Assembly: GCF_021922985.1 (NCBI RefSeq)
Contig: NZ_CP040788.1
Location: forward strand, 2,976,001-3,040,000
Length of the DNA: 64,000 bases
Source: Clavibacter michiganensis subsp. tessellarius
GTDB lineage: Bacteria; Actinomycetota; Actinomycetes; Actinomycetales; Microbacteriaceae
Direction: 5' to 3'
Under the pieces are notes generated by a model that worked only from the letters and a program-made list of their open reading frames with translations, had not been told where the DNA came from and did no database searches. Of this stretch, positions 1-64,000 are shown one piece after another. The number at the start of each line of letters is the position of its first letter. Position 1 is the first letter of the stretch. The position numbers were made by a program, and so were the translations under genes.

Positions 1-3000
1 CCGCCGAGCGCCTCGCGGGCGTCCTCAAGGACGAGAACGGCCTCGACTTCACCATCGGCTTCGTCGACCGGGTCGTGCGCCCCGAGGACCTGCCGGTCGC
101 GGGCAACAGCCTCGCCGCGCTCACCGCCAAGACGCCGGGCTTCCTGCCCTGGTACATGCAGGGCGCGATCCGCGCGGGCGGCATCCTCGGCCCCGTCCTC
201 CCGCAGGTCGTCGTGCCCGTCGCGCGCCGCGTGCTGCGCGAGATGGTCGGGCACCTCATCGTCGACGCGACGAGCGAGAAGCTCGGGCCGGCGATCGAGA
301 AGCTGCGCGCGGGCGGATCCCGCCTCAACCTCAACCTGCTGGGCGAGGCCGTGCTCGGCGAGCAGGAGGCCGCGCGCCGCCTGGCCGGCACGCGCGAGCT
401 GCTCGCCCGCGACGACGTGGACTACGTCTCCATCAAGGTGTCGAGCGTCGTCTCGCAGCTGTCGATGTGGGCGTTCGACGAGGCCGTCGACAAGGTGGTC
501 GAGCGCCTGACTCCCCTGTACGAGCTGGCGTCGGAGGCGGCGACCCCCAAGTTCATCAACCTCGACATGGAGGAGTACAAGGACCTCGACCTCACCATCG
601 AGGTGTTCACGCGCGTGCTCGACCAGCCGCAGCTGAAGGACCTCGAGGCCGGGATCGTGCTGCAGGCGTACCTGCCCGACGCGCTCGCCGGGCTGCAGCG
701 GCTCACCGCGTGGGCGCAGGAGCGTCGCGCGGCGGGCGGGGCGCCCATCAAGGTCCGCATCGTCAAGGGCGCGAACCTCGCGATGGAGCAGGTCGACGGC
801 CGGATGCACGACTGGCCCGTCGCCACCTGGGCCACCAAGGAGCAGACCGACACGCACTACAAGCGCATGCTCGAGCACGCGCTCCAGCCCGCCGCGGCCG
901 ACGCCGTGAAGGTCGGCGTCGCCGGGCACAACCTCTTCGACGTCGCGTACGCGTGGCTGCTCGCCGAGGAGCGCGGCGTGACCGACCGGATCGAGTTCGA
1001 GATGCTGCTCGGCATGGCGACCGGCCAGGCCGAGGCCGTGAAGCGCACGGTCGGCGGGCTGCTGCTGTACACGCCCGTCGTGCACCCGACCGAGTTCGAC
1101 GTGGCGATCTCGTACCTCATCCGCCGCCTGGAGGAGAACGCGAGCCAGGAGAACTTCATGTCGGCGGTGTTCGAGCTGAGCACGTCAGCTGAGCTGTTCG
1201 CGCGCGAGGAGTCGCGGTTCCGCTCGTCGCTCGCCGCCGTCGACGACACGATCCCGGCGCCGAACCGCACGCAGGACCGCCGCTTCCCGCCGGAGCTCGA
1301 CGACGTGGATCCGCTGGCCGAGCCCGAGGCGCACGAGGAGCCCGAGGTCGAGGTCGACCCGCAGCTCACGAACGTGGTCCAGGGCTTCACGCGCGGATCG
1401 CTGCTCACGCCCGACGCGCTCGTCGACCCCGACGCCTCCACCACCCCGTTCCACAACGCCGCGGACACGGATCCGGCGCTGCCGACGAACCGCGCCTGGG
1501 GCCGCGAGATCCTGGCGCGCGTGGAGGCCTCGCGGCTCGGCGTCGCGACCATCGACGCCGCGCGCATCGACTCCACCGACCAGCTGGACGACGTCATCGA
1601 CGGCGTGCGCACGGCCGCCGCCGCGTGGGGCGCCCGCCCCGGCGACCAGCGCGCCGCGCTGCTGCACCGCGTGGGCGTCGCCATCGAGCGCAACCGCGCG
1701 CGCCTCATCGAGGTCATGGCCTCCGAGACCGGCAAGACCATCGCCGAGGCCGACCCCGAGGTCAGCGAGGCCGTGGACTTCGCGCACTACTACGCCGAGC
1801 GCGCCCGCGACCTCGACCGCGTGCAGGGCGCCCGGTTCGTGCCGTCGCGCGTCACCGTGGTGGCGCCGCCGTGGAACTTCCCCGTCGCGATCCCCGCGGG
1901 CAGCATGCTCGCGGCCCTCGCCTCCGGCAGCGGCGTGGTCGTCAAGCCCGCCGGCCAGGCCCGCCGATCCGGCGCCGTGCTGGTCGAGGCGCTCCGCGAG
2001 GCCGGCGTGCCGCGGGAGCTCCTCGCGCTCGTCGACGCCGGCGAGGCCGAGTTCGGCGAGCACCTCATCGCGCACCCCTCGGTCGACCGCGTGATCCTCA
2101 CGGGCGGCTACGAGACCGCCGAGGTCTTCCGCTCCTGGCGCTCGGACCTCCCGCTCCTCGCCGAGACCAGCGGCAAGAACGCCATCATCGTCACGCCCAG
2201 CGCCGACCTCGACCTGGCCGCGGCCGACGTCGTGAAGAGCGCGTTCGGCCACGCCGGCCAGAAGTGCTCGGCGGCGAGCCTGGTGATCCTCGTGGGGTCC
2301 GTCGGGAGGTCCCGCCGGTTCCTCACGCAGCTCACCGACGCGGTGTCGTCGCTGCGCGTCGGCTACCCGTCGGATCCCACCACGCAGATGGGCCCGATCA
2401 TCGAGCCGGCCGCCGGCAAGCTCAAGCACGCGCTCACGCAGCTGGGCGTCGGCGAGAAGTGGCTCGTGGAGCCCGAGGCGAAGGACGAGACCGGCCGCCT
2501 CTGGTCGCCGGGCGTGCGCGACGGCGTGAAGCCCGGGTCGTACGTCCACCTCACCGAGTTCTTCGGCCCCGTGCTCGGCGTGATGCGCGCGCGGAACCTC
2601 GAGGAGGCCATCCGCTTCCAGAACGCGATCCCGTACGGCCTCACCGCGGGCCTGCACAGCCTCGACGCGCGCGAGCTCGAGCAGTGGCTCGAGACCGTGG
2701 AGGCGGGCAACCTCTACGTGAACCGCGGGATCACGGGCGCCATCGTGCAGCGCCAGCCGTTCGGCGGCTGGAAGCGCTCCTCGGTCGGATCCGGCACCAA
2801 GGCCGGCGGCCCGAACTACCTCATGGGCCTCGGCTCCTGGGTCGCGGACGAGGGCCGGCACTCGAGCTCGCTGCACCTGCGCGGGCTGTCGCCGCGGGTC
2901 ACGGAGCTCATCGAGTCGGCGCAGCCCGCCATCCGCTACGAGGACTTCGACCTCGTCCGCCGCTCCGCGCTCAGCGACGCGGTGGCCTGGCACGACGAGT

Positions 3001-3497
3001 TCGGCCAGGTGAAGGACCCGAGCGGCCTCGGCGTGGAGCGCAACCTGTTCCGCTACCGGCCGCTGCCCGTCACGGTGCGGCTCACGGAGTCGGGCGCGCT
3101 CGCCGACCTGCTCCGCGTGCTCGCGGCCGGGCGCCTGGCGCGCGCCGAGATGCACGTGTCGGTCCCGGGGATCCTCCCGGCCGGCCTCGGCCAGGTGCTC
3201 GACGACCTGCCGAGCGTGCACGTGACCATCGAGACGGACGACGCGTGGCTCGCCCGCGTCGGCGCGTCCGGCATCGCGACCGAGCGCGTGCGCCTCGTCG
3301 CCGCCCGCGACGCGCGGCTCGTGGAGGCGCGGGCCCTGTCCGACGCGCTGCGCGGCACGCCCGACGTCGCGGTGTTCGCCGACGAGGTCACCGCGGCCGG
3401 CCGCGTCGAGATGCTCACGTTCCTGCGCGAGCAGGCCATCAGCATCACGGCCCACCGCTTCGGCAACCCGGACGACTGGAGCGAGGCGGTCATCTAG
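1..3497 (+). CDS. putA: Bifunctional proline dehydrogenase / L-glutamate gamma-semialdehyde dehydrogenase (5' end outside the window)
   Basis: Oxidises proline to P5C on FAD, then P5C/glutamate semialdehyde to glutamate on NAD+. The reading frame is already open at base 3, so the start lies upstream; internal GTG or ATG codons near base 75 are not the start. The TIM-barrel ProDH half occupies about the first 400 visible residues (FINLDMEEYKDLDL region). An acidic Glu/Asp-rich linker near 1300-1360 leads to the aldehyde dehydrogenase half. There APPWNFP, the general-base region LAETSGKNA and the nucleophile context GHAGQKCSA (Cys codon near 2265) are visible. About 250 residues follow the ALDH fold, as in other actinobacterial PutA proteins. 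It could accept the semialdehyde made by RocD at 15.1-16.4 kb. The family assignment is firm. Confidence 0.97.
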   Translation, partial: AERLAGVLKDENGLDFTIGFVDRVVRPEDLPVAGNSLAALTAKTPGFLPWYMQGAIRAGGILGPVLPQVVVPVARRVLREMVGHLIVDATSEKLGPAIEKLRAGGSRLNLNLLGEAVLGEQEAARRLAGTRELLARDDVDYVSIKVSSVVSQLSMWAFDEAVDKVVERLTPLYELASEAATPKFINLDMEEYKDLDLTIEVFTRVLDQPQLKDLEAGIVLQAYLPDALAGLQRLTAWAQERRAAGGAPIKVRIVKGANLAMEQVDGRMHDWPVATWATKEQTDTHYKRMLEHALQPAAADAVKVGVAGHNLFDVAYAWLLAEERGVTDRIEFEMLLGMATGQAEAVKRTVGGLLLYTPVVHPTEFDVAISYLIRRLEENASQENFMSAVFELSTSAELFAREESRFRSSLAAVDDTIPAPNRTQDRRFPPELDDVDPLAEPEAHEEPEVEVDPQLTNVVQGFTRGSLLTPDALVDPDASTTPFHNAADTDPALPTNRAWGREILARVEASRLGVATIDAARIDSTDQLDDVIDGVRTAAAAWGARPGDQRAALLHRVGVAIERNRARLIEVMASETGKTIAEADPEVSEAVDFAHYYAERARDLDRVQGARFVPSRVTVVAPPWNFPVAIPAGSMLAALASGSGVVVKPAGQARRSGAVLVEALREAGVPRELLALVDAGEAEFGEHLIAHPSVDRVILTGGYETAEVFRSWRSDLPLLAETSGKNAIIVTPSADLDLAAADVVKSAFGHAGQKCSAASLVILVGSVGRSRRFLTQLTDAVSSLRVGYPSDPTTQMGPIIEPAAGKLKHALTQLGVGEKWLVEPEAKDETGRLWSPGVRDGVKPGSYVHLTEFFGPVLGVMRARNLEEAIRFQNAIPYGLTAGLHSLDARELEQWLETVEAGNLYVNRGITGAIVQRQPFGGWKRSSVGSGTKAGGPNYLMGLGSWVADEGRHSSSLHLRGLSPRVTELIESAQPAIRYEDFDLVRRSALSDAVAWHDEFGQVKDPSGLGVERNLFRYRPLPVTVRLTESGALADLLRVLAAGRLARAEMHVSVPGILPAGLGQVLDDLPSVHVTIETDDAWLARVGASGIATERVRLVAARDARLVEARALSDALRGTPDVAVFADEVTAAGRVEMLTFLREQAISITAHRFGNPDDWSEAVI

Positions 3498-3956
3498 GTG
3501 ACCTGCGTCGAGGTCCGCGCGCTCGCGGCCTCGGAGGTCGGGCGGCTCGAGCGGGAGGAGCCGTCCGGCCGCGGGTTCGCGCGCGCGATGTGGGCCGCGC
3601 AGGAGGCGGGCGGATCCACGCTGCTCGTCGCGTGGGACGGCGACCGGCCGCTCGGATCCGGCCAGCTCGACACCCGCGGCGCCGTGCCCGAGCTGCGGAA
3701 CCTGCGGGTGGACGCGGCCGCGCGGGGTCGCGGCGTCGGCACGGCGATCATCCGCGCGGCCGAGGAGCGCGTCACCCCCGGCCGCCTCACCGTGGGCGTC
3801 GGCCTCGACAACCCGCGGGCCCGCGCGCTGTACGAGCGGCTCGGCTACCGCGGCACGGGGGAGATGACGACGACCTCGTACGCGTACGTGGACGACGCGG
3901 GCGTCACCCGGCAGGCGACGGAGACGGACGAGACGCTGGCGCGCGACCTCGGCTGA
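3498..3956 (+). CDS. GNAT-family N-acetyltransferase
   Basis: A 152-residue acetyl-CoA-dependent N-acetyltransferase of unknown substrate. The acetyl-CoA loop is visible as LRVDAAARGRGVGTAIIRAA (motif A, R-x-R-G-x-G), followed by the C-terminal ALYERLGYRGTGEM that ends most GNAT domains. The GTG start directly abuts the putA stop codon (TAG then GTG with no gap), so it is probably translated from the putA transcript. Nothing shows what it acetylates. Confidence 0.85.
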   Translation: MTCVEVRALAASEVGRLEREEPSGRGFARAMWAAQEAGGSTLLVAWDGDRPLGSGQLDTRGAVPELRNLRVDAAARGRGVGTAIIRAAEERVTPGRLTVGVGLDNPRARALYERLGYRGTGEMTTTSYAYVDDAGVTRQATETDETLARDLG

Positions 3957-3992
3957 GTCCGGTCGGCCTCGCCGACCTGCCACGATGAGCGC

Positions 3993-4661
3993 ATGCGCGA
4001 GACGGAGGCCATCGCCCGCGCCCGGGCGATGTGGGACGCGGGGCGGCGTCGGGAGGCGACCGCGTCGCTCGTGGACCGGGTGCGGGGCCACCCCCGCGAG
4101 GCGGACGCGCGCCTCACCCTGGCCGGCTGGTACCGCGAGCTCGGGGCGCCGGACCAGGCGGGCCGCTGGGGCATCGCGACGCCGGGCTGGACCACGGAAC
4201 AGGAGCGCGACCGGCTGGCGCGCATGATCGCGACGTCCGGGCACCGCGACGAGGGCGTCGCCGCGTTCCTCGACCTGCCCGGATCCGAGCTCCCGGACCA
4301 CGTGGCCGAGCTGCTCCCGCTCGTGGCGTCGCATCGGGAGCGGTACGCCCGGATCGGGACGCCGATCGGCGAGGCCGGCCCGGCGCCCGACCTCCGCAGG
4401 GAGTCGGCGATCGTGCTGGGCGTCGCGGCCGCGGTGGTGTTCGCCCTGGGGATGCTCCTCGCCGGGATCCTGTCCCTCTTCGGCGTGGACACGGTCGGCG
4501 TCGCGCGCTGGACGGGGGTCGTCGCCCTCGTCCTGCTGAAGTTCGCCGTCCTCACCGTGGGCGTGCGACCGCGTCGGGGCCCATGGTGGATCACGGCGAT
4601 CGCCCTGGTCGTCGCCGTGTCGCTGGTCGTCGCCTACTGGGGCCTGGCGCGGATCGCGTAG
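3993..4661 (+). CDS. DUF6584-like protein with C-terminal membrane helices, copy 1
   Basis: A 222-residue protein of unknown function. The first ~110 residues form a helical, TPR-like cytoplasmic domain with the signature WYRELGAPDQAGRWGIATPGW. Residues ~130-220 hold two to three membrane helices. The resemblance to DUF6584 is from memory. A second copy follows at 4745, so this is a tandem duplication. The ATG sits six bases after CACGAT, the leaderless arrangement common in this window, and starts at the same point as the paralogue. Confidence 0.75.
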   Translation: MRETEAIARARAMWDAGRRREATASLVDRVRGHPREADARLTLAGWYRELGAPDQAGRWGIATPGWTTEQERDRLARMIATSGHRDEGVAAFLDLPGSELPDHVAELLPLVASHRERYARIGTPIGEAGPAPDLRRESAIVLGVAAAVVFALGMLLAGILSLFGVDTVGVARWTGVVALVLLKFAVLTVGVRPRRGPWWITAIALVVAVSLVVAYWGLARIA

Positions 4662-4744
4662 CCGGGCGCCCGGGCGTCCGACCCGACCGCCGGGTCCCGG
4701 GGATGATCCGCTCGCAGCCCACCCGGATCCGCGACCCTGGACGG

Positions 4745-5407
4745 ATGCAGCGCTCCGAGACCGTCGACCGCGCCCGGACGCTCTGGGACGACGGCCGGCG
4801 GCGCGAGGCGATCGTCGAGCTGCGGGATCGCGTCCGGGAGGAGCCGTGCGACGCGGTCGCGCGGCTGCTGCTGGCGTCCTGGTACCGGGAGGTCCGCGCG
4901 CCCGACCAGGCCGGCCGGTGGGGCATCGCGCTCCCGGGCTGGACGACCGCCCGCGAGCGCGAGCTGCTCGCGCGCCTGATCGCCTCCTCCGGCGTGCGCG
5001 ACGAGCACCTCGGGCGCTTCCTCGCGCTGCCCGCGGGCGAGCTGCCCGCCGAGCTGGACGAGGTCATGGCGGTGGTGGGCGGGCTGCGCGCCCCCGACGG
5101 CTGGCGCGGCGCGAAGCCGCTGCGGCGCCGCGACCTGCGGAGCCGGATCGCGCACGCCGTCCACGTGCTCGGCTGGGGGCTGCTCGCGGGCGCCCTCCTC
5201 ATGTCCGGCCTCGTGGCGCTGGCCGGCGACGACGCCACGCCTCCCGCGCGCGGCGGCGTCGCGCTGGGTCTCGTGCTGCTCGCCGTGGCCGCGGTCGTCG
5301 AGGGCACGCGGGCGCGACGCGGCTGGTGGTGGATCGGCCCTGCGGCCGCGCTGCTCGCCGCGGCCCTGGTGGCGGCCGCCGTGGCGCTCGCGCGGATGGC
5401 GGTCTGA
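4745..5407 (+). CDS. DUF6584-like protein with C-terminal membrane helices, copy 2
   Basis: A 220-residue paralogue of the preceding gene. It shares the block APDQAGRWGIA followed by PGWTT and the same layout: a soluble helical half, then hydrophobic helices from about residue 135. The start at ATG 4745 is chosen because it aligns with the paralogue and lies six bases after GACCCT; an in-frame ATG at 4703 would add 14 residues unlike the paralogue. The two copies are clearly related but substantially diverged, so the duplication is old. Function unknown. Confidence 0.75.
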   Translation: MQRSETVDRARTLWDDGRRREAIVELRDRVREEPCDAVARLLLASWYREVRAPDQAGRWGIALPGWTTARERELLARLIASSGVRDEHLGRFLALPAGELPAELDEVMAVVGGLRAPDGWRGAKPLRRRDLRSRIAHAVHVLGWGLLAGALLMSGLVALAGDDATPPARGGVALGLVLLAVAAVVEGTRARRGWWWIGPAAALLAAALVAAAVALARMAV

Positions 5408-5427
5408 GCGCCGCCTAGGGTCGTCAC

Positions 5428-6009
5428 GTGACCCCCGCTCCCGCCGCCGTGAACGTGTCGGTGGTGCCGGTCGCAGGCCTCGTCGTTCGGGCCGCCCGGA
5501 CCGCCGCCGGCCGCGCCGCCCTGCGGGCGCTCGCCGCGGAGATCGTGGGCGCGGATCCGGCCGACGTCACTGTCCGCGCCCGCTGCGCGACCTGCGGCGG
5601 AGAGCACGGCCGTCCGGTGCTCGGCGGATCCCGCGCGCTCGACGGCCTGCACGCGAGCGTCGCGCACGCGGGCGACGCCGTGGTGGTCGCGGTGTCGACG
5701 GACGGGCCGATCGGCATCGATGCCGAGCCGCGCGGCCGGGAGGCGCCGCCCGGGACGACGCTCGGGGAGTGGGTGCGGATCGAGGCGGTGCTGAAGGCCG
5801 ACGGGCGCGGGCTCCGCGTCGACCCGTCGCGCGTGCGGTCCGCGGGCGACGCGCACGGGTCCGTCGCGTGGATCGACGGCGAGCCCGCGCGCTACCGGGT
5901 GGTCGACGCGGAACTCGGGAGCGGCCTGGTCGCGGCGGTCGCGCGGCGCGGCCTCGGGCAGGTGGTCGTGCGGATCCGGGACCCGGACGGGCCGGGATCC
6001 GGCGCCTGA
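5428..6009 (+). CDS. Sfp-type 4'-phosphopantetheinyl transferase
   Basis: Transfers phosphopantetheine from CoA to the conserved serine of carrier-protein domains. The 193-residue sequence has the actinobacterial Cys-rich approach motif CATCGGEHGRP, the histidine strand ASVAHAGDAVVVAVS, the Mg-binding IGIDAE, and WVRIEAVLKADGRG corresponding to W-x-x-K-E-A-x-x-K. The usual KEA lysine is Ile here. The gene converges on the carrier-protein-containing synthetase locus at 6.0-11.5 kb, its obvious client. The GTG start lies six bases after TAGGGT, suggesting a leaderless mRNA. Confidence 0.85.
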   Translation: MTPAPAAVNVSVVPVAGLVVRAARTAAGRAALRALAAEIVGADPADVTVRARCATCGGEHGRPVLGGSRALDGLHASVAHAGDAVVVAVSTDGPIGIDAEPRGREAPPGTTLGEWVRIEAVLKADGRGLRVDPSRVRSAGDAHGSVAWIDGEPARYRVVDAELGSGLVAAVARRGLGQVVVRIRDPDGPGSGA

Positions 6010-6013
6010 CCCC

Positions 6014-7327
6014 TCAGCGCCGCCCCACCTTCGGCAGCTGCGGCAGCGGCCCGTCCGTGAGCCAGGCCCGCAGCAGCGCGCCCGCGTCGCCGGCGGCGCC
6101 GACGAGGTCGGCGGTGGTGCGCGGCGCCGTCCACGCCGGATCCGTCCAGCGGAGGAGCAGCGCGCGCCATGCCGCGTCGCCGAGCGTCAGCCGGAGCGCG
6201 TGCACCGCGAGGGCGCCGCGCTTGTAGACGACGTCGTCGAACATCGCCTCGGGGCCGGGATCGCCGATGCCGACCTGCGTGCCGTACCGGTCGAGGCGCG
6301 CGTGGTGCTGGCGCGCGAGCGCGTCCGTGGTCGGGCCCCCGGACTCCTCCGACCACAGCCACTCGGCGTAGCAGGCGAAGCCCTCGTTGAGCCAGATGTG
6401 CTGCCACGACGCGAGGCCCACGGAGTTGCCGAACCACTGGTGCGCGAGCTCGTGGGCGACGAGCCGCTCGGATCCGCCCGTGCCGTCCGCGTGGTTCGAG
6501 CCGAGCACGGCCATCGCCTGCGCCTCGAGCGGGATCTCCAGCTCGTCGTCCGTGACGACCACGCGGTACTCGCCGAACGGGTACGGCCCGAACAGCGTCT
6601 CGAAGAAGGCCATCATGCGCGGCACGAGCGCGAGGTCCTGCAGCACCCGGGCCTCGCGCGGCTTCGGGTACGCGAAGACGGCCTGGGTGGATCCGGCGGG
6701 CACGCGCTTCTCGACGTACCGGCCGATCTGCACGGTCGCGAGGTACGGCGCGGTGGGCGCGTCCTGCTCGTAGGTCCAGGTCGCGCGGCCGGAGCGCTCG
6801 AGCCGGGACACGAGCCGGCCGCTCGCGACCACCGAGTAGTCGACCTCGCACGCGACACGGATGCGGAAGGCGGCCCGCACGTCCGGCCGGTCGTTGCAGG
6901 GGAACCACGTGGACGCGCCGCTCGGCTGCGACGCGACGAGCACGCCGTCGCCGAGCTCCTCCCAGCCGAGGTCGCCCCAGACGGTGCGTCGGGGGCCGGG
7001 CTCGCCGGAGTAGGCGACGTCGACCGTGAAGGACGCGCCCGCGGGGATGGGAGCCGCGGGCGTGACCACGAGGCGGCCGCCGCGCTGCACGTGCCGGGTC
7101 TCGCGGCGGCCGTCGACGCGGACGTCGCCGGCGCGGAGGCCCGTGAGGTCGAGCTCGAACCGGGGGAGGTCCTCGCGGGCCGTGGCGGTGATCACCGCGC
7201 GCGCCTTGAGGCGGTTGCGGGCCACGCGGTAGTCGAGGTCGAGGTCGTAGCGCTCCACGGAGTACGCGGTGGAGCCGACCTCGGGGGTGTAGCCGTCGCC
7301 GGACGCGGGTCCCGCCGCGGCCCTCAC
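6014..7327 (-). CDS. M1-family zinc aminopeptidase, short form, coupled to the synthetase gene
   Basis: A 437-residue gluzincin without the C-terminal ERAP1-like domain. The zinc site is exact: HELAH, 18 residues, then NEGFACYAE (HEXXH-X18-E). The catalytic tyrosine lies in VVYKRGALAVHAL. The usual GAMEN exopeptidase motif is replaced by PLEAQAM. The chosen GTG start (7327) overlaps the TGA of the upstream synthetase as GTGA, so translation is probably coupled; the frame is open further upstream but only inside the synthetase gene. No signal peptide is seen, so it is probably cytoplasmic. It may trim or degrade the synthetase product, since the epsilon-poly-lysine-degrading enzymes of Streptomyces are also zinc aminopeptidases (recalled). 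That role is inference. Confidence 0.88.
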   Translation of the reverse strand: MRAAAGPASGDGYTPEVGSTAYSVERYDLDLDYRVARNRLKARAVITATAREDLPRFELDLTGLRAGDVRVDGRRETRHVQRGGRLVVTPAAPIPAGASFTVDVAYSGEPGPRRTVWGDLGWEELGDGVLVASQPSGASTWFPCNDRPDVRAAFRIRVACEVDYSVVASGRLVSRLERSGRATWTYEQDAPTAPYLATVQIGRYVEKRVPAGSTQAVFAYPKPREARVLQDLALVPRMMAFFETLFGPYPFGEYRVVVTDDELEIPLEAQAMAVLGSNHADGTGGSERLVAHELAHQWFGNSVGLASWQHIWLNEGFACYAEWLWSEESGGPTTDALARQHHARLDRYGTQVGIGDPGPEAMFDDVVYKRGALAVHALRLTLGDAAWRALLLRWTDPAWTAPRTTADLVGAAGDAGALLRAWLTDGPLPQLPKVGRR

Positions 7328-10300
7328 CGGCGACCGGCGGTCGCGGGGGCGGGGGAGTCGACGGAGGCGGAGGCGGCCGACGCGGCGGCGTCGGCGGCGG
7401 GCGCGGCGTCCGCCGGCAGGTAGCGTCCCGTCTTCACCTCGCGCCACGGGCCGATCGGGTTGCCGCTCCAGCGGCTCGCCTCGGGCACGAGCTCGCCGCG
7501 CATCACGAGGCTCGCGGGGCCCACGGTGGCCTGCGGGCCGATGCGCGCCGCGGGGAGGATGACGCTGTGCGGCCCGAGGCTCGCACCGGCGTCGAGGGTG
7601 ACGGTGTCCATGCTCATGATCCGATCATGGAACAGATGCGTCTGCACGACACAGCCGCGGTTGATCGTGGATGCGTCCCCGAGGGTCACCAGGTCGGCCT
7701 CCGGCAGCCAGTGCGAGTCGCACCACACGCCGGATCCGATGCGCGCGCCCAGGCTCCGCAGCCACCAGACGAGCGCGGGCGTGCCGGCGGCCGACGACGC
7801 GAACCAGGGCGCGGCGACCATCTCGGTGAACACGTCGGAGACCTCGCTGCGCCACACGAACGACGACCACAGCGGGTGCTCCTCCGCGCGGATGCGGCCG
7901 ATGAGGATCCACTTGGCCGCCGTCGAGATGCCCGCGGCCACCGCGCCCGCCACGAGCAGCACGACGCCGCCGAGCAGGAACGCGACGAGCGGCCCCCACG
8001 CCTCCGTGATCGCGGCGAGCGTCACGAGCACGGCCAGGCCGATCGCGCAGGTCACGAGCACGGGCACGACGCGGAGCAGCTCCCAGAGGATGCGGGCCAC
8101 GCGCAGCCGGGTCGGCGGCCGGAACGTGCGCGAGTCGTCGGCCGCGGCGACCGTGCGGCGGAGCCGGACGGGCGGGGAGCCGAGCCACGAGGATCCGGCC
8201 TTCGACTTCGTGGGCGCCGCCGAGAGCACGGCGACGAGGCCGTCCTTCGGGACCTTGTGGCCGGGCCCGGCCATGCCGGAGTTGCCGAGGAACGCGCGCT
8301 GGCCGATCTCGGCGCGGGCGACGCGCATCCACCCGCCGCCGAGCTCGTAGCCGGCCACGAGCGTGTCGTCGGCGAGGAAGGCGCCGTCGCGGATCGTGGT
8401 CATCGCGGGGATGAGGAGCACGGTCGACGCCTCCACGTCCTTGCCGACGCGCGCGCCGAGCAGGCGGAGCCAGACGGGCGTGAAGAGGCCCGCGTAGAGC
8501 GGGAAGAGCACGGTGCGGGCGAGGTCGAGCAGGCGCTCGGTGGTCCAGAGCTGCCAGCCGACGCGGCTCCGCACCGCGTGGATGCCCTCGGTCACGCCGA
8601 GGCCGAGGAGGCGCACGGATCCGACCACCAGCAGCGCGAGCACCAGCCCGGTCACGAGCACCGCGGGCACGAGCGCGCCGAGGCCGCGCCACCACGCGTC
8701 GCCGAGGTCGGCGGATCCGCGGATGGCCGTCGCGAGGATCCCGCCGCCCGCGACGAACGCCACGACGGGCACGAGCGCGGTCGCCACGGACGCGGCGCCG
8801 TACGCCGCGACCCAGCGCGTGTTCCGCGGCGGCCGGTGGTCGGGCCACCACACTCGGGCCTTGCCCTCGCGCGCGGCGGGGGATCCGGCCCAGCGCTGGC
8901 CGGACGGCACGCGCCCGAAGACCGCGGAGCCCGGCGCGATCTCCGCGCCCTTGCCGATGCGCGTGCCCGGCAGCAGCGTCGAGCGGGTGCCCACCGTGGA
9001 TCCCGCGCCGATGCGGACGGCCCCGACGCGGACGGTGTCGCCGTCGATCCAGTACCCGGAGAGGTCGACCTCGGGCTCGACGGAGGCGCCGCGGCCGATC
9101 CGGAGCATGCCCGTGACGGGCGGCAGCGTGTGCAGGTCGACGTCGTCGGCGATGCGCGCGCCGAGCGCCCGCGCGTAGTACGTGATCCACGGCGCGCCCG
9201 CGAGCCCGACCGCGCCGATCTGCTGCGCGATCTGCTCGGCCAGCCAGAGCCGCAGGTGCCAGCGGCCGCCGCGCGGGTGGTCGCCCGGCGTGAGGCCGCG
9301 GAGCAGGAGGCGCGCGGCGACCGCGGAGATCGCCATGCGGCCGAACGGCGTCGCGAAGAGGAGGAGGCCCGGCACGAGCAGCCAGAGGGGGACGGACGGC
9401 AGCGCGTCGAAGCCGCCGAGCGGCCGCAGCAGCGCGGAGCCCGTGAGCAGGAGCGCGAGCCAGCGGAGGCCCTGCAGGGCGAGGAGGGGCGCGCCGAGGA
9501 GGGTCTGGATCCACTGCGTGCGGCGCGGCGTCGGCCGCACGTCCACCTGCGGTCCGGTGCGCGCGGCCCGCGGCGCGCGTCCGGCCATGGCCGCGTGCAT
9601 GGCGCCGAGGCGCGGGTGGGCGTAGACGTCGGCGACCGTGAACTCGGGGTCGATCGACCGGATCCGGGCCACGAGCTGCGCCGCCGACAGGGATCCGCCG
9701 CCCAGGTCGAAGAAGTTCGCGTCGGCGCTCGCCACGGGCGTGCCGAGCGCGGCCGACCACATCTCGGCGAGCGGGCGCAGCTCGGCGTCGAGGTCGGCGC
9801 CCTCGTCGCCCGCGGCGCCGGGGAGCGGCCAGGGGAGCGCGGCGCGGTCGACCTTGCCGGAGGTGCGCGTGGGCAGCGACTCGACCACGCCGATGAGCGG
9901 CACGAGCGCCGCCGGCAGGGCGACGCGGAGGCGCTGCACGGCGTCCTCGCGCGAGAAGGTCGCGGGATCCCGCGGCACGAGGTATCCGACGAGCACCGGG
10001 TTGCCCGCGCCCGTGGTCTGCACCGCGACGGCGGCGCCCTGCACGTCGTCGAGCGCCTGCAGCGCGGCCTCGATCTCGCCCAGCTCGATGCGCCGGCCGC
10101 CGACCTTCACCTGGTCGTCGGCGCGGCCCTGGAAGACGAGGCCCTCCGCCTCGAAGCGCACGAGGTCGCCCGAGCGGTAGGCGCGGTCCCAGCCGAGCGC
10201 GGGGAAGGGGGCGTACTTCTCGGCGTCCTTGGCGGGATCCAGGTAGCGGGCCAGCCCGACGCCGCCGATGATCAGCTCGCCCACGCCGCCCTCGGGCACG

Positions 10301-11499
10301 CGCGCGCCGTCGGCGTCGACCACCGCGAGGGTCCAGCCGTCGAGCGGCAGGCCGATGCGCACCGGTCCCGGCCCGCCGAGAGGCGCCGCGCACGCGACGA
10401 CGGTCGCCTCGGTGGGGCCGTACGTGTTCCAGACCTCGCGGCCGTCGGTCGCGAGGCGCTGGCCGAGCTCGGGCGGGCAGGCCTCGCCGCCGAAGATGAG
10501 CAGGCGCACGTTCTCGAGCGACTCCGCGGGCCACAGCGCCGCGAGCGTCGGCACGGTGGACACGATGGTCACGCCGTGCGTCGTGAGCCAGGGCCCGAGG
10601 TCCATGCCGCTGCGGACGAGGCTGCGCGGTGCCGGCACGAGGCACGCGCCGTGGCGCCAGGCGAGCCACATCTCCTCGCAGCTGGCGTCGAACGCGACCG
10701 ACAGGCCCGCGAGCACGCGGTCGCCGGGGCCGATCGGCTCGTCCTGGAGGAAGAGGCGCGCCTCCGCGTCGACGAACGCGGCGGCCGAGCGGTGCGAGAC
10801 CGCGACGCCCTTGGGGGTGCCGGTGGATCCCGAGGTGAAGATGATCCACGCGTCGTCGCCGGGCGCAGGCGGCGTCACGAGGGGGAGCGCGGAGGTGGAG
10901 GCGTGCGCGGCGGCGGTGGGGAGGATCCGGAGCGCGGCCGCCGTGGCGCGTGCGGCGTCGCCCGCGCTGCCCTCGCCGGCGTCCGCGGCGCCGTCCTCGT
11001 CGGCGGCGCGCGGCGCGTACTCGCCCGTGCCCGTCACGACGCCCGCGACGCGCGCCTCGCCGAACACCAGCCGCGCGCGCTCCTCGGGGTCGTCCGCGTC
11101 CACCGGCACGTAGGCGGCGCCGGCCGCGAGCACGCCGAGCACCGTGACGTAGAGGTCGCGGGACCCGGACGGCATGCGGATCCCGACCCGGTCGCCCTTC
11201 TCGACGCCCGCCTCCCGCAGCGACGCGGCGACCTGCACCACGCGCGCCATGAGCTCGCGGTAGCTGAGGGCGCCGTCGCCGTCCTCGATGGCGGAGGCGT
11301 CGGGGTGCGCGGCGACGGTCGCGCGGAGCACGTCCACGAGCGTGCGCGCGGGAGTGACGGCGTCGGCCCCGTCGAGGACCCGCTGCGCGTGGGCGGGGGC
11401 GGCGGCCTCGGCGGCGCCCGCGGCGGCCTCCTCCGGAGGAGCGCCCGCGGCCCGTGCGTCGTCGTGCGGCGTCGCCGCCTCCGGGGAGGACTCGGGCAT
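7324..11499 (-). CDS. Pls-type nonribosomal poly(amino acid) synthetase (A-T-membrane domain)
   Basis: A 1391-residue membrane NRPS with the architecture of epsilon-poly-L-lysine synthetase. An adenylation domain spans about residues 20-530 (FTSGSTGTPKG, NTYGPTEAT, YRSGDLV, GRADDQVKVGGRRIE). A carrier domain follows, with phosphopantetheine Ser603 in FFDLGGGSLSA. Six hydrophobic helices in three pairs then alternate with three tandem soluble domains rich in hexapeptide-like repeats (LGARI.. , IGAGSTVG, IGKGAEI). There is no condensation or thioesterase domain. My manual reading of the specificity pocket is D-A-E-S-I-G-T-V-V-K, near the published Lys code. ATG 11499 is preceded by GGAG; the frame is open further upstream without a better start. 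Product unproven: a cationic isopeptide polymer is the best guess. Confidence 0.88.
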   Translation of the reverse strand: MPESSPEAATPHDDARAAGAPPEEAAAGAAEAAAPAHAQRVLDGADAVTPARTLVDVLRATVAAHPDASAIEDGDGALSYRELMARVVQVAASLREAGVEKGDRVGIRMPSGSRDLYVTVLGVLAAGAAYVPVDADDPEERARLVFGEARVAGVVTGTGEYAPRAADEDGAADAGEGSAGDAARATAAALRILPTAAAHASTSALPLVTPPAPGDDAWIIFTSGSTGTPKGVAVSHRSAAAFVDAEARLFLQDEPIGPGDRVLAGLSVAFDASCEEMWLAWRHGACLVPAPRSLVRSGMDLGPWLTTHGVTIVSTVPTLAALWPAESLENVRLLIFGGEACPPELGQRLATDGREVWNTYGPTEATVVACAAPLGGPGPVRIGLPLDGWTLAVVDADGARVPEGGVGELIIGGVGLARYLDPAKDAEKYAPFPALGWDRAYRSGDLVRFEAEGLVFQGRADDQVKVGGRRIELGEIEAALQALDDVQGAAVAVQTTGAGNPVLVGYLVPRDPATFSREDAVQRLRVALPAALVPLIGVVESLPTRTSGKVDRAALPWPLPGAAGDEGADLDAELRPLAEMWSAALGTPVASADANFFDLGGGSLSAAQLVARIRSIDPEFTVADVYAHPRLGAMHAAMAGRAPRAARTGPQVDVRPTPRRTQWIQTLLGAPLLALQGLRWLALLLTGSALLRPLGGFDALPSVPLWLLVPGLLLFATPFGRMAISAVAARLLLRGLTPGDHPRGGRWHLRLWLAEQIAQQIGAVGLAGAPWITYYARALGARIADDVDLHTLPPVTGMLRIGRGASVEPEVDLSGYWIDGDTVRVGAVRIGAGSTVGTRSTLLPGTRIGKGAEIAPGSAVFGRVPSGQRWAGSPAAREGKARVWWPDHRPPRNTRWVAAYGAASVATALVPVVAFVAGGGILATAIRGSADLGDAWWRGLGALVPAVLVTGLVLALLVVGSVRLLGLGVTEGIHAVRSRVGWQLWTTERLLDLARTVLFPLYAGLFTPVWLRLLGARVGKDVEASTVLLIPAMTTIRDGAFLADDTLVAGYELGGGWMRVARAEIGQRAFLGNSGMAGPGHKVPKDGLVAVLSAAPTKSKAGSSWLGSPPVRLRRTVAAADDSRTFRPPTRLRVARILWELLRVVPVLVTCAIGLAVLVTLAAITEAWGPLVAFLLGGVVLLVAGAVAAGISTAAKWILIGRIRAEEHPLWSSFVWRSEVSDVFTEMVAAPWFASSAAGTPALVWWLRSLGARIGSGVWCDSHWLPEADLVTLGDASTINRGCVVQTHLFHDRIMSMDTVTLDAGASLGPHSVILPAARIGPQATVGPASLVMRGELVPEASRWSGNPIGPWREVKTGRYLPADAAPAADAAASAASASVDSPAPATAGRR

Positions 11500-11602
11500 G
11501 TGGTCTCCGATCGGACGGGGCGGCGTGCGTACTGTCGGGCCTCCGGGTGAACGGGAGGTGGAATCGCGGCGACCCCGGGGCTCCGGAGCCCGCGGCGGCG
11601 GA

Positions 11603-11971
11603 TCAGCCGGCCGCGAGCGCCTCGTCCACCAGGCGTCGTGCATCGGCGTCGGAAGCGCCGAGCCGCCGCGCGAGCTGCGCGTACGCGGCGGCGGATGCCC
11701 GCAGCGCCGCCGGCACGTCGTCCTGCGCCGCGACGAACGACCCGGCGCGTCCGCGCGTCTCGATCACGCCGTCCGCCTCGAGCTCCTTGTACGCCCGCGC
11801 GACCGTGTTGACGGCGACGCCCGCCTGCTCGGCGAGCGCCCGCACGGTCGGCAGCCGCGCGCCGACCGGCAGCTCGCCCGCCGCGGCCCGGCGCGCGACC
11901 TCCGCGCGGAGCTGCTCGTAGGGCGGGATCGCGGAGCCCGGGTCGATGCGGTAGCCGGGCGCGGGATCCAT
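11603..11971 (-). CDS. GntR-family (YtrA-like) transcriptional regulator
   Basis: A 122-residue regulator with a winged helix and only a short C-terminal helical tail, the YtrA subfamily layout. The HTH reads LPTVRALAEQAGVAVNTVARAYKELEADGVI. It lies 103 bases upstream of the Pls-type synthetase on the same strand and probably controls it; YtrA regulators often govern membrane and antibiotic-response operons. TAGCCT is followed by six bases and the ATG, so the mRNA is probably leaderless. The effector is unknown. Confidence 0.88.
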   Translation of the reverse strand: MDPAPGYRIDPGSAIPPYEQLRAEVARRAAAGELPVGARLPTVRALAEQAGVAVNTVARAYKELEADGVIETRGRAGSFVAAQDDVPAALRASAAAYAQLARRLGASDADARRLVDEALAAG

Positions 11972-12095
11972 GCGCCGAGGCTAGCGAGCCGCGGGCCGCC
12001 GCCGGGCGCGACATGCACGGCGCGCGCACCCGCCGAGCGCGCCGGCAGGGGAGGATGGACGCGCGGCACGCACGGCCGCCGACAGGAGGTCCCGC

Positions 12096-12467
12096 ATGTC
12101 CGAGCTCGAGCTGATCACGATGTGGTCGCGCGCCCGCAAGCAGATGATCACGAGCCAGCTCGGGCCGATCCTCCTGCTCACCGCGACGGTGTTCCTGCTG
12201 CGCACCGGCCTCGCCGACGCCGACCTCGGCACGCGCCTCGCGGCCGCCCTGATCCTGCTGGCCACCGGCGCCCTCGGCGCGGCCGTGCAGTTCTCCATCA
12301 ACTCGCAGGCCATCGCGATCGCCCGCGATCTCCGCGAGTCCGGCGCCTCCTCGCACGCGGCCCGCGTGGTCATCGCCGCCGAGGGCCTCACGAACCTCGT
12401 CCGCTACGCGATCCCGGCGCTCTTCGTCGTCATCTACGTCGTGATCCTGGTGGCGCTGTTCGCCTGA
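12096..12467 (+). CDS. Small integral membrane protein of unknown function
   Basis: A 123-residue protein with three predicted hydrophobic helices: about residues 24-42 (LGPILLLTATVFLLRTGL), 49-66 and 102-123. A charged segment between helices 2 and 3 (RDLRESGASSHAARVV) is probably cytoplasmic. A strong Shine-Dalgarno sequence (ACAGGAGG) eight to ten bases before the ATG fixes the start. It is divergent from the GntR gene. I do not recognise the family. Confidence 0.7.
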   Translation: MSELELITMWSRARKQMITSQLGPILLLTATVFLLRTGLADADLGTRLAAALILLATGALGAAVQFSINSQAIAIARDLRESGASSHAARVVIAAEGLTNLVRYAIPALFVVIYVVILVALFA

Positions 12468-12474
12468 TCGTCAG

Positions 12475-12539
12475 GGTGTGATCGCGGGTGTGATCGCACT
12501 GTCGCTCAGCGTGTGTTCCACTCGCTCAGCGGATAGCAT
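12475..12539. promoter_or_regulatory. Repeat-rich promoter/operator region of the toxin-antitoxin operon
   Basis: Two copies of GGTGTGATCGC (12475-12485 and 12487-12497) are followed by two copies of TCGCTCAGCG (12502-12511 and 12522-12531), the latter spaced 20 bp, about two helical turns. TAGCAT at 12534-12539 lies six bases before the antitoxin ATG, so this is probably a leaderless promoter with repeated operator half-sites for autoregulation by the antitoxin-toxin complex. Confidence 0.55.
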
Positions 12540-12545
12540 GTCCCC

Positions 12546-12932
12546 ATGTCGATCACCACGCCCGGGCTGGGCGCCTACGAGACGGCCATCCGCGCGTCTG
12601 ATGCTGAGCTGGTCGCCGGCCTCCGCGAGGTCCTCGGCGCCAAGCTCGTCGCCTACCTCGGCTCCGTGCAGGAGACGCGCGCCGTCCGACAGTGGGCGGA
12701 GGGGGAGCGCGTCCCGTCCGCGGTGGCCATGAACCGGTTGCGCCTGGCCTTCCACGTCGCGGGGATCCTCGTCGAGCGAGAGCATCCCCGGGTGGTGCAG
12801 GCCTGGTTCACCGGCCTCAACCCGCAGCTCGACGATGCCTCGCCCGCACGTCTCATCCGGGAGTCCCCGGACCTCGACGAGGCGGGCGCCCGGATCCTGG
12901 CGTCGGCCCGCTCCTTCGTCGCGAACGCCTGA
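12546..12932 (+). CDS. Xre/MbcA/ParS-like antitoxin of a RES-type toxin-antitoxin pair
   Basis: A 128-residue DNA-binding antitoxin. The N-terminal half is a helix-turn-helix of the Xre type (VAGLREVLGAKLVAYLGSV through VRQWAEGERVP). The C-terminal part (VVQAWFTGLNPQLDDASPARLI) matches the MbcA/ParS module that blocks the RES active site. The ATG is six bases after TAGCAT. It ends ten bases before the toxin gene. Codons such as TCT, GAT and GCT are commoner than in neighbours, suggesting transfer. Identification rests on the domain pattern and the RES partner. Confidence 0.8.
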   Translation: MSITTPGLGAYETAIRASDAELVAGLREVLGAKLVAYLGSVQETRAVRQWAEGERVPSAVAMNRLRLAFHVAGILVEREHPRVVQAWFTGLNPQLDDASPARLIRESPDLDEAGARILASARSFVANA

Positions 12933-12942
12933 GGCGGGATCG

Positions 12943-13656
12943 GTGGAACGGCCCCGCCCTGCGCTGCGCACGGACCCGGGCGAGGTGTGGCGGGTGGGAC
13001 GCGCCCCGGATCCGTGGGGCTGGACGGACTGGCGGTACGCCGAACGCGGTCGCTTCCCCGGGCGGTGGGATTCCCCCGACGGCTCGTACCGCACGATCTA
13101 CGCCGGCTCGACCCCGCACGCGTGCCTGGTCGAGCTGATCGCGCCGTTCCGCCCCGACCCGTCCGTGGCCGACGATCTCGCGGCCATCGTGGAGGACGAG
13201 GCGGACGCTGCGCTGCATCCGACCGTCGCCCCCGGTCGTCTCGACGACTCGTGGTTCGGCGCCCGGCGTCTCGGTCGCGCCGTCCTCACGGGGACCTACT
13301 GCGACGTCACCCACTCGTCGACCGTCGCCGCTCTCCGTCCTCGGTTCCTCGACCAGGCGCGACAGGCCGGACTGGCGGACCTCGACGTGGCAGCCCTGCA
13401 GGACGCGCGTCCCCGTCAGCTGACCCAGGCGATCGGGCGGGCGCTGTACGAGGAGACGGAGGACGGACGCGCGGTCGTCGACGGGATCCGGTTCCCGTCA
13501 CGCCACGGGCGTGACCTCGAGCTGTGGGCGGTGTTCGAGCGCGCCTCCGACGTCGGTCGGAGCGGTCGTCTGACCGAGGCGACCGTGCAGGCGCTCGACG
13601 CCGATCACCCGGCCGTGCGCTCCGCTGCGGCGCTCCACGGCGTGCGGATCGGCTAG
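12943..13656 (+). CDS. RES-domain toxin (putative NAD+ phosphorylase/hydrolase)
   Basis: A 237-residue RES-domain protein. Family members such as MbcT and ParT destroy NAD+ or ADP-ribosylate a target and arrest growth. The core is seen as WRYAERGRFPGRW, then YRTIYAGSTPHACLVELI, with further conserved positions around GRALYEETEDG. The GTG at 12943 gives a sensible N-terminus just after the antitoxin stop; the frame is open further upstream but overlaps the antitoxin. It converges on the Lrp gene with only two bases between stops. Whether it acts as a phosphorylase or a glycohydrolase cannot be read from the sequence. Confidence 0.85.
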   Translation: MERPRPALRTDPGEVWRVGRAPDPWGWTDWRYAERGRFPGRWDSPDGSYRTIYAGSTPHACLVELIAPFRPDPSVADDLAAIVEDEADAALHPTVAPGRLDDSWFGARRLGRAVLTGTYCDVTHSSTVAALRPRFLDQARQAGLADLDVAALQDARPRQLTQAIGRALYEETEDGRAVVDGIRFPSRHGRDLELWAVFERASDVGRSGRLTEATVQALDADHPAVRSAAALHGVRIG

Positions 13657-13658
13657 CC

Positions 13659-14096
13659 CTACTCCAGCGTCCGGTTCACCAGCCGCGAGAGCACGATGGC
13701 GCTGCGGGTGTGGTCGACGTTCGGGGCGAGGCGCACCTTCTCGAGCGCGTCCTCGAGGCTCGGGATGTCGCGCGAGCGGATGCGGACGATGGCGTCGGCG
13801 TCGCCCGTGACGGTGCCCGCGTCGACGACCTCGGGCACCCCCTGGAGGATCCGGCGCAGCTCGTCGGGCGCGACCGTCCCGCGGCAGAACAGCTCCACGT
13901 AGGCCTCGGTGCTGAGGCCGTCGACGGCGGGATCGACCTGGATCGTGAAGCCGCGGATCACGCCGTCGGCCACCAGCCGGTCGACCCGCCGCTTCACCGC
14001 GCTGGCCGAGAGGCCGACGGTGCCGCCGATGTCGCCGTAGCCGGCGCGTCCATTCTGGCGGAGGAGGTCGATGATCCGGTGGTCCAGGTTGTCCAT
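13659..14096 (-). CDS. Lrp/AsnC-family transcriptional regulator
   Basis: A 145-residue feast/famine regulator: an N-terminal HTH (LDHRIIDLLRQNGRAGYGDIG, then SASAVKRRVDRLVADGVI) and a C-terminal RAM ligand-binding domain (GDADAIVRIRSRDI). It is divergent from the arginine dihydrolase-like gene and rocD, a common arrangement for an activator of arginine/ornithine use. TAGGCT, six bases, then ATG implies a leaderless transcript. The effector is probably an amino acid such as arginine or ornithine (inference). Confidence 0.9.
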   Translation of the reverse strand: MDNLDHRIIDLLRQNGRAGYGDIGGTVGLSASAVKRRVDRLVADGVIRGFTIQVDPAVDGLSTEAYVELFCRGTVAPDELRRILQGVPEVVDAGTVTGDADAIVRIRSRDIPSLEDALEKVRLAPNVDHTRSAIVLSRLVNRTLE

Positions 14097-14275
14097 GCTC
14101 CGAGCCTATGGCGGGATCCTGCGCCGGACGGGGGTCGGACGCGCGGAATCCGCGCCGCGCCCCCTCGAACGGGCGTGATGCGCCTGCCAGGCTGACGGGA
14201 AGGCGTCCCCTCGGGGCTCTGGGACATCGTCCGCCTCCACGACCGCGCCCCGGCGCCGCACGAAGCAGGAGCACC

Positions 14276-15118
14276 ATGCCCTCCACCCTCTCCCGGCCCG
14301 CGGACACCGCATCCGGCCGCACCCCCGTCGCGAAGCGCGTGCTGATGTGCCGGCCCGACCACTTCGACGTGGTCTACAAGATCAACCCCTGGATGGACCC
14401 GGCCGTCCCGACCGACACCTCGCTCGCGGTGCGCCAGTGGCAGACCCTGCACGACGCGTACGTGGGCCTCGGCATCCAGGTCGAGCTGATCGACGGCATC
14501 GCCGGCCTGCCGGACATGGTCTACGCGGCCAACGGCGGCTTCACGCTCGACGGCATCGCGTACGGCGCCGCGTTCCAGTTCCCCGAGCGCCAGCCCGAGG
14601 GCCCCGCGTACATGGACTGGTTCCGCGAGGCGGGCTTCGACGTGCGCGTGCCCGAGCAGGTCAACGAGGGCGAGGGCGACATCCTCCTCGTCGGCGACAC
14701 GATCCTCGCGGGCACCGGCTTCCGCAGCGACAGCACCAGCCACGCCGAGGTGGCCCGGATCTTCGACCGCGAGGTCGTGACCCTCCGCCTCGTGAACCCG
14801 TCGTTCTACCACCTGGACACCGCGATCGCGGTGCTCGACGACGCGAACATCGCCTACCTGCCGAGCGCCTTCGACGCCGCGAGCCTCGACGAGATCGAGC
14901 GCCGCTACCCCGACGCGATCGAGGTCAGCGAGCAGGACGCGTCGATCCTCGGCCTCAACTCGTACAGCGACGGCCTGCACGTCGTGATCGCCGAGAAGGC
15001 CGTGGGCTTCGAGGCGTCGCTGCGCGAGCGCGGCTACGAGCCCATCGGCGTCGACCTGTCCGAGCTGCTGCTCGGCGGCGGCGGCGTGAAGTGCTGCACG
15101 CTCGAGCTGCGGCAGTAG
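14276..15118 (+). CDS. Arginine dihydrolase / dimethylarginine dimethylaminohydrolase-family enzyme
   Basis: A 280-residue amidinotransferase-fold guanidine hydrolase. The catalytic Cys is near the C-terminus in GGGGVKCCTLEL, the His is in PSFYHLDTA, and the acidic region is NEGEGDILLVGDT. Databases usually call this DdaH. However, the N-terminal VLMCRPDHFDVVYKINPWMD resembles cyanobacterial ArgZ/AgrE and mycobacterial Rv2323c-type proteins, where an Asn in INPWM supports full conversion of arginine to ornithine (recalled). The downstream rocD, eight bases away, would use ornithine. The ATG at 14276 follows AGGAG. Family certain; arginine dihydrolase activity is a moderate inference. Confidence 0.85.
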   Translation: MPSTLSRPADTASGRTPVAKRVLMCRPDHFDVVYKINPWMDPAVPTDTSLAVRQWQTLHDAYVGLGIQVELIDGIAGLPDMVYAANGGFTLDGIAYGAAFQFPERQPEGPAYMDWFREAGFDVRVPEQVNEGEGDILLVGDTILAGTGFRSDSTSHAEVARIFDREVVTLRLVNPSFYHLDTAIAVLDDANIAYLPSAFDAASLDEIERRYPDAIEVSEQDASILGLNSYSDGLHVVIAEKAVGFEASLRERGYEPIGVDLSELLLGGGGVKCCTLELRQ

Positions 15119-15125
15119 GCCCCCG

Positions 15126-16370
15126 ATGACCGACACGATCGACCGCCCCGCCGCCTCCGAGGCCGGCGCCCTGGCCATCCACGCGGAGGAGGCGCACGCC
15201 GCGCACAACTACCACCCGCTGCCCGTCGTGGTCGCGTCCGGCCAGGGCGCGTGGGTCACCGACCTCGACGGCCGGCGCCTGCTCGACTGCCTCGCCGCCT
15301 ACTCGGCCGTGAACTTCGGGCACTCGCACCCCGACCTCGTGCGGGCCGCGACCGAGCAGCTCGGGCGGATCACGCTCACGAGCCGCGCGTTCCACAACGA
15401 CAAGCTGGGCCCGTTCGTCACGGCCCTCGCCGAGCTCGCCGGCAAGGACATGGTGCTGCCGATGAACACGGGCGCCGAGGCCGTGGAGTCCGGCATCAAG
15501 GTCGCGCGCGCCTGGGGCTACCGCGTGAAGGGCGTCGCCGCGGGCCGCGCGAAGATCATCGTGATGGCCGGCAACTTCCACGGCCGCACCACCACCATCG
15601 TCAGCTTCAGCGACGACGAGGAGGCGCGCGCCGACTTCGGCCCGTTCACGCCCGGCTTCGTGACGGTGCCGTACGGCGACGCCGCGGCGCTCGAGGCCGC
15701 GATCGACGCGGACACGGTCGCCGTGCTCGTCGAGCCGATCCAGGGCGAGGCCGGCATCGTCGTGCCGCCCGCCACGTTCCTCGCGGACGTGCGGCGCATC
15801 TGCACGCGCGAGCGGGTGCTGATGATCGCGGACGAGATCCAGTCGGGCCTCGGCCGCACGGGCGCCACCTTCGAGTGCGACAACGCCGGCATCGTGCCGG
15901 ACCTCTACCTCCTCGGCAAGGCGCTCGGCGGCGGCATCGTGCCCGTCTCCGCGGTCGTCGGCGACGCGGACGTGCTGGGCGTCATCCAGCCGGGGCAGCA
16001 CGGATCCACCTTCGGCGGCAACCCGCTGGCCGCGGCCGTGGGCCACGCGGTCGTCGCGATGCTCGCGACCGGCGAGCCGCAGGAGCGCGCACGTCGCCTC
16101 GGCGCCGTGCTGCACGCGCGGCTCGCGGACCTCGTGGGCCACGGCGTGCTCGAGGTGCGCGGTCGCGGCCTGTGGGCCGGCATCGACATCGACCCCGCGC
16201 TCGCCACGGGCCGCGCGGTCTGCGAGCGGCTCGCCGAGCGCAGCGTGCTGGCCAAGGACACGCACGGCTCGACGATCCGGCTCGCGCCGCCCATCGTGGT
16301 GGAGGAGGAGGACCTCGTCTGGGCCGTCGACCAGCTCGCCGCGGTGCTCCGGGAGCTCGGGGCGCGCTGA
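15126..16370 (+). CDS. rocD: Ornithine aminotransferase
   Basis: A 414-residue class-III PLP aminotransferase converting ornithine and 2-oxoglutarate to glutamate semialdehyde and glutamate. The PLP lysine is in LYLLGKALGGGIVPVSAVV; the cofactor region reads MNTGAEAVESGIKVARAWGY, and EPIQGEAGIVVP and ADEIQSGLGRTG are clear. Length matches RocD. It follows the arginine-hydrolase-like gene by seven bases in one operon, and PutA encoded at the left end could finish the route to glutamate. Confidence 0.95.
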   Translation: MTDTIDRPAASEAGALAIHAEEAHAAHNYHPLPVVVASGQGAWVTDLDGRRLLDCLAAYSAVNFGHSHPDLVRAATEQLGRITLTSRAFHNDKLGPFVTALAELAGKDMVLPMNTGAEAVESGIKVARAWGYRVKGVAAGRAKIIVMAGNFHGRTTTIVSFSDDEEARADFGPFTPGFVTVPYGDAAALEAAIDADTVAVLVEPIQGEAGIVVPPATFLADVRRICTRERVLMIADEIQSGLGRTGATFECDNAGIVPDLYLLGKALGGGIVPVSAVVGDADVLGVIQPGQHGSTFGGNPLAAAVGHAVVAMLATGEPQERARRLGAVLHARLADLVGHGVLEVRGRGLWAGIDIDPALATGRAVCERLAERSVLAKDTHGSTIRLAPPIVVEEEDLVWAVDQLAAVLRELGAR

Positions 16371-16404
16371 GCCGTCGCCCGACCCCGGTCCGCGCCCGGC
16401 CGCC

Positions 16405-17418
16405 CTACGAGGTGGTCGGGCGCCGTCGCGTCCGGGATCCGCCGGCTGCGGCCGGGGCGCGCGTCGCGATGGCGACGCCGGCCGCGACGCACACCACGAC
16501 GATCGCCCCGAGCTGCACCGGCGAGAGCGTCTCGCGCAGCACGATCACGCCGAGCACCGCCGCGACCACCGGGCTGAGGCTCGTGAGCACGGCGAAGAGC
16601 CGCGGGGTGATGCGGCGGAGGATCACGGTGTCGAGCGAGTAGGGCACGGCCGACGACAGCAGGCCGATGGCCACGAGCAGGACGAGGATCCGGCCGTCGA
16701 TCGCGCCGACGTCGAGCGTGGTCAGCGCCCACGGCACGAGCACGACGAGGCTCACGACGCTCGCGACCGCGATGCCCTGGAAGCCCGGCAGCCGCTCCGC
16801 CACCCGGCGCGTGAAGACGATGTAGGCGGCCCACGTGACGGCGGCGGTCGCGCCGCAGACGAGGCCGAACGCGTCGATCCGCCCCTCGAGGCCCGTGAGC
16901 ACGACGACGCCCGCCGCGGCGACGAGCGCGCACGCCGCGTCGAGCAGGCGGCGCGACGCGAGCAGCGCGATCGACAGCGGCCCGAGGAACTCGATGGTCG
17001 CCGCGATGCCGAGGCCCAGCCGGTCGACGGCCGCGTAGTAGGAGAGGTTCATCAGCGAGAGGGAGAGGCCGAGCATCACGGCGGGCACGAGCTGCGCGCG
17101 CGTCATGCGGTGGATCCGCGGCCGCGCGACCGGCAGCACGAGCGCCGCCATCATCACCTGGCGCGCGGCGACGACGAGCACGGGGCCGACCGCGGGGATC
17201 GCGAGCCCGGCGAGGGACGACCCGAGGCTGACGCTCACGATGGTGCCGACCTGGAGGGCGGCGCCCGCGGCCGTGCTGCGCGGGCGGGAGCCGGGTCCGC
17301 CGGGAGCGGCCGCGTCCGTCGCGTCCGCGACCGCCGCCTCGACGCCGGCCGGGGTGGTGCCGGGCGCGGATCCGGGGTGCGCGCCCGCGGGATCGACGGG
17401 GTCCCCGGGGCTGGTCAC
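16405..17418 (-). CDS. EamA-family (RhtA-like) metabolite exporter
   Basis: A 337-residue inner-membrane protein with about ten hydrophobic helices in two EamA repeats (start near residue 52, second repeat near 190, with ITPRLFAVLTSLSPVVAAVLG). It resembles the threonine/homoserine exporter RhtA, so export of amino acids or related metabolites is likely. A Pro/Gly/Ala-rich N-terminal tail of about 45 residues precedes helix 1. TACGCT, six bases, then GTG suggests a leaderless mRNA. It converges on rocD. Confidence 0.85.
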   Translation of the reverse strand: MTSPGDPVDPAGAHPGSAPGTTPAGVEAAVADATDAAAPGGPGSRPRSTAAGAALQVGTIVSVSLGSSLAGLAIPAVGPVLVVAARQVMMAALVLPVARPRIHRMTRAQLVPAVMLGLSLSLMNLSYYAAVDRLGLGIAATIEFLGPLSIALLASRRLLDAACALVAAAGVVVLTGLEGRIDAFGLVCGATAAVTWAAYIVFTRRVAERLPGFQGIAVASVVSLVVLVPWALTTLDVGAIDGRILVLLVAIGLLSSAVPYSLDTVILRRITPRLFAVLTSLSPVVAAVLGVIVLRETLSPVQLGAIVVVCVAAGVAIATRAPAAAGGSRTRRRPTTS

Positions 17419-17482
17419 CCCGCGAGCGTACCGACGCGGGGCGCGGGCGACCGGGCGGGAGGAGGCGGCGTCGCGCGGCGGA

Positions 17483-17974
17483 TCAGCGGACGAGGTCGCC
17501 GAAGGGCTCGGGTGGCGGCGGCCGCTCGCCCGCCGCGAGGAGCACCGCCTCCTCCAGCTCGTCGGCGACGTCCTCCCAGCGGTCGTCGCACGCGTCGCAG
17601 CCGCACGCGGGGAACGCCGCGGACGTCCGGCGGCCCGTGTGCAGCATCACCCCGGGGAACGACGTCCACTCGAGCGCGAAGGCCGGTCCGCTCCCGTCGC
17701 GCGGCGCGAGCCGGACGGTGCGCACGGCGTCGGGATGCGGGTCGGCGAGCGTCGGATCCGCGCCTGCGATGGCCGTCACGTCGTGCGTCGCCACGAGGTG
17801 CGCCACGAGCGCGTCGGCGACCGCGTGCAGCGGGGCGAACCGCTCGAGGTGCGAGGTGCGCGAGCACGCGTCCTCGGGCGGCCCGTCCGCGAGGTCCCAC
17901 CGGGAGCCGGAGGGGACGCCGGCGTCGTCGAGCGCGGGTGGCGCGTCGATGCGCGGGCGGACGTAGGCGGGCAT
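17483..17974 (-). CDS. Conserved hypothetical protein, probably DUF6226
   Basis: A 163-residue soluble protein of unknown function. The clearest motif is AAFPACGCDACDDRWED, a Cys-rich loop that could bind metal, preceded by a strand GVMLHTGRRT. I associate this with DUF6226 from memory. TAGCCT, six bases, then ATG marks a probable leaderless start. It lies 64 bases upstream of the EamA gene on the same strand, with no sign of coupling. Confidence 0.65.
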   Translation of the reverse strand: MPAYVRPRIDAPPALDDAGVPSGSRWDLADGPPEDACSRTSHLERFAPLHAVADALVAHLVATHDVTAIAGADPTLADPHPDAVRTVRLAPRDGSGPAFALEWTSFPGVMLHTGRRTSAAFPACGCDACDDRWEDVADELEEAVLLAAGERPPPPEPFGDLVR

Positions 17975-18059
17975 CTCCGGAGGCTAGCGACGGGCCGCCG
18001 AGGGGTGCACGCCCCCGAACGGCCGCTCGCGGCGGACGTCGCTCAGTCGACGGATCCGC

Positions 18060-18944
18060 CTAGCGCGGCAGCGCGTTCCCGTCGGCGTCGAGGTGGTCGC
18101 GCCAGCTGCGCTTCGGCTCCCAGCCCAGCAGGCGGCGGGCCTTCGCGGTCGAGATGCCCGAGGAGTCCACGCGCTCGATCGCCCGCAGCTCGATGGCGTC
18201 GCCGTAGTGGCGGCGCAGCTCCGCGGCGAAGTCGTGCCCGCCCGCGTTGTCGGCCGCGGCGATGTAGAACACCTCGTGGCCCGGCAGGTCGGACGCGACC
18301 GACAGCACGATCGCGTCGGCCAGGTCGTCCGCGTCGATGTAGCTCCAGAGGTTCGCCGTGAGCACGGACGCGTCGCGCACCTGCTTCCCGAGGTTCGACG
18401 CGTAGTTGTCGTCGTTGTGCACGGTGCTCGGGCGGAGCGAGATCACGCGGATGTCGGAGCGGCGCACGGCCGCGTCCATCAGCTGCTCGCCGAACGCCTT
18501 GGAGAGCGCGTACGGATCCTGCGGGTGCAGCGGGTGCTCCTCGTCGACGGGCGCGTAGTCCGGCAGGAACGGCCTCTCGGGGAAGAAGTTGCCGACGATG
18601 CTCTCGCTCGAGATGTTGACGAAGCGCGGCACCCCGAAGCGCACGGCCGCCTCGATGAGGTGGAACGTCGACATGAGGTTCGTCTGCAGCACCACGTGGG
18701 CCGGGTTGCCGGTGGGCTGCGGGATGGCGGCGACGTGGACGACGGCGTCCATGCCGGCGACGACGGCGAAGGCGTCGCCCTGGTCGGTGAGGTCCGCCAT
18801 CACGTAGCGGCCGGGCACCACGACGCCGGCGTCGAAGACGGGACGCACGAGGTCGACGCCCGTGACGTCGTGGCCCGCGGCGACGAGCGCCTCGACGGCG
18901 GCGCGGCCGACCTTGCCGCGGGATCCGGTGACGAGGACCTTCAT
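18060..18944 (-). CDS. NAD(P)-dependent sugar-epimerase-like extended SDR
   Basis: A 294-residue extended short-chain dehydrogenase. The nucleotide motif is MKVLVTGSRGKVGRAAVEAL, the active-site YALSK (Tyr-x-x-x-Lys) is at about residue 155, with NISSESIVG before it. The substrate is unknown; sugar or uronate types are possible. Its ATG overlaps the TGA of the preceding gene (ATGA), so it is the third gene of a tightly coupled set with the 139-residue protein and BenE. Confidence 0.88.
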   Translation of the reverse strand: MKVLVTGSRGKVGRAAVEALVAAGHDVTGVDLVRPVFDAGVVVPGRYVMADLTDQGDAFAVVAGMDAVVHVAAIPQPTGNPAHVVLQTNLMSTFHLIEAAVRFGVPRFVNISSESIVGNFFPERPFLPDYAPVDEEHPLHPQDPYALSKAFGEQLMDAAVRRSDIRVISLRPSTVHNDDNYASNLGKQVRDASVLTANLWSYIDADDLADAIVLSVASDLPGHEVFYIAAADNAGGHDFAAELRRHYGDAIELRAIERVDSSGISTAKARRLLGWEPKRSWRDHLDADGNALPR

Positions 18945-19360
18945 GCGCCGGCCCCCGCCTGGCCCTCGGGGGCCTTCATCACGACGGGCACGAACGGGTC
19001 GTCCTCGAGCCGCTCGGCGAACCAGGCCTCGTCGACGTAGCCCTCCGACCACAGCTTCAGCGGGGTCGCGACGGTGGGCGTGAACAGCTCCCACCGGGTC
19101 CAGAGGCGCGCCTCCTCGGTCATCATCCGGCCGACCTCGCGGGTCCAGCGGACGACGACGTGGTCGGCGGGCAGCAGGCGCTCGAACGCGGCCTGCGCCT
19201 CGGCGAGACGGGCGGACCGGGTGCCGTCGCCCGACACCTGCTCGGCGCTCAGCGCGAGGACCAGCGTCCAGGTCGTGCTCTGCAGCTCGGTGTCGCGCGG
19301 CCCGGACGCGTCGACGGCGGCGTCGGCTCCGGGCGATGCGGGGGTGGTGTCGTGGCTCAT
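18941..19360 (-). CDS. Hypothetical 139-residue protein coupled to BenE and the epimerase
   Basis: I do not recognise this protein. After ~28 disordered residues (Ala/Pro/Asp-rich) comes a compact segment with TWTLVLALSAEQV, WTREVGRMMTEEARLWTRWELF and WSEGYVDEAWFAERLEDD, rich in Trp and acidic residues. No signal peptide or membrane helix is seen. It overlaps both neighbours by four bases (ATGA at each end), so its product is probably needed in step with theirs. Confidence 0.65.
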   Translation of the reverse strand: MSHDTTPASPGADAAVDASGPRDTELQSTTWTLVLALSAEQVSGDGTRSARLAEAQAAFERLLPADHVVVRWTREVGRMMTEEARLWTRWELFTPTVATPLKLWSEGYVDEAWFAERLEDDPFVPVVMKAPEGQAGAGA

Positions 19361-20592
19361 GCGGCGTCGCGCTCCTCGTGTCGATCGAGTCTGTCACGCG
19401 GGGTCGCCCGCGTCCGGAGCGCGAGGTGCACCAGGACCCCCGCCACGAGCGCGCAGAACGCCGCGCCCAGGCCGCCCACCGTGATCCCGGACGCCGCCAC
19501 CACGAAGGTCGCCACCGCGGGCAGGTGCGCGCCCGGCTCCCGCATCGCGGACGCCAGGCTCGACGCGAGCGACGGCGCGAGCGCGAGCCCGGCCGCGGCG
19601 GCCACGACGCCCGCCGGGCCCGCCACGATCAGGGTCGCGAGCGCCGCCGACGCGAGCCCGAGCACGAGGTTCGTCCACCCGGCCGTGCTCGCCGCGCGCC
19701 ACCGCTCGTCGGGATCCGGATGCGCGGAGGGCGCCGCCGACAGCGCCGCGGACAGCGCCGCCAGGTTCACCGCGTGCCCGCCGAAGGGGGCGCTCACGAG
19801 GGTCGCCGCCGCGGTCGTCGCCATCGACGCGCGCCACGGCGTCTCGTACCCGAAGCTCGCGAGCACGGCGACCCCGGGCAGGTTCTGCGACGCCATCGTC
19901 ACGACGAACAGCGGGATCCCGAGCGCGACGGCGGCGGAGAGCGTGACGACGGGCGCGGTCAGCTCGATCCGCGGCAGCAGGTGCGCCGCGTCGAGCGCGG
20001 CGCCCGGGGCCGGCCCGACCACGGCGAGCGAGACGCCGACCACGACGAGGGCCGCCGCGAGCGCCGCGGGGGCCGCCCAGCGCGGGGCGAGGCGCGCGGC
20101 GACGAGCCAGGCGGCGATCACGGGCAGGACGACGAGCGGCGTCGCGACCGCCGCGGTCACGGTCGCGACGCAGAGGGGGAGGAGCACGCCCGCGAGCATC
20201 GCGGCGGCGACGCTCGCCGGGATCAGCCGGACGAGGCGCCCGAGCAGCGGCCACAGCGCGGTCGCCAGCACGAGGATCCCGCACACGAGGAACGCGCCCA
20301 CCGCGGCGGCCCACCCGCCCTCGACCGCGCCGGATCCGATGAGCAGCGCCGCCCCGGGCGTCGACCACGACAGGGTGATCGGGCGGCGGAAGCGGTGCGC
20401 GAGCAGCACGGTGCCGAGGCCCTGGGTGATGCAGAGCGCGAGCAGACCCGATGCGGCCTGCGCGGGCGACGCCCCGACCGCCGTCAGCCCCGTGAGCACG
20501 ACCGCGGAGGTGCCGGCGAACCCGACCACGGCGGTGACGATCCCGGCCCCGCGCGCCTGCGCCCGACCGCCCCGCGCCTCGATGACCGACAT
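19357..20592 (-). CDS. benE: BenE-family benzoate:H+ symporter-like membrane transporter
   Basis: A 411-residue polytopic membrane protein with about 11-12 helices. The BenE signature is seen in GFAGTSAVVLTGL, ITLSWSTPGAALLIGSGAV and ASFGYETPWRASM...SAPFGGHAVNLAALSAA. The family moves aromatic acids such as benzoate, though purine or other substrates occur in the wider superfamily. No benzoate-degradation genes are nearby, so the substrate is open. ATG 20592 is chosen by the conserved start of helix 1; GGGAG lies just upstream. Confidence 0.85.
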   Translation of the reverse strand: MSVIEARGGRAQARGAGIVTAVVGFAGTSAVVLTGLTAVGASPAQAASGLLALCITQGLGTVLLAHRFRRPITLSWSTPGAALLIGSGAVEGGWAAAVGAFLVCGILVLATALWPLLGRLVRLIPASVAAAMLAGVLLPLCVATVTAAVATPLVVLPVIAAWLVAARLAPRWAAPAALAAALVVVGVSLAVVGPAPGAALDAAHLLPRIELTAPVVTLSAAVALGIPLFVVTMASQNLPGVAVLASFGYETPWRASMATTAAATLVSAPFGGHAVNLAALSAALSAAPSAHPDPDERWRAASTAGWTNLVLGLASAALATLIVAGPAGVVAAAAGLALAPSLASSLASAMREPGAHLPAVATFVVAASGITVGGLGAAFCALVAGVLVHLALRTRATPRDRLDRHEERDAA

Positions 20593-20771
20593 GCGAGCTC
20601 CCGACCGGACGCGGGTCGTCCTGCCGCCCGATCCTAGGGTCGCGGCCGTCCCGCGTCGGTGGCGCGGACCGGATTTCCTCATGCGCGGAAACGAAAGTGG
20701 ATGGTGGTGTTCCTGCGCATTTCGGTTACCGTCGAAAGGACCGCGCTCCACCGACACCGACGAGGCCCGCC

Positions 20772-22109
20772 ATCTCCCGCATCGCCCGCACCTCCCGCCG
20801 CGCCGCATCGCGCCCCCGGGCCCGCACCGCGCGGGGCCTCCGGATGGCCGCCACCCTCGCCGCGAGCGCCCTCCTGGTCGGGCTCGGCGTGCCGTCGGCG
20901 CAGGCGGCGGAGGAGTACCCCACCTGGTCCGAGGTGCAGGCCGCGCGCTCGAGCGAGCAGGCCACCGCCGACCAGGTCACGCGCATCACCTCCCTCATCT
21001 CCGGCCTCGTCGGCGAGGTCGAGGCGGCCACGGCCCTCGCCCTCCAGCGCGCCGACGAGCACGCGGCCGCGGTCGACGCGCTCGACGAGGCGACCGGCAA
21101 GGCGGAGGCACTGGCGACCAAGGCCCAGAAGGCCCAGACCGAGGCGGACGACGCCAAGCGCCAGGTCGGCCAGCTCGTCGCGCAGCTCGCGCGGAGCGGC
21201 GGCGGCGACGTCTCGCTCCGCCTCTTCGCGAGCGGCGGCGAGGACGCCGACGCCCTCCTCGCCCGCATGGGCACCGCGACCAAGCTCGCCGACCGCCAGG
21301 ACACCGCATTCACGTCCGCGGTCACCGCGGCGCGCACCGCCGAGTCGCTCGGCAAGCAGGCCGCCGTCGCCAAGGACGCGCTCGCCGAGCTCGCGGCCGT
21401 CGCCGAGGCGAAGCTGCAGGAGGCGTCCGCGGCCCAGGCCCGGGCGGATCAGGCGCTCGCCGAGCAGGAGGCCCGCAGCTCCGAGCTCCAGGCGCAGCTC
21501 ACGACGCTCCGCGACTCGCGCATCTCCGTCGAGGAGGGCTTCGCGATCGGCGAGCGGAAGCGCCAGGAGGCCGCGGCCGCCGAGGCGCGCCGCCAGGCCG
21601 AGGCCCGCGCGGCGGCGGCCGCCGCAGCCGCCGCGGCGAACGCGGCCTCACGCCCGCCGGCCAACGCGCCCCGCCCGCCGTCCTCCGGCGGCCAGCCCTC
21701 GGCGTCCGGCTGGACCATGCCGATCCGCAGCTACGGCTTCTACCAGTCCTACGGGATGCGCCTCCACCCGATCGCCAAGGTCTGGCGCCTGCACGCGGGC
21801 GACGACTTCGGCACGGGCTGCGGCACCCCGATCTACGCGGCGGCCTCCGGCACCGTGCAGTTCGCGGGCGGATCCAGCGGCTTCGGCAACGCGATCACGC
21901 TCAACCACGGCGGCGGCGTCACGACCGTCTACGGGCACATGTACTCCTACGGCGTCATGGTGCGCACGGGCCAGGCCGTGCAGGCGGGCCAGCAGATCGG
22001 TGCGGTCGGCAACGCCGGCTACAGCACCGGCTGCCACCTGCACTTCGAGGTCCGCCAGGGCGGGGTGGCCACGTCCCCCATGCCGTTCCTGCGCGCACGC
22101 GGCGTCTGA
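20772..22109 (+). CDS. Secreted M23-family peptidoglycan endopeptidase with coiled coil (start uncertain, possibly ATC)
   Basis: A cell-wall hydrolase of the LytM/EnvC type: Arg-rich N-region, hydrophobic signal (MAATLAASALLVGLGVPSAQA), then a ~270-residue Ala/Glu/Lys-rich coiled coil, a Pro/Ser linker and a C-terminal M23 domain. Zinc ligands lie in RLHAGDDFGTGC and GCHLHFE, with GHMYSYG between. The N-terminus is unclear: in frame there is GTG 20697 (giving an odd 25-residue extension), ATC 20772 six bases after GAGG, and ATG 20844 (leaving a signal without basic residues). ATC is drawn because it gives a normal signal peptide. Confidence 0.82.
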   Translation: MSRIARTSRRAASRPRARTARGLRMAATLAASALLVGLGVPSAQAAEEYPTWSEVQAARSSEQATADQVTRITSLISGLVGEVEAATALALQRADEHAAAVDALDEATGKAEALATKAQKAQTEADDAKRQVGQLVAQLARSGGGDVSLRLFASGGEDADALLARMGTATKLADRQDTAFTSAVTAARTAESLGKQAAVAKDALAELAAVAEAKLQEASAAQARADQALAEQEARSSELQAQLTTLRDSRISVEEGFAIGERKRQEAAAAEARRQAEARAAAAAAAAAANAASRPPANAPRPPSSGGQPSASGWTMPIRSYGFYQSYGMRLHPIAKVWRLHAGDDFGTGCGTPIYAAASGTVQFAGGSSGFGNAITLNHGGGVTTVYGHMYSYGVMVRTGQAVQAGQQIGAVGNAGYSTGCHLHFEVRQGGVATSPMPFLRARGV

Positions 22110-22144
22110 CCGGGGAGTAGCCTGGACGGGACGATCACCGGGGG

Positions 22145-22894
22145 GTGCGGCGCGTGGCAGGTCGGATGAGGCGCATCGCGCAGGGCATCGTCCGGCCCGT
22201 CATCTTCGTGCAGTACCTGGCCCTCCGAGCGGGCCTGCAGAGCAACGTCTTCCCGCGCGACGCCGGCTCCGGCACGGTGGAGGGCGAGGCGCCGCAGCGG
22301 ATCCTCGTCATGGGCGAGGCCACCGCCGTCGGCTTCGGGGTGCTCTCGCACGAGCTCGGCATGGCCGGCCACTTCGCGCGGCAGCTGTCGCGACGCACCG
22401 CGCGCGGCGTCGAGTGGACCACCCGCCCGTTCGCCGACCTCACCATCCACACGGCCGCCGCCACGGTCCGCGACCGCGAGCTCCTCGAGGACGTCGACGT
22501 CGTGCTGCTCATGCTCGGCGTGGGTGACAGCATCCGGCTCACCCCGCAGCGCACCTGGCGCCGCCTGCTGTGCGCCACCATCGACGACCTCAGCCGGGGC
22601 CTGCCCGAGGGTGCGCGCGTCCTGCTCTCCGAGGTGCCGCCGCTCAAGGACAGCGCGGGCCTGCCCGAGCCCTGGCGCACCATCGCGGCACGTCACGGTC
22701 GCCTGCTCAACCGGGTCACGGCCGAGGTCATCGCGTCCCGCCCCGCGGTCGCGTCCGTCGCGTTCCCCAGCGAGAGCGTCATCGACCTCGGCGACCCCGA
22801 CTCCGCCCAGGCCTCGCGCGTCTACGCGACGTGGGCGCGCGCGTTCCTCACGCGGATGCTCGGCCCGTCGGCGTCGTCCCCGCGCGAGGCGTGA
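22145..22894 (+). CDS. Degenerate SGNH/GDSL-hydrolase-like protein
   Basis: A 249-residue protein with an SGNH-like fold pattern: ILVMGEATAVGFGV where active members have GDS or GES, then DVVLLMLGVGDSIRL in place of the block containing Gly-x-Asn-Asp. The nucleophile position is Ala and no Asp-x-x-His pair is evident near the C-terminus. The basic N-terminus (MRRVAGRMRRIAQGIV) with a weakly hydrophobic stretch might touch the membrane. GTG 22145 is drawn; another GTG lies nine bases downstream. It is probably catalytically dead or uses other residues. Confidence 0.7.
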   Translation: MRRVAGRMRRIAQGIVRPVIFVQYLALRAGLQSNVFPRDAGSGTVEGEAPQRILVMGEATAVGFGVLSHELGMAGHFARQLSRRTARGVEWTTRPFADLTIHTAAATVRDRELLEDVDVVLLMLGVGDSIRLTPQRTWRRLLCATIDDLSRGLPEGARVLLSEVPPLKDSAGLPEPWRTIAARHGRLLNRVTAEVIASRPAVASVAFPSESVIDLGDPDSAQASRVYATWARAFLTRMLGPSASSPREA

Positions 22895-23057
22895 CCTCCG
22901 CTTGACCGTTCCCTGTGCATTCCCCGGGTGCGGGATCCCCGGCTCGGGCCGGGCGTAGCGTCGGACGCGTGCCCGCCCCGGTGTCCTCACCGGAGCCCGG
23001 GCTCCCGGGTCGCATCGCGACCCGACCCCACGCACCGAGATCGAACGAGGAGAAGCA

Positions 23058-23513
23058 ATGCCCCAGGTAATCGAGACCGTCGACGTCAACGTCCCCGTCA
23101 GCACCGCCTACAACCAGTGGACCCAGTTCGAGTCGTTCCCGAACTTCCTCAGCTACGTGGAGTCGATCACGCAGGTCACCGACACGCTCACCGAGTGGAA
23201 GGTCAAGATCGGCGGCGTCGAGCGCACGTTCGAGGCGAACATCACGGAGCAGCACCCCGACGAGCGCGTCGCCTGGAACTCCACGGGCGGCGACGAGGAC
23301 CACGCCGGCGTCGTCACGTTCCACAAGCTGAGCGACACCGAGACCCGCGTCACCGTCCAGCTCGACTGGGCCGCCAAGGGCCTCGTCGAGAAGGTCGGCG
23401 CCGCGATCGGCGTCGACGACCACGTCATCAAGGGCGACCTCAAGAACTTCAAGGAGTTCATCGAGAAGCGCGGCACCGAAGAGGGCGCCTGGCGCGGCGA
23501 CGTCCAGGCCTGA
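23058..23513 (+). CDS. SRPBCC-family (polyketide cyclase/START-like) protein
   Basis: A 151-residue hydrophobic-cavity protein. The START-like N-terminus is typical: VDVNVPVSTAYNQWTQFESFPNFLSYVESI, followed by RVAWNSTGG and a C-terminal amphipathic helix (IKGDLKNFKEFIEKRG). These small actinobacterial members are often stress-linked; the ligand is unknown. ATG 23058 has GAGGAG at a good distance. It is followed two bases later by a 78-residue protein and then a strong hairpin, so the two form a unit. Confidence 0.88.
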   Translation: MPQVIETVDVNVPVSTAYNQWTQFESFPNFLSYVESITQVTDTLTEWKVKIGGVERTFEANITEQHPDERVAWNSTGGDEDHAGVVTFHKLSDTETRVTVQLDWAAKGLVEKVGAAIGVDDHVIKGDLKNFKEFIEKRGTEEGAWRGDVQA

Positions 23514-23515
23514 TC

Positions 23516-23752
23516 GTGCAGACCGACGAGATCCGCTGGAACCAGGAGGCGCGCGACAAGATCCTCACGGACAGCGACCGCGTGCTCCAGGAGGCCGTGC
23601 AGACGGCCGCCCGCGAGCTCGAGGGGAAGGACTGGGAGACCGTGTACCAGCGCCTCTTCGAGCAGCTCAAGGACCGGTTCATCGACTTCGAGCCCGGCCC
23701 GGACCTCCGCAAGTACGCCGAGGCCGTGTCCCGCGGGGAGATCCAGGGCTGA
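23516..23752 (+). CDS. Small acidic helical protein of unknown function
   Basis: A 78-residue protein, mostly helical, acidic and Gln/Glu-rich (EIRWNQEARDKILTDSDRVL, GKDWETVYQRLFEQLKDRF). The GTG start at 23516 lies two bases after the SRPBCC stop; the frame is open further upstream but overlaps that gene. No family is recognised. Placement suggests co-translation with the SRPBCC protein. Confidence 0.6.
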   Translation: MQTDEIRWNQEARDKILTDSDRVLQEAVQTAARELEGKDWETVYQRLFEQLKDRFIDFEPGPDLRKYAEAVSRGEIQG

Positions 23753-23787
23753 CGCGAGCGTCGCCCGCACGACCAGCACGACCGGGA

Positions 23788-23817
23788 GGGCCCGGCACCC
23801 ACGAGGGTGCCGGGCCC
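23788..23817 (+). terminator. Strong GC hairpin ending the SRPBCC operon
   Basis: A perfect 13-bp inverted repeat (GGGCCCGGCACCC with its complement), four-base loop ACGA, followed by TTCCC. The absence of a U-run is usual for high-GC actinobacteria. Confidence 0.75.
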
Positions 23818-23893
23818 TTCCCGCGTCCCGATTCCCTCACCCGCTGGATACTCTGGATCCGCGCCGCCGGGCGCAGCGACCACGGGAGACGCG

Positions 23894-24679
23894 ATGAGCG
23901 ACACGCACGACGACGGACGGCCGGACGCGGGGGAGCGGCCGCAGGAGCGCGGGGCGGCGGATCCGCAGGGCGGGTCCTCGTACGCGTCGGAGTACGCCCC
24001 CGCGTCCGCGTACCCGGCCGGCTCCTTCCCCGTCGCGCCCCAGCCCGGCGACCCGCACCCCGCCGGGCCCTACCCGCCGATGCACCCGGGCGCCGTGCCG
24101 CCGCCCGGCTACGGCATGGTCCTCGTGCCGCACGCGATGCGGCCCCTGCCCGCGCACGTCGATCCCGGCTGGCGGCTCGCGGGCGTCGGGCGGCGCGCGG
24201 CCGGACGGATCCTCGACCAGGTCGTCTTCGGGATCGTCGGCGGGCTCTCGGCGGGCGCCTTCATCGTGCCGCTGCAGGGGATCGCCCGGCAGCGGATCAA
24301 CGACATGCAGCTGTTCGGCCAGGCGGCCGAGGACATGATGGACGCGTACTTCGGCGCAGCCCTGCTCGGCTTCCTCATCAGCATGGTCTCGTACCTGCTC
24401 ATCGCGACGTGGTGGCTCGGCTGGAAGGGCTCGACGCCCGGCAAGGCCATGGTCGGCATCCGCGTGCAGCGCTTCTCGGAGCCCGGGATGCTCGGCTTCG
24501 GCCGGGCGCTGCTCCGCGGCGTCGTGCAGAACGCGTTCGCGATCGGCTCGATCTTCACCATCTGGCTGCCGTACGCGTCCGTCGGCTGGGACTCCCGCCA
24601 CCTGCTCCGCGGCTGGCACGACCTGGCGGCGGACGACGTGGTGCTCGCCCGCCGGACGGAGGCGTCCGCCTCGTTCTGA
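23894..24679 (+). CDS. RDD-family membrane protein
   Basis: A 261-residue membrane protein. The first ~85 residues are a Pro/Gly/Ala/Tyr-rich cytoplasmic tail. The RDD domain follows, with the signature GRRAAGRILDQVV, two helices, the WKGSTPGKAMVGIRVQ loop and a last helix near LLRGVVQNAFAIGSIF. Function in the family is unclear (transport or membrane anchoring is suggested). ATG 23894 follows GGGAGACGCG. The frame is open upstream, but that part lies in the hairpin region. Confidence 0.85.
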   Translation: MSDTHDDGRPDAGERPQERGAADPQGGSSYASEYAPASAYPAGSFPVAPQPGDPHPAGPYPPMHPGAVPPPGYGMVLVPHAMRPLPAHVDPGWRLAGVGRRAAGRILDQVVFGIVGGLSAGAFIVPLQGIARQRINDMQLFGQAAEDMMDAYFGAALLGFLISMVSYLLIATWWLGWKGSTPGKAMVGIRVQRFSEPGMLGFGRALLRGVVQNAFAIGSIFTIWLPYASVGWDSRHLLRGWHDLAADDVVLARRTEASASF

Positions 24680-24906
24680 CGAGCGATCCCGCGGCGCCCT
24701 CCTCGTCCTGCCGGCCGGCCCCGCGGCGCGCCCGGCCGTGCAGGCAGCCTGACGAGCGCCTGGGAGAAGGGACCCGCGAGGAATGGCACCCGCCGGGACC
24801 GGGTTCGGGCGAGGGCGGTCCGCTCGGGCCGCTGGTCCCCGCCCGCACCCCGACGTGATCCGTCGCGGCGCGCGCCGGGCCACCCGCGAGACGAAGGATC
24901 CACCAC

Positions 24907-25983
24907 GTGAAGCTCTTCTCCCCCGTCACCCTGGGCGCCCTCGAGCTCCCCAACCGCGTCGCCATGGCGCCCCTCACCCGCATGCGCGCCGACGAGCAGG
25001 GCGTCCCCGGCGACCTGATCGTCGAGCACTACCGCCAGCGCGCGTCCACCGGCCTCATCGTCACCGAGGGCGTGTTCACCAGCGAGCGCAGCAAGGCGTA
25101 CCCGGGACAGCCCGGCATCGTGACGGACGAGCAGATCGCCGGCTGGCGCCGGGTCACCGAGGCCGTGCACGCGGCGGGCGGCCGCATCGTCATGCAGCTG
25201 ATGCACGGCGGCCGCGTCTCGCACGAGGACATCACGGGCGGCCTGCCGCTGCTCGCGCCGAGCGCCATCGCCATCCAGGGCGAGGTGCACGTGCCCACCG
25301 GCAAGAAGCCGTACCCCGTGCCGAGCGAGCCGGAGACCGACGAGGTCCCGCTCATCGTCGACGAGCTCACGGTCGCCGCGCGCAACGCGGTCGACGCCGG
25401 CTTCGACGGCGTCGAGATCCACTCCGCCAACGGCTACCTGCTGCACGAGTTCCTCTCGCCCGTCTCCAACGTGCGCACCGACGCCTACGGCGGATCGCCC
25501 GCGGCCCGCGCGAAGCTCGGCATCGACGTGGCCCACGCGGTCGCGCGCGAGATCGGCGCGGACCGCGTCGGCATCCGCATCTCCCCGTCGCACAACATCC
25601 AGGACGTGCTCGAGGAGGACGCCGACGAGACGCGCGCGACCTACGAGGCGCTGCTCTCCGGCATCGCGCCGCTCGGCATGGCGTACGTGAGCATCCTGCA
25701 CGCGGAGCCCGCGGGCGAGCTCGTGCAGGGCCTGCGGAAGACGTTCGGCGGACCGCTCATGATCAACAGCGGCTTCGGCGTGCAGACCGAGTACGACGAG
25801 GCAGTGCAGCTCGTCGACGACGGCACGGCCGACGTCGTGGCCGTGGGCCGCATGGTCATCGCGAACCCCGACCTCGTCGAGCGCTGGGAGTCCGGCGCCC
25901 CCACGAACGAGCCGAACCCGGCCACGTTCTACGGCCCCGGCGCCGAGGGCTACACCGACTACCCGGCGCTCGCCGCGAGCTGA
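24907..25983 (+). CDS. Old yellow enzyme-type alkene reductase (NemA-like)
   Basis: A 358-residue FMN-dependent ene-reductase that reduces activated C=C bonds or nitro/nitrate esters with NAD(P)H. The substrate-binding His and Asn are in EIHSANGYLLHEFLSP, followed by the diagnostic RTDAYGGS. MAPLTRMRA at the N-terminus and GRMVIANPDLVERW at the C-terminus complete the barrel. GTG 24907 has GAAGGATCC just upstream. The 227 bases before it hold no gene that I can support. Confidence 0.93.
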   Translation: MKLFSPVTLGALELPNRVAMAPLTRMRADEQGVPGDLIVEHYRQRASTGLIVTEGVFTSERSKAYPGQPGIVTDEQIAGWRRVTEAVHAAGGRIVMQLMHGGRVSHEDITGGLPLLAPSAIAIQGEVHVPTGKKPYPVPSEPETDEVPLIVDELTVAARNAVDAGFDGVEIHSANGYLLHEFLSPVSNVRTDAYGGSPAARAKLGIDVAHAVAREIGADRVGIRISPSHNIQDVLEEDADETRATYEALLSGIAPLGMAYVSILHAEPAGELVQGLRKTFGGPLMINSGFGVQTEYDEAVQLVDDGTADVVAVGRMVIANPDLVERWESGAPTNEPNPATFYGPGAEGYTDYPALAAS

Positions 25984-26021
25984 TCCGCCGCGTCACCTGA
26001 CCGGCTCCGGCCGGCACCGCC

Positions 26022-26060
26022 CGAGGCCGGGCTCACTCCGACGGAGCGAGCCCGGCCTCG
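26022..26060. terminator. Bidirectional hairpin between converging genes
   Basis: A 13-bp inverted repeat (CGAGGCCGGGCTC and complement) with a 13-base loop lies between the alkene reductase stop and the response-regulator stop, overlapping the last codons of the regulator gene. Confidence 0.6.
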
Positions 26061-26740
26061 TGCACGAGCACGGCCACCTGCACGCGTCCGTCGACGCCGA
26101 GCTTCTCCAGCACGTGGCCCACGTGGGTCTTCACCGTCGCCACGCTCACGAACATGTCGGCGGCGATGCGCGCGTTCGGCAGGCCGCGGGCGATGGCGAG
26201 CGCGACCTCCTGCTCCCGCTCGGTGAGCGTGTCGAAGCGGGCGCGCTCGGTGGTCCGGTCGCCGCGGTCGCGCTGCGCGGCCACCCCGATCACGGTGTCG
26301 AGCACCGAGGGGGAGAGGATCGACCGGCCGGCGGCGGCGTGGCGCACGGCGTCGACGAGCTCGGCGGGCGGCGTGTCCTTGAGCAGGAAGCCGCGGGCGC
26401 CCGCGCGGAGGGCGCCGAGCACGAGTTCGTCGGCGTCGAAGGTCGTGAGCACGATGACCGGCAGGTCGGGTCGGCGGGCGACCTCGCGGGCCGTCGCGGC
26501 GATCCCGTCGCAGACCGGCATCCGGATGTCCATCAGCACCACGTCGGGCGCCGTGCGCGCGATCACCGCGGCCGCCGCGAGCCCGTCGGGCGCCTCGCCG
26601 ACGACCTCCAGGCCGTGCCCGCCGCCCAGCATCATGCCGAGGCCGGCGCGCACGAGCGCGTCGTCGTCGACGACCACCACGCGGATCGGGGCGTCCGGGA
26701 CGGCGGGGACGCTGTCGCCACCGCCTCTCACGCCGCCCAC
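26033..26740 (-). CDS. NarL/LuxR-family response regulator
   Basis: A ~235-residue regulator. The receiver domain has phospho-acceptor Asp in DVVLMDIRMP, upstream acidic pair VVVDDD and Lys in FLLKDTPPAE. A C-terminal LuxR HTH follows (LTEREQEVALAIARGLPNARIA). It pairs with the histidine kinase immediately upstream, whose stop overlaps. The start is GTG 26740 or the in-frame GTG 26731, which forms a GTGA overlap with the kinase TGA; I cannot choose firmly. Targets are unknown. Confidence 0.93.
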   Translation of the reverse strand: MGGVRGGGDSVPAVPDAPIRVVVVDDDALVRAGLGMMLGGGHGLEVVGEAPDGLAAAAVIARTAPDVVLMDIRMPVCDGIAATAREVARRPDLPVIVLTTFDADELVLGALRAGARGFLLKDTPPAELVDAVRHAAAGRSILSPSVLDTVIGVAAQRDRGDRTTERARFDTLTEREQEVALAIARGLPNARIAADMFVSVATVKTHVGHVLEKLGVDGRVQVAVLVHEAGLAPSE

Positions 26741-27969
26741 GGGAGCACCGCCTCGACGACGTGCCGGCCGTCGATCCGCGCGACCCCGAGGGTGCCGTGC
26801 ACCGCGCGGGCCCGCTCGGCGAGGCCGGTCAGGCCGTGGCCCGCGGGAGCGCCGTCCGCCGGGGCGGCCGCCACGTCACCGTCGACCGCGTCTCCGGGCA
26901 GTGGGTTGGCGACGGCGATCCGCAGCTCCCCGCCCGCACGGCCCGAGACCGCGACCTCGACCGGGGCGCCCGGCGCGTGCCGGCGGGCATTCGTCAGGCA
27001 CTCCTGCACGATCCGGTACGCGTGGCGGGAGGTCGTGACGCCGAGGCGCGGGAGGTCGTCGCGCGTGCCGTCGGCCACGTCGACCCGGACCGCGACGCCG
27101 AGCGCGCGTGCCTCGTCGAGCAGGGCCGGGAGGTCGGCGAGCGTCGGCTGCGGCGGCGCGGCGGCCGGCGACCCCTGCGGATCGCGCAGGACCCCGAGCA
27201 CCTCGCGCAGCTCGGTGAGGGCCGTCCGGGCGTTGTCCCGCACGACGCCGGCCGTGCGCCGGACCTCGCCCGGGTCGAGGTCGTCGCGGTACTCCAGGGC
27301 GCCCGCGTGGAGCGCGACGAGCGAGAGCCGGTGCGCGAGGACGTCGTGCATCTCGCGCGCGATCCGGGTGCGCTCGTGGTCGGCCGCCTGCGCCGCGCGG
27401 AGGGCCTGTTCTTCGTCCGCGAGACGGGCGCGCTCCCGGAGCGAGGCGAGCAGCTCGCGCCGGCCGCCGACGTACAGGCCGACGGCGATCACGAGTCCGA
27501 CGCCGGCCACGAGCACGGCCGCCAGGAGCGGGTGCTCGCCGGACGTGGAGGGGAGGAGCGCGAGGCCGGAGAGCTCCCAGCCGCCGATGGCCAGGATCCA
27601 GGCCAGGGCCACCGGCGCGATCTCGCGGGGGCGGCGTCGGGCGGCGAGCGAGACGAGCGCGATCAGGGCCGCGAGGAACGCGAGGCTCGAGACGGCCGAG
27701 ATGGCGCCGAGCGCGACGGCCACCGTCACGGGGGCGAGCCGCCGGAGTGGCAGGAGCGCGATGCCGAGGAGCCCGGCGCCCGCGTCGAGCAGCAGGAGCG
27801 GAGCGGCGCGCGATCCGGCGACCCCCGCCTCGTCCACGAACGTGAGCGTGGCGCCGAAGGCGACGAGGCCGACCACGACGGAGAGGGCGACCAGCGCGGT
27901 CTCGCGGCCGACGGCGCGGGTGCGGCCGGGGATCCGGAGGCGGGGAGCGGGGGCGCTGGGAGAGGACAT
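26728..27969 (-). CDS. NarL-type sensor histidine kinase
   Basis: A 413-residue kinase. About five to six hydrophobic helices fill the first ~165 residues with no extracellular domain of note, then HisKA_3 with the phospho-His in RTRIAREMHDVLAHRLSL, and a C-terminal HATPase (NARRHAPGAPVEV, GHGLTGLAERARAV). TAGGGT, six bases, ATG marks a probable leaderless start. The 5TM sensor suggests it reads a membrane or envelope signal. Confidence 0.93.
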   Translation of the reverse strand: MSSPSAPAPRLRIPGRTRAVGRETALVALSVVVGLVAFGATLTFVDEAGVAGSRAAPLLLLDAGAGLLGIALLPLRRLAPVTVAVALGAISAVSSLAFLAALIALVSLAARRRPREIAPVALAWILAIGGWELSGLALLPSTSGEHPLLAAVLVAGVGLVIAVGLYVGGRRELLASLRERARLADEEQALRAAQAADHERTRIAREMHDVLAHRLSLVALHAGALEYRDDLDPGEVRRTAGVVRDNARTALTELREVLGVLRDPQGSPAAAPPQPTLADLPALLDEARALGVAVRVDVADGTRDDLPRLGVTTSRHAYRIVQECLTNARRHAPGAPVEVAVSGRAGGELRIAVANPLPGDAVDGDVAAAPADGAPAGHGLTGLAERARAVHGTLGVARIDGRHVVEAVLPWAA

Positions 27970-28055
27970 GCCCCGACCCTACGGAGACGCGTGGAGGCGG
28001 CGGATCGACCGGAGGGGGGAGATGCCGGCCGTCGGAGAGCGGAGGGACCGCCGGG

Positions 28056-28412
28056 TCAGCGGCGGACGCGCTCCGCCTTGCGCGCGGCGCGGGAGGCGCG
28101 CCAGCGGCGCCAGGCGTCCCAGAAGCGATGGAGCTGGCGCTTGAGGAAGACGTTCACGCGGTGGGCGGCGGGGAACTCGGTGCCGAGCACGGCGATGCCG
28201 AGGAAGACGATGAGCCAGCCCGGGCCGGGCAGCGGGATGAGCACGATGCCGACGAGCACGATGCCGACGCCGAGCATGCCGACCAGGATCCGGTAGAGCC
28301 AGCGCGCCTTGGGGTGCAGCTCGATCCAGGCCCGGCAGCGACGCAGGAACCGGCGGAGCGGATGGGCGTGGCTGGAGCCCGCCTCGAACTCGCGGGTCAG
28401 GGTGTCGGACAT
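28056..28412 (-). CDS. PGPGW / TIGR02611-family membrane protein
   Basis: A 118-residue protein with two closely spaced helices around residues 43-75 enclosing the family motif PLPGPGWLIVFLGIAVLG and a basic C-terminal tail (WRRWRASRAARKAERVRR). TIGR02611 is a conserved actinobacterial family of unknown function. TAGCGT, six bases, then ATG implies leaderless translation. Confidence 0.88.
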   Translation of the reverse strand: MSDTLTREFEAGSSHAHPLRRFLRRCRAWIELHPKARWLYRILVGMLGVGIVLVGIVLIPLPGPGWLIVFLGIAVLGTEFPAAHRVNVFLKRQLHRFWDAWRRWRASRAARKAERVRR

Positions 28413-28529
28413 GTTCCCACGCTACGGGCGGGTCCTGGGAGGCGTCTCCCTCATCCGGGGAATCCGCAGGGTGCCGTGACGGATGCGCCGGGGGAGGAGC
28501 CGGCGACGGCTCCGCTCGCGGCCGACCGC

Positions 28530-29132
28530 CTAGCGCGTGGGCGGCGCCGTGATCCGGCGGGCTGCCTCCACGACGGCCGCCCGGTCGGCGGCGCGCGCCC
28601 GCGGGCCGTCCGCGTGCATGGCCGGGTACGGCGACTGCACCCACGCCTGCGCGAGCGCGAACAGCATCGTGAGGAGGCGCTGCGGATCCCAGGACGGGTC
28701 GATGTGCCCCTCCTCCTGCCCGCGGCGGACCGCCTGCACCTTGGCCGACGGCGAGGTCGCGCTGTGCGGCACGTCGAGCTCGAGGCCGTCGAGCCGTGCC
28801 CACGCCAGCATGCGGCGGTGCTGCGGGTGCTCGTACGCGTGGTCGAAGAGCTGGCCGACGAAGCCGGGGAGGTCGGCGGGATCCAGCGTCACGGCGGAGA
28901 AGAACTCGACGCCGTTGAGCTTCAGCACCGCGTGGAACAGCGACTCCTTGTCGGTGAAGTGCGCGTAGAGCCGCTCCTTGCTCGCGCGGCCCGAGCGGGC
29001 GATGCGGTCGACCCGCGCCCCCGCCAACCCGTGCGCGGCGAACTCCTCGCGCGCGGCCAGGAGGATGCGGTGCCGGACGTCGTCCTGCTTCTCGTCGGTG
29101 GTGGATCGGGCGGACCCCGTCGTCTCTGCCAT
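28530..29132 (-). CDS. TetR-family repressor of the adjacent DHA2 exporter
   Basis: A 200-residue regulator with an N-terminal TetR HTH (ILLAAREEFAAHGLAGARVDRIARSG, SKERLYAHFTDKESLF). It is divergent from the MFS gene, and a perfect 24-bp palindrome lies between them at 29146-29169. The ATG at 29132 is six bases downstream of TACGCT, so the mRNA is probably leaderless; the palindrome falls in the spacer of this promoter, predicting autorepression. The inducer is unknown. Frames open further upstream run antisense to the exporter and are not coding. Confidence 0.92.
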   Translation of the reverse strand: MAETTGSARSTTDEKQDDVRHRILLAAREEFAAHGLAGARVDRIARSGRASKERLYAHFTDKESLFHAVLKLNGVEFFSAVTLDPADLPGFVGQLFDHAYEHPQHRRMLAWARLDGLELDVPHSATSPSAKVQAVRRGQEEGHIDPSWDPQRLLTMLFALAQAWVQSPYPAMHADGPRARAADRAAVVEAARRITAPPTR

Positions 29133-29145
29133 GTGAACAGCGTAT

Positions 29146-29169
29146 GTCAAACGAACCGGTTCGTTTGAC
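29146..29169. promoter_or_regulatory. 24-bp perfect palindromic TetR operator
   Basis: GTCAAACGAACC is followed directly by its exact reverse complement. The site lies between the divergent TetR and MFS genes. It overlaps the -35 of the exporter promoter and the spacer of the repressor promoter. Confidence 0.9.
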
Positions 29170-29194
29170 TCGGTGCACGGCGCGGCCCTAGATT
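29165..29194 (+). promoter_or_regulatory. Promoter of the DHA2 exporter gene
   Basis: TTGACT (29165-29170) and TAGATT (29189-29194) are 18 bp apart. The -35 shares five bases with the right end of the 24-bp operator, so bound TetR would occlude it. Transcription would start near 29201, downstream of the only canonical in-frame start codon (TTG 29193). Confidence 0.75.
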
Positions 29195-29243
29195 GGACCG
29201 TCCTCGCCCGCCCGGGCGCCGCACGATCCTCCAGGAGCACCAG

Positions 29244-30788
29244 ATCTCCCACGCACGCACCCCCGAAGACGCACCGCCCACGACGTCCCCCGCCGCGCCC
29301 GCCGGCCCGGCCGGCTCCGCTGCGGAGCCCGCGGGCCCCGCGACCCCCGCCGCGCCCTCCGCCCGCAGCAAGTGGATCCTCCTCGCCGTCGTCGCGCTCG
29401 CCCAGCTCATGGTCGTGCTCGACGGCACCATCGTGAACATCGCGCTGCCCGCCGCGCAGCGCGACCTCGGCATGACCGACGCCGACCGCACCTGGGTCGT
29501 CACCGTCTACGCGCTCGCGTTCGGCTCGCTCCTCCTGCTCGGCGGCCGCGTCGCCGACTACTGGGGCCGCAAGCGCTCCTTCCTCCTCGGCATGGTCGGC
29601 TTCGCCGCGGCCAGCGCGCTCGGCGGCTTCGCCGTCTCGAGCGAGATGCTCCTCATCGCCCGCGGCCTCCAGGGCGTCTTCGCGGCGCTCCTCGCCCCCG
29701 CGGCCCTCGCGCTCCTCTCGGTGACGTTCCCGTCCGGGCCCGACCGCGTCAAGGCGTTCGCGGTCTACGGCACCATCGCCGGATCCGGCGCGGCCGTCGG
29801 CCTGCTGCTCGGCGGCGTGCTCACCGAGTACCTCAGCTGGCACTGGTGCCTGCTCGTCAACGTGCCGATCGCCATCGTCGCGATCATCGCCGGCATCCCG
29901 CTCGTGCAGGAGAGCCGCGCCGACGGCGACCGCAGCTACGACGTGCCGGGCGCGCTGCTCGTCACTGTCGGCCTCGCCTCCATCGTCTACGGCTTCTCGC
30001 GCGCCGAGAACGGCTGGGGCCAGCCCGACACCATCGGCTTCCTCGCGCTCGGCGTGGGCATCATGGTCGCCTTCGTCTGGTGGGAGTCGCGGGCGCGCAA
30101 CCCGCTGCTGCCGCTCCGCGTGGTGGCTGACCGCACCCGCGGCGGCGCGTACCTCACCTCGGTGATGGTGGGCGCGGCGCTCCTCGGCGGCCTGCTCTAC
30201 CTCACGCTGCACTTCCAGATCGTGCTCGGCATGTCCCCGCTGATCTCGGGCCTCGCGTCGCTGCCGATGGCCGCGACCATCATGCTCACGGCGCCGCAGG
30301 TCGCGCGGCTGCTGCCGAAGGTGGGCCCGCGGATCCTCATGACGGTCGGCCCGCTCATCGCCGCCGCCGGGCTCCTCTGGTTCAGCCGCGTCACGGTCGA
30401 CGGCGCGTACGTCGTGCAGGTGCTGCCCGGCCAGATCCTCCTCGGCATCGGGCTCGCGTGCGTGTTCGTGCCCATGCAGAACGTCGCGCTCTCCGGCATC
30501 GAGCCGCGTGACGCGGGCGTCGCGGGCGCGGCGCTCACGGGCACGCAGCAGATCGGCGGATCCATCGGCACGGCCGTCTTCACCGCGCTCTTCGCCTCCG
30601 CCGTCACCGCGGCGACGACCGACGGGGTGCAGAACCCGCTGCAGCAGCAGGTGGACGGCTACCACGTGGTGTTCCTGGCCGCGGCGATCGGCGTGGCCTG
30701 CGCCGCGATCATCTCCTGGTCGATGGTGCGCGTCCCGATCGAGCGCTTCCGCGAGGGCGCGTCGACCGAGGCCGTGAGCATGCACTGA
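29244..30788 (+). CDS. DHA2-family (EmrB/QacA-like) 14-helix MFS exporter; start probably ATC
   Basis: A ~514-residue drug:H+ antiporter. Helix 1 carries the DHA2 signature QLMVVLDGTIVNIALPAAQRDLG; GGRVADYWGRKRSF is the MFS loop 2-3 motif and GSGAAVGLLLGGVL the antiporter motif C. Start: an AGGAG at 29233-29237 is followed six bases later by ATC, not ATG. No ATG, GTG or TTG occurs in frame between TTG 29193 (inside the -10 box) and helix 1. It is controlled by the divergent TetR and ends at a shared hairpin. Confidence 0.9.
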   Translation: MSHARTPEDAPPTTSPAAPAGPAGSAAEPAGPATPAAPSARSKWILLAVVALAQLMVVLDGTIVNIALPAAQRDLGMTDADRTWVVTVYALAFGSLLLLGGRVADYWGRKRSFLLGMVGFAAASALGGFAVSSEMLLIARGLQGVFAALLAPAALALLSVTFPSGPDRVKAFAVYGTIAGSGAAVGLLLGGVLTEYLSWHWCLLVNVPIAIVAIIAGIPLVQESRADGDRSYDVPGALLVTVGLASIVYGFSRAENGWGQPDTIGFLALGVGIMVAFVWWESRARNPLLPLRVVADRTRGGAYLTSVMVGAALLGGLLYLTLHFQIVLGMSPLISGLASLPMAATIMLTAPQVARLLPKVGPRILMTVGPLIAAAGLLWFSRVTVDGAYVVQVLPGQILLGIGLACVFVPMQNVALSGIEPRDAGVAGAALTGTQQIGGSIGTAVFTALFASAVTAATTDGVQNPLQQQVDGYHVVFLAAAIGVACAAIISWSMVRVPIERFREGASTEAVSMH

Positions 30789-30802
30789 TCCCGCGCCGGA
30801 TC

Positions 30803-30862
30803 GCACGACGACGCCCCTCCCGCACCGACCCTCGTGGTCGGGCGGGAGGGGCGTCGTCGTGC
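30803..30862. terminator. Very long bidirectional terminator hairpin
   Basis: An inverted repeat of about 27 bp with a single bulged A at 30824 and a five-base loop (CTCGT) lies between the converging MFS and monooxygenase genes. The outer 21 bp are perfect. Confidence 0.85.
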
Positions 30863-30872
30863 GCGGGCCGGG

Positions 30873-31892
30873 TCAGACGGCGGGCGACCAGCCGAGCGCC
30901 GGGCCGAGGAGCTCGGCGATGTCGGTGAGGATCTGCTCGAGGTCGGCCTCGCCGAGGGTGAAGGGGAGGGCGAACGCGACCTCGTCGACCGCCTGGTACG
31001 CGGGGTCGGCGTGCAGGCGCGCGGCGATCTCCTCCGAGGTGCCCACGAGGTCCTCGGCGAAGAGCAGCCCCCGCGGACCCTGCGGCACGCCCACCCGGTG
31101 CGACCGGGACGCCGCGTACGCCTCGTAGCGGGCGCGCTGCTCGGGGGTCGCGCGGTCGGTGGGGATCACGACGAGGCCCTGCGACACCCGGGCGTCGGCG
31201 CCGGCCGGATGCGCGGCCCGGTAGGCGTCGATCTGCGCCCGCTGGTTCGCGCCGAAGTCGTTGCCGAGCTCGCCCTGGATCACGCTCGACGTGAGGAGGC
31301 GGAAGCCGTTCTCGCCGGCCCAGACCGCGGAGCGCGTGCTCGCGGCGCCGTACCAGATCCGCTCGGCGAGTCCCGCGGCGTACGGCTGCACGGTGGAGGC
31401 GTACTCCTCCTGTCCCTCGCGGGAGGCGGCGTCGCTGACGGTCCGGCCGCGCACGAGGTCGCGGAAGCGGAGGAGGCGGTCGTAGCCGAGGTCCTCGAGG
31501 TCGGCGGTCGCCGGGTAGATCGCGTCCTGGTAGGTGTCGAAGCGCATGGGCGTGCCGACCGAGAAGCCCGGCTGGAGGCGGCCTTCGGTGAGGAGGTCGA
31601 CGGTGGCGAGGTCCTCGGCGAGGCGGAACGGGTTCTCGGCGCCGATGGGCGTGACGGCCGTGCCGAGGTCGATGCGGCGCGTGCGCTGCGAGGCGGCGGC
31701 CATCACGGCGACGGGGGAGGAGATGCCGTGCTGGAGGTGGCGGTGCCGGAGCCACGCGCTGTCGAGGCCGAGCTGCTCGCCCCTCTCGATGATCCGGAGG
31801 GTGGCCTCGTGGCCCTCGGCGGGCTCCGTCGGGTCGAACGTGCCGATGGTGAGGAAGCCGAGGCGGGCGAGCGGGGTACCGGATGCGGGCAT
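30873..31892 (-). CDS. LLM-class flavin-dependent oxidoreductase, copy 1
   Basis: A 339-residue bacterial-luciferase-like (TIM-barrel) monooxygenase or reductase using FMNH2 or F420. Typical segments are LGLDSAWLRHRHLQHGISSP, ASQRTRRIDLGTAVTPI, and RLAEDLATVDLLTEGRLQPGFSVG. The substrate cannot be inferred. A paralogue lies directly upstream on the same strand. TACCAT, six bases, then ATG makes a leaderless start likely, so each copy has its own promoter. Confidence 0.88.
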   Translation of the reverse strand: MPASGTPLARLGFLTIGTFDPTEPAEGHEATLRIIERGEQLGLDSAWLRHRHLQHGISSPVAVMAAASQRTRRIDLGTAVTPIGAENPFRLAEDLATVDLLTEGRLQPGFSVGTPMRFDTYQDAIYPATADLEDLGYDRLLRFRDLVRGRTVSDAASREGQEEYASTVQPYAAGLAERIWYGAASTRSAVWAGENGFRLLTSSVIQGELGNDFGANQRAQIDAYRAAHPAGADARVSQGLVVIPTDRATPEQRARYEAYAASRSHRVGVPQGPRGLLFAEDLVGTSEEIAARLHADPAYQAVDEVAFALPFTLGEADLEQILTDIAELLGPALGWSPAV

Positions 31893-31973
31893 GGACCGAT
31901 GGTAGGCGGGCGGCGCCGCAGCGCCCGGCGGCGACCCCGGACGCGGCTCGCGCCGGGAGGCAGCCGACGCGGA

Positions 31974-33044
31974 TCAGGCGGTCGCGGGCGCCCAGCCGAG
32001 CGCCGGGCCGAGGCGCTCGGCGACGTCGGTGAGGATCCGCGCGAGGTCGCCCGCGGGGAGGCCGGCGGGCAGCGCGATCGCGAGCTCGTCGGCGGCCTGC
32101 ACCGCCGGGTGCGCGAGGAGCGCGGCGGCGAGCTCGTCGGACGGGCCCACGAGGTCGGGCGCGCGGACCATGCTCGACGCGGCCGCCGCGTCCTCCGACT
32201 GGTCGGTGCGCCGGGCCCGCTCGGCGCGCGCCGCCGCGTCGGCCGCGTACCGGGCCCGCTGCTCGGCCGTCGCGCCGTCGGTCGGCACCACGACGAGGGC
32301 GAGCGTGACGTGCGCGGCGGCCGGGTCCGGATGCGCGGCGCGGTAGGCGTCGATGAGGTCGCGCTGGTCGGCCGCGAAGCCGCGGCCGCCGGTGCCGGAT
32401 GCGCGCTCGGTCACGTCGGAGGCGAGCAGGCGGAAGCCGTGCGATCCCGCCCAGGCCGCGGTGCGGAGCGTCGCCGCGCCGTAGCCGAGCCGGTCGGCGA
32501 GGCCGGGGGACGCCGGCTGCACCGTGGGGGTGAGGGCGTCGTCGTCGTGCTCGTCGTCGGATCCGTCGGGCCGCTCGTCCGCGCCCGGCACCCGTCCGCC
32601 GCGCAGCAGGTCGCGGAAGCGCAGGAGCCGCTCGCGCCCCGGCTCCTCGTGCTCGGCCGTCATCGGGTGCACGGCCCGGTCGACCGCGGCCACGCGCTTC
32701 GGGCTGCCGACCGAGAGACCGGGGCGCAGGCGGCCGCCGGAGAGGAGGTCGACGGTCGCGAGGTCCTCCGCGAGGCGGAGCGGGTTCTCGGCTCGGACGG
32801 GGATGGAGGAGGTGCCGAGCGCGATGCGGCGCGTGCGCTGCGAGGCGGCGGCGAGCATCGCGACGGGGGAGGAGATCGCGTGGCGGAGGTGGTCGGGCCG
32901 GAGCCACGCGGTGTCGAGGCCGAGCGCGTCGCCGAGCTCGACCAGCCGGAGCGCCTCCTCGAGGCCGACGGCGGGATCGGCCGGATCGAACGGGCCGGTG
33001 GTGAGGAAGCCGAGGCGCGTCGGCGCGGATCCGGGTGCGGGCAT
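31974..33044 (-). CDS. LLM-class flavin-dependent oxidoreductase, copy 2
   Basis: A 356-residue paralogue of the neighbouring LLM gene with the same blocks (GLDTAWLRPDHLRHAISSPVA, ASQRTRRIALGTSSIPV, DLATVDLLSGGRLRPGLSVG). It carries an extra acidic stretch near residue 165 (DERPDGSDDEHDDD) absent from copy 1. TACCCT, six bases, ATG gives an independent leaderless promoter. Substrate unknown. Confidence 0.88.
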   Translation of the reverse strand: MPAPGSAPTRLGFLTTGPFDPADPAVGLEEALRLVELGDALGLDTAWLRPDHLRHAISSPVAMLAAASQRTRRIALGTSSIPVRAENPLRLAEDLATVDLLSGGRLRPGLSVGSPKRVAAVDRAVHPMTAEHEEPGRERLLRFRDLLRGGRVPGADERPDGSDDEHDDDALTPTVQPASPGLADRLGYGAATLRTAAWAGSHGFRLLASDVTERASGTGGRGFAADQRDLIDAYRAAHPDPAAAHVTLALVVVPTDGATAEQRARYAADAAARAERARRTDQSEDAAAASSMVRAPDLVGPSDELAAALLAHPAVQAADELAIALPAGLPAGDLARILTDVAERLGPALGWAPATA

Positions 33045-33088
33045 GCGACGAGGGTAGGCGGTGCCGATGCGAGCGCGCCGACCCGGCC

Positions 33089-34054
33089 TCAGGGGATGAG
33101 GACGATCGAGCCCGTGGTGCGCCGGGCCTCCAGGTCCTCGTGCGCGCGGGCCGCGTCGGCGAGCGGGTACGTGGCGCCGACGCGCACGTCGAGGGATCCG
33201 TCGAGCACGGCCGCGAACAGCTCGCCCGCGCGCCAGCGCCGCTCCTCCGCGTCGAGCAGGAAGTGGGCGAGCGTCGGGCGGGTGACGGCGAGGGATCCGC
33301 CGGAGTTGAGTCGCTGCAGGTCGAACGGCGGCACCTGGCCGCTCGCGCCGCCGAAGAGCACGAGCGTGCCGCGGATGCGCAGGGACGCGAGCGAGCCGTC
33401 GAACGTGTCGCGGCCCACGCCGTCGTAGACCACGTCCACGCCGCGGCCGTCGGTGAGCTCGCGGACGCGCACCGGCACGTCGTCGTAGCCGAGCACGTGG
33501 GCGGCGCCGGCCGCGCGGGAGAGCGCGGCCTTCTCCTCGGTGGAGACCGTGGTGATCACCTCGACGCCGCGATCCGCGAGCAGCTGCGTGAGCAGGAGCC
33601 CCACGCCGCCGGCGCCCGCGTGCACGAGCGCGCGATCCCCGGGGCCGGCCGGGTACGAGCTCGTCGCGAGGTAGTGCGCGGTGAGGCCCTGGAGCGGGAG
33701 CGCGGCGGCGACCTCCATGCCGACGCCGTCGGGCACGGGCAGCAGCGTCTCGGCGCGGACGAGCGCGTGCTCGGCGTAGGTGCCTGTCGCCTCGGCCGTC
33801 GCGACGCGGTCGCCGACGTGCACGCCGGTCACGCCGTCGCCGAGCGCCTCGATCACGCCGGCGGCCTCGGATCCGGGGACGTACGGGTGCGCCATCGGGT
33901 AGACGCCGCTGCGGCGGTACGTGTCGATGAAGTTGACGCCCGCGGCGTGCACGCGGATCCGCACCTCGCCGGGCCCGGGATCCAGCACGGGGCCGTCCGT
34001 CAGGGTCATGACCTCGGGGCCGCCGGGCCCCTGAACCTCGATGCGCGCGCTCAT
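33089..34054 (-). CDS. NADPH:quinone oxidoreductase (zeta-crystallin-like MDR)
   Basis: A 321-residue zinc-free medium-chain dehydrogenase. GVNFIDTYRRSGVYP and VPGSEAAGVIEALGDGV are typical of Qor; the coenzyme motif is LVHAGAGGVGLLLTQLL, with VYDGVGRDTFDGSLASLRIRG downstream. It reduces quinones by one electron or acts on enones. A CAGGCT-six bases-ATG layout suggests its own leaderless promoter. Confidence 0.92.
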   Translation of the reverse strand: MSARIEVQGPGGPEVMTLTDGPVLDPGPGEVRIRVHAAGVNFIDTYRRSGVYPMAHPYVPGSEAAGVIEALGDGVTGVHVGDRVATAEATGTYAEHALVRAETLLPVPDGVGMEVAAALPLQGLTAHYLATSSYPAGPGDRALVHAGAGGVGLLLTQLLADRGVEVITTVSTEEKAALSRAAGAAHVLGYDDVPVRVRELTDGRGVDVVYDGVGRDTFDGSLASLRIRGTLVLFGGASGQVPPFDLQRLNSGGSLAVTRPTLAHFLLDAEERRWRAGELFAAVLDGSLDVRVGATYPLADAARAHEDLEARRTTGSIVLIP

Positions 34055-34148
34055 GGGTCCAGCCTGCCGTGTCGGCGGCCCGCGGTCACGCGTCCGACGC
34101 GACCTGCCCGGCGAGGAGGTCGCGACGGTCCGGTGCGAGTCCCCGGTG

Positions 34149-35066
34149 TCAGCGCAGGGGGACCGTGCTGACGGGGAACGTCACCCCGGTGAGCTCCTCC
34201 GACACCGTCCACAGGCGCTGCTGGACCGCCAGGTCGTGCGAGTCCGGGCTGGAGGTGACGATCTTCGGGTGGCCCCGGGTCTCGCTGCGGTTGCCGGGTC
34301 CGTAGTACTGGCCGCCGAGGACGCCCGGGTCGGTCGCAGCACGCGCCGTCGGCAGGGCGCCCATCTCCGCGGGCTGCGTCATCAGCGGCGTGAGCCAGGC
34401 CACGGGCAGGCGGAACGCGGCAGGCGCGTTGCGCGTGAGCTCCGTGTCGGAGAGCCCGGGGTGGGCGGCGACGGCGACGGTGGTCCCGTGGGTGGCGAGG
34501 CGGCGCTGCAGCTCGTAGGTGAACATCAGGTTGGCGAGCTTGGACTGGCCGTAGGCGCCGGTGCGGCTGTAGGAGCGGTCCCACTGGAGGTCGTCGAAGT
34601 GGATGGCGGCCTGCATCCGATGGCCGATGCTGCTGACGGTCACGACGCGGGAGCCCGCGACGGGCAGGAGCCGGTCCAGCAGCAGGCCGGTGAGCGCGAA
34701 GTGGCCGAGGTGGTTCGTCCCGAACTGCAGCTCGAACCCGTCCGCGGTGGTCTTCTTCGGCGTGTGCATGACGCCGGCGTTGTTGATCAGCAGGTCGATC
34801 CGCTCGTGCTCGGCCCGCAGGTCCGACGCCGTGGAGCGCACGGAGTCGAGGGAGGTCAGGTCGAGGGCCTGCACCCGCACGTCGCCGGTAATGCGGCTGG
34901 CCGCATGCCGGCCCTTCTCGACATCGCGGACGGCGAGGACCACGGTCGCACCGTGCTCAGCCAGCATGCGCGCGGTCTCGAACCCCAATCCGGTGTTCGC
35001 GCCGGTGACGATCGCCACCCGGCCGCTCTGGTCGGGGATCTGCTGCTCGGTCCAGTCGTGGTTCAC
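34149..35066 (-). CDS. SDR-family oxidoreductase (retinol-dehydrogenase-like)
   Basis: A 305-residue short-chain dehydrogenase: VTGANTGLGFETARML (cofactor loop), INNAGVM, VTVSSIGH, and the catalytic YGQSK. The substrate is unknown. It is divergent from a TetR gene with paired operators between them, so it is probably the TetR target. AAGGAG sits seven bases before the ATG. It has fewer GGATCC hexamers than its surroundings, suggesting a different origin. Confidence 0.9.
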   Translation of the reverse strand: MNHDWTEQQIPDQSGRVAIVTGANTGLGFETARMLAEHGATVVLAVRDVEKGRHAASRITGDVRVQALDLTSLDSVRSTASDLRAEHERIDLLINNAGVMHTPKKTTADGFELQFGTNHLGHFALTGLLLDRLLPVAGSRVVTVSSIGHRMQAAIHFDDLQWDRSYSRTGAYGQSKLANLMFTYELQRRLATHGTTVAVAAHPGLSDTELTRNAPAAFRLPVAWLTPLMTQPAEMGALPTARAATDPGVLGGQYYGPGNRSETRGHPKIVTSSPDSHDLAVQQRLWTVSEELTGVTFPVSTVPLR

Positions 35067-35104
35067 GATGCTCCTTGGAAGGCCGGTGGTCTGTCGTCCG
35101 CATC

Positions 35105-35154
35105 AAGATAGGAGACCGCCGGTCTTTTGTCAAGGGACCGCCGGTCTTTACTAA
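35105..35154. promoter_or_regulatory. Back-to-back divergent promoters with two TetR operators
   Basis: Minus-strand promoter: TTGACA (35133-35128), 17-bp spacer, TATCTT (35110-35105), driving the SDR gene. Plus-strand promoter: TTGTCA (35127-35132), 16 bp, TACTAA (35149-35154), driving tetR. The two -35 boxes share bases. The palindrome GACCGCCGGTC occurs once in each spacer (35114-35124 and 35136-35146), 22 bp apart, so one repressor would shut both promoters. Confidence 0.82.
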
Positions 35155-35163
35155 GGTCGGCAC

Positions 35164-35877
35164 ATGACCTTCCAACGAGCACGCAACGACGAGCAGCGGC
35201 AGATCCGGCGGCAGGCGATCCTGGACACGGCCGCGGGCATGCTCCAGGAGATGACCGTGGCCGAGGTGACCCTCAACGAGTTGAGCAGACGCGTCGGCTT
35301 GGCCAAGTCGAACGTCCTGCGGTACTTCGAGTCGAGGGAGGCGGTGCTGCTCGACCTGATGGACGACTACTTCGCGAGGTGGCTGGTCGTGCTCGAGACC
35401 GAGTTGGGTGACGAGCTCGACAGGAAGTCGACGCCTGCGGTGCGTGCCGACCGGCTGGCGGAGGTGCTCAGCGGCACCCTGGCGCAGCAGGTGGTGCTCT
35501 GCGACCTCTTCGGTGCGCAGGGCGGCGTCCTCGAGCACAACGTCTCGGTCGAGGTCGTGAAGGCGCACAAGCGGTCCTCCCTCGCCAAGCTCGCCACGAT
35601 GACCGAGCTCGTCCGCCGCCACCTCCCCGAGCTCGGCGAGGGCGCGCAGATGTTCTGCTTCATGACCGTCGTGTCCGCCGGAGCGCTGTCGACCTACGTG
35701 CCGCCCTCGCCCAGCCTCCTCGCCGCCTACGCGGACGAGCCCGAGCTCGGCGTGCTGAACCTCGAACTGGTCGACGCCCTCCGGGACGTCTTCACCTCGA
35801 CGCTCGTCGGCGCGCTGCCGCGCCCCGGATCCGATCCGCTGGCGCATCTCGACGGCGTCTCCGGTCCGTCCGCGTAG
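35164..35877 (+). CDS. TetR-family regulator of the SDR gene
   Basis: A 237-residue regulator with the TetR HTH (QAILDTAAGMLQEMTVAEVTLNELSRRVGLAKSNVLRYFESREAV split across two helices) and a large C-terminal ligand domain. It is autoregulated to judge from the palindromes in the intergenic region. TTG and AGA codons in the HTH are unusual for this chromosome and suggest transfer together with the SDR gene. Confidence 0.92.
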   Translation: MTFQRARNDEQRQIRRQAILDTAAGMLQEMTVAEVTLNELSRRVGLAKSNVLRYFESREAVLLDLMDDYFARWLVVLETELGDELDRKSTPAVRADRLAEVLSGTLAQQVVLCDLFGAQGGVLEHNVSVEVVKAHKRSSLAKLATMTELVRRHLPELGEGAQMFCFMTVVSAGALSTYVPPSPSLLAAYADEPELGVLNLELVDALRDVFTSTLVGALPRPGSDPLAHLDGVSGPSA

Positions 35878-35946
35878 GCGGGGATCCGCCCGCATCTCCC
35901 TCGCCCGGCGCTCGTCCGTTCGACCCGCCGGGTCCGCGGCCCGGGG

Positions 35947-36602
35947 TCACGCGTCGCGCGGCGGACGGTCCTCCTCGTCGCGCTCCTGCTCCTCGTCCCG
36001 CGCGCGCTGCTCCTCGCGCTCGGCGATCTTCCGGCGGTACCCGTCCATCGCCCGTTCGTCCAGCCGGTGGCGGATCTCGGCGACGTCGGGCGCGGAGGTC
36101 TCCTTCGTCAGCTCCCGGGACGCCAGCCACTTCTCGTGGAACTCGGCGTCGGTCGCGCGGGGGCGCCAAGCCCGTCTCCACAGCGTCTCGCGTCCTTCGA
36201 CGCCGGCCATCACCGAGGCGAGCACGACACCGCTCGGGACGCCGAGCGACAGGATGACCGCCGCTGCTGCGGCGTCGCCCCCGCGAGCCACGGGAGGACC
36301 GCGAAGCCCCATCCGCCCGGAGCCATCAGCCGACGGCGGACGACGAAGGGACGCTCGACCACGACCTCGACGGCGCAGAAGACCAGGGTCATGAGGGTCG
36401 CCCCTCCGATCGTCCGATCGAGCGAGCCCGGGCCCCAGGCAGGGATGAGCATGAGGGCCTGGGACACCACGACCACGATCGGCGCCTTCACCAGCGCCAC
36501 CGTGAGGTGCCCCGACAGCGGCGCCCACAAGCCGGGCGGTGTCCAGTCGGGCGGGTTCCGCCGGACCGGGTCGCCTTCCTCCGGTGCAGGCGCGTCACGC
36601 AT
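35947..36602 (-). pseudogene. Frameshifted gene for an unknown membrane protein
   Basis: Two overlapping frames join into one sensible ~218-residue protein: an N-terminal part with helices ([21 protein letters not shown], then [19 protein letters not shown]) and a C-terminal part beginning [21 protein letters not shown] and ending in a charged tail ([20 protein letters not shown]). The break is at a run of five C (36278-36282). One extra base there would restore [14 protein letters not shown]. This is either a real mutation or a homopolymer sequencing error. I do not recognise the family. ATG 36602 begins the N-terminal frame. Confidence 0.7.
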
Positions 36603-36777
36603 GCCGTGCGGTGGGGCGGTCGGGCATGTCCCTCCTCCACAGCTCGACCGCGGTCGCCGTCCACCCGCCCCGGAATGCCGCCGCGACGCGCGCGGTTGGC
36701 CTCCCATAGGCTCGACGACGAGCCGGTGCGCGCGGTCCGGCCCCGCACCGATCAGGATCACGACGAAGGTGGAACCC

Positions 36778-37716
36778 ATGGCAGGTCGCGTCTACGACGA
36801 CATCACCCAGCTGGTCGGCGGCACGCCGCTCGTGCGTCTCAACCGGCTCACGGAGGGGCTCGACGCGACGGTGCTCGTGAAGCTCGAGTCGCACAACCCC
36901 GCGTCCAGCGTGAAGGACCGCATCGGCGTGGCCATCATCGACGCGGCCGAGGCGTCGGGCCAGCTGAAGCCCGGCGGCACGATCGTCGAGGGCACGAGCG
37001 GCAACACCGGCATCGCGCTCGCCATGGTGGGCGCGGCGCGCGGCTACACGGTCATCCTCACGATGCCCGAGACCATGAGCATCGAGCGCCGGCTGGTGCT
37101 GCGCGCGTACGGCGCGCGGATCGTCCTGACCCCCGGCCCCGAGGGCATGCGCGGCGCCGTCGAGCGCGCGCAGCAGATCGTGGCGGAGACGCCGAACGCC
37201 ATCTGGGCGCAGCAGTTCGCGAACGCGGCCAACCCGCAGAAGCACCGCGAGACCACGGCCGAGGAGGTCTGGGCGGACACCGACGGCGCCGTCGACGTGT
37301 TCATCGCGGGCGTCGGCACGGGCGGCACCATCACGGGCGTCGGCCAGGTGCTCAAGGAGCGGAAGTCCGGCGTGAAGATCGTCGCGGTCGAGCCGCTGGA
37401 CTCGCCCATCCTCACCGGCGGGAAGCCCGGCCCCCACAAGATCCAGGGCATCGGGGCGAACTTCGTGCCCGAGATCCTCGACACCGAGGTCTACGACGAG
37501 GTCGTCGACGTCTCGCTCGAGGACTCCATCCGCGTCTCCCGCGCGCTCGCGACCGACGAGGGGATCCTCTGCGGCATCTCGTCGGGGTCCATCGTGTGGG
37601 CCGCGCTCGAGATCGCCAAGCGCCCTGAGAGCGCAGGCAAGACCATCGTCGCGATCGTGTGCGACTACGGCGAGCGGTACCTCTCGACCGTGCTCTTCGA
37701 CGACCTGCGCGACTAG
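36778..37716 (+). CDS. cysK: Cysteine synthase A (O-acetylserine sulfhydrylase)
   Basis: A 312-residue PLP enzyme making cysteine from O-acetylserine and sulfide. The PLP lysine is in [11 protein letters not shown], the substrate loop is [11 protein letters not shown], the phosphate loop [10 protein letters not shown], and the C-terminal [10 protein letters not shown] is typical. ATG 36778 is chosen over the longer open frame because it begins with the family's [25 protein letters not shown] N-terminus; GAAGGTGG precedes it. cysE follows two bases after its stop. Confidence 0.96.
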
Positions 37717-37718
37717 GC

Positions 37719-38303
37719 GTGGGAGTCGTCGCCCGCCTCGTCGAGGACCTCCGCTCCGCCCGCGCCCACGATCCCGCCGCGCGCGGGTACCTGGAGATGG
37801 TGCTCGGCTACCCGGGCCTGCACGCCGTGTGGCTGCACCGGGTGTCGCACGCGCTCTGGCGACGGCGCATCCGGCTGGCGGCGCGGCTGCTCGCGCAGGT
37901 CGGGCGGGCGCTGACGGGGGTGGAGATCCACCCGGGCGCGCGCATCGGGCGGCGGCTGTTCATCGACCACGGCATGGGCGTCGTGATCGGCGCCACGGCC
38001 GAGATCGGCGACGACGTGCTGATGTACCACGGCGTCACGCTGGGCGGGAAGAGCCTCGTGCACGGCAAGCGGCACCCGACGGTCGGCGACGGCGTCACCA
38101 TCGGCGCGGGCGCGAAGCTGCTCGGGCCCATCGCGATCGGGGCGGGGAGCGTCATCGGCGCGAACGCCGTGGTCGTGAAGGACGCGCCCGCGGGATCCGT
38201 GCTCACGGGCATCCCCGCGGTGGAGACCGGCAAGCGCGCCGGGCGCGGGCCCGACGCGCACGTGGATCCGGCCTTCTTCGTCGACCCGGCGATCTACATC
38301 TGA
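37719..38303 (+). CDS. cysE: Serine O-acetyltransferase
   Basis: A 194-residue left-handed beta-helix acetyltransferase that makes O-acetylserine for Cys[23 protein letters not shown] and [10 protein letters not shown] (catalytic His region) are diagnostic, followed by hexapeptide repeats. It is the short form without the long N-terminal helical domain of enterobacterial CysE. GTG 37719 begins two bases after the cysK stop. Confidence 0.95.
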
Positions 38304-39037
38304 TGCCCGAGCCCGAGGGGTCGGAGCGCACGCCGGCGGCCGCCGCCGACGCGGCGTCGAGCGCCGAGCCGGCACCGGCCGCCGAGCCGGCACCCGCCGC
38401 CGAGCCGACGCCCACCCACGAGCACAGCACGCACGGCGTCGGTCCCTGGCCCGGCGGCCCCGAGGCGTGGCCGGACGAGCCGCACCTGGATCCGGAGCTG
38501 CTGGAGCGCGGCGACACCCGCAACGTGATCGACCGCTACCGGTACTGGCGCATGGACGCGATCGTCGCCGACCTCGACCAGCACCGGCACCCCTTCCACG
38601 TGGCGATCGAGAACTGGCAGCACGACATGAACATCGGGTCGATCGTGCGGAGCGCCAACGCGTTCGCGGCCGACACCGTGCACATCGTCGGCCGCCGCCG
38701 CTGGAACAAGCGCGGGGCGATGGTCACCGACCGGTACCAGCACGTCGTCCACCACGCGACCATCGCCGACCTCGTGGGGTGGGCGCACACCGAGGGGCTG
38801 CCCATCATCGCGATCGACAACGTCGACGGATCCGTGCTGCTGGAGACCACGCGCCTCCCCGAGCGCTGCGTGCTCGTCTTCGGGCAGGAGGGCCCGGGCC
38901 TCAGCGACGAGGCGGTGGCCGCGGCCGACATGACCGTCGCGATCTCGCAGTTCGGGTCCACCCGCTCCATCAACGCGTCGGCGGCCGCCGCGGTCGTGAT
39001 GCACGCGTGGATCACGCAGCACGTGGCGTTCGACTGA
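38303..39037 (+). CDS. SpoU/TrmH-family RNA 2'-O-methyltransferase
   Basis: A 244-residue SPOUT methyltransferase. About 55 Ala/Pro/Glu-rich residues with a short tandem repeat (AEPAPA) precede the fold. ENWQHDMNIGSIVRSANAF, LVFGQEGPGLSDEA and STRSINASAAAAVVMH are the three conserved motifs. Its ATG overlaps the cysE stop (TGATG), so it is translated with cysE, although its role (tRNA or rRNA methylation) is unrelated to cysteine synthesis. Confidence 0.92.
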   Translation: MPEPEGSERTPAAAADAASSAEPAPAAEPAPAAEPTPTHEHSTHGVGPWPGGPEAWPDEPHLDPELLERGDTRNVIDRYRYWRMDAIVADLDQHRHPFHVAIENWQHDMNIGSIVRSANAFAADTVHIVGRRRWNKRGAMVTDRYQHVVHHATIADLVGWAHTEGLPIIAIDNVDGSVLLETTRLPERCVLVFGQEGPGLSDEAVAAADMTVAISQFGSTRSINASAAAAVVMHAWITQHVAFD

Positions 39038-39077
39038 CCCGCTCGGCATGGCCGTGCGCGCCTGCCAGGATGTCCCG

Positions 39078-39653
39078 GTGATGCACGACCGCGACCGCCG
39101 CCGACCCGACGTGACGACCGTGGAGGTCGTGGGCGGGCAGCCGCCCCTCACGGTCGGGCTGGAGGAGCACGACCCCGCCTGGGCGGAGGCGTACGCCGCG
39201 CACCGGCGGCGGATCCTCGACGCCGTGGGCGACGCGGCGCTCGCCGTCGAGCACATCGGCTCGACCTCCGTGCCGGGCCTCGCCGCGAAGCCGATCGTCG
39301 ACGTCGTGCTCGTGGTGGCCGACATCACGGCCGAGGAGGACCACGTCGCGCCGCTGGTCGCCGCGGGCTACGAGCTGCGCGTCCGCGAGCCCGGGCACCG
39401 CCTCGTGCGCACGCCCGCGCGGGATGTGCACGTGCACGTGTACGAGGAGGGCGACCCCGCGGTCGAGGCGTACCTGCTGCTCCGCGACCGGCTGCGCTCG
39501 GACTCCGCCGACCGCGACCTCTACGCGCGCACGAAGCGGGAGCTCATGACCCGCCGGTGGGAGTCGATGGACGCCTACGCGGACGCGAAGACCGCGGTGA
39601 TCCAGGGCATCCTCGCCCGGGCGCGGGCGGCGCGGGCGGCCGGCGAGACCTGA
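39078..39653 (+). CDS. GrpB/UPF0157-family nucleotidyltransferase-like protein
   Basis: A ~190-residue protein with the GrpB core VEHIGSTSVPGLAAKPIVDVVLVV (nucleotidyltransferase fold, Gly-Ser and Asp-x-x/Asp), then VHVHVYEEGDP and AYLLLRDRLRSD. Some family members are fused to dephospho-CoA kinase. GTG 39078, six bases after CAGGAT, and ATG 39081 are equivalent candidates for the start. Confidence 0.9.
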   Translation: MMHDRDRRRPDVTTVEVVGGQPPLTVGLEEHDPAWAEAYAAHRRRILDAVGDAALAVEHIGSTSVPGLAAKPIVDVVLVVADITAEEDHVAPLVAAGYELRVREPGHRLVRTPARDVHVHVYEEGDPAVEAYLLLRDRLRSDSADRDLYARTKRELMTRRWESMDAYADAKTAVIQGILARARAARAAGET

Positions 39654-39678
39654 GGGTCGCCGCCCTGGCCGGATCCGG

Positions 39679-40089
39679 TCAGGGGAACGGCCACGCGTCG
39701 TGCGCGTGCGGCACGGCGACCACCTGCACGTCGTCCTCGTAGGTGATGCGGCCGGGCGTCCGCGTGCGCAGCTCGTGCCAGGGCACGTCGTGCCGGTCGA
39801 GGAGGTCGAGGTACGCGCGCGTGACGTGGAGCAGGTCCACGGCATCGACCGCGTCGGCGCGGAACCAGGCGCGCGCCCGCGGGTGGAGCGCTCGGTCATA
39901 GCAGCCCGGGACGACCGTGGACGGATCCGCGTACGTCGCGTTCATGTGCGCGTTCCGGTCGGCCAGCCAGGCGAGCTCCTCCTCGGAGAGGCGCCCCTCC
40001 TCGCGCAGCCCGTTCGCGAGGGCGAAGACGCCGGGGAAGGTGCCGCGGCGGTTCGGGGCGGCGCTCTGGAAGCGCACGAAGTCGGGCAT
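39679..40089 (-). CDS. Conserved 136-residue protein of unknown family, copy 1
   Basis: A soluble protein with the block FVRFQSAAPNRRGTFPGVFALANGL and a C-terminal RTPGRITYEDDVQVVAVPH followed by WPF. A clear paralogue lies at 41190-41591. No family name is known to me. TACCCT, six bases, ATG gives a leaderless start. Between the two copies sits the exported 279-residue protein. Confidence 0.72.
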   Translation of the reverse strand: MPDFVRFQSAAPNRRGTFPGVFALANGLREEGRLSEEELAWLADRNAHMNATYADPSTVVPGCYDRALHPRARAWFRADAVDAVDLLHVTRAYLDLLDRHDVPWHELRTRTPGRITYEDDVQVVAVPHAHDAWPFP

Positions 40090-40159
40090 CCGGCGAGGGT
40101 AGCCCGACGGGCGCGGACCGCGCGGACCGCGTCCCCGGAGCACCCGCCAGGACGGCCGA

Positions 40160-40189
40160 GGGGCCGAGCGGGAGATCCCGCTCGGCCCC
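40160..40189. terminator. GC hairpin downstream of the exported-protein gene
   Basis: A 14-bp inverted repeat (GGGGCCGAGCGGGA and complement) around two central bases lies between the stop of the 279-residue protein gene and the start of the 136-residue gene, so the two minus-strand genes are probably separate transcripts. Confidence 0.65.
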
Positions 40190-40215
40190 GGACCGGATGC
40201 CGCGCGCGGCGGGCG

Positions 40216-41055
40216 CTAGTGCCCGCAGTGGAAGCGGATGTCGGGGAGGGGGATGTGCATGGAGGCCCCGTGACCTCCGCAGATCCCGTTGGTCTTGACG
40301 AACTCCAAGAGCCCGGCCGCCGCTCCGGCGATCATCACGCAGGTGATCTTGGTGAGGTCGGGGAAGGCGGCGCAGACGAGACCGGCGACCGTGCTGCCGG
40401 CGGCGGCCATGACGGATCTGATCAACGCGTTGTTGAAGAAGACCCACTGGGGCGCGATCGGCTGGAGGATGTTGGGCGTCTGGCCGATGATGCCCTGGAT
40501 CCTGTGGATGATCTTGGGGACGTTGATGTGGATGTGCGGGATGAACCGGCTCCACCAGTGCTTGGACTCGGCGACCGGTGCATCGCCGGACAGGGGCGCC
40601 GGTCGGTAGGAGGTGGTGGAGGTGCCGTCGGGCGCGGACGCGAGCGCGCTGTCCATCTGCGCGGACGCGGATCGTAGGGATGCGATGGACTCCGCTGTCT
40701 CCGGGTCGGTGGCGGCGCTCGCGCGGAACTCCGCGACGGCCTTCCCCTGCGTGGCCTCCTCCTCGGGGGTCAGGCCCGCCCACTTGTCGACATGGTGCCC
40801 GAAGACGTCCATGCCGGTCGTGCTGACGATGTCGACGTCGGCCTCGGTGATCCTGCCGGCACTCACGTCGTCGAGGAAGTGGCCGTGCTCGAGGGAGGCG
40901 GCGACGCGCTCCTGGGGGGAGGCGAGACCTGCGGCGAATGCGTCGCTGCCGGGGGCGGCGATGACGAGGCCGATGACCGCGACAGCGGTGAGGGCCGTGT
41001 GCGCGAGCATCGTGCGCGGGGTGAGGGACCGGGCGGCCCTCGAGCGGATGGACAT
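40216..41055 (-). CDS. Putative exported protein with Cys-containing hydrophobic C-terminal domain
   Basis: A 279-residue protein that I do not recognise. Residues 1-41 look like a Sec signal (basic N-region, LTAVAVIGLVIAAPGSDAFA). An acidic, probably helical middle follows, then from about residue 168 a distinctive part: HIHINVPKIIHRIQGIIG, VMAAAGSTVAGLVCAAF and CVMIAGAAAGLLEFVKTNGI, ending FHCGH, with four Cys in all. Codons such as TTG, AGA, CTA, CGA, GGA and GGT are unlike neighbours, pointing to transfer. GAGGAGG precedes the ATG. A secreted toxin or bacteriocin-like protein is possible but unproven. Confidence 0.7.
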   Translation of the reverse strand: MSIRSRAARSLTPRTMLAHTALTAVAVIGLVIAAPGSDAFAAGLASPQERVAASLEHGHFLDDVSAGRITEADVDIVSTTGMDVFGHHVDKWAGLTPEEEATQGKAVAEFRASAATDPETAESIASLRSASAQMDSALASAPDGTSTTSYRPAPLSGDAPVAESKHWWSRFIPHIHINVPKIIHRIQGIIGQTPNILQPIAPQWVFFNNALIRSVMAAAGSTVAGLVCAAFPDLTKITCVMIAGAAAGLLEFVKTNGICGGHGASMHIPLPDIRFHCGH

Positions 41056-41189
41056 GGGTGATGTGCCTCCTCGGCTGCGGCGTCGGTCGCCGCACTCAGA
41101 AGCTAGGAGCAGGGGTCACGCTGTGCGGTCAGTCCCCAGTCGCGCAGGTGAAGGGCAGACGACCGACTGGCCAAGGGGATGCGGGGCTC

Positions 41190-41591
41190 CTAGCGGAACG
41201 GCCAGTCGTCGACCGTGTGCGGGGTCGCGATGACCTGCACGTCGTCGGCGTAGACGATGCGGCCGGGCGTGCGCGTGCGCAGCTCCTGCCAGGGCACGTC
41301 GTGCCGGTCGAGCAGGGCGAGGTAGTCGCCCGTGAACGCGAGGAGGTCCGCGGCGGTCGCGCGGAACCAGGCGCGGGCGCCGGGGTTGATGTCCCGGTCG
41401 TAGCAGTCGGGGTCGACCGAGCGCGGATCCGCGTAGGACTCGGACGCACGCGCGTTCGCCGCGTCCATCCACTCGCCCTCCTCCGCCGAGAGCAGGCCGC
41501 TCAGGCGCAGGCCGTTCGCGAGGGCGAAGACGCCGGGGTACGTCCCGCGGCGGTTGGGGACGGCGCTCTGGAAGCGGACGTAGTCGGACAC
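41190..41591 (-). CDS. Conserved 133-residue protein of unknown family, copy 2
   Basis: Paralogue of the gene at 39679-40089: YVRFQSAVPNRRGTYPGVFALANGL at the start and RTPGRIVYADDVQVIATPH near the end, with DRHDVPWQELRTRTPGR almost identical. TAGCAT, six bases, then GTG is the likely leaderless start. Function unknown. Confidence 0.72.
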   Translation of the reverse strand: MSDYVRFQSAVPNRRGTYPGVFALANGLRLSGLLSAEEGEWMDAANARASESYADPRSVDPDCYDRDINPGARAWFRATAADLLAFTGDYLALLDRHDVPWQELRTRTPGRIVYADDVQVIATPHTVDDWPFR

Positions 41592-41795
41592 GGGGCGATG
41601 CTAAGGATCCGGGCTGCGCATGCGACCGCGCGGGCGCGGAACGGACAGCGCGTGGATGCGCAGCGGACATCCGAGCGGCGCGAGATGGGCGGCGGGCGGG
41701 CGGGCGACCGGCGCGGGGCGGGCATCGGGTCGCGTGCGCGGGCTGGCAGGCTGGTCGGGCCGCGGGGACCCGCCCGCGTGCGAGACGGGAGATCC

Positions 41796-42200
41796 ATGAC
41801 CGCCGTGACCCTGATCCGCTCGGCCGCCCTCGCGGACGCCGCCGAGTACGCCTACGCCGCGACCGCGCCCGCCGACGCGCGGCTCGTCTTCCTCGCCGGA
41901 TCCTGCCCGCTCGACGCCGAGGGCCGCACGGTCGGCGTCGGCGACCACGCCGCCCAGGCCGTGCAGTGCGTCGCGAACCTGCGCGCCGCGCTCGCGGCCG
42001 CGGGCGCCACGACCGACGACCTCGTGAGCACGCGCGTGCTCGTCGCCTCCGACCGGCAGGCCGACCTCGTGACCGCGTGGGAGGTCGTGCGCGACGCGCT
42101 GGCTCCGCACGATCCGCCGAGCACGCTCCTCGGGGTCACCGTGCTCGGGTACGACGACCAGCTCGTGGAGGTCGAGGCCGTCGCGGCCGTCGTCGACTGA
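41796..42200 (+). CDS. RidA-family (YjgF/UK114) protein
   Basis: A 134-residue trimeric RidA-fold protein; family members hydrolyse reactive enamine/imine intermediates from PLP enzymes. Visible features are LVFLAGSCPLDAEGRTVGVGDHAAQAVQCVANL (split over two strands), the Arg in DDLVSTRVLVAS, and the C-terminal EVEAVAAVV. ATG 41796 follows GGGAG; the upstream open frame is ignored. Confidence 0.88.
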   Translation: MTAVTLIRSAALADAAEYAYAATAPADARLVFLAGSCPLDAEGRTVGVGDHAAQAVQCVANLRAALAAAGATTDDLVSTRVLVASDRQADLVTAWEVVRDALAPHDPPSTLLGVTVLGYDDQLVEVEAVAAVVD

Positions 42201-42274
42201 GCGCGGTCGCGGCCGTCCCCGACCGACCGACCTGCCGGCCCGGGCGCCGGGATCAGGCCGGGATCAGGTCGGGC

Positions 42275-43276
42275 TCAGAGCGCGGAGGCGCGCCAGGCGT
42301 CGACCGCCGCGAGGAGCTCGGCCCGGCTCTCGTCCGGCAGGAACGCGGCCTCGAACGAGTTGCGGGCGAGGAGCGCGACGGCGTCGTCGTCGAACGCGTG
42401 CGCCTGGCGGAGCTGGCGGAGGTTCTCGCCGAGGTAGCCGCCGAAGTAGGCCGGGTCGTCGCTGTTGACCATCGCGAGCACGCCGCGCGCGAGGAGCTCC
42501 GGCAGGGCGTGCTCGTCGAGCGTCTCGTTCACGCCGAGGCGCACGTTCGACAGCGGGCACACGGTGAGCGGGATCCGGTCGGCGACGAGCCGGTCGACGA
42601 GGGCGGGATCCTCGAGGCAGCGCACGCCGTGGTCCACCCGCTCCACGTGCAGCAGGTCGAGCGCCTCCCAGACGTACGCGGGCGGGCCCTCCTCGCCCGC
42701 GTGCGCGACGGCGTGCAGGCCGAGCTCGCGGGCGCGCGCGAAGACGTCGACGAAGAGCGACGGCGGGTAGCCGACCTCGGCGGAGTCGAGCCCGACGGCG
42801 AGGATCTCGTGGGCGCGGCCGGCGACGGACTCGAGGGTCGCCATCGCCTCCTCCACCGGGCGGTCGCGCAGGAAGCTGAGGATCAGGCCGCCGGAGATGC
42901 CGTGGCGCACGCGCGCATCGCGGAGGGCGTCGAGGAGGCCGTCGACGACGTCGTCGATCGCGACGCCGCGGGTCGTGTGCGCCTGCGGGTCGAACGACAT
43001 CTCGACGTGCCGGATCCCGTCGGCCGCGGCCCGCTCGAGGTATGCGGCGGCGAGGTCGTGGAAGTCGCGGCGCGTGCGGAGGACCGCGGTGCACGCGTAG
43101 TAGAGGTCGAGGAACGACTGCAGGTCGGTGAAGGCGTAGCGCGAGCGGAGGTCCTCGATGCCGGCGTACGGCAGCTCGACGCCGTTGCGCTCGGCCAGCT
43201 CGAACACCAGCTCCGGTTCGAGGGTGCCCTCCACGTGCAGGTGCAGCTCGGCGGTGGGCGGGAGCGTGGAGATCAT
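42275..43276 (-). CDS. Adenosine/adenine deaminase family hydrolase
   Basis: A 333-residue zinc TIM-barrel deaminase. AELHLHVEGTLEPEL provides two zinc His; the wording EGTLEPE is closer to adenine deaminases than to classical adenosine deaminases (VHLDG). HAGEEGPP and RVDHGVRCLEDP carry further metal and catalytic residues, and VNSDDPAYFGG the last Asp pair. TACCGT, six bases, ATG sets a leaderless start, discarding a longer frame. Confidence 0.9.
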   Translation of the reverse strand: MISTLPPTAELHLHVEGTLEPELVFELAERNGVELPYAGIEDLRSRYAFTDLQSFLDLYYACTAVLRTRRDFHDLAAAYLERAAADGIRHVEMSFDPQAHTTRGVAIDDVVDGLLDALRDARVRHGISGGLILSFLRDRPVEEAMATLESVAGRAHEILAVGLDSAEVGYPPSLFVDVFARARELGLHAVAHAGEEGPPAYVWEALDLLHVERVDHGVRCLEDPALVDRLVADRIPLTVCPLSNVRLGVNETLDEHALPELLARGVLAMVNSDDPAYFGGYLGENLRQLRQAHAFDDDAVALLARNSFEAAFLPDESRAELLAAVDAWRASAL

Positions 43277-43351
43277 CCGTCCACGGTAACGGGCGTCGTC
43301 CGGGTGCCCGCCGGGGAGGGGCCGCCGACCGATCGCTCGTAGGCTCGCGGG

Positions 43352-43615
43352 ATGGAGGCGTTCGAGGTCGTCGTGCTCGGGGAGCGCTGGCGGATCTCGG
43401 AGCGCGAGCCGCGGGGCGCGACCCCGACCTACGACCTCGCCTGGCTCGACGGGCCCGCGGACGGCACGTACGGGTTCACGGTCGGCGGAGCCCACCGCAC
43501 GCCCGAGCAGCTGATCGCGGAGGCGACCGCGTTCGTGGACGCCTTCTCGGAGCCCGGCGGCATCGGCGAGGACTTCCCGGGCTTCGTCCCGGTCCGCTTC
43601 CGCGGCGAGGGCTGA
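43352..43615 (+). CDS. Small conserved hypothetical protein
   Basis: An 87-residue, mostly beta protein (FEVVVLGERWRISEREPRG, TYDLAWLDGPADGTYGFTVGG) ending in a short helix. No family recognised. TAGGCT, six bases, then ATG supports the start and shows it has its own promoter, divergent from the deaminase. Confidence 0.65.
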   Translation: MEAFEVVVLGERWRISEREPRGATPTYDLAWLDGPADGTYGFTVGGAHRTPEQLIAEATAFVDAFSEPGGIGEDFPGFVPVRFRGEG

Positions 43616-43659
43616 GACCGCGACCGGCCCGGCCGCGACCCGTCTGCGAGCATGGCCCC

Positions 43660-44100
43660 ATGGATCCCGACGACGAGCCCGACCTGGTCCCCGAGCTGCT
43701 GGTCACCGACCTCGCCGCGAGCCTCGCGTTCTGGCGGGACCTCTGCGGCTTCCGCGTGCGGTACGACCGCCCGGAGGAGGGCTTCGCCTACATCGCGCGC
43801 GGCGGGGCGCACCTCATGCTCGAGCAGGCGGGCATCATCCGGAACTGGGTGACCGGGCCCCTGGAGCGGCCGTACGGGCGGGGGATCAACTTCCAGGTCT
43901 TCGTGGAGGACGCCGACGCGGTGGCCGAGGCGCTCGCCGCGGCCGGCGTCGCGCTCTTCCTGGAGCCGGAGACGACCTGGTACCGGATCGGCGACGAGGA
44001 GACGGGCGTGCGCCAGTTCCTCGTCACCGATCCCGACGGCTACCTCGTGCGGTTCCAGTCGTCGATCGGGCGGCGGCCGGCGGCGGATCCCGCGGGCTGA
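43660..44100 (+). CDS. VOC-family (bleomycin-resistance-protein-like) protein
   Basis: A 146-residue single VOC protein with two beta-alpha-beta repeats: ELLVTDLAASLAFWRDLCGFRVRY and NFQVFVEDADAVAEALAAAGVALF, ending RQFLVTDPDGYLVRFQ. The metal-ligand positions are partly changed, as in Ble-type binding proteins. GAGCAT, six bases, ATG precedes it. The true ligand is unknown. Confidence 0.88.
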   Translation: MDPDDEPDLVPELLVTDLAASLAFWRDLCGFRVRYDRPEEGFAYIARGGAHLMLEQAGIIRNWVTGPLERPYGRGINFQVFVEDADAVAEALAAAGVALFLEPETTWYRIGDEETGVRQFLVTDPDGYLVRFQSSIGRRPAADPAG

Positions 44101-44117
44101 CGCCGCCACCGCCGCTA

Positions 44118-44143
44118 CGGCCCGCCCGGTGCCGGGCGGGCCG
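44118..44143. terminator. Hairpin between VOC and DsbA-like genes
   Basis: A 12-bp inverted repeat (CGGCCCGCCCGG and complement) around TG, between converging stops at 44100 and 44150; probably bidirectional. Confidence 0.65.
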
Positions 44144-44149
44144 CAATCG

Positions 44150-44956
44150 TCACCCCTCCGCGATGCCCGCGGGCAGCGTCGCGCCGGCCGCCGTGAGCGC
44201 GTCGACGAGCTGCTGGCCGCTCACGGTGGTGGTCTTCTGCCCGCCGATCATCAGCGTCGGCGTCCCGGTCACGCCCGCGGACGCCGCGGCCTCGGTGTTC
44301 GCGGTGATCCAGCCGGCGTACGCGCCCTTCTCCGTGCAGGTGAGGGCGTCGGCGTCGGTGACCCCCTGCGAGCCGAGCCAGGAGGAGAAGTCCTTGCCCG
44401 TCCACGAGTCGGTCGCGGCGGAGTGGTTCGCGAACAGGGCGGAGTGCACGCCGGGCCACGCGGACGGGTCGTGCTGCAGGACGCACGCGGCCGTGCTGCC
44501 GGCGGCGCGGCCGTAGTTCGTGACGATCCGGATGGGGTGGTAGACGACGCGCACCTGACCGGACGCGGCGACGCGGTCGAGGAGCGGGCCGGTCGCGGCC
44601 TCGTACTCCTGGCAGTGCGGGCAGGAGTAGTCCTCGTAGACGTCGAGCGTCACGGGCGCGTCCGCGGCGCCGACCGACACCGCGTCGGGCTCGGTCGCGA
44701 CGTGCGCCTCGCCGGCGCTCGCCAGCTGCACGGTGGCGTCCGCGGTGGGCGCCACGCTGCCGGCCGACGCCTGCTGGCGGAGGAGGCTGGCGCCGCCCCA
44801 GATGCCGGCGACGAGGATCACGACGGCGCCGGCGACGCCGAGCTGGGTCAGCAGGCGGCGGCGCTTGCGCTTGGCCTCCTCGAGGCGGCGCTGCGCGTTC
44901 GCCTTCTCCCGGATCTCGCGGGTGCGGTCGCGGTCGGCGCTGGTCTTCTTGCTCAT
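44150..44956 (-). CDS. Membrane-anchored DsbA-like thioredoxin-fold protein
   Basis: A 268-residue protein: a basic, helical N-tail (REKANAQRRLEEAKRKRRRL), one membrane anchor at about residues 38-58, then an external DsbA-type domain with active site CPHC in YEDYSCPHCQEYE and the cis-Pro loop GVTGTPTLMI. An extra Cys pair (TAACVLQ, ALTCTEKG) is typical of actinobacterial members. It probably oxidises or isomerises disulfides outside the membrane. Next to CopD-CtaG it may serve copper-site assembly (inference). Confidence 0.92.
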   Translation of the reverse strand: MSKKTSADRDRTREIREKANAQRRLEEAKRKRRRLLTQLGVAGAVVILVAGIWGGASLLRQQASAGSVAPTADATVQLASAGEAHVATEPDAVSVGAADAPVTLDVYEDYSCPHCQEYEAATGPLLDRVAASGQVRVVYHPIRIVTNYGRAAGSTAACVLQHDPSAWPGVHSALFANHSAATDSWTGKDFSSWLGSQGVTDADALTCTEKGAYAGWITANTEAAASAGVTGTPTLMIGGQKTTTVSGQQLVDALTAAGATLPAGIAEG

Positions 44957-45080
44957 GATGCGGTGCTCCTGTCGGTGGGTCGGGCGGTGTCGATGTCGAT
45001 GGCGGTGTGAGGGCCTGGGTCGGTGTCGGGATGGGGGTCGGGCGCGACGGGGACGGCGCGGTCGCCCGCGCTGCGCCGCA

Positions 45081-47180
45081 TCACGGCGCCCGCCGCGGCT
45101 CGTCGGCGCGCTCGTCGAGGGCCGAGAGCCGCGCGTTGTAGGCGCGGAGCTCGGCGTCGTCGTCGCGCGCGGCCGCCCTGTCGTAGCGGGTGGCCGCGCG
45201 CTGCTCGGATCCGGACCACTGCCGCACGACCATGAGCGCCACGAGGACGACGGGCAGCTCGCCCGCGCCCCACGCGATGCCTCCGCCCGCGGCCTGGTCG
45301 GCGAGCAGCTGCGCGTCGGTCTGGATTCCGAGCTGGTGCCACCAGTCGATGGCGAGGATCTGCGTGCCCGACATGATCGCGAGGCCGAAGAACGCGTGGA
45401 ACGCCATGGTCGCGAGCAGCAGCATCAGGCGGATCGGGTACGGCGGGCGCTTCGGCCCCGGATCCACCCCGATCAGCACGAAGAAGAAGAGGTACCCGCT
45501 GATGAGGAAGTGGACGGTCATCAGCATGTGGCCCTGGTGGGTGGCGAGCGACCACTCGAACCACGGCGTGTAGTAGAACGCCACGAGGCTCCCGGCGAAG
45601 ACGACCGCGGCGACGATCGGGTTCGTCACGATCCGCGAGTACCGGGAGTGCGTCGCGGCGAGCACCCACTCGCGGACGCCGCGGCTGCCGTCCTTCCGCG
45701 CCGGCAGCGCGCGCAGCAGCAGGAGCACGGGGGCGCCGAGCACGAGCAGCGGCGGCACGTACATCATCAGCATCATGTGCTGGATCATGTGGGTGCTGAA
45801 GTGCACGGCTCCGTACACCGCGGGCCCGCCGCTCGTGGCGTAGACGAGCATCGCGCAGCCGAGCAGCCACGGCACCGTGCGCGCGGCCGACCAGGCGTCG
45901 CCGCGACGACGGAGGCGCCGCACCGCGACGAGGTACAGCCCGGCCATGGCCGCGGCCACCCCGAGGAACAGGAAGTCCGGGTGGACGGCGGTGAGCATCC
46001 GCAGCGGCGTGACGGGGTCGGGGAAGGTGAAGCCGATGAGCGACGCGAGCGGGTCGACGTCGGCGATGGTCGTCTGCGGCACGGGCGGGGCGCTGCGCGA
46101 GAGCGCCACGGAGACGCCCATCGCCACCGACATCACGACGACCTCGCCGACCGCGAGGCGGAGGAACGCCGTCCGCCGGGTCGCGTCGCGGACGAGGCCC
46201 GGGATCAGGATCCGGCGGTGCGCGAACCCGGCGACGCCGAGCCCGACCAGGATCGCCGTCTTCACGAGGAGCAGCAGCCCGTACGCGGTCGTGACGAGGT
46301 CGAGCGGCGTGCCGATGCGGAGCGAGGCGTTGACGATGCCCGACATCGCGACCGCGACGAACGCCCATCCGGCGAGCGTCGAGTAGCGGCCGACGACCGC
46401 GGGCAGGGCGCCCTTCGCGAGCTTCTGGCAGAGGATCACCGCGACCAGGCCGCCGGCCCACACGGTGACGCCGACGAGGTGGATCCCGAGGCTGTTCACC
46501 GCGTTCGCGTGCTCGTAGGTGCCCGCGGCGTGGCCCGACAGCGAGAGCGGGAGCAGCGAGGCGAGGGCGACGGCCGCGGCCACGCCGATGCCCGAGACGC
46601 TCCGCGTCCACGCGCTGATGCCGAACGCCACCGCCACGCAGACCAGCGACGCGAGCAGGGTCTGGCCGAGCTCGAGCCGGAGCGTGAAGTAGCCGAACTG
46701 GCCCCGGAAGGTCGGGGAGGTGAGAGGGACGCCGATCACGTTCGCGCCCGAGAGGACGAGCACGGCGATGCTGGCGGCCAGCCACACGGCGGCGGCGCGA
46801 GAGGCCCAGCGGGTCGCCCTCCACTGCGCGAAGCTCGCCAGCCCGGGCTGCTTCCGCTGGCCGGGCAGCGCGAAGGCGGCGACCACGAGCAGCCCGATGG
46901 TCACGGCGGCGGCCGCGTCGTGGATGACGCGCGCGACGGGGAGGCCGTAGGTGACGACGTCGCCGGGATCGACGAGGAGGGTCTGCGTCGTCGCGCCCGT
47001 GAAGGAGGCGGCGGCCAGCGTCACGGCGACGGCGAGCGGGAGGCACGCCCACAGCAGCGCGTCGCGCCCGCGGACGTGCGGGACGGTCAGCGTGCGGGGG
47101 ACGAAGACGGGGTCGTCGGGATCCGGTCGGTCGTGGTCGGTGCCGGGATCGGCGGAGGGCAGGGCGGAGGGTGGGGGCAT
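45081..47180 (-). CDS. CopD-CtaG fusion: copper resistance / cytochrome c oxidase assembly membrane protein
   Basis: A 699-residue polytopic protein. The N-terminal half (residues ~40-370) is a CopD domain (VIHDAAAAVTIGLLV, GIHLVGVTVWAGGL, GIVNASLRIGTP). The C-terminal half (~395-650) is a caa3-type CtaG domain with His/Met-rich helices (FSTHMIQHMMLMM, HQGHMLMTVHFLISGYLFF, AFHAFFGLAIM). CtaG proteins deliver copper to the oxidase CuB centre; the fused CopD probably imports copper. The His-Met clusters mark the likely Cu route. The ~125 bases downstream hold no gene. Confidence 0.92.
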   Translation of the reverse strand: MPPPSALPSADPGTDHDRPDPDDPVFVPRTLTVPHVRGRDALLWACLPLAVAVTLAAASFTGATTQTLLVDPGDVVTYGLPVARVIHDAAAAVTIGLLVVAAFALPGQRKQPGLASFAQWRATRWASRAAAVWLAASIAVLVLSGANVIGVPLTSPTFRGQFGYFTLRLELGQTLLASLVCVAVAFGISAWTRSVSGIGVAAAVALASLLPLSLSGHAAGTYEHANAVNSLGIHLVGVTVWAGGLVAVILCQKLAKGALPAVVGRYSTLAGWAFVAVAMSGIVNASLRIGTPLDLVTTAYGLLLLVKTAILVGLGVAGFAHRRILIPGLVRDATRRTAFLRLAVGEVVVMSVAMGVSVALSRSAPPVPQTTIADVDPLASLIGFTFPDPVTPLRMLTAVHPDFLFLGVAAAMAGLYLVAVRRLRRRGDAWSAARTVPWLLGCAMLVYATSGGPAVYGAVHFSTHMIQHMMLMMYVPPLLVLGAPVLLLLRALPARKDGSRGVREWVLAATHSRYSRIVTNPIVAAVVFAGSLVAFYYTPWFEWSLATHQGHMLMTVHFLISGYLFFFVLIGVDPGPKRPPYPIRLMLLLATMAFHAFFGLAIMSGTQILAIDWWHQLGIQTDAQLLADQAAGGGIAWGAGELPVVLVALMVVRQWSGSEQRAATRYDRAAARDDDAELRAYNARLSALDERADEPRRAP

Positions 47181-47391
47181 GGCAGGTGTCCTGGGTGGGC
47201 GCCGTCCGGGGAGGGCGCGACGGGACGGCCGGGTCTCCGGCGGGCGGGGCGCGTCCGAGCGGGTCGGACGGGACCGCCGCGCGGAGGGCGCGGGCGCGTC
47301 GGGGTGCGCGTCGGAGGACGCGCGAGGGCACGGCGCCGGGGGCGTCGTGCGTCGTCCGGGCGCTCGTGAGCGGGCCGGACCGGGGGTCGGA

Positions 47392-48036
47392 TCAGGCGGC
47401 GGCGGGCGGCCCGCGGTGGGGCGACGCGGCGACGCAGACGCCGAGGTCGCGGATGCCCGCGCGGAGCGCGCGCGCGACGCGGTGGCGCACCTCGGCGCGC
47501 GGGACGACGTCGAGCGCGGCCACGAGGACCAGCGCCCGGAGGCTCGTGCGCGCGAGGGCCACGAGGTCCCAGAAGGCGCGCTCGCCGGAGCGCAGCGCGA
47601 CGATCGTCAGGACGGCCGCGAGCAGGTGCGCGACCCACATCGCGGATCCGTGGTGCATGCCGCCCATGTCGCCGGCGCCGGCCGCGGCCGGGCCCGTGCT
47701 GACCAGGTGGCCGCCCATGCCGTGGTGCCCGCCGACGACCTGCATGGTCGTCGTGGTCGGCGCGCCGACGGAGAAGAGGAGGTGCAGCACGGCCTGGCTG
47801 CACCCGACGGCGACGGCGAGCCGCGCGGTCGAGACGGTGCGGCCGGCGAGCAGCACGCACGTCGGCACCGCGAGCGCCGCGGCGACGACGAGGCCGACGG
47901 CGCCCGGGACGGGTCCGCCGCCGGCGACGTGCGAGAGCATCGACACGAGGATGGCGAAGGCGGCCGTGACGGCGCCGCGCGCGACGCGCGTCCCCCGTCC
48001 GGCCATCGCCAGCGTCCCCGGTTCCCTCATGTGCAC
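47392..48036 (-). CDS. His/Met-rich membrane protein next to CopD-CtaG
   Basis: A ~214-residue protein with four to five hydrophobic helices and, between helices 3 and 4, the loop GGHHGMGGH then GDMGGMHHGSAMW, a probable external copper-binding segment. The start is GTG 48036 or ATG 48030. No family name is known to me. It is 211 bases upstream of CopD-CtaG on the same strand and probably works with it in copper handling (inference). Confidence 0.7.
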   Translation of the reverse strand: MHMREPGTLAMAGRGTRVARGAVTAAFAILVSMLSHVAGGGPVPGAVGLVVAAALAVPTCVLLAGRTVSTARLAVAVGCSQAVLHLLFSVGAPTTTTMQVVGGHHGMGGHLVSTGPAAAGAGDMGGMHHGSAMWVAHLLAAVLTIVALRSGERAFWDLVALARTSLRALVLVAALDVVPRAEVRHRVARALRAGIRDLGVCVAASPHRGPPAAA

Positions 48037-48197
48037 GACAGCCTAGGTGGGGTTCCCGGGGAGACGGTGGGCGGCGGGGACCCCGAGGCGTGGTCGGAGG
48101 TGCGTCCCCTCGGCCCCGCCGTACGGGGGCATTCCCCACCCCCGATCCGGGAGCGGGCAGGATGGGCCCGGTGCCCGTCGCTCGCGAGGCTGGGACC

Positions 48198-49793
48198 ATG
48201 AACCAGACACCCACCACCACCGACGCCGAATCGACGCCCGTGCCACTCGAAGAGCTCTTCCCCGGCGCCGCCGACGCGTCCGACGGCGCGTCCGACGGCG
48301 CAGGCGCGTCCGGCGCCGGCGTCCCGCCGGCCGGCGACCCGCACGGGAGCGACGACGTGGATCCGGACGACGCCGCGCCGCCCGCCGAGCGCCGCCGCCG
48401 CTCCTTCTACGCCGAGGCCTGGCGGCGCTTCCCGCGCGACATCGGCTACCTGCTCCTGACCGCGGCGCTCTTCGCCACCGTCTACTTCGCCGTGCCCACC
48501 GTGGTCTACGGCCTGATCGACACGCTCCTGTCGTCGTCCGGCCTGTTCGCCGCCGTCGCCCTCTTCGGGGCGCTGTTCGCGGCCCGCGCGCTCGGCGCCC
48601 TCGAGCGGATCCGCATCGGCTGGGCCGAGCCGCGACCGATCCGGCCGGTGGACTGGTCCCCGCGGTGGACCCAGAACCGGGCGATGCGCATCCTCTCGGC
48701 GGTCGCCAACCCGCACTACTGGCTGTACCTGCTGCACGCGGTGGTCGTCTACCCGCTGGTGGCCCTCGTCACCCTCGGCGCGGGCGCCCTCCTCGTCGTG
48801 GGGCTCGTCCTCCCGGTGCTCGGCAGCATCGCGGTGCTGATGTACGGCGGGCGCGTGGACGCCAACATCGCCGAGGCCGGCTTCACCCCGCCGACCTCGT
48901 GGATCCCGGTCGTCGTCGCGGGCGGAGTGACCATGATCCTGTCCGCGGTGCTCCTGCCGCTCTGGAGCCGCGGCTCCACGCTCGCCCACTACTGGGTCGA
49001 CCACGCCCTCCTCGGCGGCTTCCGGTCCGACGCCCTCGAGCGCCGGGTGCAGGGCCTCGAGCAGTCCCGCGCCGGCGCCGTCACGGCCGAGGGGCAGACG
49101 CTCCGCCAGATCGAGCGCGACCTGCACGACGGTCCGCAGCAGCGGCTCGTGCGCCTCCGGATGGACCTCGCGGCCGCCGAGCGCGCGATGGACGCGGATC
49201 CCGAGCGCGCCCGCACGCTCATCGCCGAGGCCTCCGCCCACGCGCACGACACGCTCGAGGAGCTGCGCGCGCTGTCCCGCGGCTTCGCCCCGCCGATCCT
49301 CCTCGACCGCGGGCTGGTCGCCGCCCTCGAGGCGCTCGCCTCCCGTTCGACGGTGCCGGTGGCGCTCGACGTGCAGCTCCCCGAGGGCCTGGCGCTGCCG
49401 ACCGAGGTCGAGCGGAACGTGTACTTCACCGTGAGCGAGCTGCTCACCAACGTCGCCAAGCACTCGGGCGCCACCCGCGCCGACGTCACGCTGGCGCTCG
49501 TGAGCGACCTCGACGGCGACCGGGTGCTCGCCGCCCGCGTGACGGACGACGGCCAGGGCGGCGCGTCCGTGCAGGAGGGCCACGGGCTCGAGGGGCTGCT
49601 CGGCCGCCTGGGCGCCCTCGACGGCGACGTCAGCATCTCCAGCCCCGCCGGCGGACCCACGCGCATCACCGCGCGCGTGCCGCTCGTCGCGCTGAACGGC
49701 ACGCCGACCGACCCGCGGGCCGCCGCGGACGGGACCGCCGACGACGCGGGCGCGGGATCGGGCGGCGCGACCACCGCCCCGCCCGCCGCGTGA
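48198..49793 (+). CDS. Sensor histidine kinase with N-terminal putative-sensor membrane domain
   Basis: A 531-residue kinase. A long acidic, disordered N-tail (~65 residues, DGASDGAGASG) precedes four membrane helices of the actinobacterial 'putative sensor' type, then HisKA_3 with the phospho-His in RQIERDLHDGPQQRLVRLRMDL, and a HATPase (NVAKHSGATRADV, GHGLEGLLGRLGAL). The regulator gene follows 26 bases later. It diverges from the His/Met-rich protein gene, so a copper or envelope stimulus is possible but not shown. Confidence 0.93.
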   Translation: MNQTPTTTDAESTPVPLEELFPGAADASDGASDGAGASGAGVPPAGDPHGSDDVDPDDAAPPAERRRRSFYAEAWRRFPRDIGYLLLTAALFATVYFAVPTVVYGLIDTLLSSSGLFAAVALFGALFAARALGALERIRIGWAEPRPIRPVDWSPRWTQNRAMRILSAVANPHYWLYLLHAVVVYPLVALVTLGAGALLVVGLVLPVLGSIAVLMYGGRVDANIAEAGFTPPTSWIPVVVAGGVTMILSAVLLPLWSRGSTLAHYWVDHALLGGFRSDALERRVQGLEQSRAGAVTAEGQTLRQIERDLHDGPQQRLVRLRMDLAAAERAMDADPERARTLIAEASAHAHDTLEELRALSRGFAPPILLDRGLVAALEALASRSTVPVALDVQLPEGLALPTEVERNVYFTVSELLTNVAKHSGATRADVTLALVSDLDGDRVLAARVTDDGQGGASVQEGHGLEGLLGRLGALDGDVSISSPAGGPTRITARVPLVALNGTPTDPRAAADGTADDAGAGSGGATTAPPAA

Positions 49794-49819
49794 CCCGCCC
49801 GCTCGATACGATCGGGGCC

Positions 49820-50482
49820 ATGGACGACGGCCCGGATGCAGCGCGCATCCGGGCCGTCGTGGTCGACGACGCGGTGCTCCTCCGGGAGGGGCTCGCGCGC
49901 GTGCTCGTCGAGGCCGGGATCGACGTGGTCGCCCAGCACGAGGACGCGGACGCGTTCCTCGCCGCGCTCGCCGACGACGCCCCCGACGTGGTGGTGATGG
50001 ACGTCCGGATGCCGCCGTCGTACACCGATGAGGGCATCCGCGCGACGGTCGAGGCCCGGCGCCGCATGCCCGGGATCGGCGTGCTGCTGCTCTCCCAGTA
50101 CGTGGAGGCCGCGTACGCCGAGGAGGTGTTCCAGAGCGGCACCGCCGGCATCGGCTACCTGCTCAAGGACCGGGTGACCCGCCTGGAGGAGATCGACGAC
50201 GCCGTGCGCCGGGTCGCGTCCGGCGGCACCGTGCTCGACCCCGAGGTGGTGACGCAGCTGATGGCCCGACGACGCGACCCCCTCAGCGCGTTGACCCCGC
50301 GCGAGCTCGAGGTGCTCGGGCTGATGGCCGAGGGCCGCACGAACCCGGCGATCGGGCGGGCGCTCGTGATCGGCACGGGCGCGGTCGAGAAGCACGTGAC
50401 GAGCATCTTCGCGAAGCTCGGCCTGGAGGACACCGGCGAGGACCACCGCCGGGTGCTCGCGGTGCTCGCGTACCTCGGCTGA
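49820..50482 (+). CDS. NarL/LuxR-family response regulator
   Basis: A 220-residue regulator: receiver domain with Asp in DVVVMDVRMPPSYTDEG, Lys in GYLLKDRVTRLEE, and a C-terminal LuxR HTH (LTPRELEVLGLMAEGRTNPAIGRAL). Partner of the upstream kinase. TACGAT lies seven bases before the ATG, so besides co-transcription it may have its own leaderless promoter. Targets unknown. Confidence 0.94.
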   Translation: MDDGPDAARIRAVVVDDAVLLREGLARVLVEAGIDVVAQHEDADAFLAALADDAPDVVVMDVRMPPSYTDEGIRATVEARRRMPGIGVLLLSQYVEAAYAEEVFQSGTAGIGYLLKDRVTRLEEIDDAVRRVASGGTVLDPEVVTQLMARRRDPLSALTPRELEVLGLMAEGRTNPAIGRALVIGTGAVEKHVTSIFAKLGLEDTGEDHRRVLAVLAYLG

Positions 50483-50527
50483 CGGCAGACGGCTGACCGC
50501 CGACGGCTGACGGCTGGCAGCCGGGAC

Positions 50528-51178
50528 CTAGGGCCGCGGCTCGCCGGTCGGCCCGGACGGCGCGTCGTCGCCCACGCCGCCGGCGGGCTCGCCCTCCCAG
50601 GACACCAGCGTCCAGTCCGCGCCCGACCCCTCGAGCACCACCACGCCCGTGTTCTCCAGCGCGTGGTCGGCGACGAAGGCCGCGTCGAGCCCGCGCGCCC
50701 GCATCCCCGACCAGCAGCGGATGGCGGCGCCGTGGCTGACGAGCGCCACCGTGCCGTGGCCCGTCGCCTCCGCCTCGGCGACCACGGCGTCGAACCGCGC
50801 GGCGAACTCGCGTCCTGTCTCGCCGCCCGCCAGGCGCCGGTCGTCCTCGCCGCCGACCCAGCGGATCATCGTCTCCAGGTACTCCACGACCGCGTCCCGG
50901 TCGCCGCGCATCTCGAGCCCGCCCGCGGCGATCTCCCGGAGCCCGGCGCGTTCGACCGGCGCGAGGCCGAGCGCCCCCGCGAGCGGCGCGGCCGTCTCGT
51001 GGGTGCGGCGCATGGTCGAGACGTACAGCGCCCCGATCGCCTCCGCCCGCAGGGTCCCCGGCAGCAGCGCGGCCTGCTCGCGCCCGAGGTCGGTGAGGCC
51101 GGGACCGGGGATGCGGGTGTCGAGGACGCCCTGGACGTTGGAGGGGGTCTGGCCGTGTCGGATCAGGATCAGGCGCAT
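50528..51178 (-). CDS. Histidine phosphatase (phosphoglycerate-mutase-like)
   Basis: A 216-residue branch-1 histidine phosphatase. The catalytic RHG is in LILIRHGQTPSNVQGVLDTR, the second His in VALVSHGAAIRCW, and the acid region is LREIAAGGLEMRGD. The substrate is unknown (sugar phosphates or nucleotides are typical). TAGCGT, six bases, ATG indicates a leaderless start. It converges on the response regulator; the 45-base gap holds short ACGGCTGAC repeats. Confidence 0.9.
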   Translation of the reverse strand: MRLILIRHGQTPSNVQGVLDTRIPGPGLTDLGREQAALLPGTLRAEAIGALYVSTMRRTHETAAPLAGALGLAPVERAGLREIAAGGLEMRGDRDAVVEYLETMIRWVGGEDDRRLAGGETGREFAARFDAVVAEAEATGHGTVALVSHGAAIRCWSGMRARGLDAAFVADHALENTGVVVLEGSGADWTLVSWEGEPAGGVGDDAPSGPTGEPRP

Positions 51179-51228
51179 CCTCCGACGCTAGCGCGGGAGC
51201 CGGCTGGCTCGTGCCCCGAGCGCGGCGC

Positions 51229-52950
51229 TCAGCCCGCCGCGGGCACCAGCCAGACCGCGACGTCCGGCGGCAGCGTCCCGGCGACCTCGCCCGAGGAGCT
51301 GAGCGCCACGCGCATGCCGGACGGGAGCGGCGCCGGATCCGCGCCGAGGTTCACCCAGCACTCCAGCCGGCCGCGGCGGAAGGCGAGCACGTCGGGCGGG
51401 GAGCCCAGCCAGACGAGCGGCTCCGTCGGCACGACCAGCGCGCGGCGGGCGGCGAGCAGGCGGCGGTAGTGCCGGAGGGTCGACGCGGGATCCGCCTCCT
51501 GGCGCTCCACGGTCAGCTCCGCCCAGGAGTCCGGCTGCGGCAGCCACGGCTCGGCGCGGCCGGCGGTGCCGTCGCTGTCGCGATCGGGCACGCCGCCCGA
51601 GAAGCCGAACGGCGCGACGGTGCCCGACCAGGGCAGCGGCACACGGGATCCGTCGCGCCCCGGGTCCGTGCCGCCCGAGCGGTGGTGGATCGGGTCCCGC
51701 CGCCGGGCGTCGGGGATGTCCTCCACCTCGTGCAGCCCCAGCTCCTCGCCGAAGTAGAGGTACGCCACGCCGGGCAGGGCCGTCGTCATCGTGATCGCGG
51801 CGCGGGCCCTGCGGCGGCCGAGCGCGTGATCCACCGGGTCGACCCCGAAGCGCGCCCGCTGCTGCTCGTTCGACGCCCGGACCTCCGGCTGCTCCCGGCC
51901 GTACCGGGTCGCCTGGCGCACGACGTCGTGGTTGGTCAGCGCCCACGCGCTCGGCGCCCCCGAGAGCGCGGCCTTCGCGAGCCCGTCGTCGATGACCCGC
52001 CGCCAGGGTCCCGCGCGGAAGGCCGTGTGCAGCGGCTCGAACTCGAACGCGGTGTGCAGCTCGTCGGGCCGGAGGTAGAGCGGCAGCCGCTCGGGTCGCG
52101 CCACCCACGCCTCGGCGACGAACACGCGCGGCGGATCGTAGGAGTCGGCGACCCGGCGCCACTCGCGGTACACGTCGTGCACCTCGTCCTGGTCCCAGCC
52201 GGGGTGCGCCTCCGTCCGCCGGTCGGCGCCGAGCCCGTCCGGCAGGCCCTCCGCCTTGGCGAGCCCGTGGGCGACGTCGACGCGGAAGCCGTCCACGCCG
52301 CGGTCGAACCAGAAGCGCAGCACGTCGACGAACTCCGCGTGCACCTCGGGGTTCGACCAGTCGAGGTCGGGCTGCTCGGGCGCGAACATGTGCAGGTACC
52401 AGGGGCCGGGGCGGCTGTCGGCGTCGGTCGTGCGGGTCCAGGCCGGACCCCGGAAGCAGCTCTCCCAGTCGTTGGGCGGCAGCTCGCCGTGAGCGCCACG
52501 CCCGTCGCGGAACAGGTAGCGCGCCCGGGCGGCCGGATCCCCGGCGAGGGCGGCCGGGAACCAGGGGTGCGCGTCGGACGTGTGGTTCGGGACGATGTCG
52601 AGCAGCACGCGGAGGCCGAGGGCGTGCGCCTCGTCGATCAGCGCCTCCGCCTCCGCGAGCGTGCCGAGCGCCGGATCCACGTCGCGGTAGTCGGCGACGT
52701 CGTAGCCCGCGTCGACCATGGGCGAGGGGTACCAGGGGTTCACCCAGATCGCGTCGACGCCGAGCTCGGCCAGGTACGGCAGGCGGGAGCGGAGGCCCGC
52801 GATGTCGCCGATCCCGTCGCCGTCCCCGTCGGCGAAGCTGCGGAGGAGCACCTGGTAGATGGCGGCGGAGCGCCACCAGGCGGCGTCGTCATCGCGTGCG
52901 GATCCGGATGCGTCGGGGGCCTCCGGGGCGGAGCGGGGGCTGGTGTCCAC
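51229..52950 (-). CDS. GH13 alpha-glucosidase / oligo-glucosidase
   Basis: A 573-residue cytoplasmic glycoside hydrolase. Conserved regions: DIVPNHTS, the nucleophile in VDGFRVDVAHG, acid/base Glu in VFVAEAWV, and the transition-state stabiliser in LTNHDVVR. The GDGDGIGDIAGLRSRL motif is typical of the oligo-1,6-glucosidase/maltase subfamilies. No signal peptide, so it cleaves imported maltose, isomaltose or sucrose-type sugars. No sugar transporter is adjacent. Confidence 0.92.
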   Translation of the reverse strand: MDTSPRSAPEAPDASGSARDDDAAWWRSAAIYQVLLRSFADGDGDGIGDIAGLRSRLPYLAELGVDAIWVNPWYPSPMVDAGYDVADYRDVDPALGTLAEAEALIDEAHALGLRVLLDIVPNHTSDAHPWFPAALAGDPAARARYLFRDGRGAHGELPPNDWESCFRGPAWTRTTDADSRPGPWYLHMFAPEQPDLDWSNPEVHAEFVDVLRFWFDRGVDGFRVDVAHGLAKAEGLPDGLGADRRTEAHPGWDQDEVHDVYREWRRVADSYDPPRVFVAEAWVARPERLPLYLRPDELHTAFEFEPLHTAFRAGPWRRVIDDGLAKAALSGAPSAWALTNHDVVRQATRYGREQPEVRASNEQQRARFGVDPVDHALGRRRARAAITMTTALPGVAYLYFGEELGLHEVEDIPDARRRDPIHHRSGGTDPGRDGSRVPLPWSGTVAPFGFSGGVPDRDSDGTAGRAEPWLPQPDSWAELTVERQEADPASTLRHYRRLLAARRALVVPTEPLVWLGSPPDVLAFRRGRLECWVNLGADPAPLPSGMRVALSSSGEVAGTLPPDVAVWLVPAAG

Positions 52951-53104
52951 GGGGGGCCCTTCGGTGCGGGGGAGCGGGCGGAGGCTCCGCGGCTCGCGGC
53001 CGGTGACCGGGCCGCCGGCAGCGTCCGCGGTTGCCGGTACGGCCCTCCCACCGTACGCGCGGGTCGGCCCGGCGTCGCGGGCCCCGGCGCCCCGGACGCG
53101 GGAA

Positions 53105-53134
53105 GGCCCCGCGGATCGGATGATCCGCGGGGCC
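53105..53134. terminator. Terminator of the alcohol dehydrogenase gene
   Basis: A perfect 13-bp inverted repeat (GGCCCCGCGGATC and complement) with loop GGAT, flanked by further weak pairing, lies just past the stop of the minus-strand alcohol dehydrogenase. Confidence 0.75.
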
Positions 53135-53158
53135 CTCCCGGTGCACGTGGCGTGCGGG

Positions 53159-54205
53159 TTACGCGAACGTCTTCGCGTCGATGACGAAGCGGTAGCGCAC
53201 GTCCGACTTGAGGACGCGCTCGTAGGCCTCGTTGATCTGCTCGGCCGAGATGAGCTCGGTCTCGGGCACGATGCCGTGCTCGGCGCAGAAGTCGAGCATC
53301 TCCTGCGTCTCGGCGATTCCGCCGATCATGGATCCGGCCCAGCTGCGGCGCGCGGGGATGAGCGCGAACGCGGGGATCTCGAGCGGCTCCGACGGGGCGC
53401 CGACGTTGACGAGCGTGCCGTCGATCGCGAGCAGGCCGATGTACTTCGACATGTCGAGCTTCGCCGAGACGGTGTTGATGATCAGGTCGAACGAGCTCGC
53501 GAGCTCGGTGAACGTCGCGTCGTCGCTCGTCGCGAAGTAGCGGTCGGCGCCGAGGCGGAGGCCGTCCTCCTTCTTGGAGAGCGTCTGCGAGAGCACGGTG
53601 ACCTCGGCGCCCATGGCGTGCGCGATCTTCACGGCCATGTGGCCGAGCCCGCCCATGCCGACGACGGCGACCTTGGTGCCGGGGCCCGCGTTCCAGTGGC
53701 GCAGCGGCGAGTAGGTGGTGATGCCGGCGCAGAGCAGCGGCGCGACCTTCTCGATGTCGAGGGACTCGGGGACGCGGAGCACGAAGTCCTCGTCGACGAC
53801 GACGGCCTCGGAGTAGCCGCCCTGCGTGATGGTGCCGTCGGCCGGGTCGGTGCCGCCGTAGGTCTGGATGTTGCCCTTCAGGCAGTACTGCTCCTGGCCG
53901 GCCGTGCACTGCTCGCACTCCTTGCAGGAGTTGACCATGCAGCCGACGCCGACGAGGTCGCCGACCTGGTGCTTGGTGACGTCGGAGCCGACCTCGGTGA
54001 CGCGGCCGACGATCTCGTGGCCGACGACCTGCGGGTACTGGATGGGGCCCCACTCGCCGCGGACGGTGTGGATGTCGGAGTGGCAGACGCCCGAGTAGGC
54101 GATGTCGATGGAGACGTCCTTCGGGCCGACGTCGCGGCGCTCGATGGTGGTCTTGACGATGGGGTCGGTGGCGGACGGGGCCGCGTAGGCGTTGACGGTG
54201 CGCAT
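53159..54205 (-). CDS. Zinc-dependent NAD(P) alcohol dehydrogenase (YahK/CAD-like)
   Basis: A 348-residue medium-chain dehydrogenase. Catalytic zinc ligands: Cys in [16 protein letters not shown], His-Glu in VGHEIVGRV; structural zinc Cys set in [15 protein letters not shown]. The coenzyme loop is [24 protein letters not shown]. The cinnamyl-alcohol/YahK subfamily reduces many aldehydes with NADPH. ATG 54205 has AAGGAG upstream. Confidence 0.94.
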
Positions 54206-54357
54206 GGGTTCTCCTTGTGCTGTCCGGTGGGGGAGGGGAGGGATCGGGTCGATCCGGCCGCGCCCTCTTCGGATGCGGTACCCCTCGACGCTACGCCCGC
54301 GGAAGGTGTTCCCCGAAACCGCGCGGCTTTTCCTCGGCCGCCGGATAGCGTGGCGGG

Positions 54358-55767
54358 ATGCCCGCTCCCTCCGTCCCCGGCCCGACCCCGACGCGATCGG
54401 GGCCCGTGACGGGCCTCCGGGACGGCGACGTGATCCGCTACCTCGGGATTCCTTACGCGACGGCGGCCCGCGGCGTCCCGCCCGTGTCGGCGGTGCCCGA
54501 GCGCGGATCCGACGGCTCGCCCGTCGTGCGCGCGGCCGTGGAGCCGGCGCCCGCGTGCCCGCAGCCCTCGTCGCGGATCCTCGACACCCTGATGCAGGGC
54601 GCCCTCGACGGGATCGGGCGGTCGGAGGACTGCCAGCGGCTCTCGATCACGCTGCCCGCCGACCTCGCGCCCGGCGAGGTGCTGCCCGTGATCGCGTGGT
54701 TCCACGGCGGCGGCTACACGACGGGCGCGGGAGACCTCGCGATCCACGACCCGCGCGCTCTCGTGGTGGAGCAGCGGGTGATCGTGGTCGCGGTGACCGC
54801 GCGGCTCGGGCTCCTCGGCTTCGGCGGCGGCGGTCGCGGCGGATCCGGTCGCGGCGGATCCGGTCGCGGCGCGTCCGACGGCCCGCCCGCGAACCTCGGC
54901 CTGCTCGACCAGATCGAGGCGCTGCGCTGGATCCGCGACTCCATCGCCGCGTTCGGCGGCGATCCCGCCACCGTGACCGCGATGGGCCAGTCGGCGGGCG
55001 GCGACGCGATCCTGCACCTCATGATCGCCGACGGCGCCCGCGGGCTCGTCCGGCGGGCGATCGTGCAGAGCCCGCCGGTGGGGATCACGGGCGGGCGCGA
55101 GCGCATGTTCCGCGCGATGGCGCGCGTGACCCGCGGTCTCCGATCCGACGCGACGCTCGCCGACGTGATGCGGCGGCAGGCCCGGGCCGAGCGCGCGGCG
55201 TGGCCGTCGGGCATCCGCGCGGGCCTGCCGTGGGGCCCGCGCTACGGCCACGCGCCGCTGCCCGCCGAGGCCGACCGCGACGCCGCCTGGCGGGAGGTCG
55301 CGCCGCACGTCGACCTCCTCATCGGCACGACCCGCGACGAGACGGCGATGTACCTGCCCGCGCTGCCGGTGGTCGGCCCGCTGCTCGACGTGCCGGTCGT
55401 GGGCCGCGCGCTGCGGCGGGTGCTGATGCGGGCCGTCGTCCGGCCCACCACGCGGCTCGTCTACGCGCGGCCGGTCCGCGCGTTCGCCGCGCGGCACCGG
55501 GCCGCCGGCGGTCGGGCCGTGCGCTACGTGCTCCGCGCGGCACCGGCGTCGAGCCCCATCGGCGCGGGTCACACCTCCGACCTCCCGCTGATCCTCGGCA
55601 CCCGCGCGGCCTGGACCCGCATGCGCCTGGTGCCGCCGGAGGCGTGGCCCGAGGTCGCCGAGCGCGGGCGCGCGGTGCGTCGGGTGTGGGCCGAGTTCGC
55701 GCGCACGGGCGGCGTCGCGGCGGATGCGGACGCGCGCGCCTGCGGGATGCGCTTCGACCGCGGCTGA
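54358..55767 (+). CDS. Type-B carboxylesterase (para-nitrobenzyl-esterase-like) with Gly-rich repeat insert
   Basis: A 469-residue alpha/beta-hydrolase. The oxyanion motif is [14 protein letters not shown] and the nucleophile Ser is in [12 protein letters not shown] (usually GESAGG). After LGLLGF there is an insert [20 protein letters not shown] encoded by tandem 15-base repeats at about 54836-54880, in a loop that normally varies. No signal peptide. TAGCGT, six bases, then ATG. Substrate unknown. Confidence 0.9.
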
Positions 55768-55871
55768 GCGGGCCCGGGCGCCCTCCGCACCCGGCCGCGC
55801 GCCGCATGTCAAGGGGGTAGGCGCATCCAGGCCGCGGGAGTCGGCTCGATCCCACCGACGGAGGGAGCGAC

Positions 55872-57020
55872 ATGCGAGCGATGGTGTACCGCGGGCCGTA
55901 CCGGATCCGCGTCGAGGAGAAGGACATCCCCCGGATCGAGCATCCGAACGACGCGATCGTGCGGGTGACCCGGGCGGCGATCTGCGGATCCGACCTGCAC
56001 CTGTACCACGGCCTCCTGCCGGACACGCGGGTCGGCACCACGTTCGGCCACGAGTTCATCGGCGTCGTGCACGAGGTCGGCTCGTCGGTCGAGAGCCTGT
56101 CCGTGGGTGACCGCGTGATGGTGCCGTTCAACATCTACTGCGGCTCCTGCTTCTTCTGCGCCCGCGGCCTGTACTCGAACTGCCACAACGTGAACCCGAA
56201 CGCCACGGCGGTCGGCGGCATCTACGGCTACTCGCACACCACCGGCGGATACGACGGCGGCCAGGCGGAGTACGTGCGCGTCCCGTTCGCGGACGTCGGG
56301 CCCATGGTGATCCCCGACGACATCCACGAGGAGGACGCCCTCGTGATGACCGACGCCCTGAGCACCGGCTACTTCGGCGCCCAGCTCGGCGACATCGCGG
56401 AGGGTGACACGGTCGCGGTGCTCGGCGCCGGGCCCGTCGGCCTCTACGCGGCGCGCTCGGCGTGGTTCATGGGCGCGGGACGCGTGATCGTGGTCGACCA
56501 GCTCGACTACCGGCTGCGGATGGCCGAGACGTTCGCGCACGCGGAGACGCTCGACTTCTCCCGTGCCAAGGACACGGTCCTCGCGCTCAAGCGCATGACC
56601 GACGGGCTCGGCGCCGACGTCGTCATCGACGCGGTGGGCGCGGAGGCCGACGGGCACGCGCTGCACCAGATCACCGGCACCAAGATCAAGGTGCAGGGCG
56701 GATCCCCGGTGGCGCTCAACTGGGCGATCGACGGCGTGCGCAAGGGCGGCACCGTGAGCGTCCTGGGCGCGTACGGGCCGGTGCCCGCCGCGATCAAGTT
56801 CGGCGACGCCGTGAACAAGGGCATCACGATGCGGATGAACCAGGCGCCCGTCAAGCGGCAGTGGCCGCGGCTGATCGAGCACGTCCGGGCGGGGCGCTTC
56901 TCGCCGCGCGACATCATCACGCACCGGATCCCGCTCGAGCACATCGCGGAGGGGTACCACACGTTCTCCGCGAAGCTCGACGACTGCGTCAAGACCGTCA
57001 TCACCTTCGACGAGGAGTAG
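55872..57020 (+). CDS. Zinc-dependent dehydrogenase (formaldehyde/threonine-dehydrogenase-like MDR)
   Basis: A 382-residue medium-chain dehydrogenase. Zinc ligands: AICGSDLHLYHG and FGHEFIGVVHEVG; structural Cys in YCGSCFFCARGLYSNC. Coenzyme loop VAVLGAGPVGLYAARSAWFMGAGRV. The long loop and PMVIPDDIHEEDALVMTDALSTGY match glutathione-independent formaldehyde dehydrogenase relatives. GGAGGGAG is upstream of the ATG. A 185-residue membrane-anchored protein follows nine bases after its stop. Confidence 0.93.
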   Translation: MRAMVYRGPYRIRVEEKDIPRIEHPNDAIVRVTRAAICGSDLHLYHGLLPDTRVGTTFGHEFIGVVHEVGSSVESLSVGDRVMVPFNIYCGSCFFCARGLYSNCHNVNPNATAVGGIYGYSHTTGGYDGGQAEYVRVPFADVGPMVIPDDIHEEDALVMTDALSTGYFGAQLGDIAEGDTVAVLGAGPVGLYAARSAWFMGAGRVIVVDQLDYRLRMAETFAHAETLDFSRAKDTVLALKRMTDGLGADVVIDAVGAEADGHALHQITGTKIKVQGGSPVALNWAIDGVRKGGTVSVLGAYGPVPAAIKFGDAVNKGITMRMNQAPVKRQWPRLIEHVRAGRFSPRDIITHRIPLEHIAEGYHTFSAKLDDCVKTVITFDEE

Positions 57021-57029
57021 GAGCCAGCC

Positions 57030-57587
57030 ATGCCGTACCGCGCGAGCGACCACCACCGTCCCATCGACGCCGACGCGCTCCGGGCCCGGATCCCGGGCTG
57101 GGGCGCCGACCTCGACCCCGCCGACCGCCCCGCGTTCCCGCGGGAGCGCACCGACCTCGTCTCGGGCGCGCACTGGGACTTCCCGGAGCGCCAGGAGGAG
57201 CGCACGCGGCGCGAGCGCTCCATCGAGCACACCGAGCTGCCGCCCGTGTTCGGCACGGTCGCGCCGCTGCACGGCGTCTCGGGCGCCATCCGGCGCTACG
57301 CCTACGCGACCTTCAGCGAGGGCCGGTCCGTGCACTGGCTGCTGCTGATGCTCGGCGACCGGGTGGACGCCGCGGGCGCGCACCTCGGGTCCCTCGTGAG
57401 CGGCCGGCCGGACGACCCGCTGACCGAGACGGGGATCCTCACCGAGGGCCGGCACCACCCGGTCGCGTCGCGGTTCGGGCGCGGCCGCGCCGACATGAAG
57501 CACATGTGGATGGATCCGCTGATCGTCGGCGCATGGCCCATCGCGGCGGTCGCGCTGCTGTTCGTCGTGCGGCGGAAGCGGCGCTGA
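57030..57587 (+). CDS. Unknown 185-residue protein with C-terminal membrane anchor
   Basis: A hypothetical protein. The soluble part holds an Asp/Arg-rich N-terminus and GAIRRYAYATFSEGRSVHWLLLMLGDRVD; one hydrophobic helix near the end (LIVGAWPIAAVALLFVV) is followed by RRKRR, so the bulk may lie outside. TAGGAG precedes the ATG by seven bases, and it is co-transcribed with the dehydrogenase. I recognise no family. Confidence 0.68.
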   Translation: MPYRASDHHRPIDADALRARIPGWGADLDPADRPAFPRERTDLVSGAHWDFPERQEERTRRERSIEHTELPPVFGTVAPLHGVSGAIRRYAYATFSEGRSVHWLLLMLGDRVDAAGAHLGSLVSGRPDDPLTETGILTEGRHHPVASRFGRGRADMKHMWMDPLIVGAWPIAAVALLFVVRRKRR

Positions 57588-57608
57588 CGACGGGCGGCGG
57601 CCGCCGGA

Positions 57609-58115
57609 TCAGGCGTCCTGCACCCGCACGGGCCCGGCTCCGCGGTCGCCCAGCGCGTCGTCCGGGTTGAGGAGGCCGCAGGCGCGCATCGAGAGGCAGC
57701 CGCAGCCGATGCAGCCCGTGAGCTCGCGCTCCAGGCGCTCGATGCTGCGGCGCCGCTCCTCGAGCAGGCGCTTCCAGCGGCGCGACGCGCGCTGCCAGTC
57801 GGCGTGGCTCGGCGGGCGGTCGAGGGGCACGTCGTCGAAGGTCGCCTGCACGTCGGACAGCGGGATCCCGAGGCGCTTGGCCACCGTGATCAGCGACACC
57901 CGCCGCAGCATGTGCCGCGCGTACCGGCGCTGGTTGCCCGGCGTGCGCTCGGCCGCGATGAGGCCGAGGTCCTCGTAGAAGCGGAGGGCGGACGCGGCGA
58001 CGCCCGTCCGGCGGCTCATCTCGCCGACCGTGAGCAGCTCGTCCGGCGCGTGCCGGGGCGTGGGCGCGTGCCGGGGCGTCGGCGCGACGCCCGCCGGCTC
58101 CTGCGCATCCGCCAC
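57609..58115 (-). CDS. soxR: SoxR-type redox-sensing MerR regulator
   Basis: A 168-residue MerR-family protein with the SoxR [2Fe-2S] cluster motif CIGCGCLSMRAC (C-x2-C-x-C-x5-C). The HTH reads LTVGEMSRRTGVAASALRFYEDLGLI; a dimerisation helix follows. A 6-residue tandem repeat (PTPRHA twice) lies in the N-terminal tail. It is divergent from ferredoxin; its binding box is 20 bases upstream. Actinobacterial SoxR responds mainly to redox-active metabolites. Confidence 0.95.
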   Translation of the reverse strand: MADAQEPAGVAPTPRHAPTPRHAPDELLTVGEMSRRTGVAASALRFYEDLGLIAAERTPGNQRRYARHMLRRVSLITVAKRLGIPLSDVQATFDDVPLDRPPSHADWQRASRRWKRLLEERRRSIERLERELTGCIGCGCLSMRACGLLNPDDALGDRGAGPVRVQDA

Positions 58116-58130
58116 GACGTCCCCTCCCGA

Positions 58131-58161
58131 TTGACCTCAAGGGTACGTGAGGTTCTACCCT
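58131..58161 (+). promoter_or_regulatory. SoxR-controlled promoter with SoxR box
   Basis: TTGACC (58131-58136) and TACCCT (58156-58161) are 19 bp apart, the over-long spacer expected for MerR/SoxR activation. The spacer holds CCTCAAGGGTACGTGAGG (58135-58152), close to the E. coli soxS box CCTCAAGTTAACTTGAGG. It reads toward the ferredoxin gene. Confidence 0.9.
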
Positions 58162-58221
58162 GGAGACCATGCGCATCACCCGCCCCGCCGTCACGACGGC
58201 CCCCACCCGTGGAGACGCCCT

Positions 58222-58548
58222 GTGACCTACGTGATCGCCCTGCCGTGCGTCGACGTGAAGGACCGCGCCTGCATCGACGAGTGCCCGGTGGACTGCATCT
58301 ACGAGGGCGAGCGCTCCCTCTACATCCACCCCGACGAGTGCGTGGACTGCGGCGCCTGCGAGCCGGTGTGCCCCGTCGAGGCCATCTACTACGAGGACGA
58401 CCTGCCCGAGAAGTGGTCGGACTACTACACCGCGAACGTCGAGTTCTTCGCCGACCTGGGCTCGCCCGGCGGCGCCACGAAGATCGGCGTCGTGCCGAAG
58501 GACCACCCCGTCATCGCCGAACTCCCGCCGCAGGGCGAGCACGCGTGA
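58222..58548 (+). CDS. fdxA: 7Fe ferredoxin (FdxA-type)
   Basis: A 108-residue [3Fe-4S][4Fe-4S] ferredoxin. The N-terminal cluster ligands lie in CVDVKDRACIDECPVDC, and the second cluster in CVDCGACEPVCPVEAIYYED. The C-terminal tail is typical of actinobacterial FdxA. GTG 58222 gives the family N-terminus VTYVIALPCVD. It is expressed from the SoxR promoter, with a leader of about 55 bases, together with a flavin reductase. Confidence 0.94.
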   Translation: MTYVIALPCVDVKDRACIDECPVDCIYEGERSLYIHPDECVDCGACEPVCPVEAIYYEDDLPEKWSDYYTANVEFFADLGSPGGATKIGVVPKDHPVIAELPPQGEHA

Positions 58549-59039
58549 GCGCCGACACCGACCTCTTCAAGGCCGCGTTCCGCGGGCACCCGGCGGGCGT
58601 CGCGCTCATCACGGCCCGCACCGCCGACGGGCCGTCCGGGCTCACCGCGTCGAGCGTCGCTTCTCTCTCGGTGGATCCGCCCGCGCTCTCGTTCTCGGTG
58701 ACGCGCGCCACGGGTTCCGCCGGCGCGATCCTCTCCGCCGACAGCTACGTCGTGCACCTGCTCGCCGGTCACCACGCCGCCTTGGCCCGCGCCTTCGCCG
58801 TCTCCGGATCGCCGCGCTTCACGGAGGAGCAGGGCTTCCAGGAGCTGCCGACCGGCGAGCCGCTCCTCGCCGACGCGCGCGCCGCCCTCCGCTGCCGCAC
58901 GCTGCAGACCGTGCCGGTCGGTGGATCCGTGCTGGTCGTCGCCGAGGTCCTCGACGTGATCCTCGGCGAGCCCGCCCCGCCGCTCGTCTACCGCGACCGC
59001 CGCTTCCACCTGCTCGCGGACGACCACCCGGAGCTGTAG
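58545..59039 (+). CDS. Flavin reductase-family protein (FMN-binding split barrel)
   Basis: A 164-residue flavin:NAD(P)H reductase-like protein (FKAAFRGHPAGVALITARTADGPSGLTASSVASLSVDPP in two strands, then YVVHLLAGHHAALARAFA). Its GTG overlaps the ferredoxin TGA as GTGA, so the two are translated together. In the SoxR regulon it may reduce flavins or help detoxify redox-cycling compounds (inference). Confidence 0.92.
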   Translation: MSADTDLFKAAFRGHPAGVALITARTADGPSGLTASSVASLSVDPPALSFSVTRATGSAGAILSADSYVVHLLAGHHAALARAFAVSGSPRFTEEQGFQELPTGEPLLADARAALRCRTLQTVPVGGSVLVVAEVLDVILGEPAPPLVYRDRRFHLLADDHPEL

Positions 59040-59130
59040 GCCGCGGGCGGCCGCCCGCCGCGAGTTCATCCTCGAGTCGGGCGCGCCGGCCCCTCGGGCT
59101 CTCGGGCAGGCATCGCGATGGCGGATCCCC

Positions 59131-59227
59131 GCCGGTCGTGTCTGCACGACGGCAGGCGATCGATGATCTCCCGATGTATCCCCATGTCTGTCGAGATTTG
59201 ACAGAAATAGGGAGACAAGGGGAGATC
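59131..59227. repeat. Structured, comparatively AT-rich intergenic segment
   Basis: Between converging genes. 59131-59153 forms a hairpin (GTCGTG, loop TCTG, CACGAC, with flanking pairing), a likely terminator. 59165-59227 is an imperfect nested inverted repeat: GATCTCCC pairs with GGGAGATC at the outside and TCTGTC with GACAGA (59187-59192 and 59200-59205) inside. No gene is seen in 59040-59321. Confidence 0.5.
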
Positions 59228-59321
59228 CGAGTCGCCGATCCCGAGGACGACCGCCCGGAGCTGTGAGCCCCGGACGGCCGCCCTCCCCCTCAGGCGACGC
59301 CGCCGCATCAGGCGGCCGGCC

Positions 59322-61235
59322 TCACGCGTTCATGAACTCCGAGGGCTTCAGCGCGCGCTCCACGATGCGCACGTCGCCGATGGAGCCGGGGAACACGTGG
59401 TCGAGCTTCCCGCCGTAGTGGTTCGCGCCGACGAGCCACGACTTGCCGGCCGAGGCGAGCCCGCGGTTCGACGTCGTGGGGTTCCGCACGACGGGGTTGC
59501 CGTCGACGTACATCGTCGTGTGCTGGCTGTCGTTGACCACCGCGACGTGCCACCACGTGGCCGCGGGCAGCTCGTGCGACCAGTTCGTGAGGGGTCCGTC
59601 CTGGCTGGTCGGGTAGACGCACCACTGCATCTCGCGGCTGCCGGAGACCGTGAGGACCACGGCGGGCTCGTCCGGGTCGCCCGAGGAGGTCGCCTTGCCG
59701 GCGTCCTTCGCGGAGGCCGACTGGGAGAGGATCGAGCTCCAGGCGTCGCCGCCGCCGTAGCCCTCGGGGATCCGCAGGTAGGCCTCGAACGTGTAGCCCT
59801 GGCGGAAGGTGGCCGTGTCGAGCGGGGCGCCGTCCACGGTGCGGAGGTGGTCGCCCGTGGCCTTGCCGCCCGTGAGGGTGAGGCTGCCGGCGCTCGGCGA
59901 GTCGTCGTGGTGCTCCGCGGAGAAGCGGAGCGATCCGGAGGCGGCGCCCGCGCGGTTCGCGACGACCAGGTCGTTGCCGTGGCCGGAGGCGTCGCGGATC
60001 CGGGTGGCGGGGCCCAGCGCGGATCCGTCCGGCTGCCCCTCGAAGCGCCAGTACGCGACCGTGCCGGGCACGAGCATCTGCGCGGCGGGCCGGGCGGCGC
60101 GCACGGGCACGGGCGCGAAGCCGGCGAACCGCTGCTCGAAGTCGACCGACACCGTGAAGCGGTCCACGTCGCCGGAGAGCTGCGCCTCCTCGTCCGCGAG
60201 CTCGTTGCCCGTGCCGAGGCCGCCCCCGAGGAGGAAGGGTGACAGCGTCTCGACGTCGATCGCGTTCCGCTCGAGGTCCACGTGGTACAGCCGGATCATC
60301 GCGGCGCCGCCGTAGTAGCGGTCCTGGTAGTTCACGAGGTGCAGGTCCACGTCGTGGCCGGCGCGGTTCCTCAGCGTGGTGCGCCCCGGCTTCCAGTAGT
60401 GGCCGTTGAGCGTGAGGAAGATCTGGTCGTGCTGGGAGATGAACGCGTCCCAGAGGCCCTGGCCGTAGGCGTCGAGCGCGGCGGATCCGTCGGGCTTCGA
60501 GTCGACGATGTCGTGCGCCGTGAGGATCACCGGCAGCGTCGGGTGCGCCCGGAGGACGCCCCGCGCCCACTCGACGCCACGGGCGCTGGTGCGCCAGTCG
60601 AGCGCGAGGACGAGCCAGTCGCGGCCGCCCGCCGTGAAGGTGTGGAACGAGTTGTAGCCGTCGGGGCTGGATCCGCGGTAGCTCGGGGACTTCTTGAACC
60701 GCTTGGGCCCGAACGCGTCGAGGTAGGGCGTGCGTCCGCGCTGGTCGTCGGTGGAGGAGGGGACGTCGTGGTTGCCGGCCAGCACGCTCCACGCGGCGCC
60801 GGCCTTGTCGAGGAGCGTGAACTGCGCGCTCGCGGCCTGGATCTCCTTCGCGGCGCCGTTCTGGGTCACGTCGCCGAGGTGCGCGAGGAACACGATGTTG
60901 TGCCGGTCGCGCTCGGCGAGCACGTAGCGGAGCGACGCCTCGAGCGGCTCCGGGTGGATGGCGGCGCCGTCGAAGAGGTACTGCGTGTCGGGCAGCACGG
61001 CGATCGTGAAGCGGGGCGACGAGGTGTCGGGCTTCCAGCGGGCGCCGGATCCCTGCTGTGCGGCCGGGGTCCTCACCGCGCTGGCGCCGAGCGCGTCGTC
61101 GGACGCGGTCGCGGCGGCCGCGGGCAGCGCACCGCCCAGCCCGGCCACCCCGAGCGCACCGGCGGCGCCGCTGGTGATGAGGAAGCCGCGTCGGGAGAGC
61201 GGGGAGGAGGGAGGCGTCGTCGGATCCTGGGTCAC
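59322..61235 (-). CDS. Tat-exported calcineurin-like phosphoesterase with LamG-like domain
   Basis: A 637-residue secreted protein. The N-terminus SPLSRRGFLITSGAAGALG is a twin-arginine signal. The metallophosphoesterase domain shows IAVLPDTQYLFDG, AHLGDVTQNG, VLAGNHDVPSS and TLNGHYW (metal ligands). A C-terminal LamG/concanavalin-like domain (~430-635) includes TYVDG-type strands (MYVDGNPVVRN). GTG 61235 is chosen: it overlaps the TGA of the upstream VOC remnant and begins 24 residues before the RR pair. TACCGT eight bases upstream could make it leaderless. Substrate unknown. Confidence 0.9.
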   Translation of the reverse strand: MTQDPTTPPSSPLSRRGFLITSGAAGALGVAGLGGALPAAAATASDDALGASAVRTPAAQQGSGARWKPDTSSPRFTIAVLPDTQYLFDGAAIHPEPLEASLRYVLAERDRHNIVFLAHLGDVTQNGAAKEIQAASAQFTLLDKAGAAWSVLAGNHDVPSSTDDQRGRTPYLDAFGPKRFKKSPSYRGSSPDGYNSFHTFTAGGRDWLVLALDWRTSARGVEWARGVLRAHPTLPVILTAHDIVDSKPDGSAALDAYGQGLWDAFISQHDQIFLTLNGHYWKPGRTTLRNRAGHDVDLHLVNYQDRYYGGAAMIRLYHVDLERNAIDVETLSPFLLGGGLGTGNELADEEAQLSGDVDRFTVSVDFEQRFAGFAPVPVRAARPAAQMLVPGTVAYWRFEGQPDGSALGPATRIRDASGHGNDLVVANRAGAASGSLRFSAEHHDDSPSAGSLTLTGGKATGDHLRTVDGAPLDTATFRQGYTFEAYLRIPEGYGGGDAWSSILSQSASAKDAGKATSSGDPDEPAVVLTVSGSREMQWCVYPTSQDGPLTNWSHELPAATWWHVAVVNDSQHTTMYVDGNPVVRNPTTSNRGLASAGKSWLVGANHYGGKLDHVFPGSIGDVRIVERALKPSEFMNA

Positions 61236-61519
61236 GGACGACGACGGTAGGGCCGGCGGGTGAATGCGGTGCGACGGCGCGGTGGACGGGCGGCGGCGGG
61301 TCGATCGACCGGCGGCTGGATGAGGTCCCATGGCGCACCGTACGGATCCTCGAACACCGCGACGGTCCCATGCGGCTCGTGAGGCGGCTCCTCGGGGAAG
61401 ACGACGCCGTGCGCGAGCATCCGCGCGTGCGGGGCGGCGAAGTCGTCCGTCTCGAGGAAGGACGCGAGCGCCGTGTCGTGGTCGCGGACGAGGCGGGTGA
61501 CGTCCTGCGGCCGGATCAT
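61232..61519 (-). pseudogene. Internally deleted VOC/glyoxalase gene remnant
   Basis: A 95-residue frame. It starts like a VOC protein (DVTRLVRDHDTALA) and then jumps directly to the second half (FLETDDFAAPHARMLAHGV, HEPHGTVAVFEDPYGAPWDLIQ). The middle ~40-50 residues of the usual fold, including the end of the first repeat, are missing, while the frame is kept. A basic Arg/Pro tail follows. It ends in a GTGA overlap with the phosphoesterase. Probably non-functional as a glyoxalase, but perhaps kept for translational coupling. Confidence 0.65.
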
Positions 61520-61554
61520 CCCCGCACCGCATCGCCCGCCCCTACGGTGGATCC

Positions 61555-61851
61555 GTGACCCGATTGCCGCGCCTCCTGCTCGTCGTCGCGACGCTCGCCG
61601 TGGTGGCGGGGGCCGTGACCCTCGGCGTCGGGCTGACGCAGCCCGCCGCCTCCGGCTGGTTCGCGTACGCGCCGCTGTCCGGCGAGTCGTTCGTGCCGTC
61701 GGGCGTGCACCTCGTCTCGACGGGGGCGCTCGTGTCCGCCGCCGTGCTCGCCCTCGGCGTCGTCGCCCTGGCGCTCGCGGTGGGGATCCGGATCGGCCGC
61801 CGCTCCGACTCCGCGTCCGACCACGGCTCCGACCGCCGCGACGACACCTGA
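61555..61851 (+). CDS. Two-helix membrane protein, copy 1
   Basis: A 98-residue protein with helices at ~5-26 and ~55-78 and an external loop ending VPSGVHLVSTGALV. A paralogue lies at 62483. TACGGT, six bases (GGATCC), then GTG suggests a leaderless start. The C-tail is charged (RRSDSASDHGSDRRDD). Function unknown. Confidence 0.68.
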   Translation: MTRLPRLLLVVATLAVVAGAVTLGVGLTQPAASGWFAYAPLSGESFVPSGVHLVSTGALVSAAVLALGVVALALAVGIRIGRRSDSASDHGSDRRDDT

Positions 61852-61880
61852 CCCGGGACCGGCCCGTGCGACAGTGGGCC

Positions 61881-62486
61881 ATGCGCATCGCCGACTTCCC
61901 CGTACCCGACACGGCAGCCGCCCGCGGCGCCCTCGACCTCGCGACCTCGTACCAGTCCGCCGCGATCACGGCCCACGGGATCCGGTCGTGGCTGTGGGCC
62001 GAAGCCTTCGCGGTGGTCGACGGGCTGGCGGGCGTCGACCACGAGATCCTCTACGTCGCCGCCGTCCTGCACGACATCGGCACGGTCGCCGAGTTCGACA
62101 ACCACACGGTCTCGTACGAGCACGCGGGCGGGCACGTGGGCGTCGCGCTCACGGCCGGCGCGGGCTGGCCGGCCGCCCGCCGGCAGCGCGTGCTCGACGC
62201 GATCGTGCGGCACAACTGGCCGTCGGTGGATCCGGAGCTCGACGTCGAGGGGCACCTCCTGGAGATCGCGACCGGGCTCGACATCTCCGGTGCGCGCGCC
62301 GACGTGCTCCCCGAGGGGTACCTGCGGGAGGTGCTCGCGGTGCATCCGCGCGGCGACCTCGCCGCCGAGTTCGGCGCGTGCGTCGTCGACCAGGCGGAGC
62401 GGAAGCCGACGACGGCCGCCCGCCGCCTCGTCGACGGCGGCGTCATCGCGAAGCTCGCGGCGAACCCGCTCGAGGCCCTCCGATGA
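61881..62486 (+). CDS. HD-domain hydrolase (cyanamide-hydratase-like)
   Basis: A 201-residue HD-superfamily phosphohydrolase-fold protein. The metal ligands are seen in ITAHGIRSWLWAEA and VAAVLHDIGTVAEF, with a further HAGGHVG and IVRHNW. The pattern (H-x-x-R, LYVAA-LHDIG) resembles cyanamide hydratase-type proteins, so it need not be a nucleotide phosphodiesterase. Its stop overlaps the next gene (ATGA). It is flanked by two paralogous membrane proteins. Confidence 0.87.
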   Translation: MRIADFPVPDTAAARGALDLATSYQSAAITAHGIRSWLWAEAFAVVDGLAGVDHEILYVAAVLHDIGTVAEFDNHTVSYEHAGGHVGVALTAGAGWPAARRQRVLDAIVRHNWPSVDPELDVEGHLLEIATGLDISGARADVLPEGYLREVLAVHPRGDLAAEFGACVVDQAERKPTTAARRLVDGGVIAKLAANPLEALR

Positions 62487-62770
62487 GCCGCACCGGGATG
62501 CGCGTGCTGCTCGCCGTGGCGGTGCTCGCGACCGCGGGCGGGGCGGTCGCGCTCGTCGTCGCGCTGTCGCAGCCGGTCGTCATCGGCTCGTTCGCGGCCG
62601 TCGGCCCCGGGAACCCGTTCCGCGGATCCGGCGTGCACTTCCTCACGACGACCGCGGTCGTGGGCGCGGGGGTGCTCGTCGCGGGTCTCGCGGGCCTGGC
62701 GCTCGCTCTCGGGATCCGGTTGGGCGGGCGCGCCCGTCGCGACGATCGACCCCCGCGCGCCGACCGCTGA
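62483..62770 (+). CDS. Two-helix membrane protein, copy 2
   Basis: A 95-residue paralogue of the gene at 61555: helices at ~6-28 and ~55-78, loop NPFRGSGVHFLTTTAVV matching VPSGVHLVSTGALV in copy 1, and a charged tail. The ATG overlaps the TGA of the HD gene (ATGA), so translation is coupled. No family known to me. Confidence 0.7.
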   Translation: MSRTGMRVLLAVAVLATAGGAVALVVALSQPVVIGSFAAVGPGNPFRGSGVHFLTTTAVVGAGVLVAGLAGLALALGIRLGGRARRDDRPPRADR

Positions 62771-62789
62771 GGAGGCCGGCGCGCCCGGA

Positions 62790-64000
62790 TCAGCCGATCA
62801 GCGACGGCCGCAGGTCGCGCAGCGTGCGGTGCGACGTGATCCGGACCGCCCCGGCCAGCGCCACCGCGAGCCCGGCGACCAGCCACAGCGCGAGCACGCC
62901 GGCGTCCTGGGCGGCCTGCCCGAGGTCGCCGCCGTACATGAGCTGGCGGAGGGCGTCCACCGCGAAGCTCATCGGGAGCACGTGGTGCAGCGCGGCGAGC
63001 GGCCCGGGCAGGGTCTGCCAGGGGAACGTGCCGCCCGCGGTCACGAGCTGCACGACCATGAGCACCAGGCCGAGGAACTGGCCGACGCTGCCGAGCAGCA
63101 CGTTGAGCGCGAGGATGATCGCCGCGAACGTGATGGAGGCGAGCACCATCGTCCCGTACATGGCGAGCGGGTGGGCGATGCGGAAGCCGAGCGCCCCGGC
63201 CACGATCGCGTAGAGGCCGGCCATCTGCACGACGCCGAGGAGCGCGGGCGTCAGCCAGCCGGCGAGGGTGATCCGGAGCGGCGCCTTCCGGGCCGTGATC
63301 GCGCGGCGCGACAGCGGCTTCACGATGAGGAACAGGGCGTAGATCCCGATCCACGCGGCGAGGCTGATGAAGAACGGCGCGAGCCCGGCGCCGTACTCGC
63401 CGGCCTGGGTCACGGCGTCCTGCCGGAGCGCGACCGGATCGCCGATCGTGTCGGCCTGCGCGTCGCGCTGCGCCTCGGTGGAGGCGGGGATCTGGTCGAG
63501 CCCGGAGTCGAGGCCGTCGCGCAGCTTCACGGTGCCGTCCTGCAGCGTGCCGAGGCCGGACGCGAGCGAGGTCGCGCCGTCGGACGCGGAGTGCGCGCCG
63601 GTCGCGAGGGTCGCGCTGCCGTCGGCGGCCTTCGCGATGCCGTCGGCGAGGGCGGGGGAGGCCTTCGAGAGTGCATCCGCGCCCGTCGCGACCTGCGAGC
63701 TGCCGGACGCGAGCGTGCCGGCGCCCTGGGCGAGCGCGGCGGATCCGGTCTGCAGCTTCGCGGCGCCGTCGGCCACCTGCGCGCTGCCCTGGGCGACCTG
63801 CTCGCTGCCGGCGGCGAGCCGCTGCAGCTGGGTATTCAAGCCGTCGGCCTTCGCGGCGGCGCCCGTGATGTCGGTGCCGAGCACGTCGAGCTTCGCGAGG
63901 GCCGCGTCGATGTCGGCCTGCGGGATGCCCGCCTTCGCCATGCGGTCCTGGATGGCGGTCCGGAGCGCCGGGACCCTCCCGGCGAGCTGGTCCACGCTCG
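62790..64000 (-). CDS. YhgE/Pip-family membrane protein (N-terminal part outside the window)
   Basis: The visible ~400 residues are the C-terminal part of an ABC-2-like membrane protein. A long external repeat region comes first, with heptad-like units (GSAQVADGAAKLQTGSAALAQGAGTLASGSSQV). Five to six helices follow: ISLAAWIGIYALFLIV, LAGWLTPALLGVVQMAGL, LASITFAAIILAL, and VLALWLVAGLAVALAGAV near the end. The family includes phage-infection proteins and some type VII-associated exporters. The frame is open through the window edge. Confidence 0.9.
   Translation of the reverse strand, partial: SVDQLAGRVPALRTAIQDRMAKAGIPQADIDAALAKLDVLGTDITGAAAKADGLNTQLQRLAAGSEQVAQGSAQVADGAAKLQTGSAALAQGAGTLASGSSQVATGADALSKASPALADGIAKAADGSATLATGAHSASDGATSLASGLGTLQDGTVKLRDGLDSGLDQIPASTEAQRDAQADTIGDPVALRQDAVTQAGEYGAGLAPFFISLAAWIGIYALFLIVKPLSRRAITARKAPLRITLAGWLTPALLGVVQMAGLYAIVAGALGFRIAHPLAMYGTMVLASITFAAIILALNVLLGSVGQFLGLVLMVVQLVTAGGTFPWQTLPGPLAALHHVLPMSFAVDALRQLMYGGDLGQAAQDAGVLALWLVAGLAVALAGAVRITSHRTLRDLRPSLIG

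What the first reader, a model, noticed from the sequence alone, without database searches (positions are those of the whole stretch)
5428..11971. Self-contained poly(amino acid) synthetase locus: phosphopantetheinyl transferase, M1 peptidase, Pls-type synthetase and GntR regulator
Seen: an A-T protein with six membrane helices and three tandem soluble domains, a peptidase coupled to it by GTGA, an activating PPTase converging with five bases between stops, and a YtrA-type regulator upstream. Known: Streptomyces epsilon-poly-lysine synthetase has exactly this domain order. Inference: the locus makes, sizes and controls an exported cationic homopolymer, which in a plant-associated actinobacterium could act in competition or surface charge.
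Basis: partly seen in the sequence, partly recalled or inferred. Interest (0 to 1): 0.72.

Follow-up and report, generated by a model that had tools for sequence, protein, structure and literature searches.

The report
Polylysine locus with phosphate-starvation promoter
This is a set of genes for making a sticky, positively charged lysine polymer (epsilon-polylysine), a known kind of system, but its on-switch looks like the one bacteria use when they run short of phosphate, which would say when and perhaps why they make it.

Summary
Window 7324-11499 (-) is a full Pls/PosA synthetase (TIGR02353, 718 bits, cut-off 423). Its ten pocket residues equal those of the S. albulus epsilon-polylysine synthetase, and it groups with S. 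albulus-like enzymes, away from ornithine, Dap/Dab and beta-lysine types. The M1 peptidase gene overlaps it by four bases, as pldII does in S. albulus. In a family sample the peptidase is adjacent in 47 of 47 Pls genomes and a PPTase is near in 36. Synthetase plus peptidase is a known kind; I did not find the PPTase link described.

The peptidase shows no export signal. The GntR gene is at this place in Clavibacter only, one distant locus apart. Between gntR and pls lies a tandem PHO box (11-nt repeats, GTTCACC core) in register with a -10 element; the same motif precedes pstS, phoX, phnG and ppk here. The architecture recurs in 15 of 16 Clavibacter, 17 of 29 other Microbacteriaceae and 13 of 25 held-out ones, in 0 of 50 distant Pls and 0 of 21 Streptomycetaceae. 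Best reading: an epsilon-polylysine locus under phosphate-starvation (PhoP) control. No polymer or regulation was measured.

The parts
7324..11499 (-). pls: Pls/PosA-type synthetase, A-T-(2 TM + soluble domain) x3, 1391 aa; lysine pocket DAESIGTVVK
6014..7327 (-). M1-family metallopeptidase, PldII-like, 437 aa, GTGA overlap with pls, no export signal seen
5428..6009 (+). Sfp-type 4'-phosphopantetheinyl transferase, convergent with the peptidase gene, 4 bases between stops
11546..11563 (-). tandem PHO box TTCCACC-TCCC-GTTCACC in the gntR-pls gap, ending 46 nt before the pls start codon
11531..11536 (-). putative -10 element GACAGT, 27 nt after the start of the first repeat; fits TANNNT only at A2 and T6
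11603..11971 (-). GntR regulator (Rv1152-like), 122 aa; at this place in Clavibacter only, role in pls control not shown

Best explanation
The locus makes epsilon-poly-L-lysine. The linked PPTase arms the carrier domain of Pls; the adenylation domain loads lysine; the membrane-bound three-part C-terminal domain joins lysines through their side-chain amines and passes the chain out; the co-translated M1 peptidase, which here looks cytoplasmic, cuts polymer that stays or returns inside and so protects the cell. Transcription of pls-M1 starts at its own promoter, where PhoP binds two 11-nt PHO-box repeats in place of a -35 element, so the locus is switched on by phosphate starvation. Shown here: gene content, fold, pocket residues, tree, conserved gene order, and motif with its spacing. 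Inferred: product, linkage, export, the peptidase's substrate and place, PPTase-Pls pairing, PhoP binding and its sign.
For: Pocket identical to 7WEW at all ten positions, 67% identity to it; in a 67-row clade (SH-aLRT 100, quick tree) with four rows 91-94% identical to 7WEW, which stand in for it since 7WEW is an A domain only and was left out of the tree; M1 next to 59 of 77 DAE-type Pls but 1 of 39 others; PPTase near 36 of 47 Pls in the family sample. PHO box: of seven own-genome hits with at most one mismatch, six lie before ppk, pstS, a HAD-like hydrolase with a phosphonate-binding protein beyond it, phoX (two overlapping hits) and phnG-phnH; one is unassigned. 27 hits against 6 for the pattern read backwards. 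Box plus -10 at +27: Clavibacter 15 of 16, other Microbacteriaceae 17 of 29, shuffles 0.00-0.13 per group; held-out 8 of 15 and 5 of 10, shuffles 0.02 and 0.05. Offset profile over 33 sites: TANNNT 11 times at +27, 0-3 at any other offset. In this genome each TANNNT found 18-75 nt after these boxes sits in the same 11-nt register: +49 at pstS-1, pstS-2 and the hydrolase, +60 at phoX, +71 at phnG; ppk and the unassigned site have none. S. albulus pldII overlaps pls by 4 nt (PMC4361855, passages) and its repression lengthens the polymer (PMC9223678, passages).
Against: No product was measured. C. variabile, with a working Pls, made none under the conditions tried (PMC8117764, parts 1-2 of 4). 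The pls box has two mismatches in 14 and its -10 lacks the first T. 12 of 29 and 12 of 25 other Microbacteriaceae lack the architecture, and so do 21 of 21 Streptomycetaceae and 13 of 13 Mycobacteriales. The +27 offset was found on the first set before it was tested on the second. PhoP can repress as well as activate. The genome has other PPTase-like genes, so the linked one may not be the only activator; in 11 of 47 genomes none was found nearby.
Confidence: 0.7

Rival explanations
1. Epsilon-polylysine locus controlled by the neighbouring GntR regulator, with the PHO-like motif a coincidence or a minor input.
For: gntR lies directly upstream on the same strand in all 18 Clavibacter genomes read; regulators next to the genes they control are common (general knowledge).
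Against: GntR was not found at this place in the other Microbacteriaceae loci read, while the PHO-box architecture recurs there, also in held-out genomes. The conserved block is inside the gntR-pls gap.
Confidence: 0.15
2. The synthetase makes another cationic homopolymer (ornithine, Dab, Dap or beta-lysine).
For: The family makes all of these; A-domain codes predict imperfectly.
Against: Ten of ten pocket residues as in 7WEW; ornithine (DMEHNGTV), Dap/Dab-like (DFE) and beta-lysine (DGES[IV]SVVNK) codes fall outside the 68-row clade that holds the window. A lysine-type enzyme of Corynebacterium was shown to make epsilon-polylysine (PMC8117764).
Confidence: 0.06
3. The peptidase acts outside the cell and sets the chain length of exported polymer.
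For: PldII of S. albulus is reported outside the membrane and its repression shifts the length range (PMC9223678, passages).
Against: 56 of 60 Pls-adjacent M1 proteins, this one included, fall under the hydrophobicity threshold that S. albulus-like ones pass; a sequence test only, with start codons uncertain.
Confidence: 0.2

Closest known systems
pls-pldII operon of Streptomyces albulus
   Same: Same synthetase domain order, same ten pocket residues, peptidase gene coupled by a 4-nt overlap
   Different: Here a convergent PPTase gene, no export signal on the peptidase, and a PHO-box promoter. S. albulus-like loci show none of the three; other Streptomycetaceae loci lack the PPTase and the PHO box but also lack the export signal
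pls of Corynebacterium variabile and other coryneforms (PMC8117764, parts 1-2 of 4)
   Same: Lysine-type Pls with an operon peptidase; homologues also reported there from Microbacterium and Arthrobacter isolates
   Different: The two parts read name no PPTase and no trigger; they speak of an unknown trigger signal
NAPAA clusters predicted in Microbacteriaceae (Herbiconiux, PMC10011130; Subtercola, PMC10303725; passages)
   Same: antiSMASH class for epsilon-polylysine-like synthetases, so such loci in this family are already on record
   Different: No product, gene order or regulation in the passages seen
PosA, delta-poly-L-ornithine synthetase of Acinetobacter baumannii (PMC10522769)
   Same: Same A-T-membrane domain family
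   Different: Different pocket, single-gene operon; PosA-like codes fall outside the window's clade
Pho regulon promoters of actinobacteria (PMC9019756, PMC6283541, passages)
   Same: 11-nt direct repeats with GTTCACC core
   Different: I saw no report of pls as a member; the two epsilon-polylysine reviews searched do not use the words PhoP or pho regulon

Membership tests
Pls/PosA homopolymer synthetase (TIGR02353) | C-terminal domain over the curated cut-off, with A and T domains in front | tested here: met
   718 bits against 423.1; TIGR01733 350.6 against 317.4; PP-binding
Pls/PosA homopolymer synthetase (TIGR02353) | Six membrane helices in three pairs with beta-helix soluble parts | tested here: met
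   Hydropathy, model, Foldseek
Epsilon-poly-L-lysine synthetase | Lysine pocket code | tested here: met
   DAESIGTVVK, as 7WEW
Epsilon-poly-L-lysine synthetase | Groups with the S. albulus enzyme and not with Orn/Dap/Dab/beta-Lys types | tested here: met
   68-row clade, all DAE; S. albulus is represented by rows 91-94% identical to 7WEW; quick tree only
Epsilon-poly-L-lysine synthetase | Makes the polymer | not testable with these tools
   needs bench work
PldII-type peptidase | M1 metallopeptidase, zinc motif, coupled to pls | tested here: met
   HELAH, NEGFA, GTGA overlap; 44% identity to the S. albulus-like M1
PldII-type peptidase | Located outside the membrane | tested here: not met
   no hydrophobic N-terminus; a sequence test only, so it works like PldII at most inside the cell
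Sfp-type PPTase | Fold, metal-binding motif and W..xEA..K motif | tested here: met
   GIDAE and WVRIEAVLK; Sfp fold; the usual K of KEA (recalled) is I here
YtrA-type GntR regulator | GntR DNA-binding domain | tested here: met
   PF00392; the YtrA subfamily and its operator were not tested
Pho regulon member (PHO box) | Tandem 11-nt repeats with GTTCACC core at a promoter | tested here: met
   12 of 14 core positions, -10 in register, recurrent and held-out
Pho regulon member (PHO box) | PhoP binds and controls it | not testable with these tools
   needs binding and expression assays

The most novel reading that the evidence does not exclude
In Clavibacter and much of the Microbacteriaceae epsilon-polylysine is a phosphate-starvation product: pls is a direct PhoP target, which would explain why such loci look silent in ordinary media, and the polymer serves life at low phosphate (competition for, or binding of, phosphate-bearing polymers, or repair of wall charge when teichoic acid is cut back).
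Probability: 0.65. Interest if true: 0.62.

Novelty: new variant of a known kind. Interest (0 to 1): 0.5.

Why it matters
The natural role and trigger of epsilon-polylysine are open; Jiang et al. (PMC8117764, parts 1-2 of 4) got none from C. variabile and supposed an unknown trigger signal. A PHO box in fixed register with the promoter gives a simple, testable trigger for a large part of the Microbacteriaceae, a way to wake these loci for a widely used food preservative, and a link between phosphate supply and a cationic polymer in plant-associated bacteria. It would not explain Corynebacterium or Streptomyces, where the architecture was not found.

Tried and rejected
Ornithine as substrate, suggested by the ornithine and proline catabolism genes beside the locus (aminotransferase, DDAH-like, PutA): rejected by the pocket code. 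PPTase as a misread ORF, because Pfam and NCBIfam barely see it: rejected by homologues, Sfp profile match and model. GntR as the general controller: weakened. Inverted repeats before gntR and before pls: I saw no matching conservation in the genus alignment, dropped. Plasmid search for named reference synthetases: 19 records, used only to note that pls also occurs on plasmids. A PHO box before Streptomycetaceae or Mycobacteriales pls: 0 of 21 and 0 of 13. Searches for print on Clavibacter with poly-lysine, polylysine or NAPAA: one search gave 1 paper, one search gave 9, all unrelated by their listing; one search gave none; (with nonribosomal peptide synthetase and antiSMASH) gave 13, of which only PMC7143919 was opened (passages): it names no polylysine cluster in Rathayibacter toxicus although a Pls protein under that name is. 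All searches cover open-licence PMC only, and none was left for pls with PhoP.

Limits of counts. One search used coordinates typed; pieces of one gene in one genome were joined as coordinates, and five M1 pieces away from pls were left out. One search has 209 rows, some genomes twice, 7WEW itself among them. The tree is the quick method with long branches flagged. One search's threshold missed L257, whose N-terminus looks like those that passed. In 'lysine-type' means 1400 bits or more against the window-built profile and 'distant' means less; of the 116 rows 51 are below, 12 of them with a lysine code, so the control group of 50 is mostly, not wholly, non-lysine. One search dropped loci with short or duplicate upstream stretches; the one Clavibacter miss was not followed up. 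One search printed its result and then stopped with an index error in a leftover line; ten stretches it could not place were done with borders.

Full report
WHAT IS THERE. Pls runs from ATG 11499 to 7324 on the minus strand (1391 aa) with AMP-binding, carrier and hexapeptide matches and TIGR02353 at 718 bits, cut-off 423. It is the only match over that cut-off in the genome. Hydropathy gives three helix pairs, each followed by a soluble part; a model of the last 738 residues (pLDDT 90.5) shows runs of short strands after each helix pair, and its nearest solved structures are hexapeptide acyltransferases, at low whole-model TM-score. This fits the published model of PosA, three left-handed beta-helices over six helices (PMC10522769, section 13). 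The M1 gene starts inside the Pls stop (GTGA) and runs 7327-6014; its best solved relative is a 474-residue chain named 'zinc metalloprotease, putative' (6a8z, E 2.6e-51). The PPTase gene converges on it with four bases between the stops.

WHERE. The closest proteins carry Clavibacter names (95% and 94% identity) and 18 of 18 genomes of the genus have the gene, so the genome is very probably a Clavibacter; the species was not determined. In 120 genomes sampled from the family, 47 have Pls, the same 47 have the M1 next to it on the same strand, and 36 of the 47 have a PPTase match within 4 kb: 32 convergent beyond the peptidase, 4 in front of Pls on its strand, 11 with none found at E 1e-5. One genome has a weak PPTase match and no Pls, two have an M1 match and no Pls. 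PPTase matches, some of them weak, also lie beside other Pls types and in records of other phyla. Such loci are on record as NAPAA clusters in Herbiconiux and Subtercola (PMC10011130 and PMC10303725, passages).

WHICH POLYMER. The A domain is 67% identical to the solved S. albulus domain 7WEW and has the same ten pocket residues, DAESIGTVVK, as do 201 of 209 rows aligned, 7WEW included. Published codes are DMEHNGTVSK for ornithine and DGESISVVNK for beta-lysine, with Phe at the second place for the Dap enzyme (PMC10522769, Results parts 1-3). Among 116 full-length Pls the window sits in a 68-row clade, all lysine-type, which also holds four rows 91-94% identical to 7WEW; the ornithine, Dap/Dab-like and beta-lysine types fall outside, as do nine lysine-coded rows, eight of them from other phyla. 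The M1 gene is next to 59 of 77 lysine-coded but 1 of 39 other Pls, as expected if its job is to cut this polymer. A lysine-type Pls of Corynebacterium makes epsilon-polylysine in a heterologous host (PMC8117764, parts 1-2 of 4).

HOW IT DIFFERS FROM THE PROTOTYPE. In S. albulus the pls and pldII genes overlap by four bases too (PMC4361855, passages), and PldII is reported outside the membrane, its repression giving longer chains (PMC9223678, passages). So the coupling is known. But only 4 of 60 Pls-adjacent M1 proteins pass a hydrophobic N-terminus test, three of them S. albulus-like; this one does not. The zinc motif HExxH is kept in all 60. I infer an inside role, protection, for most of the clade. 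The PPTase has GIDAE and WVRIEAVLK, variants of motifs shared by its relatives (78 rows, 8 of them without the first motif); fold and profile are Sfp's. The genome has three other places that match the PPTase family profile, two over its cut-off.

THE SWITCH. The gntR gene sits before pls in the 18 Clavibacter genomes and, among the other loci read, in one distant locus only, where it is between Pls and M1. The 103-base gntR-pls gap holds a block that stays nearly constant across Clavibacter while its surroundings vary: TTCCACCTCCCGTTCACCCGGAGGCCCGACAGT. GTTCACC is the most conserved part of the 11-nt repeats of the actinobacterial PHO box (PMC9019756 and PMC6283541, passages). In this genome the two perfect tandem sites lie before a polyphosphate kinase and before pstS. 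One-mismatch sites lie before a weakly HAD-like hydrolase with a phosphonate-binding protein beyond it, before PhoX (two overlapping) and before phnG-phnH; one is unassigned. A two-mismatch site lies before the second pstS. The pls site shares 16 of 18 bases with the pstS site. The pattern has 27 hits with up to two mismatches, 6 when read backwards; with a -10 added and three mismatches allowed, 12 against 1. At the phosphate genes a TANNNT follows at +49 (pstS-1, pstS-2, hydrolase), +60 (phoX) and +71 (phnG), all in one 11-nt register with the +27 of pls; ppk and the unassigned site have none between +18 and +75.

IS IT MORE THAN CHANCE. In 300 bases before Pls, the exact core is in 15 of 16 Clavibacter, 33 of 88 other Pls above 1400 bits and 2 of 50 more distant Pls; shuffles of the 88 give 3.1 on average, at most 6, and of the 50 give 1.7. 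Over 33 sites a TANNNT sits 11 times exactly 27 bases after the start of the core and 0-3 times at any other offset from 7 to 45; NANNNT peaks at 27 and at 16, eleven bases apart. With one rule (two cores 11 apart, 10 of 14 or better, NANNNT at +27): Clavibacter 15/16, other Microbacteriaceae 17/29, other Micrococcales 3/11, other actinomycetes 6/14, Streptomycetaceae 0/21, Mycobacteriales 0/13, distant Pls 0/50; shuffles 0.00-0.13 per group, at most 1. The offset had been chosen on that set, so I applied the unchanged rule to 25 further Microbacteriaceae: 8 of 15 (shuffle mean 0.02) and 5 of 10 (0.05). The core read backwards gave 0. Genomes of one family are not independent, but many genera are in the sample.

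VERDICT. Member of the epsilon-polylysine synthetase kind by every sequence test made, with a linked PPTase and a probably cytoplasmic peptidase, and with a promoter that marks it as a likely PhoP target. The synthetase finding alone would be ordinary. The phosphate switch was not met in what I searched (no search was left for pls with PhoP), and it makes the open question of the trigger testable.

Noticed in passing
L023, L024 (G012), L021, L025 (G007): In two Clavibacter relatives pls is not whole: one has its two halves about 2.4 Mb apart on one contig (M1 stays with the 3' half), the other shows two frame changes in pls and one in M1; these may be real losses or assembly errors.
   Followed up: partly
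L130, L132, L135, L152, L154: Split Pls loci: the TIGR02353 domain in a gene of its own, a separate A-domain gene beside it in four of the five, and no M1 match (L130 checked).
   Followed up: partly
L166 (G087): A second Pls of the DFE (Dap/Dab-like) code in a Microbacteriaceae genome that also has the lysine type, with a PPTase upstream and no M1.
   Followed up: no
L184, L186, L188, L190, L214, L235: Weak PPTase matches (41-77 bits) within about 110 bases of Pls genes in proteobacterial, Chlamydiae and Conexibacter records; three of the six Pls have other than lysine codes.
   Followed up: partly
window 12546-13656: A RES-domain protein (PF08808) preceded by a small ORF without family match; the pair looks like a RES/Xre-type toxin-antitoxin (resemblance recalled).
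   Followed up: partly
window 3993-5407: Two neighbouring DUF6584-like proteins in tandem, both below the Pfam cut-off, probably a duplication.
   Followed up: no
window 75-3497 and 13659-16370: PutA, Lrp-type regulator, DDAH-like hydrolase and class-III aminotransferase: an ornithine/proline catabolism neighbourhood around the locus.
   Followed up: partly
H1-H11: Pls genes on plasmids or second replicons of Rhodococcus, Nocardia, Arthrobacter, Mycobacterium avium/intracellulare and others, 56-64% identical.
   Followed up: no
L265 (own genome C1:2814377-2814394): A one-mismatch tandem PHO-box match near a GNAT-like and a DUF6421 protein, with no -10 in register.
   Followed up: partly
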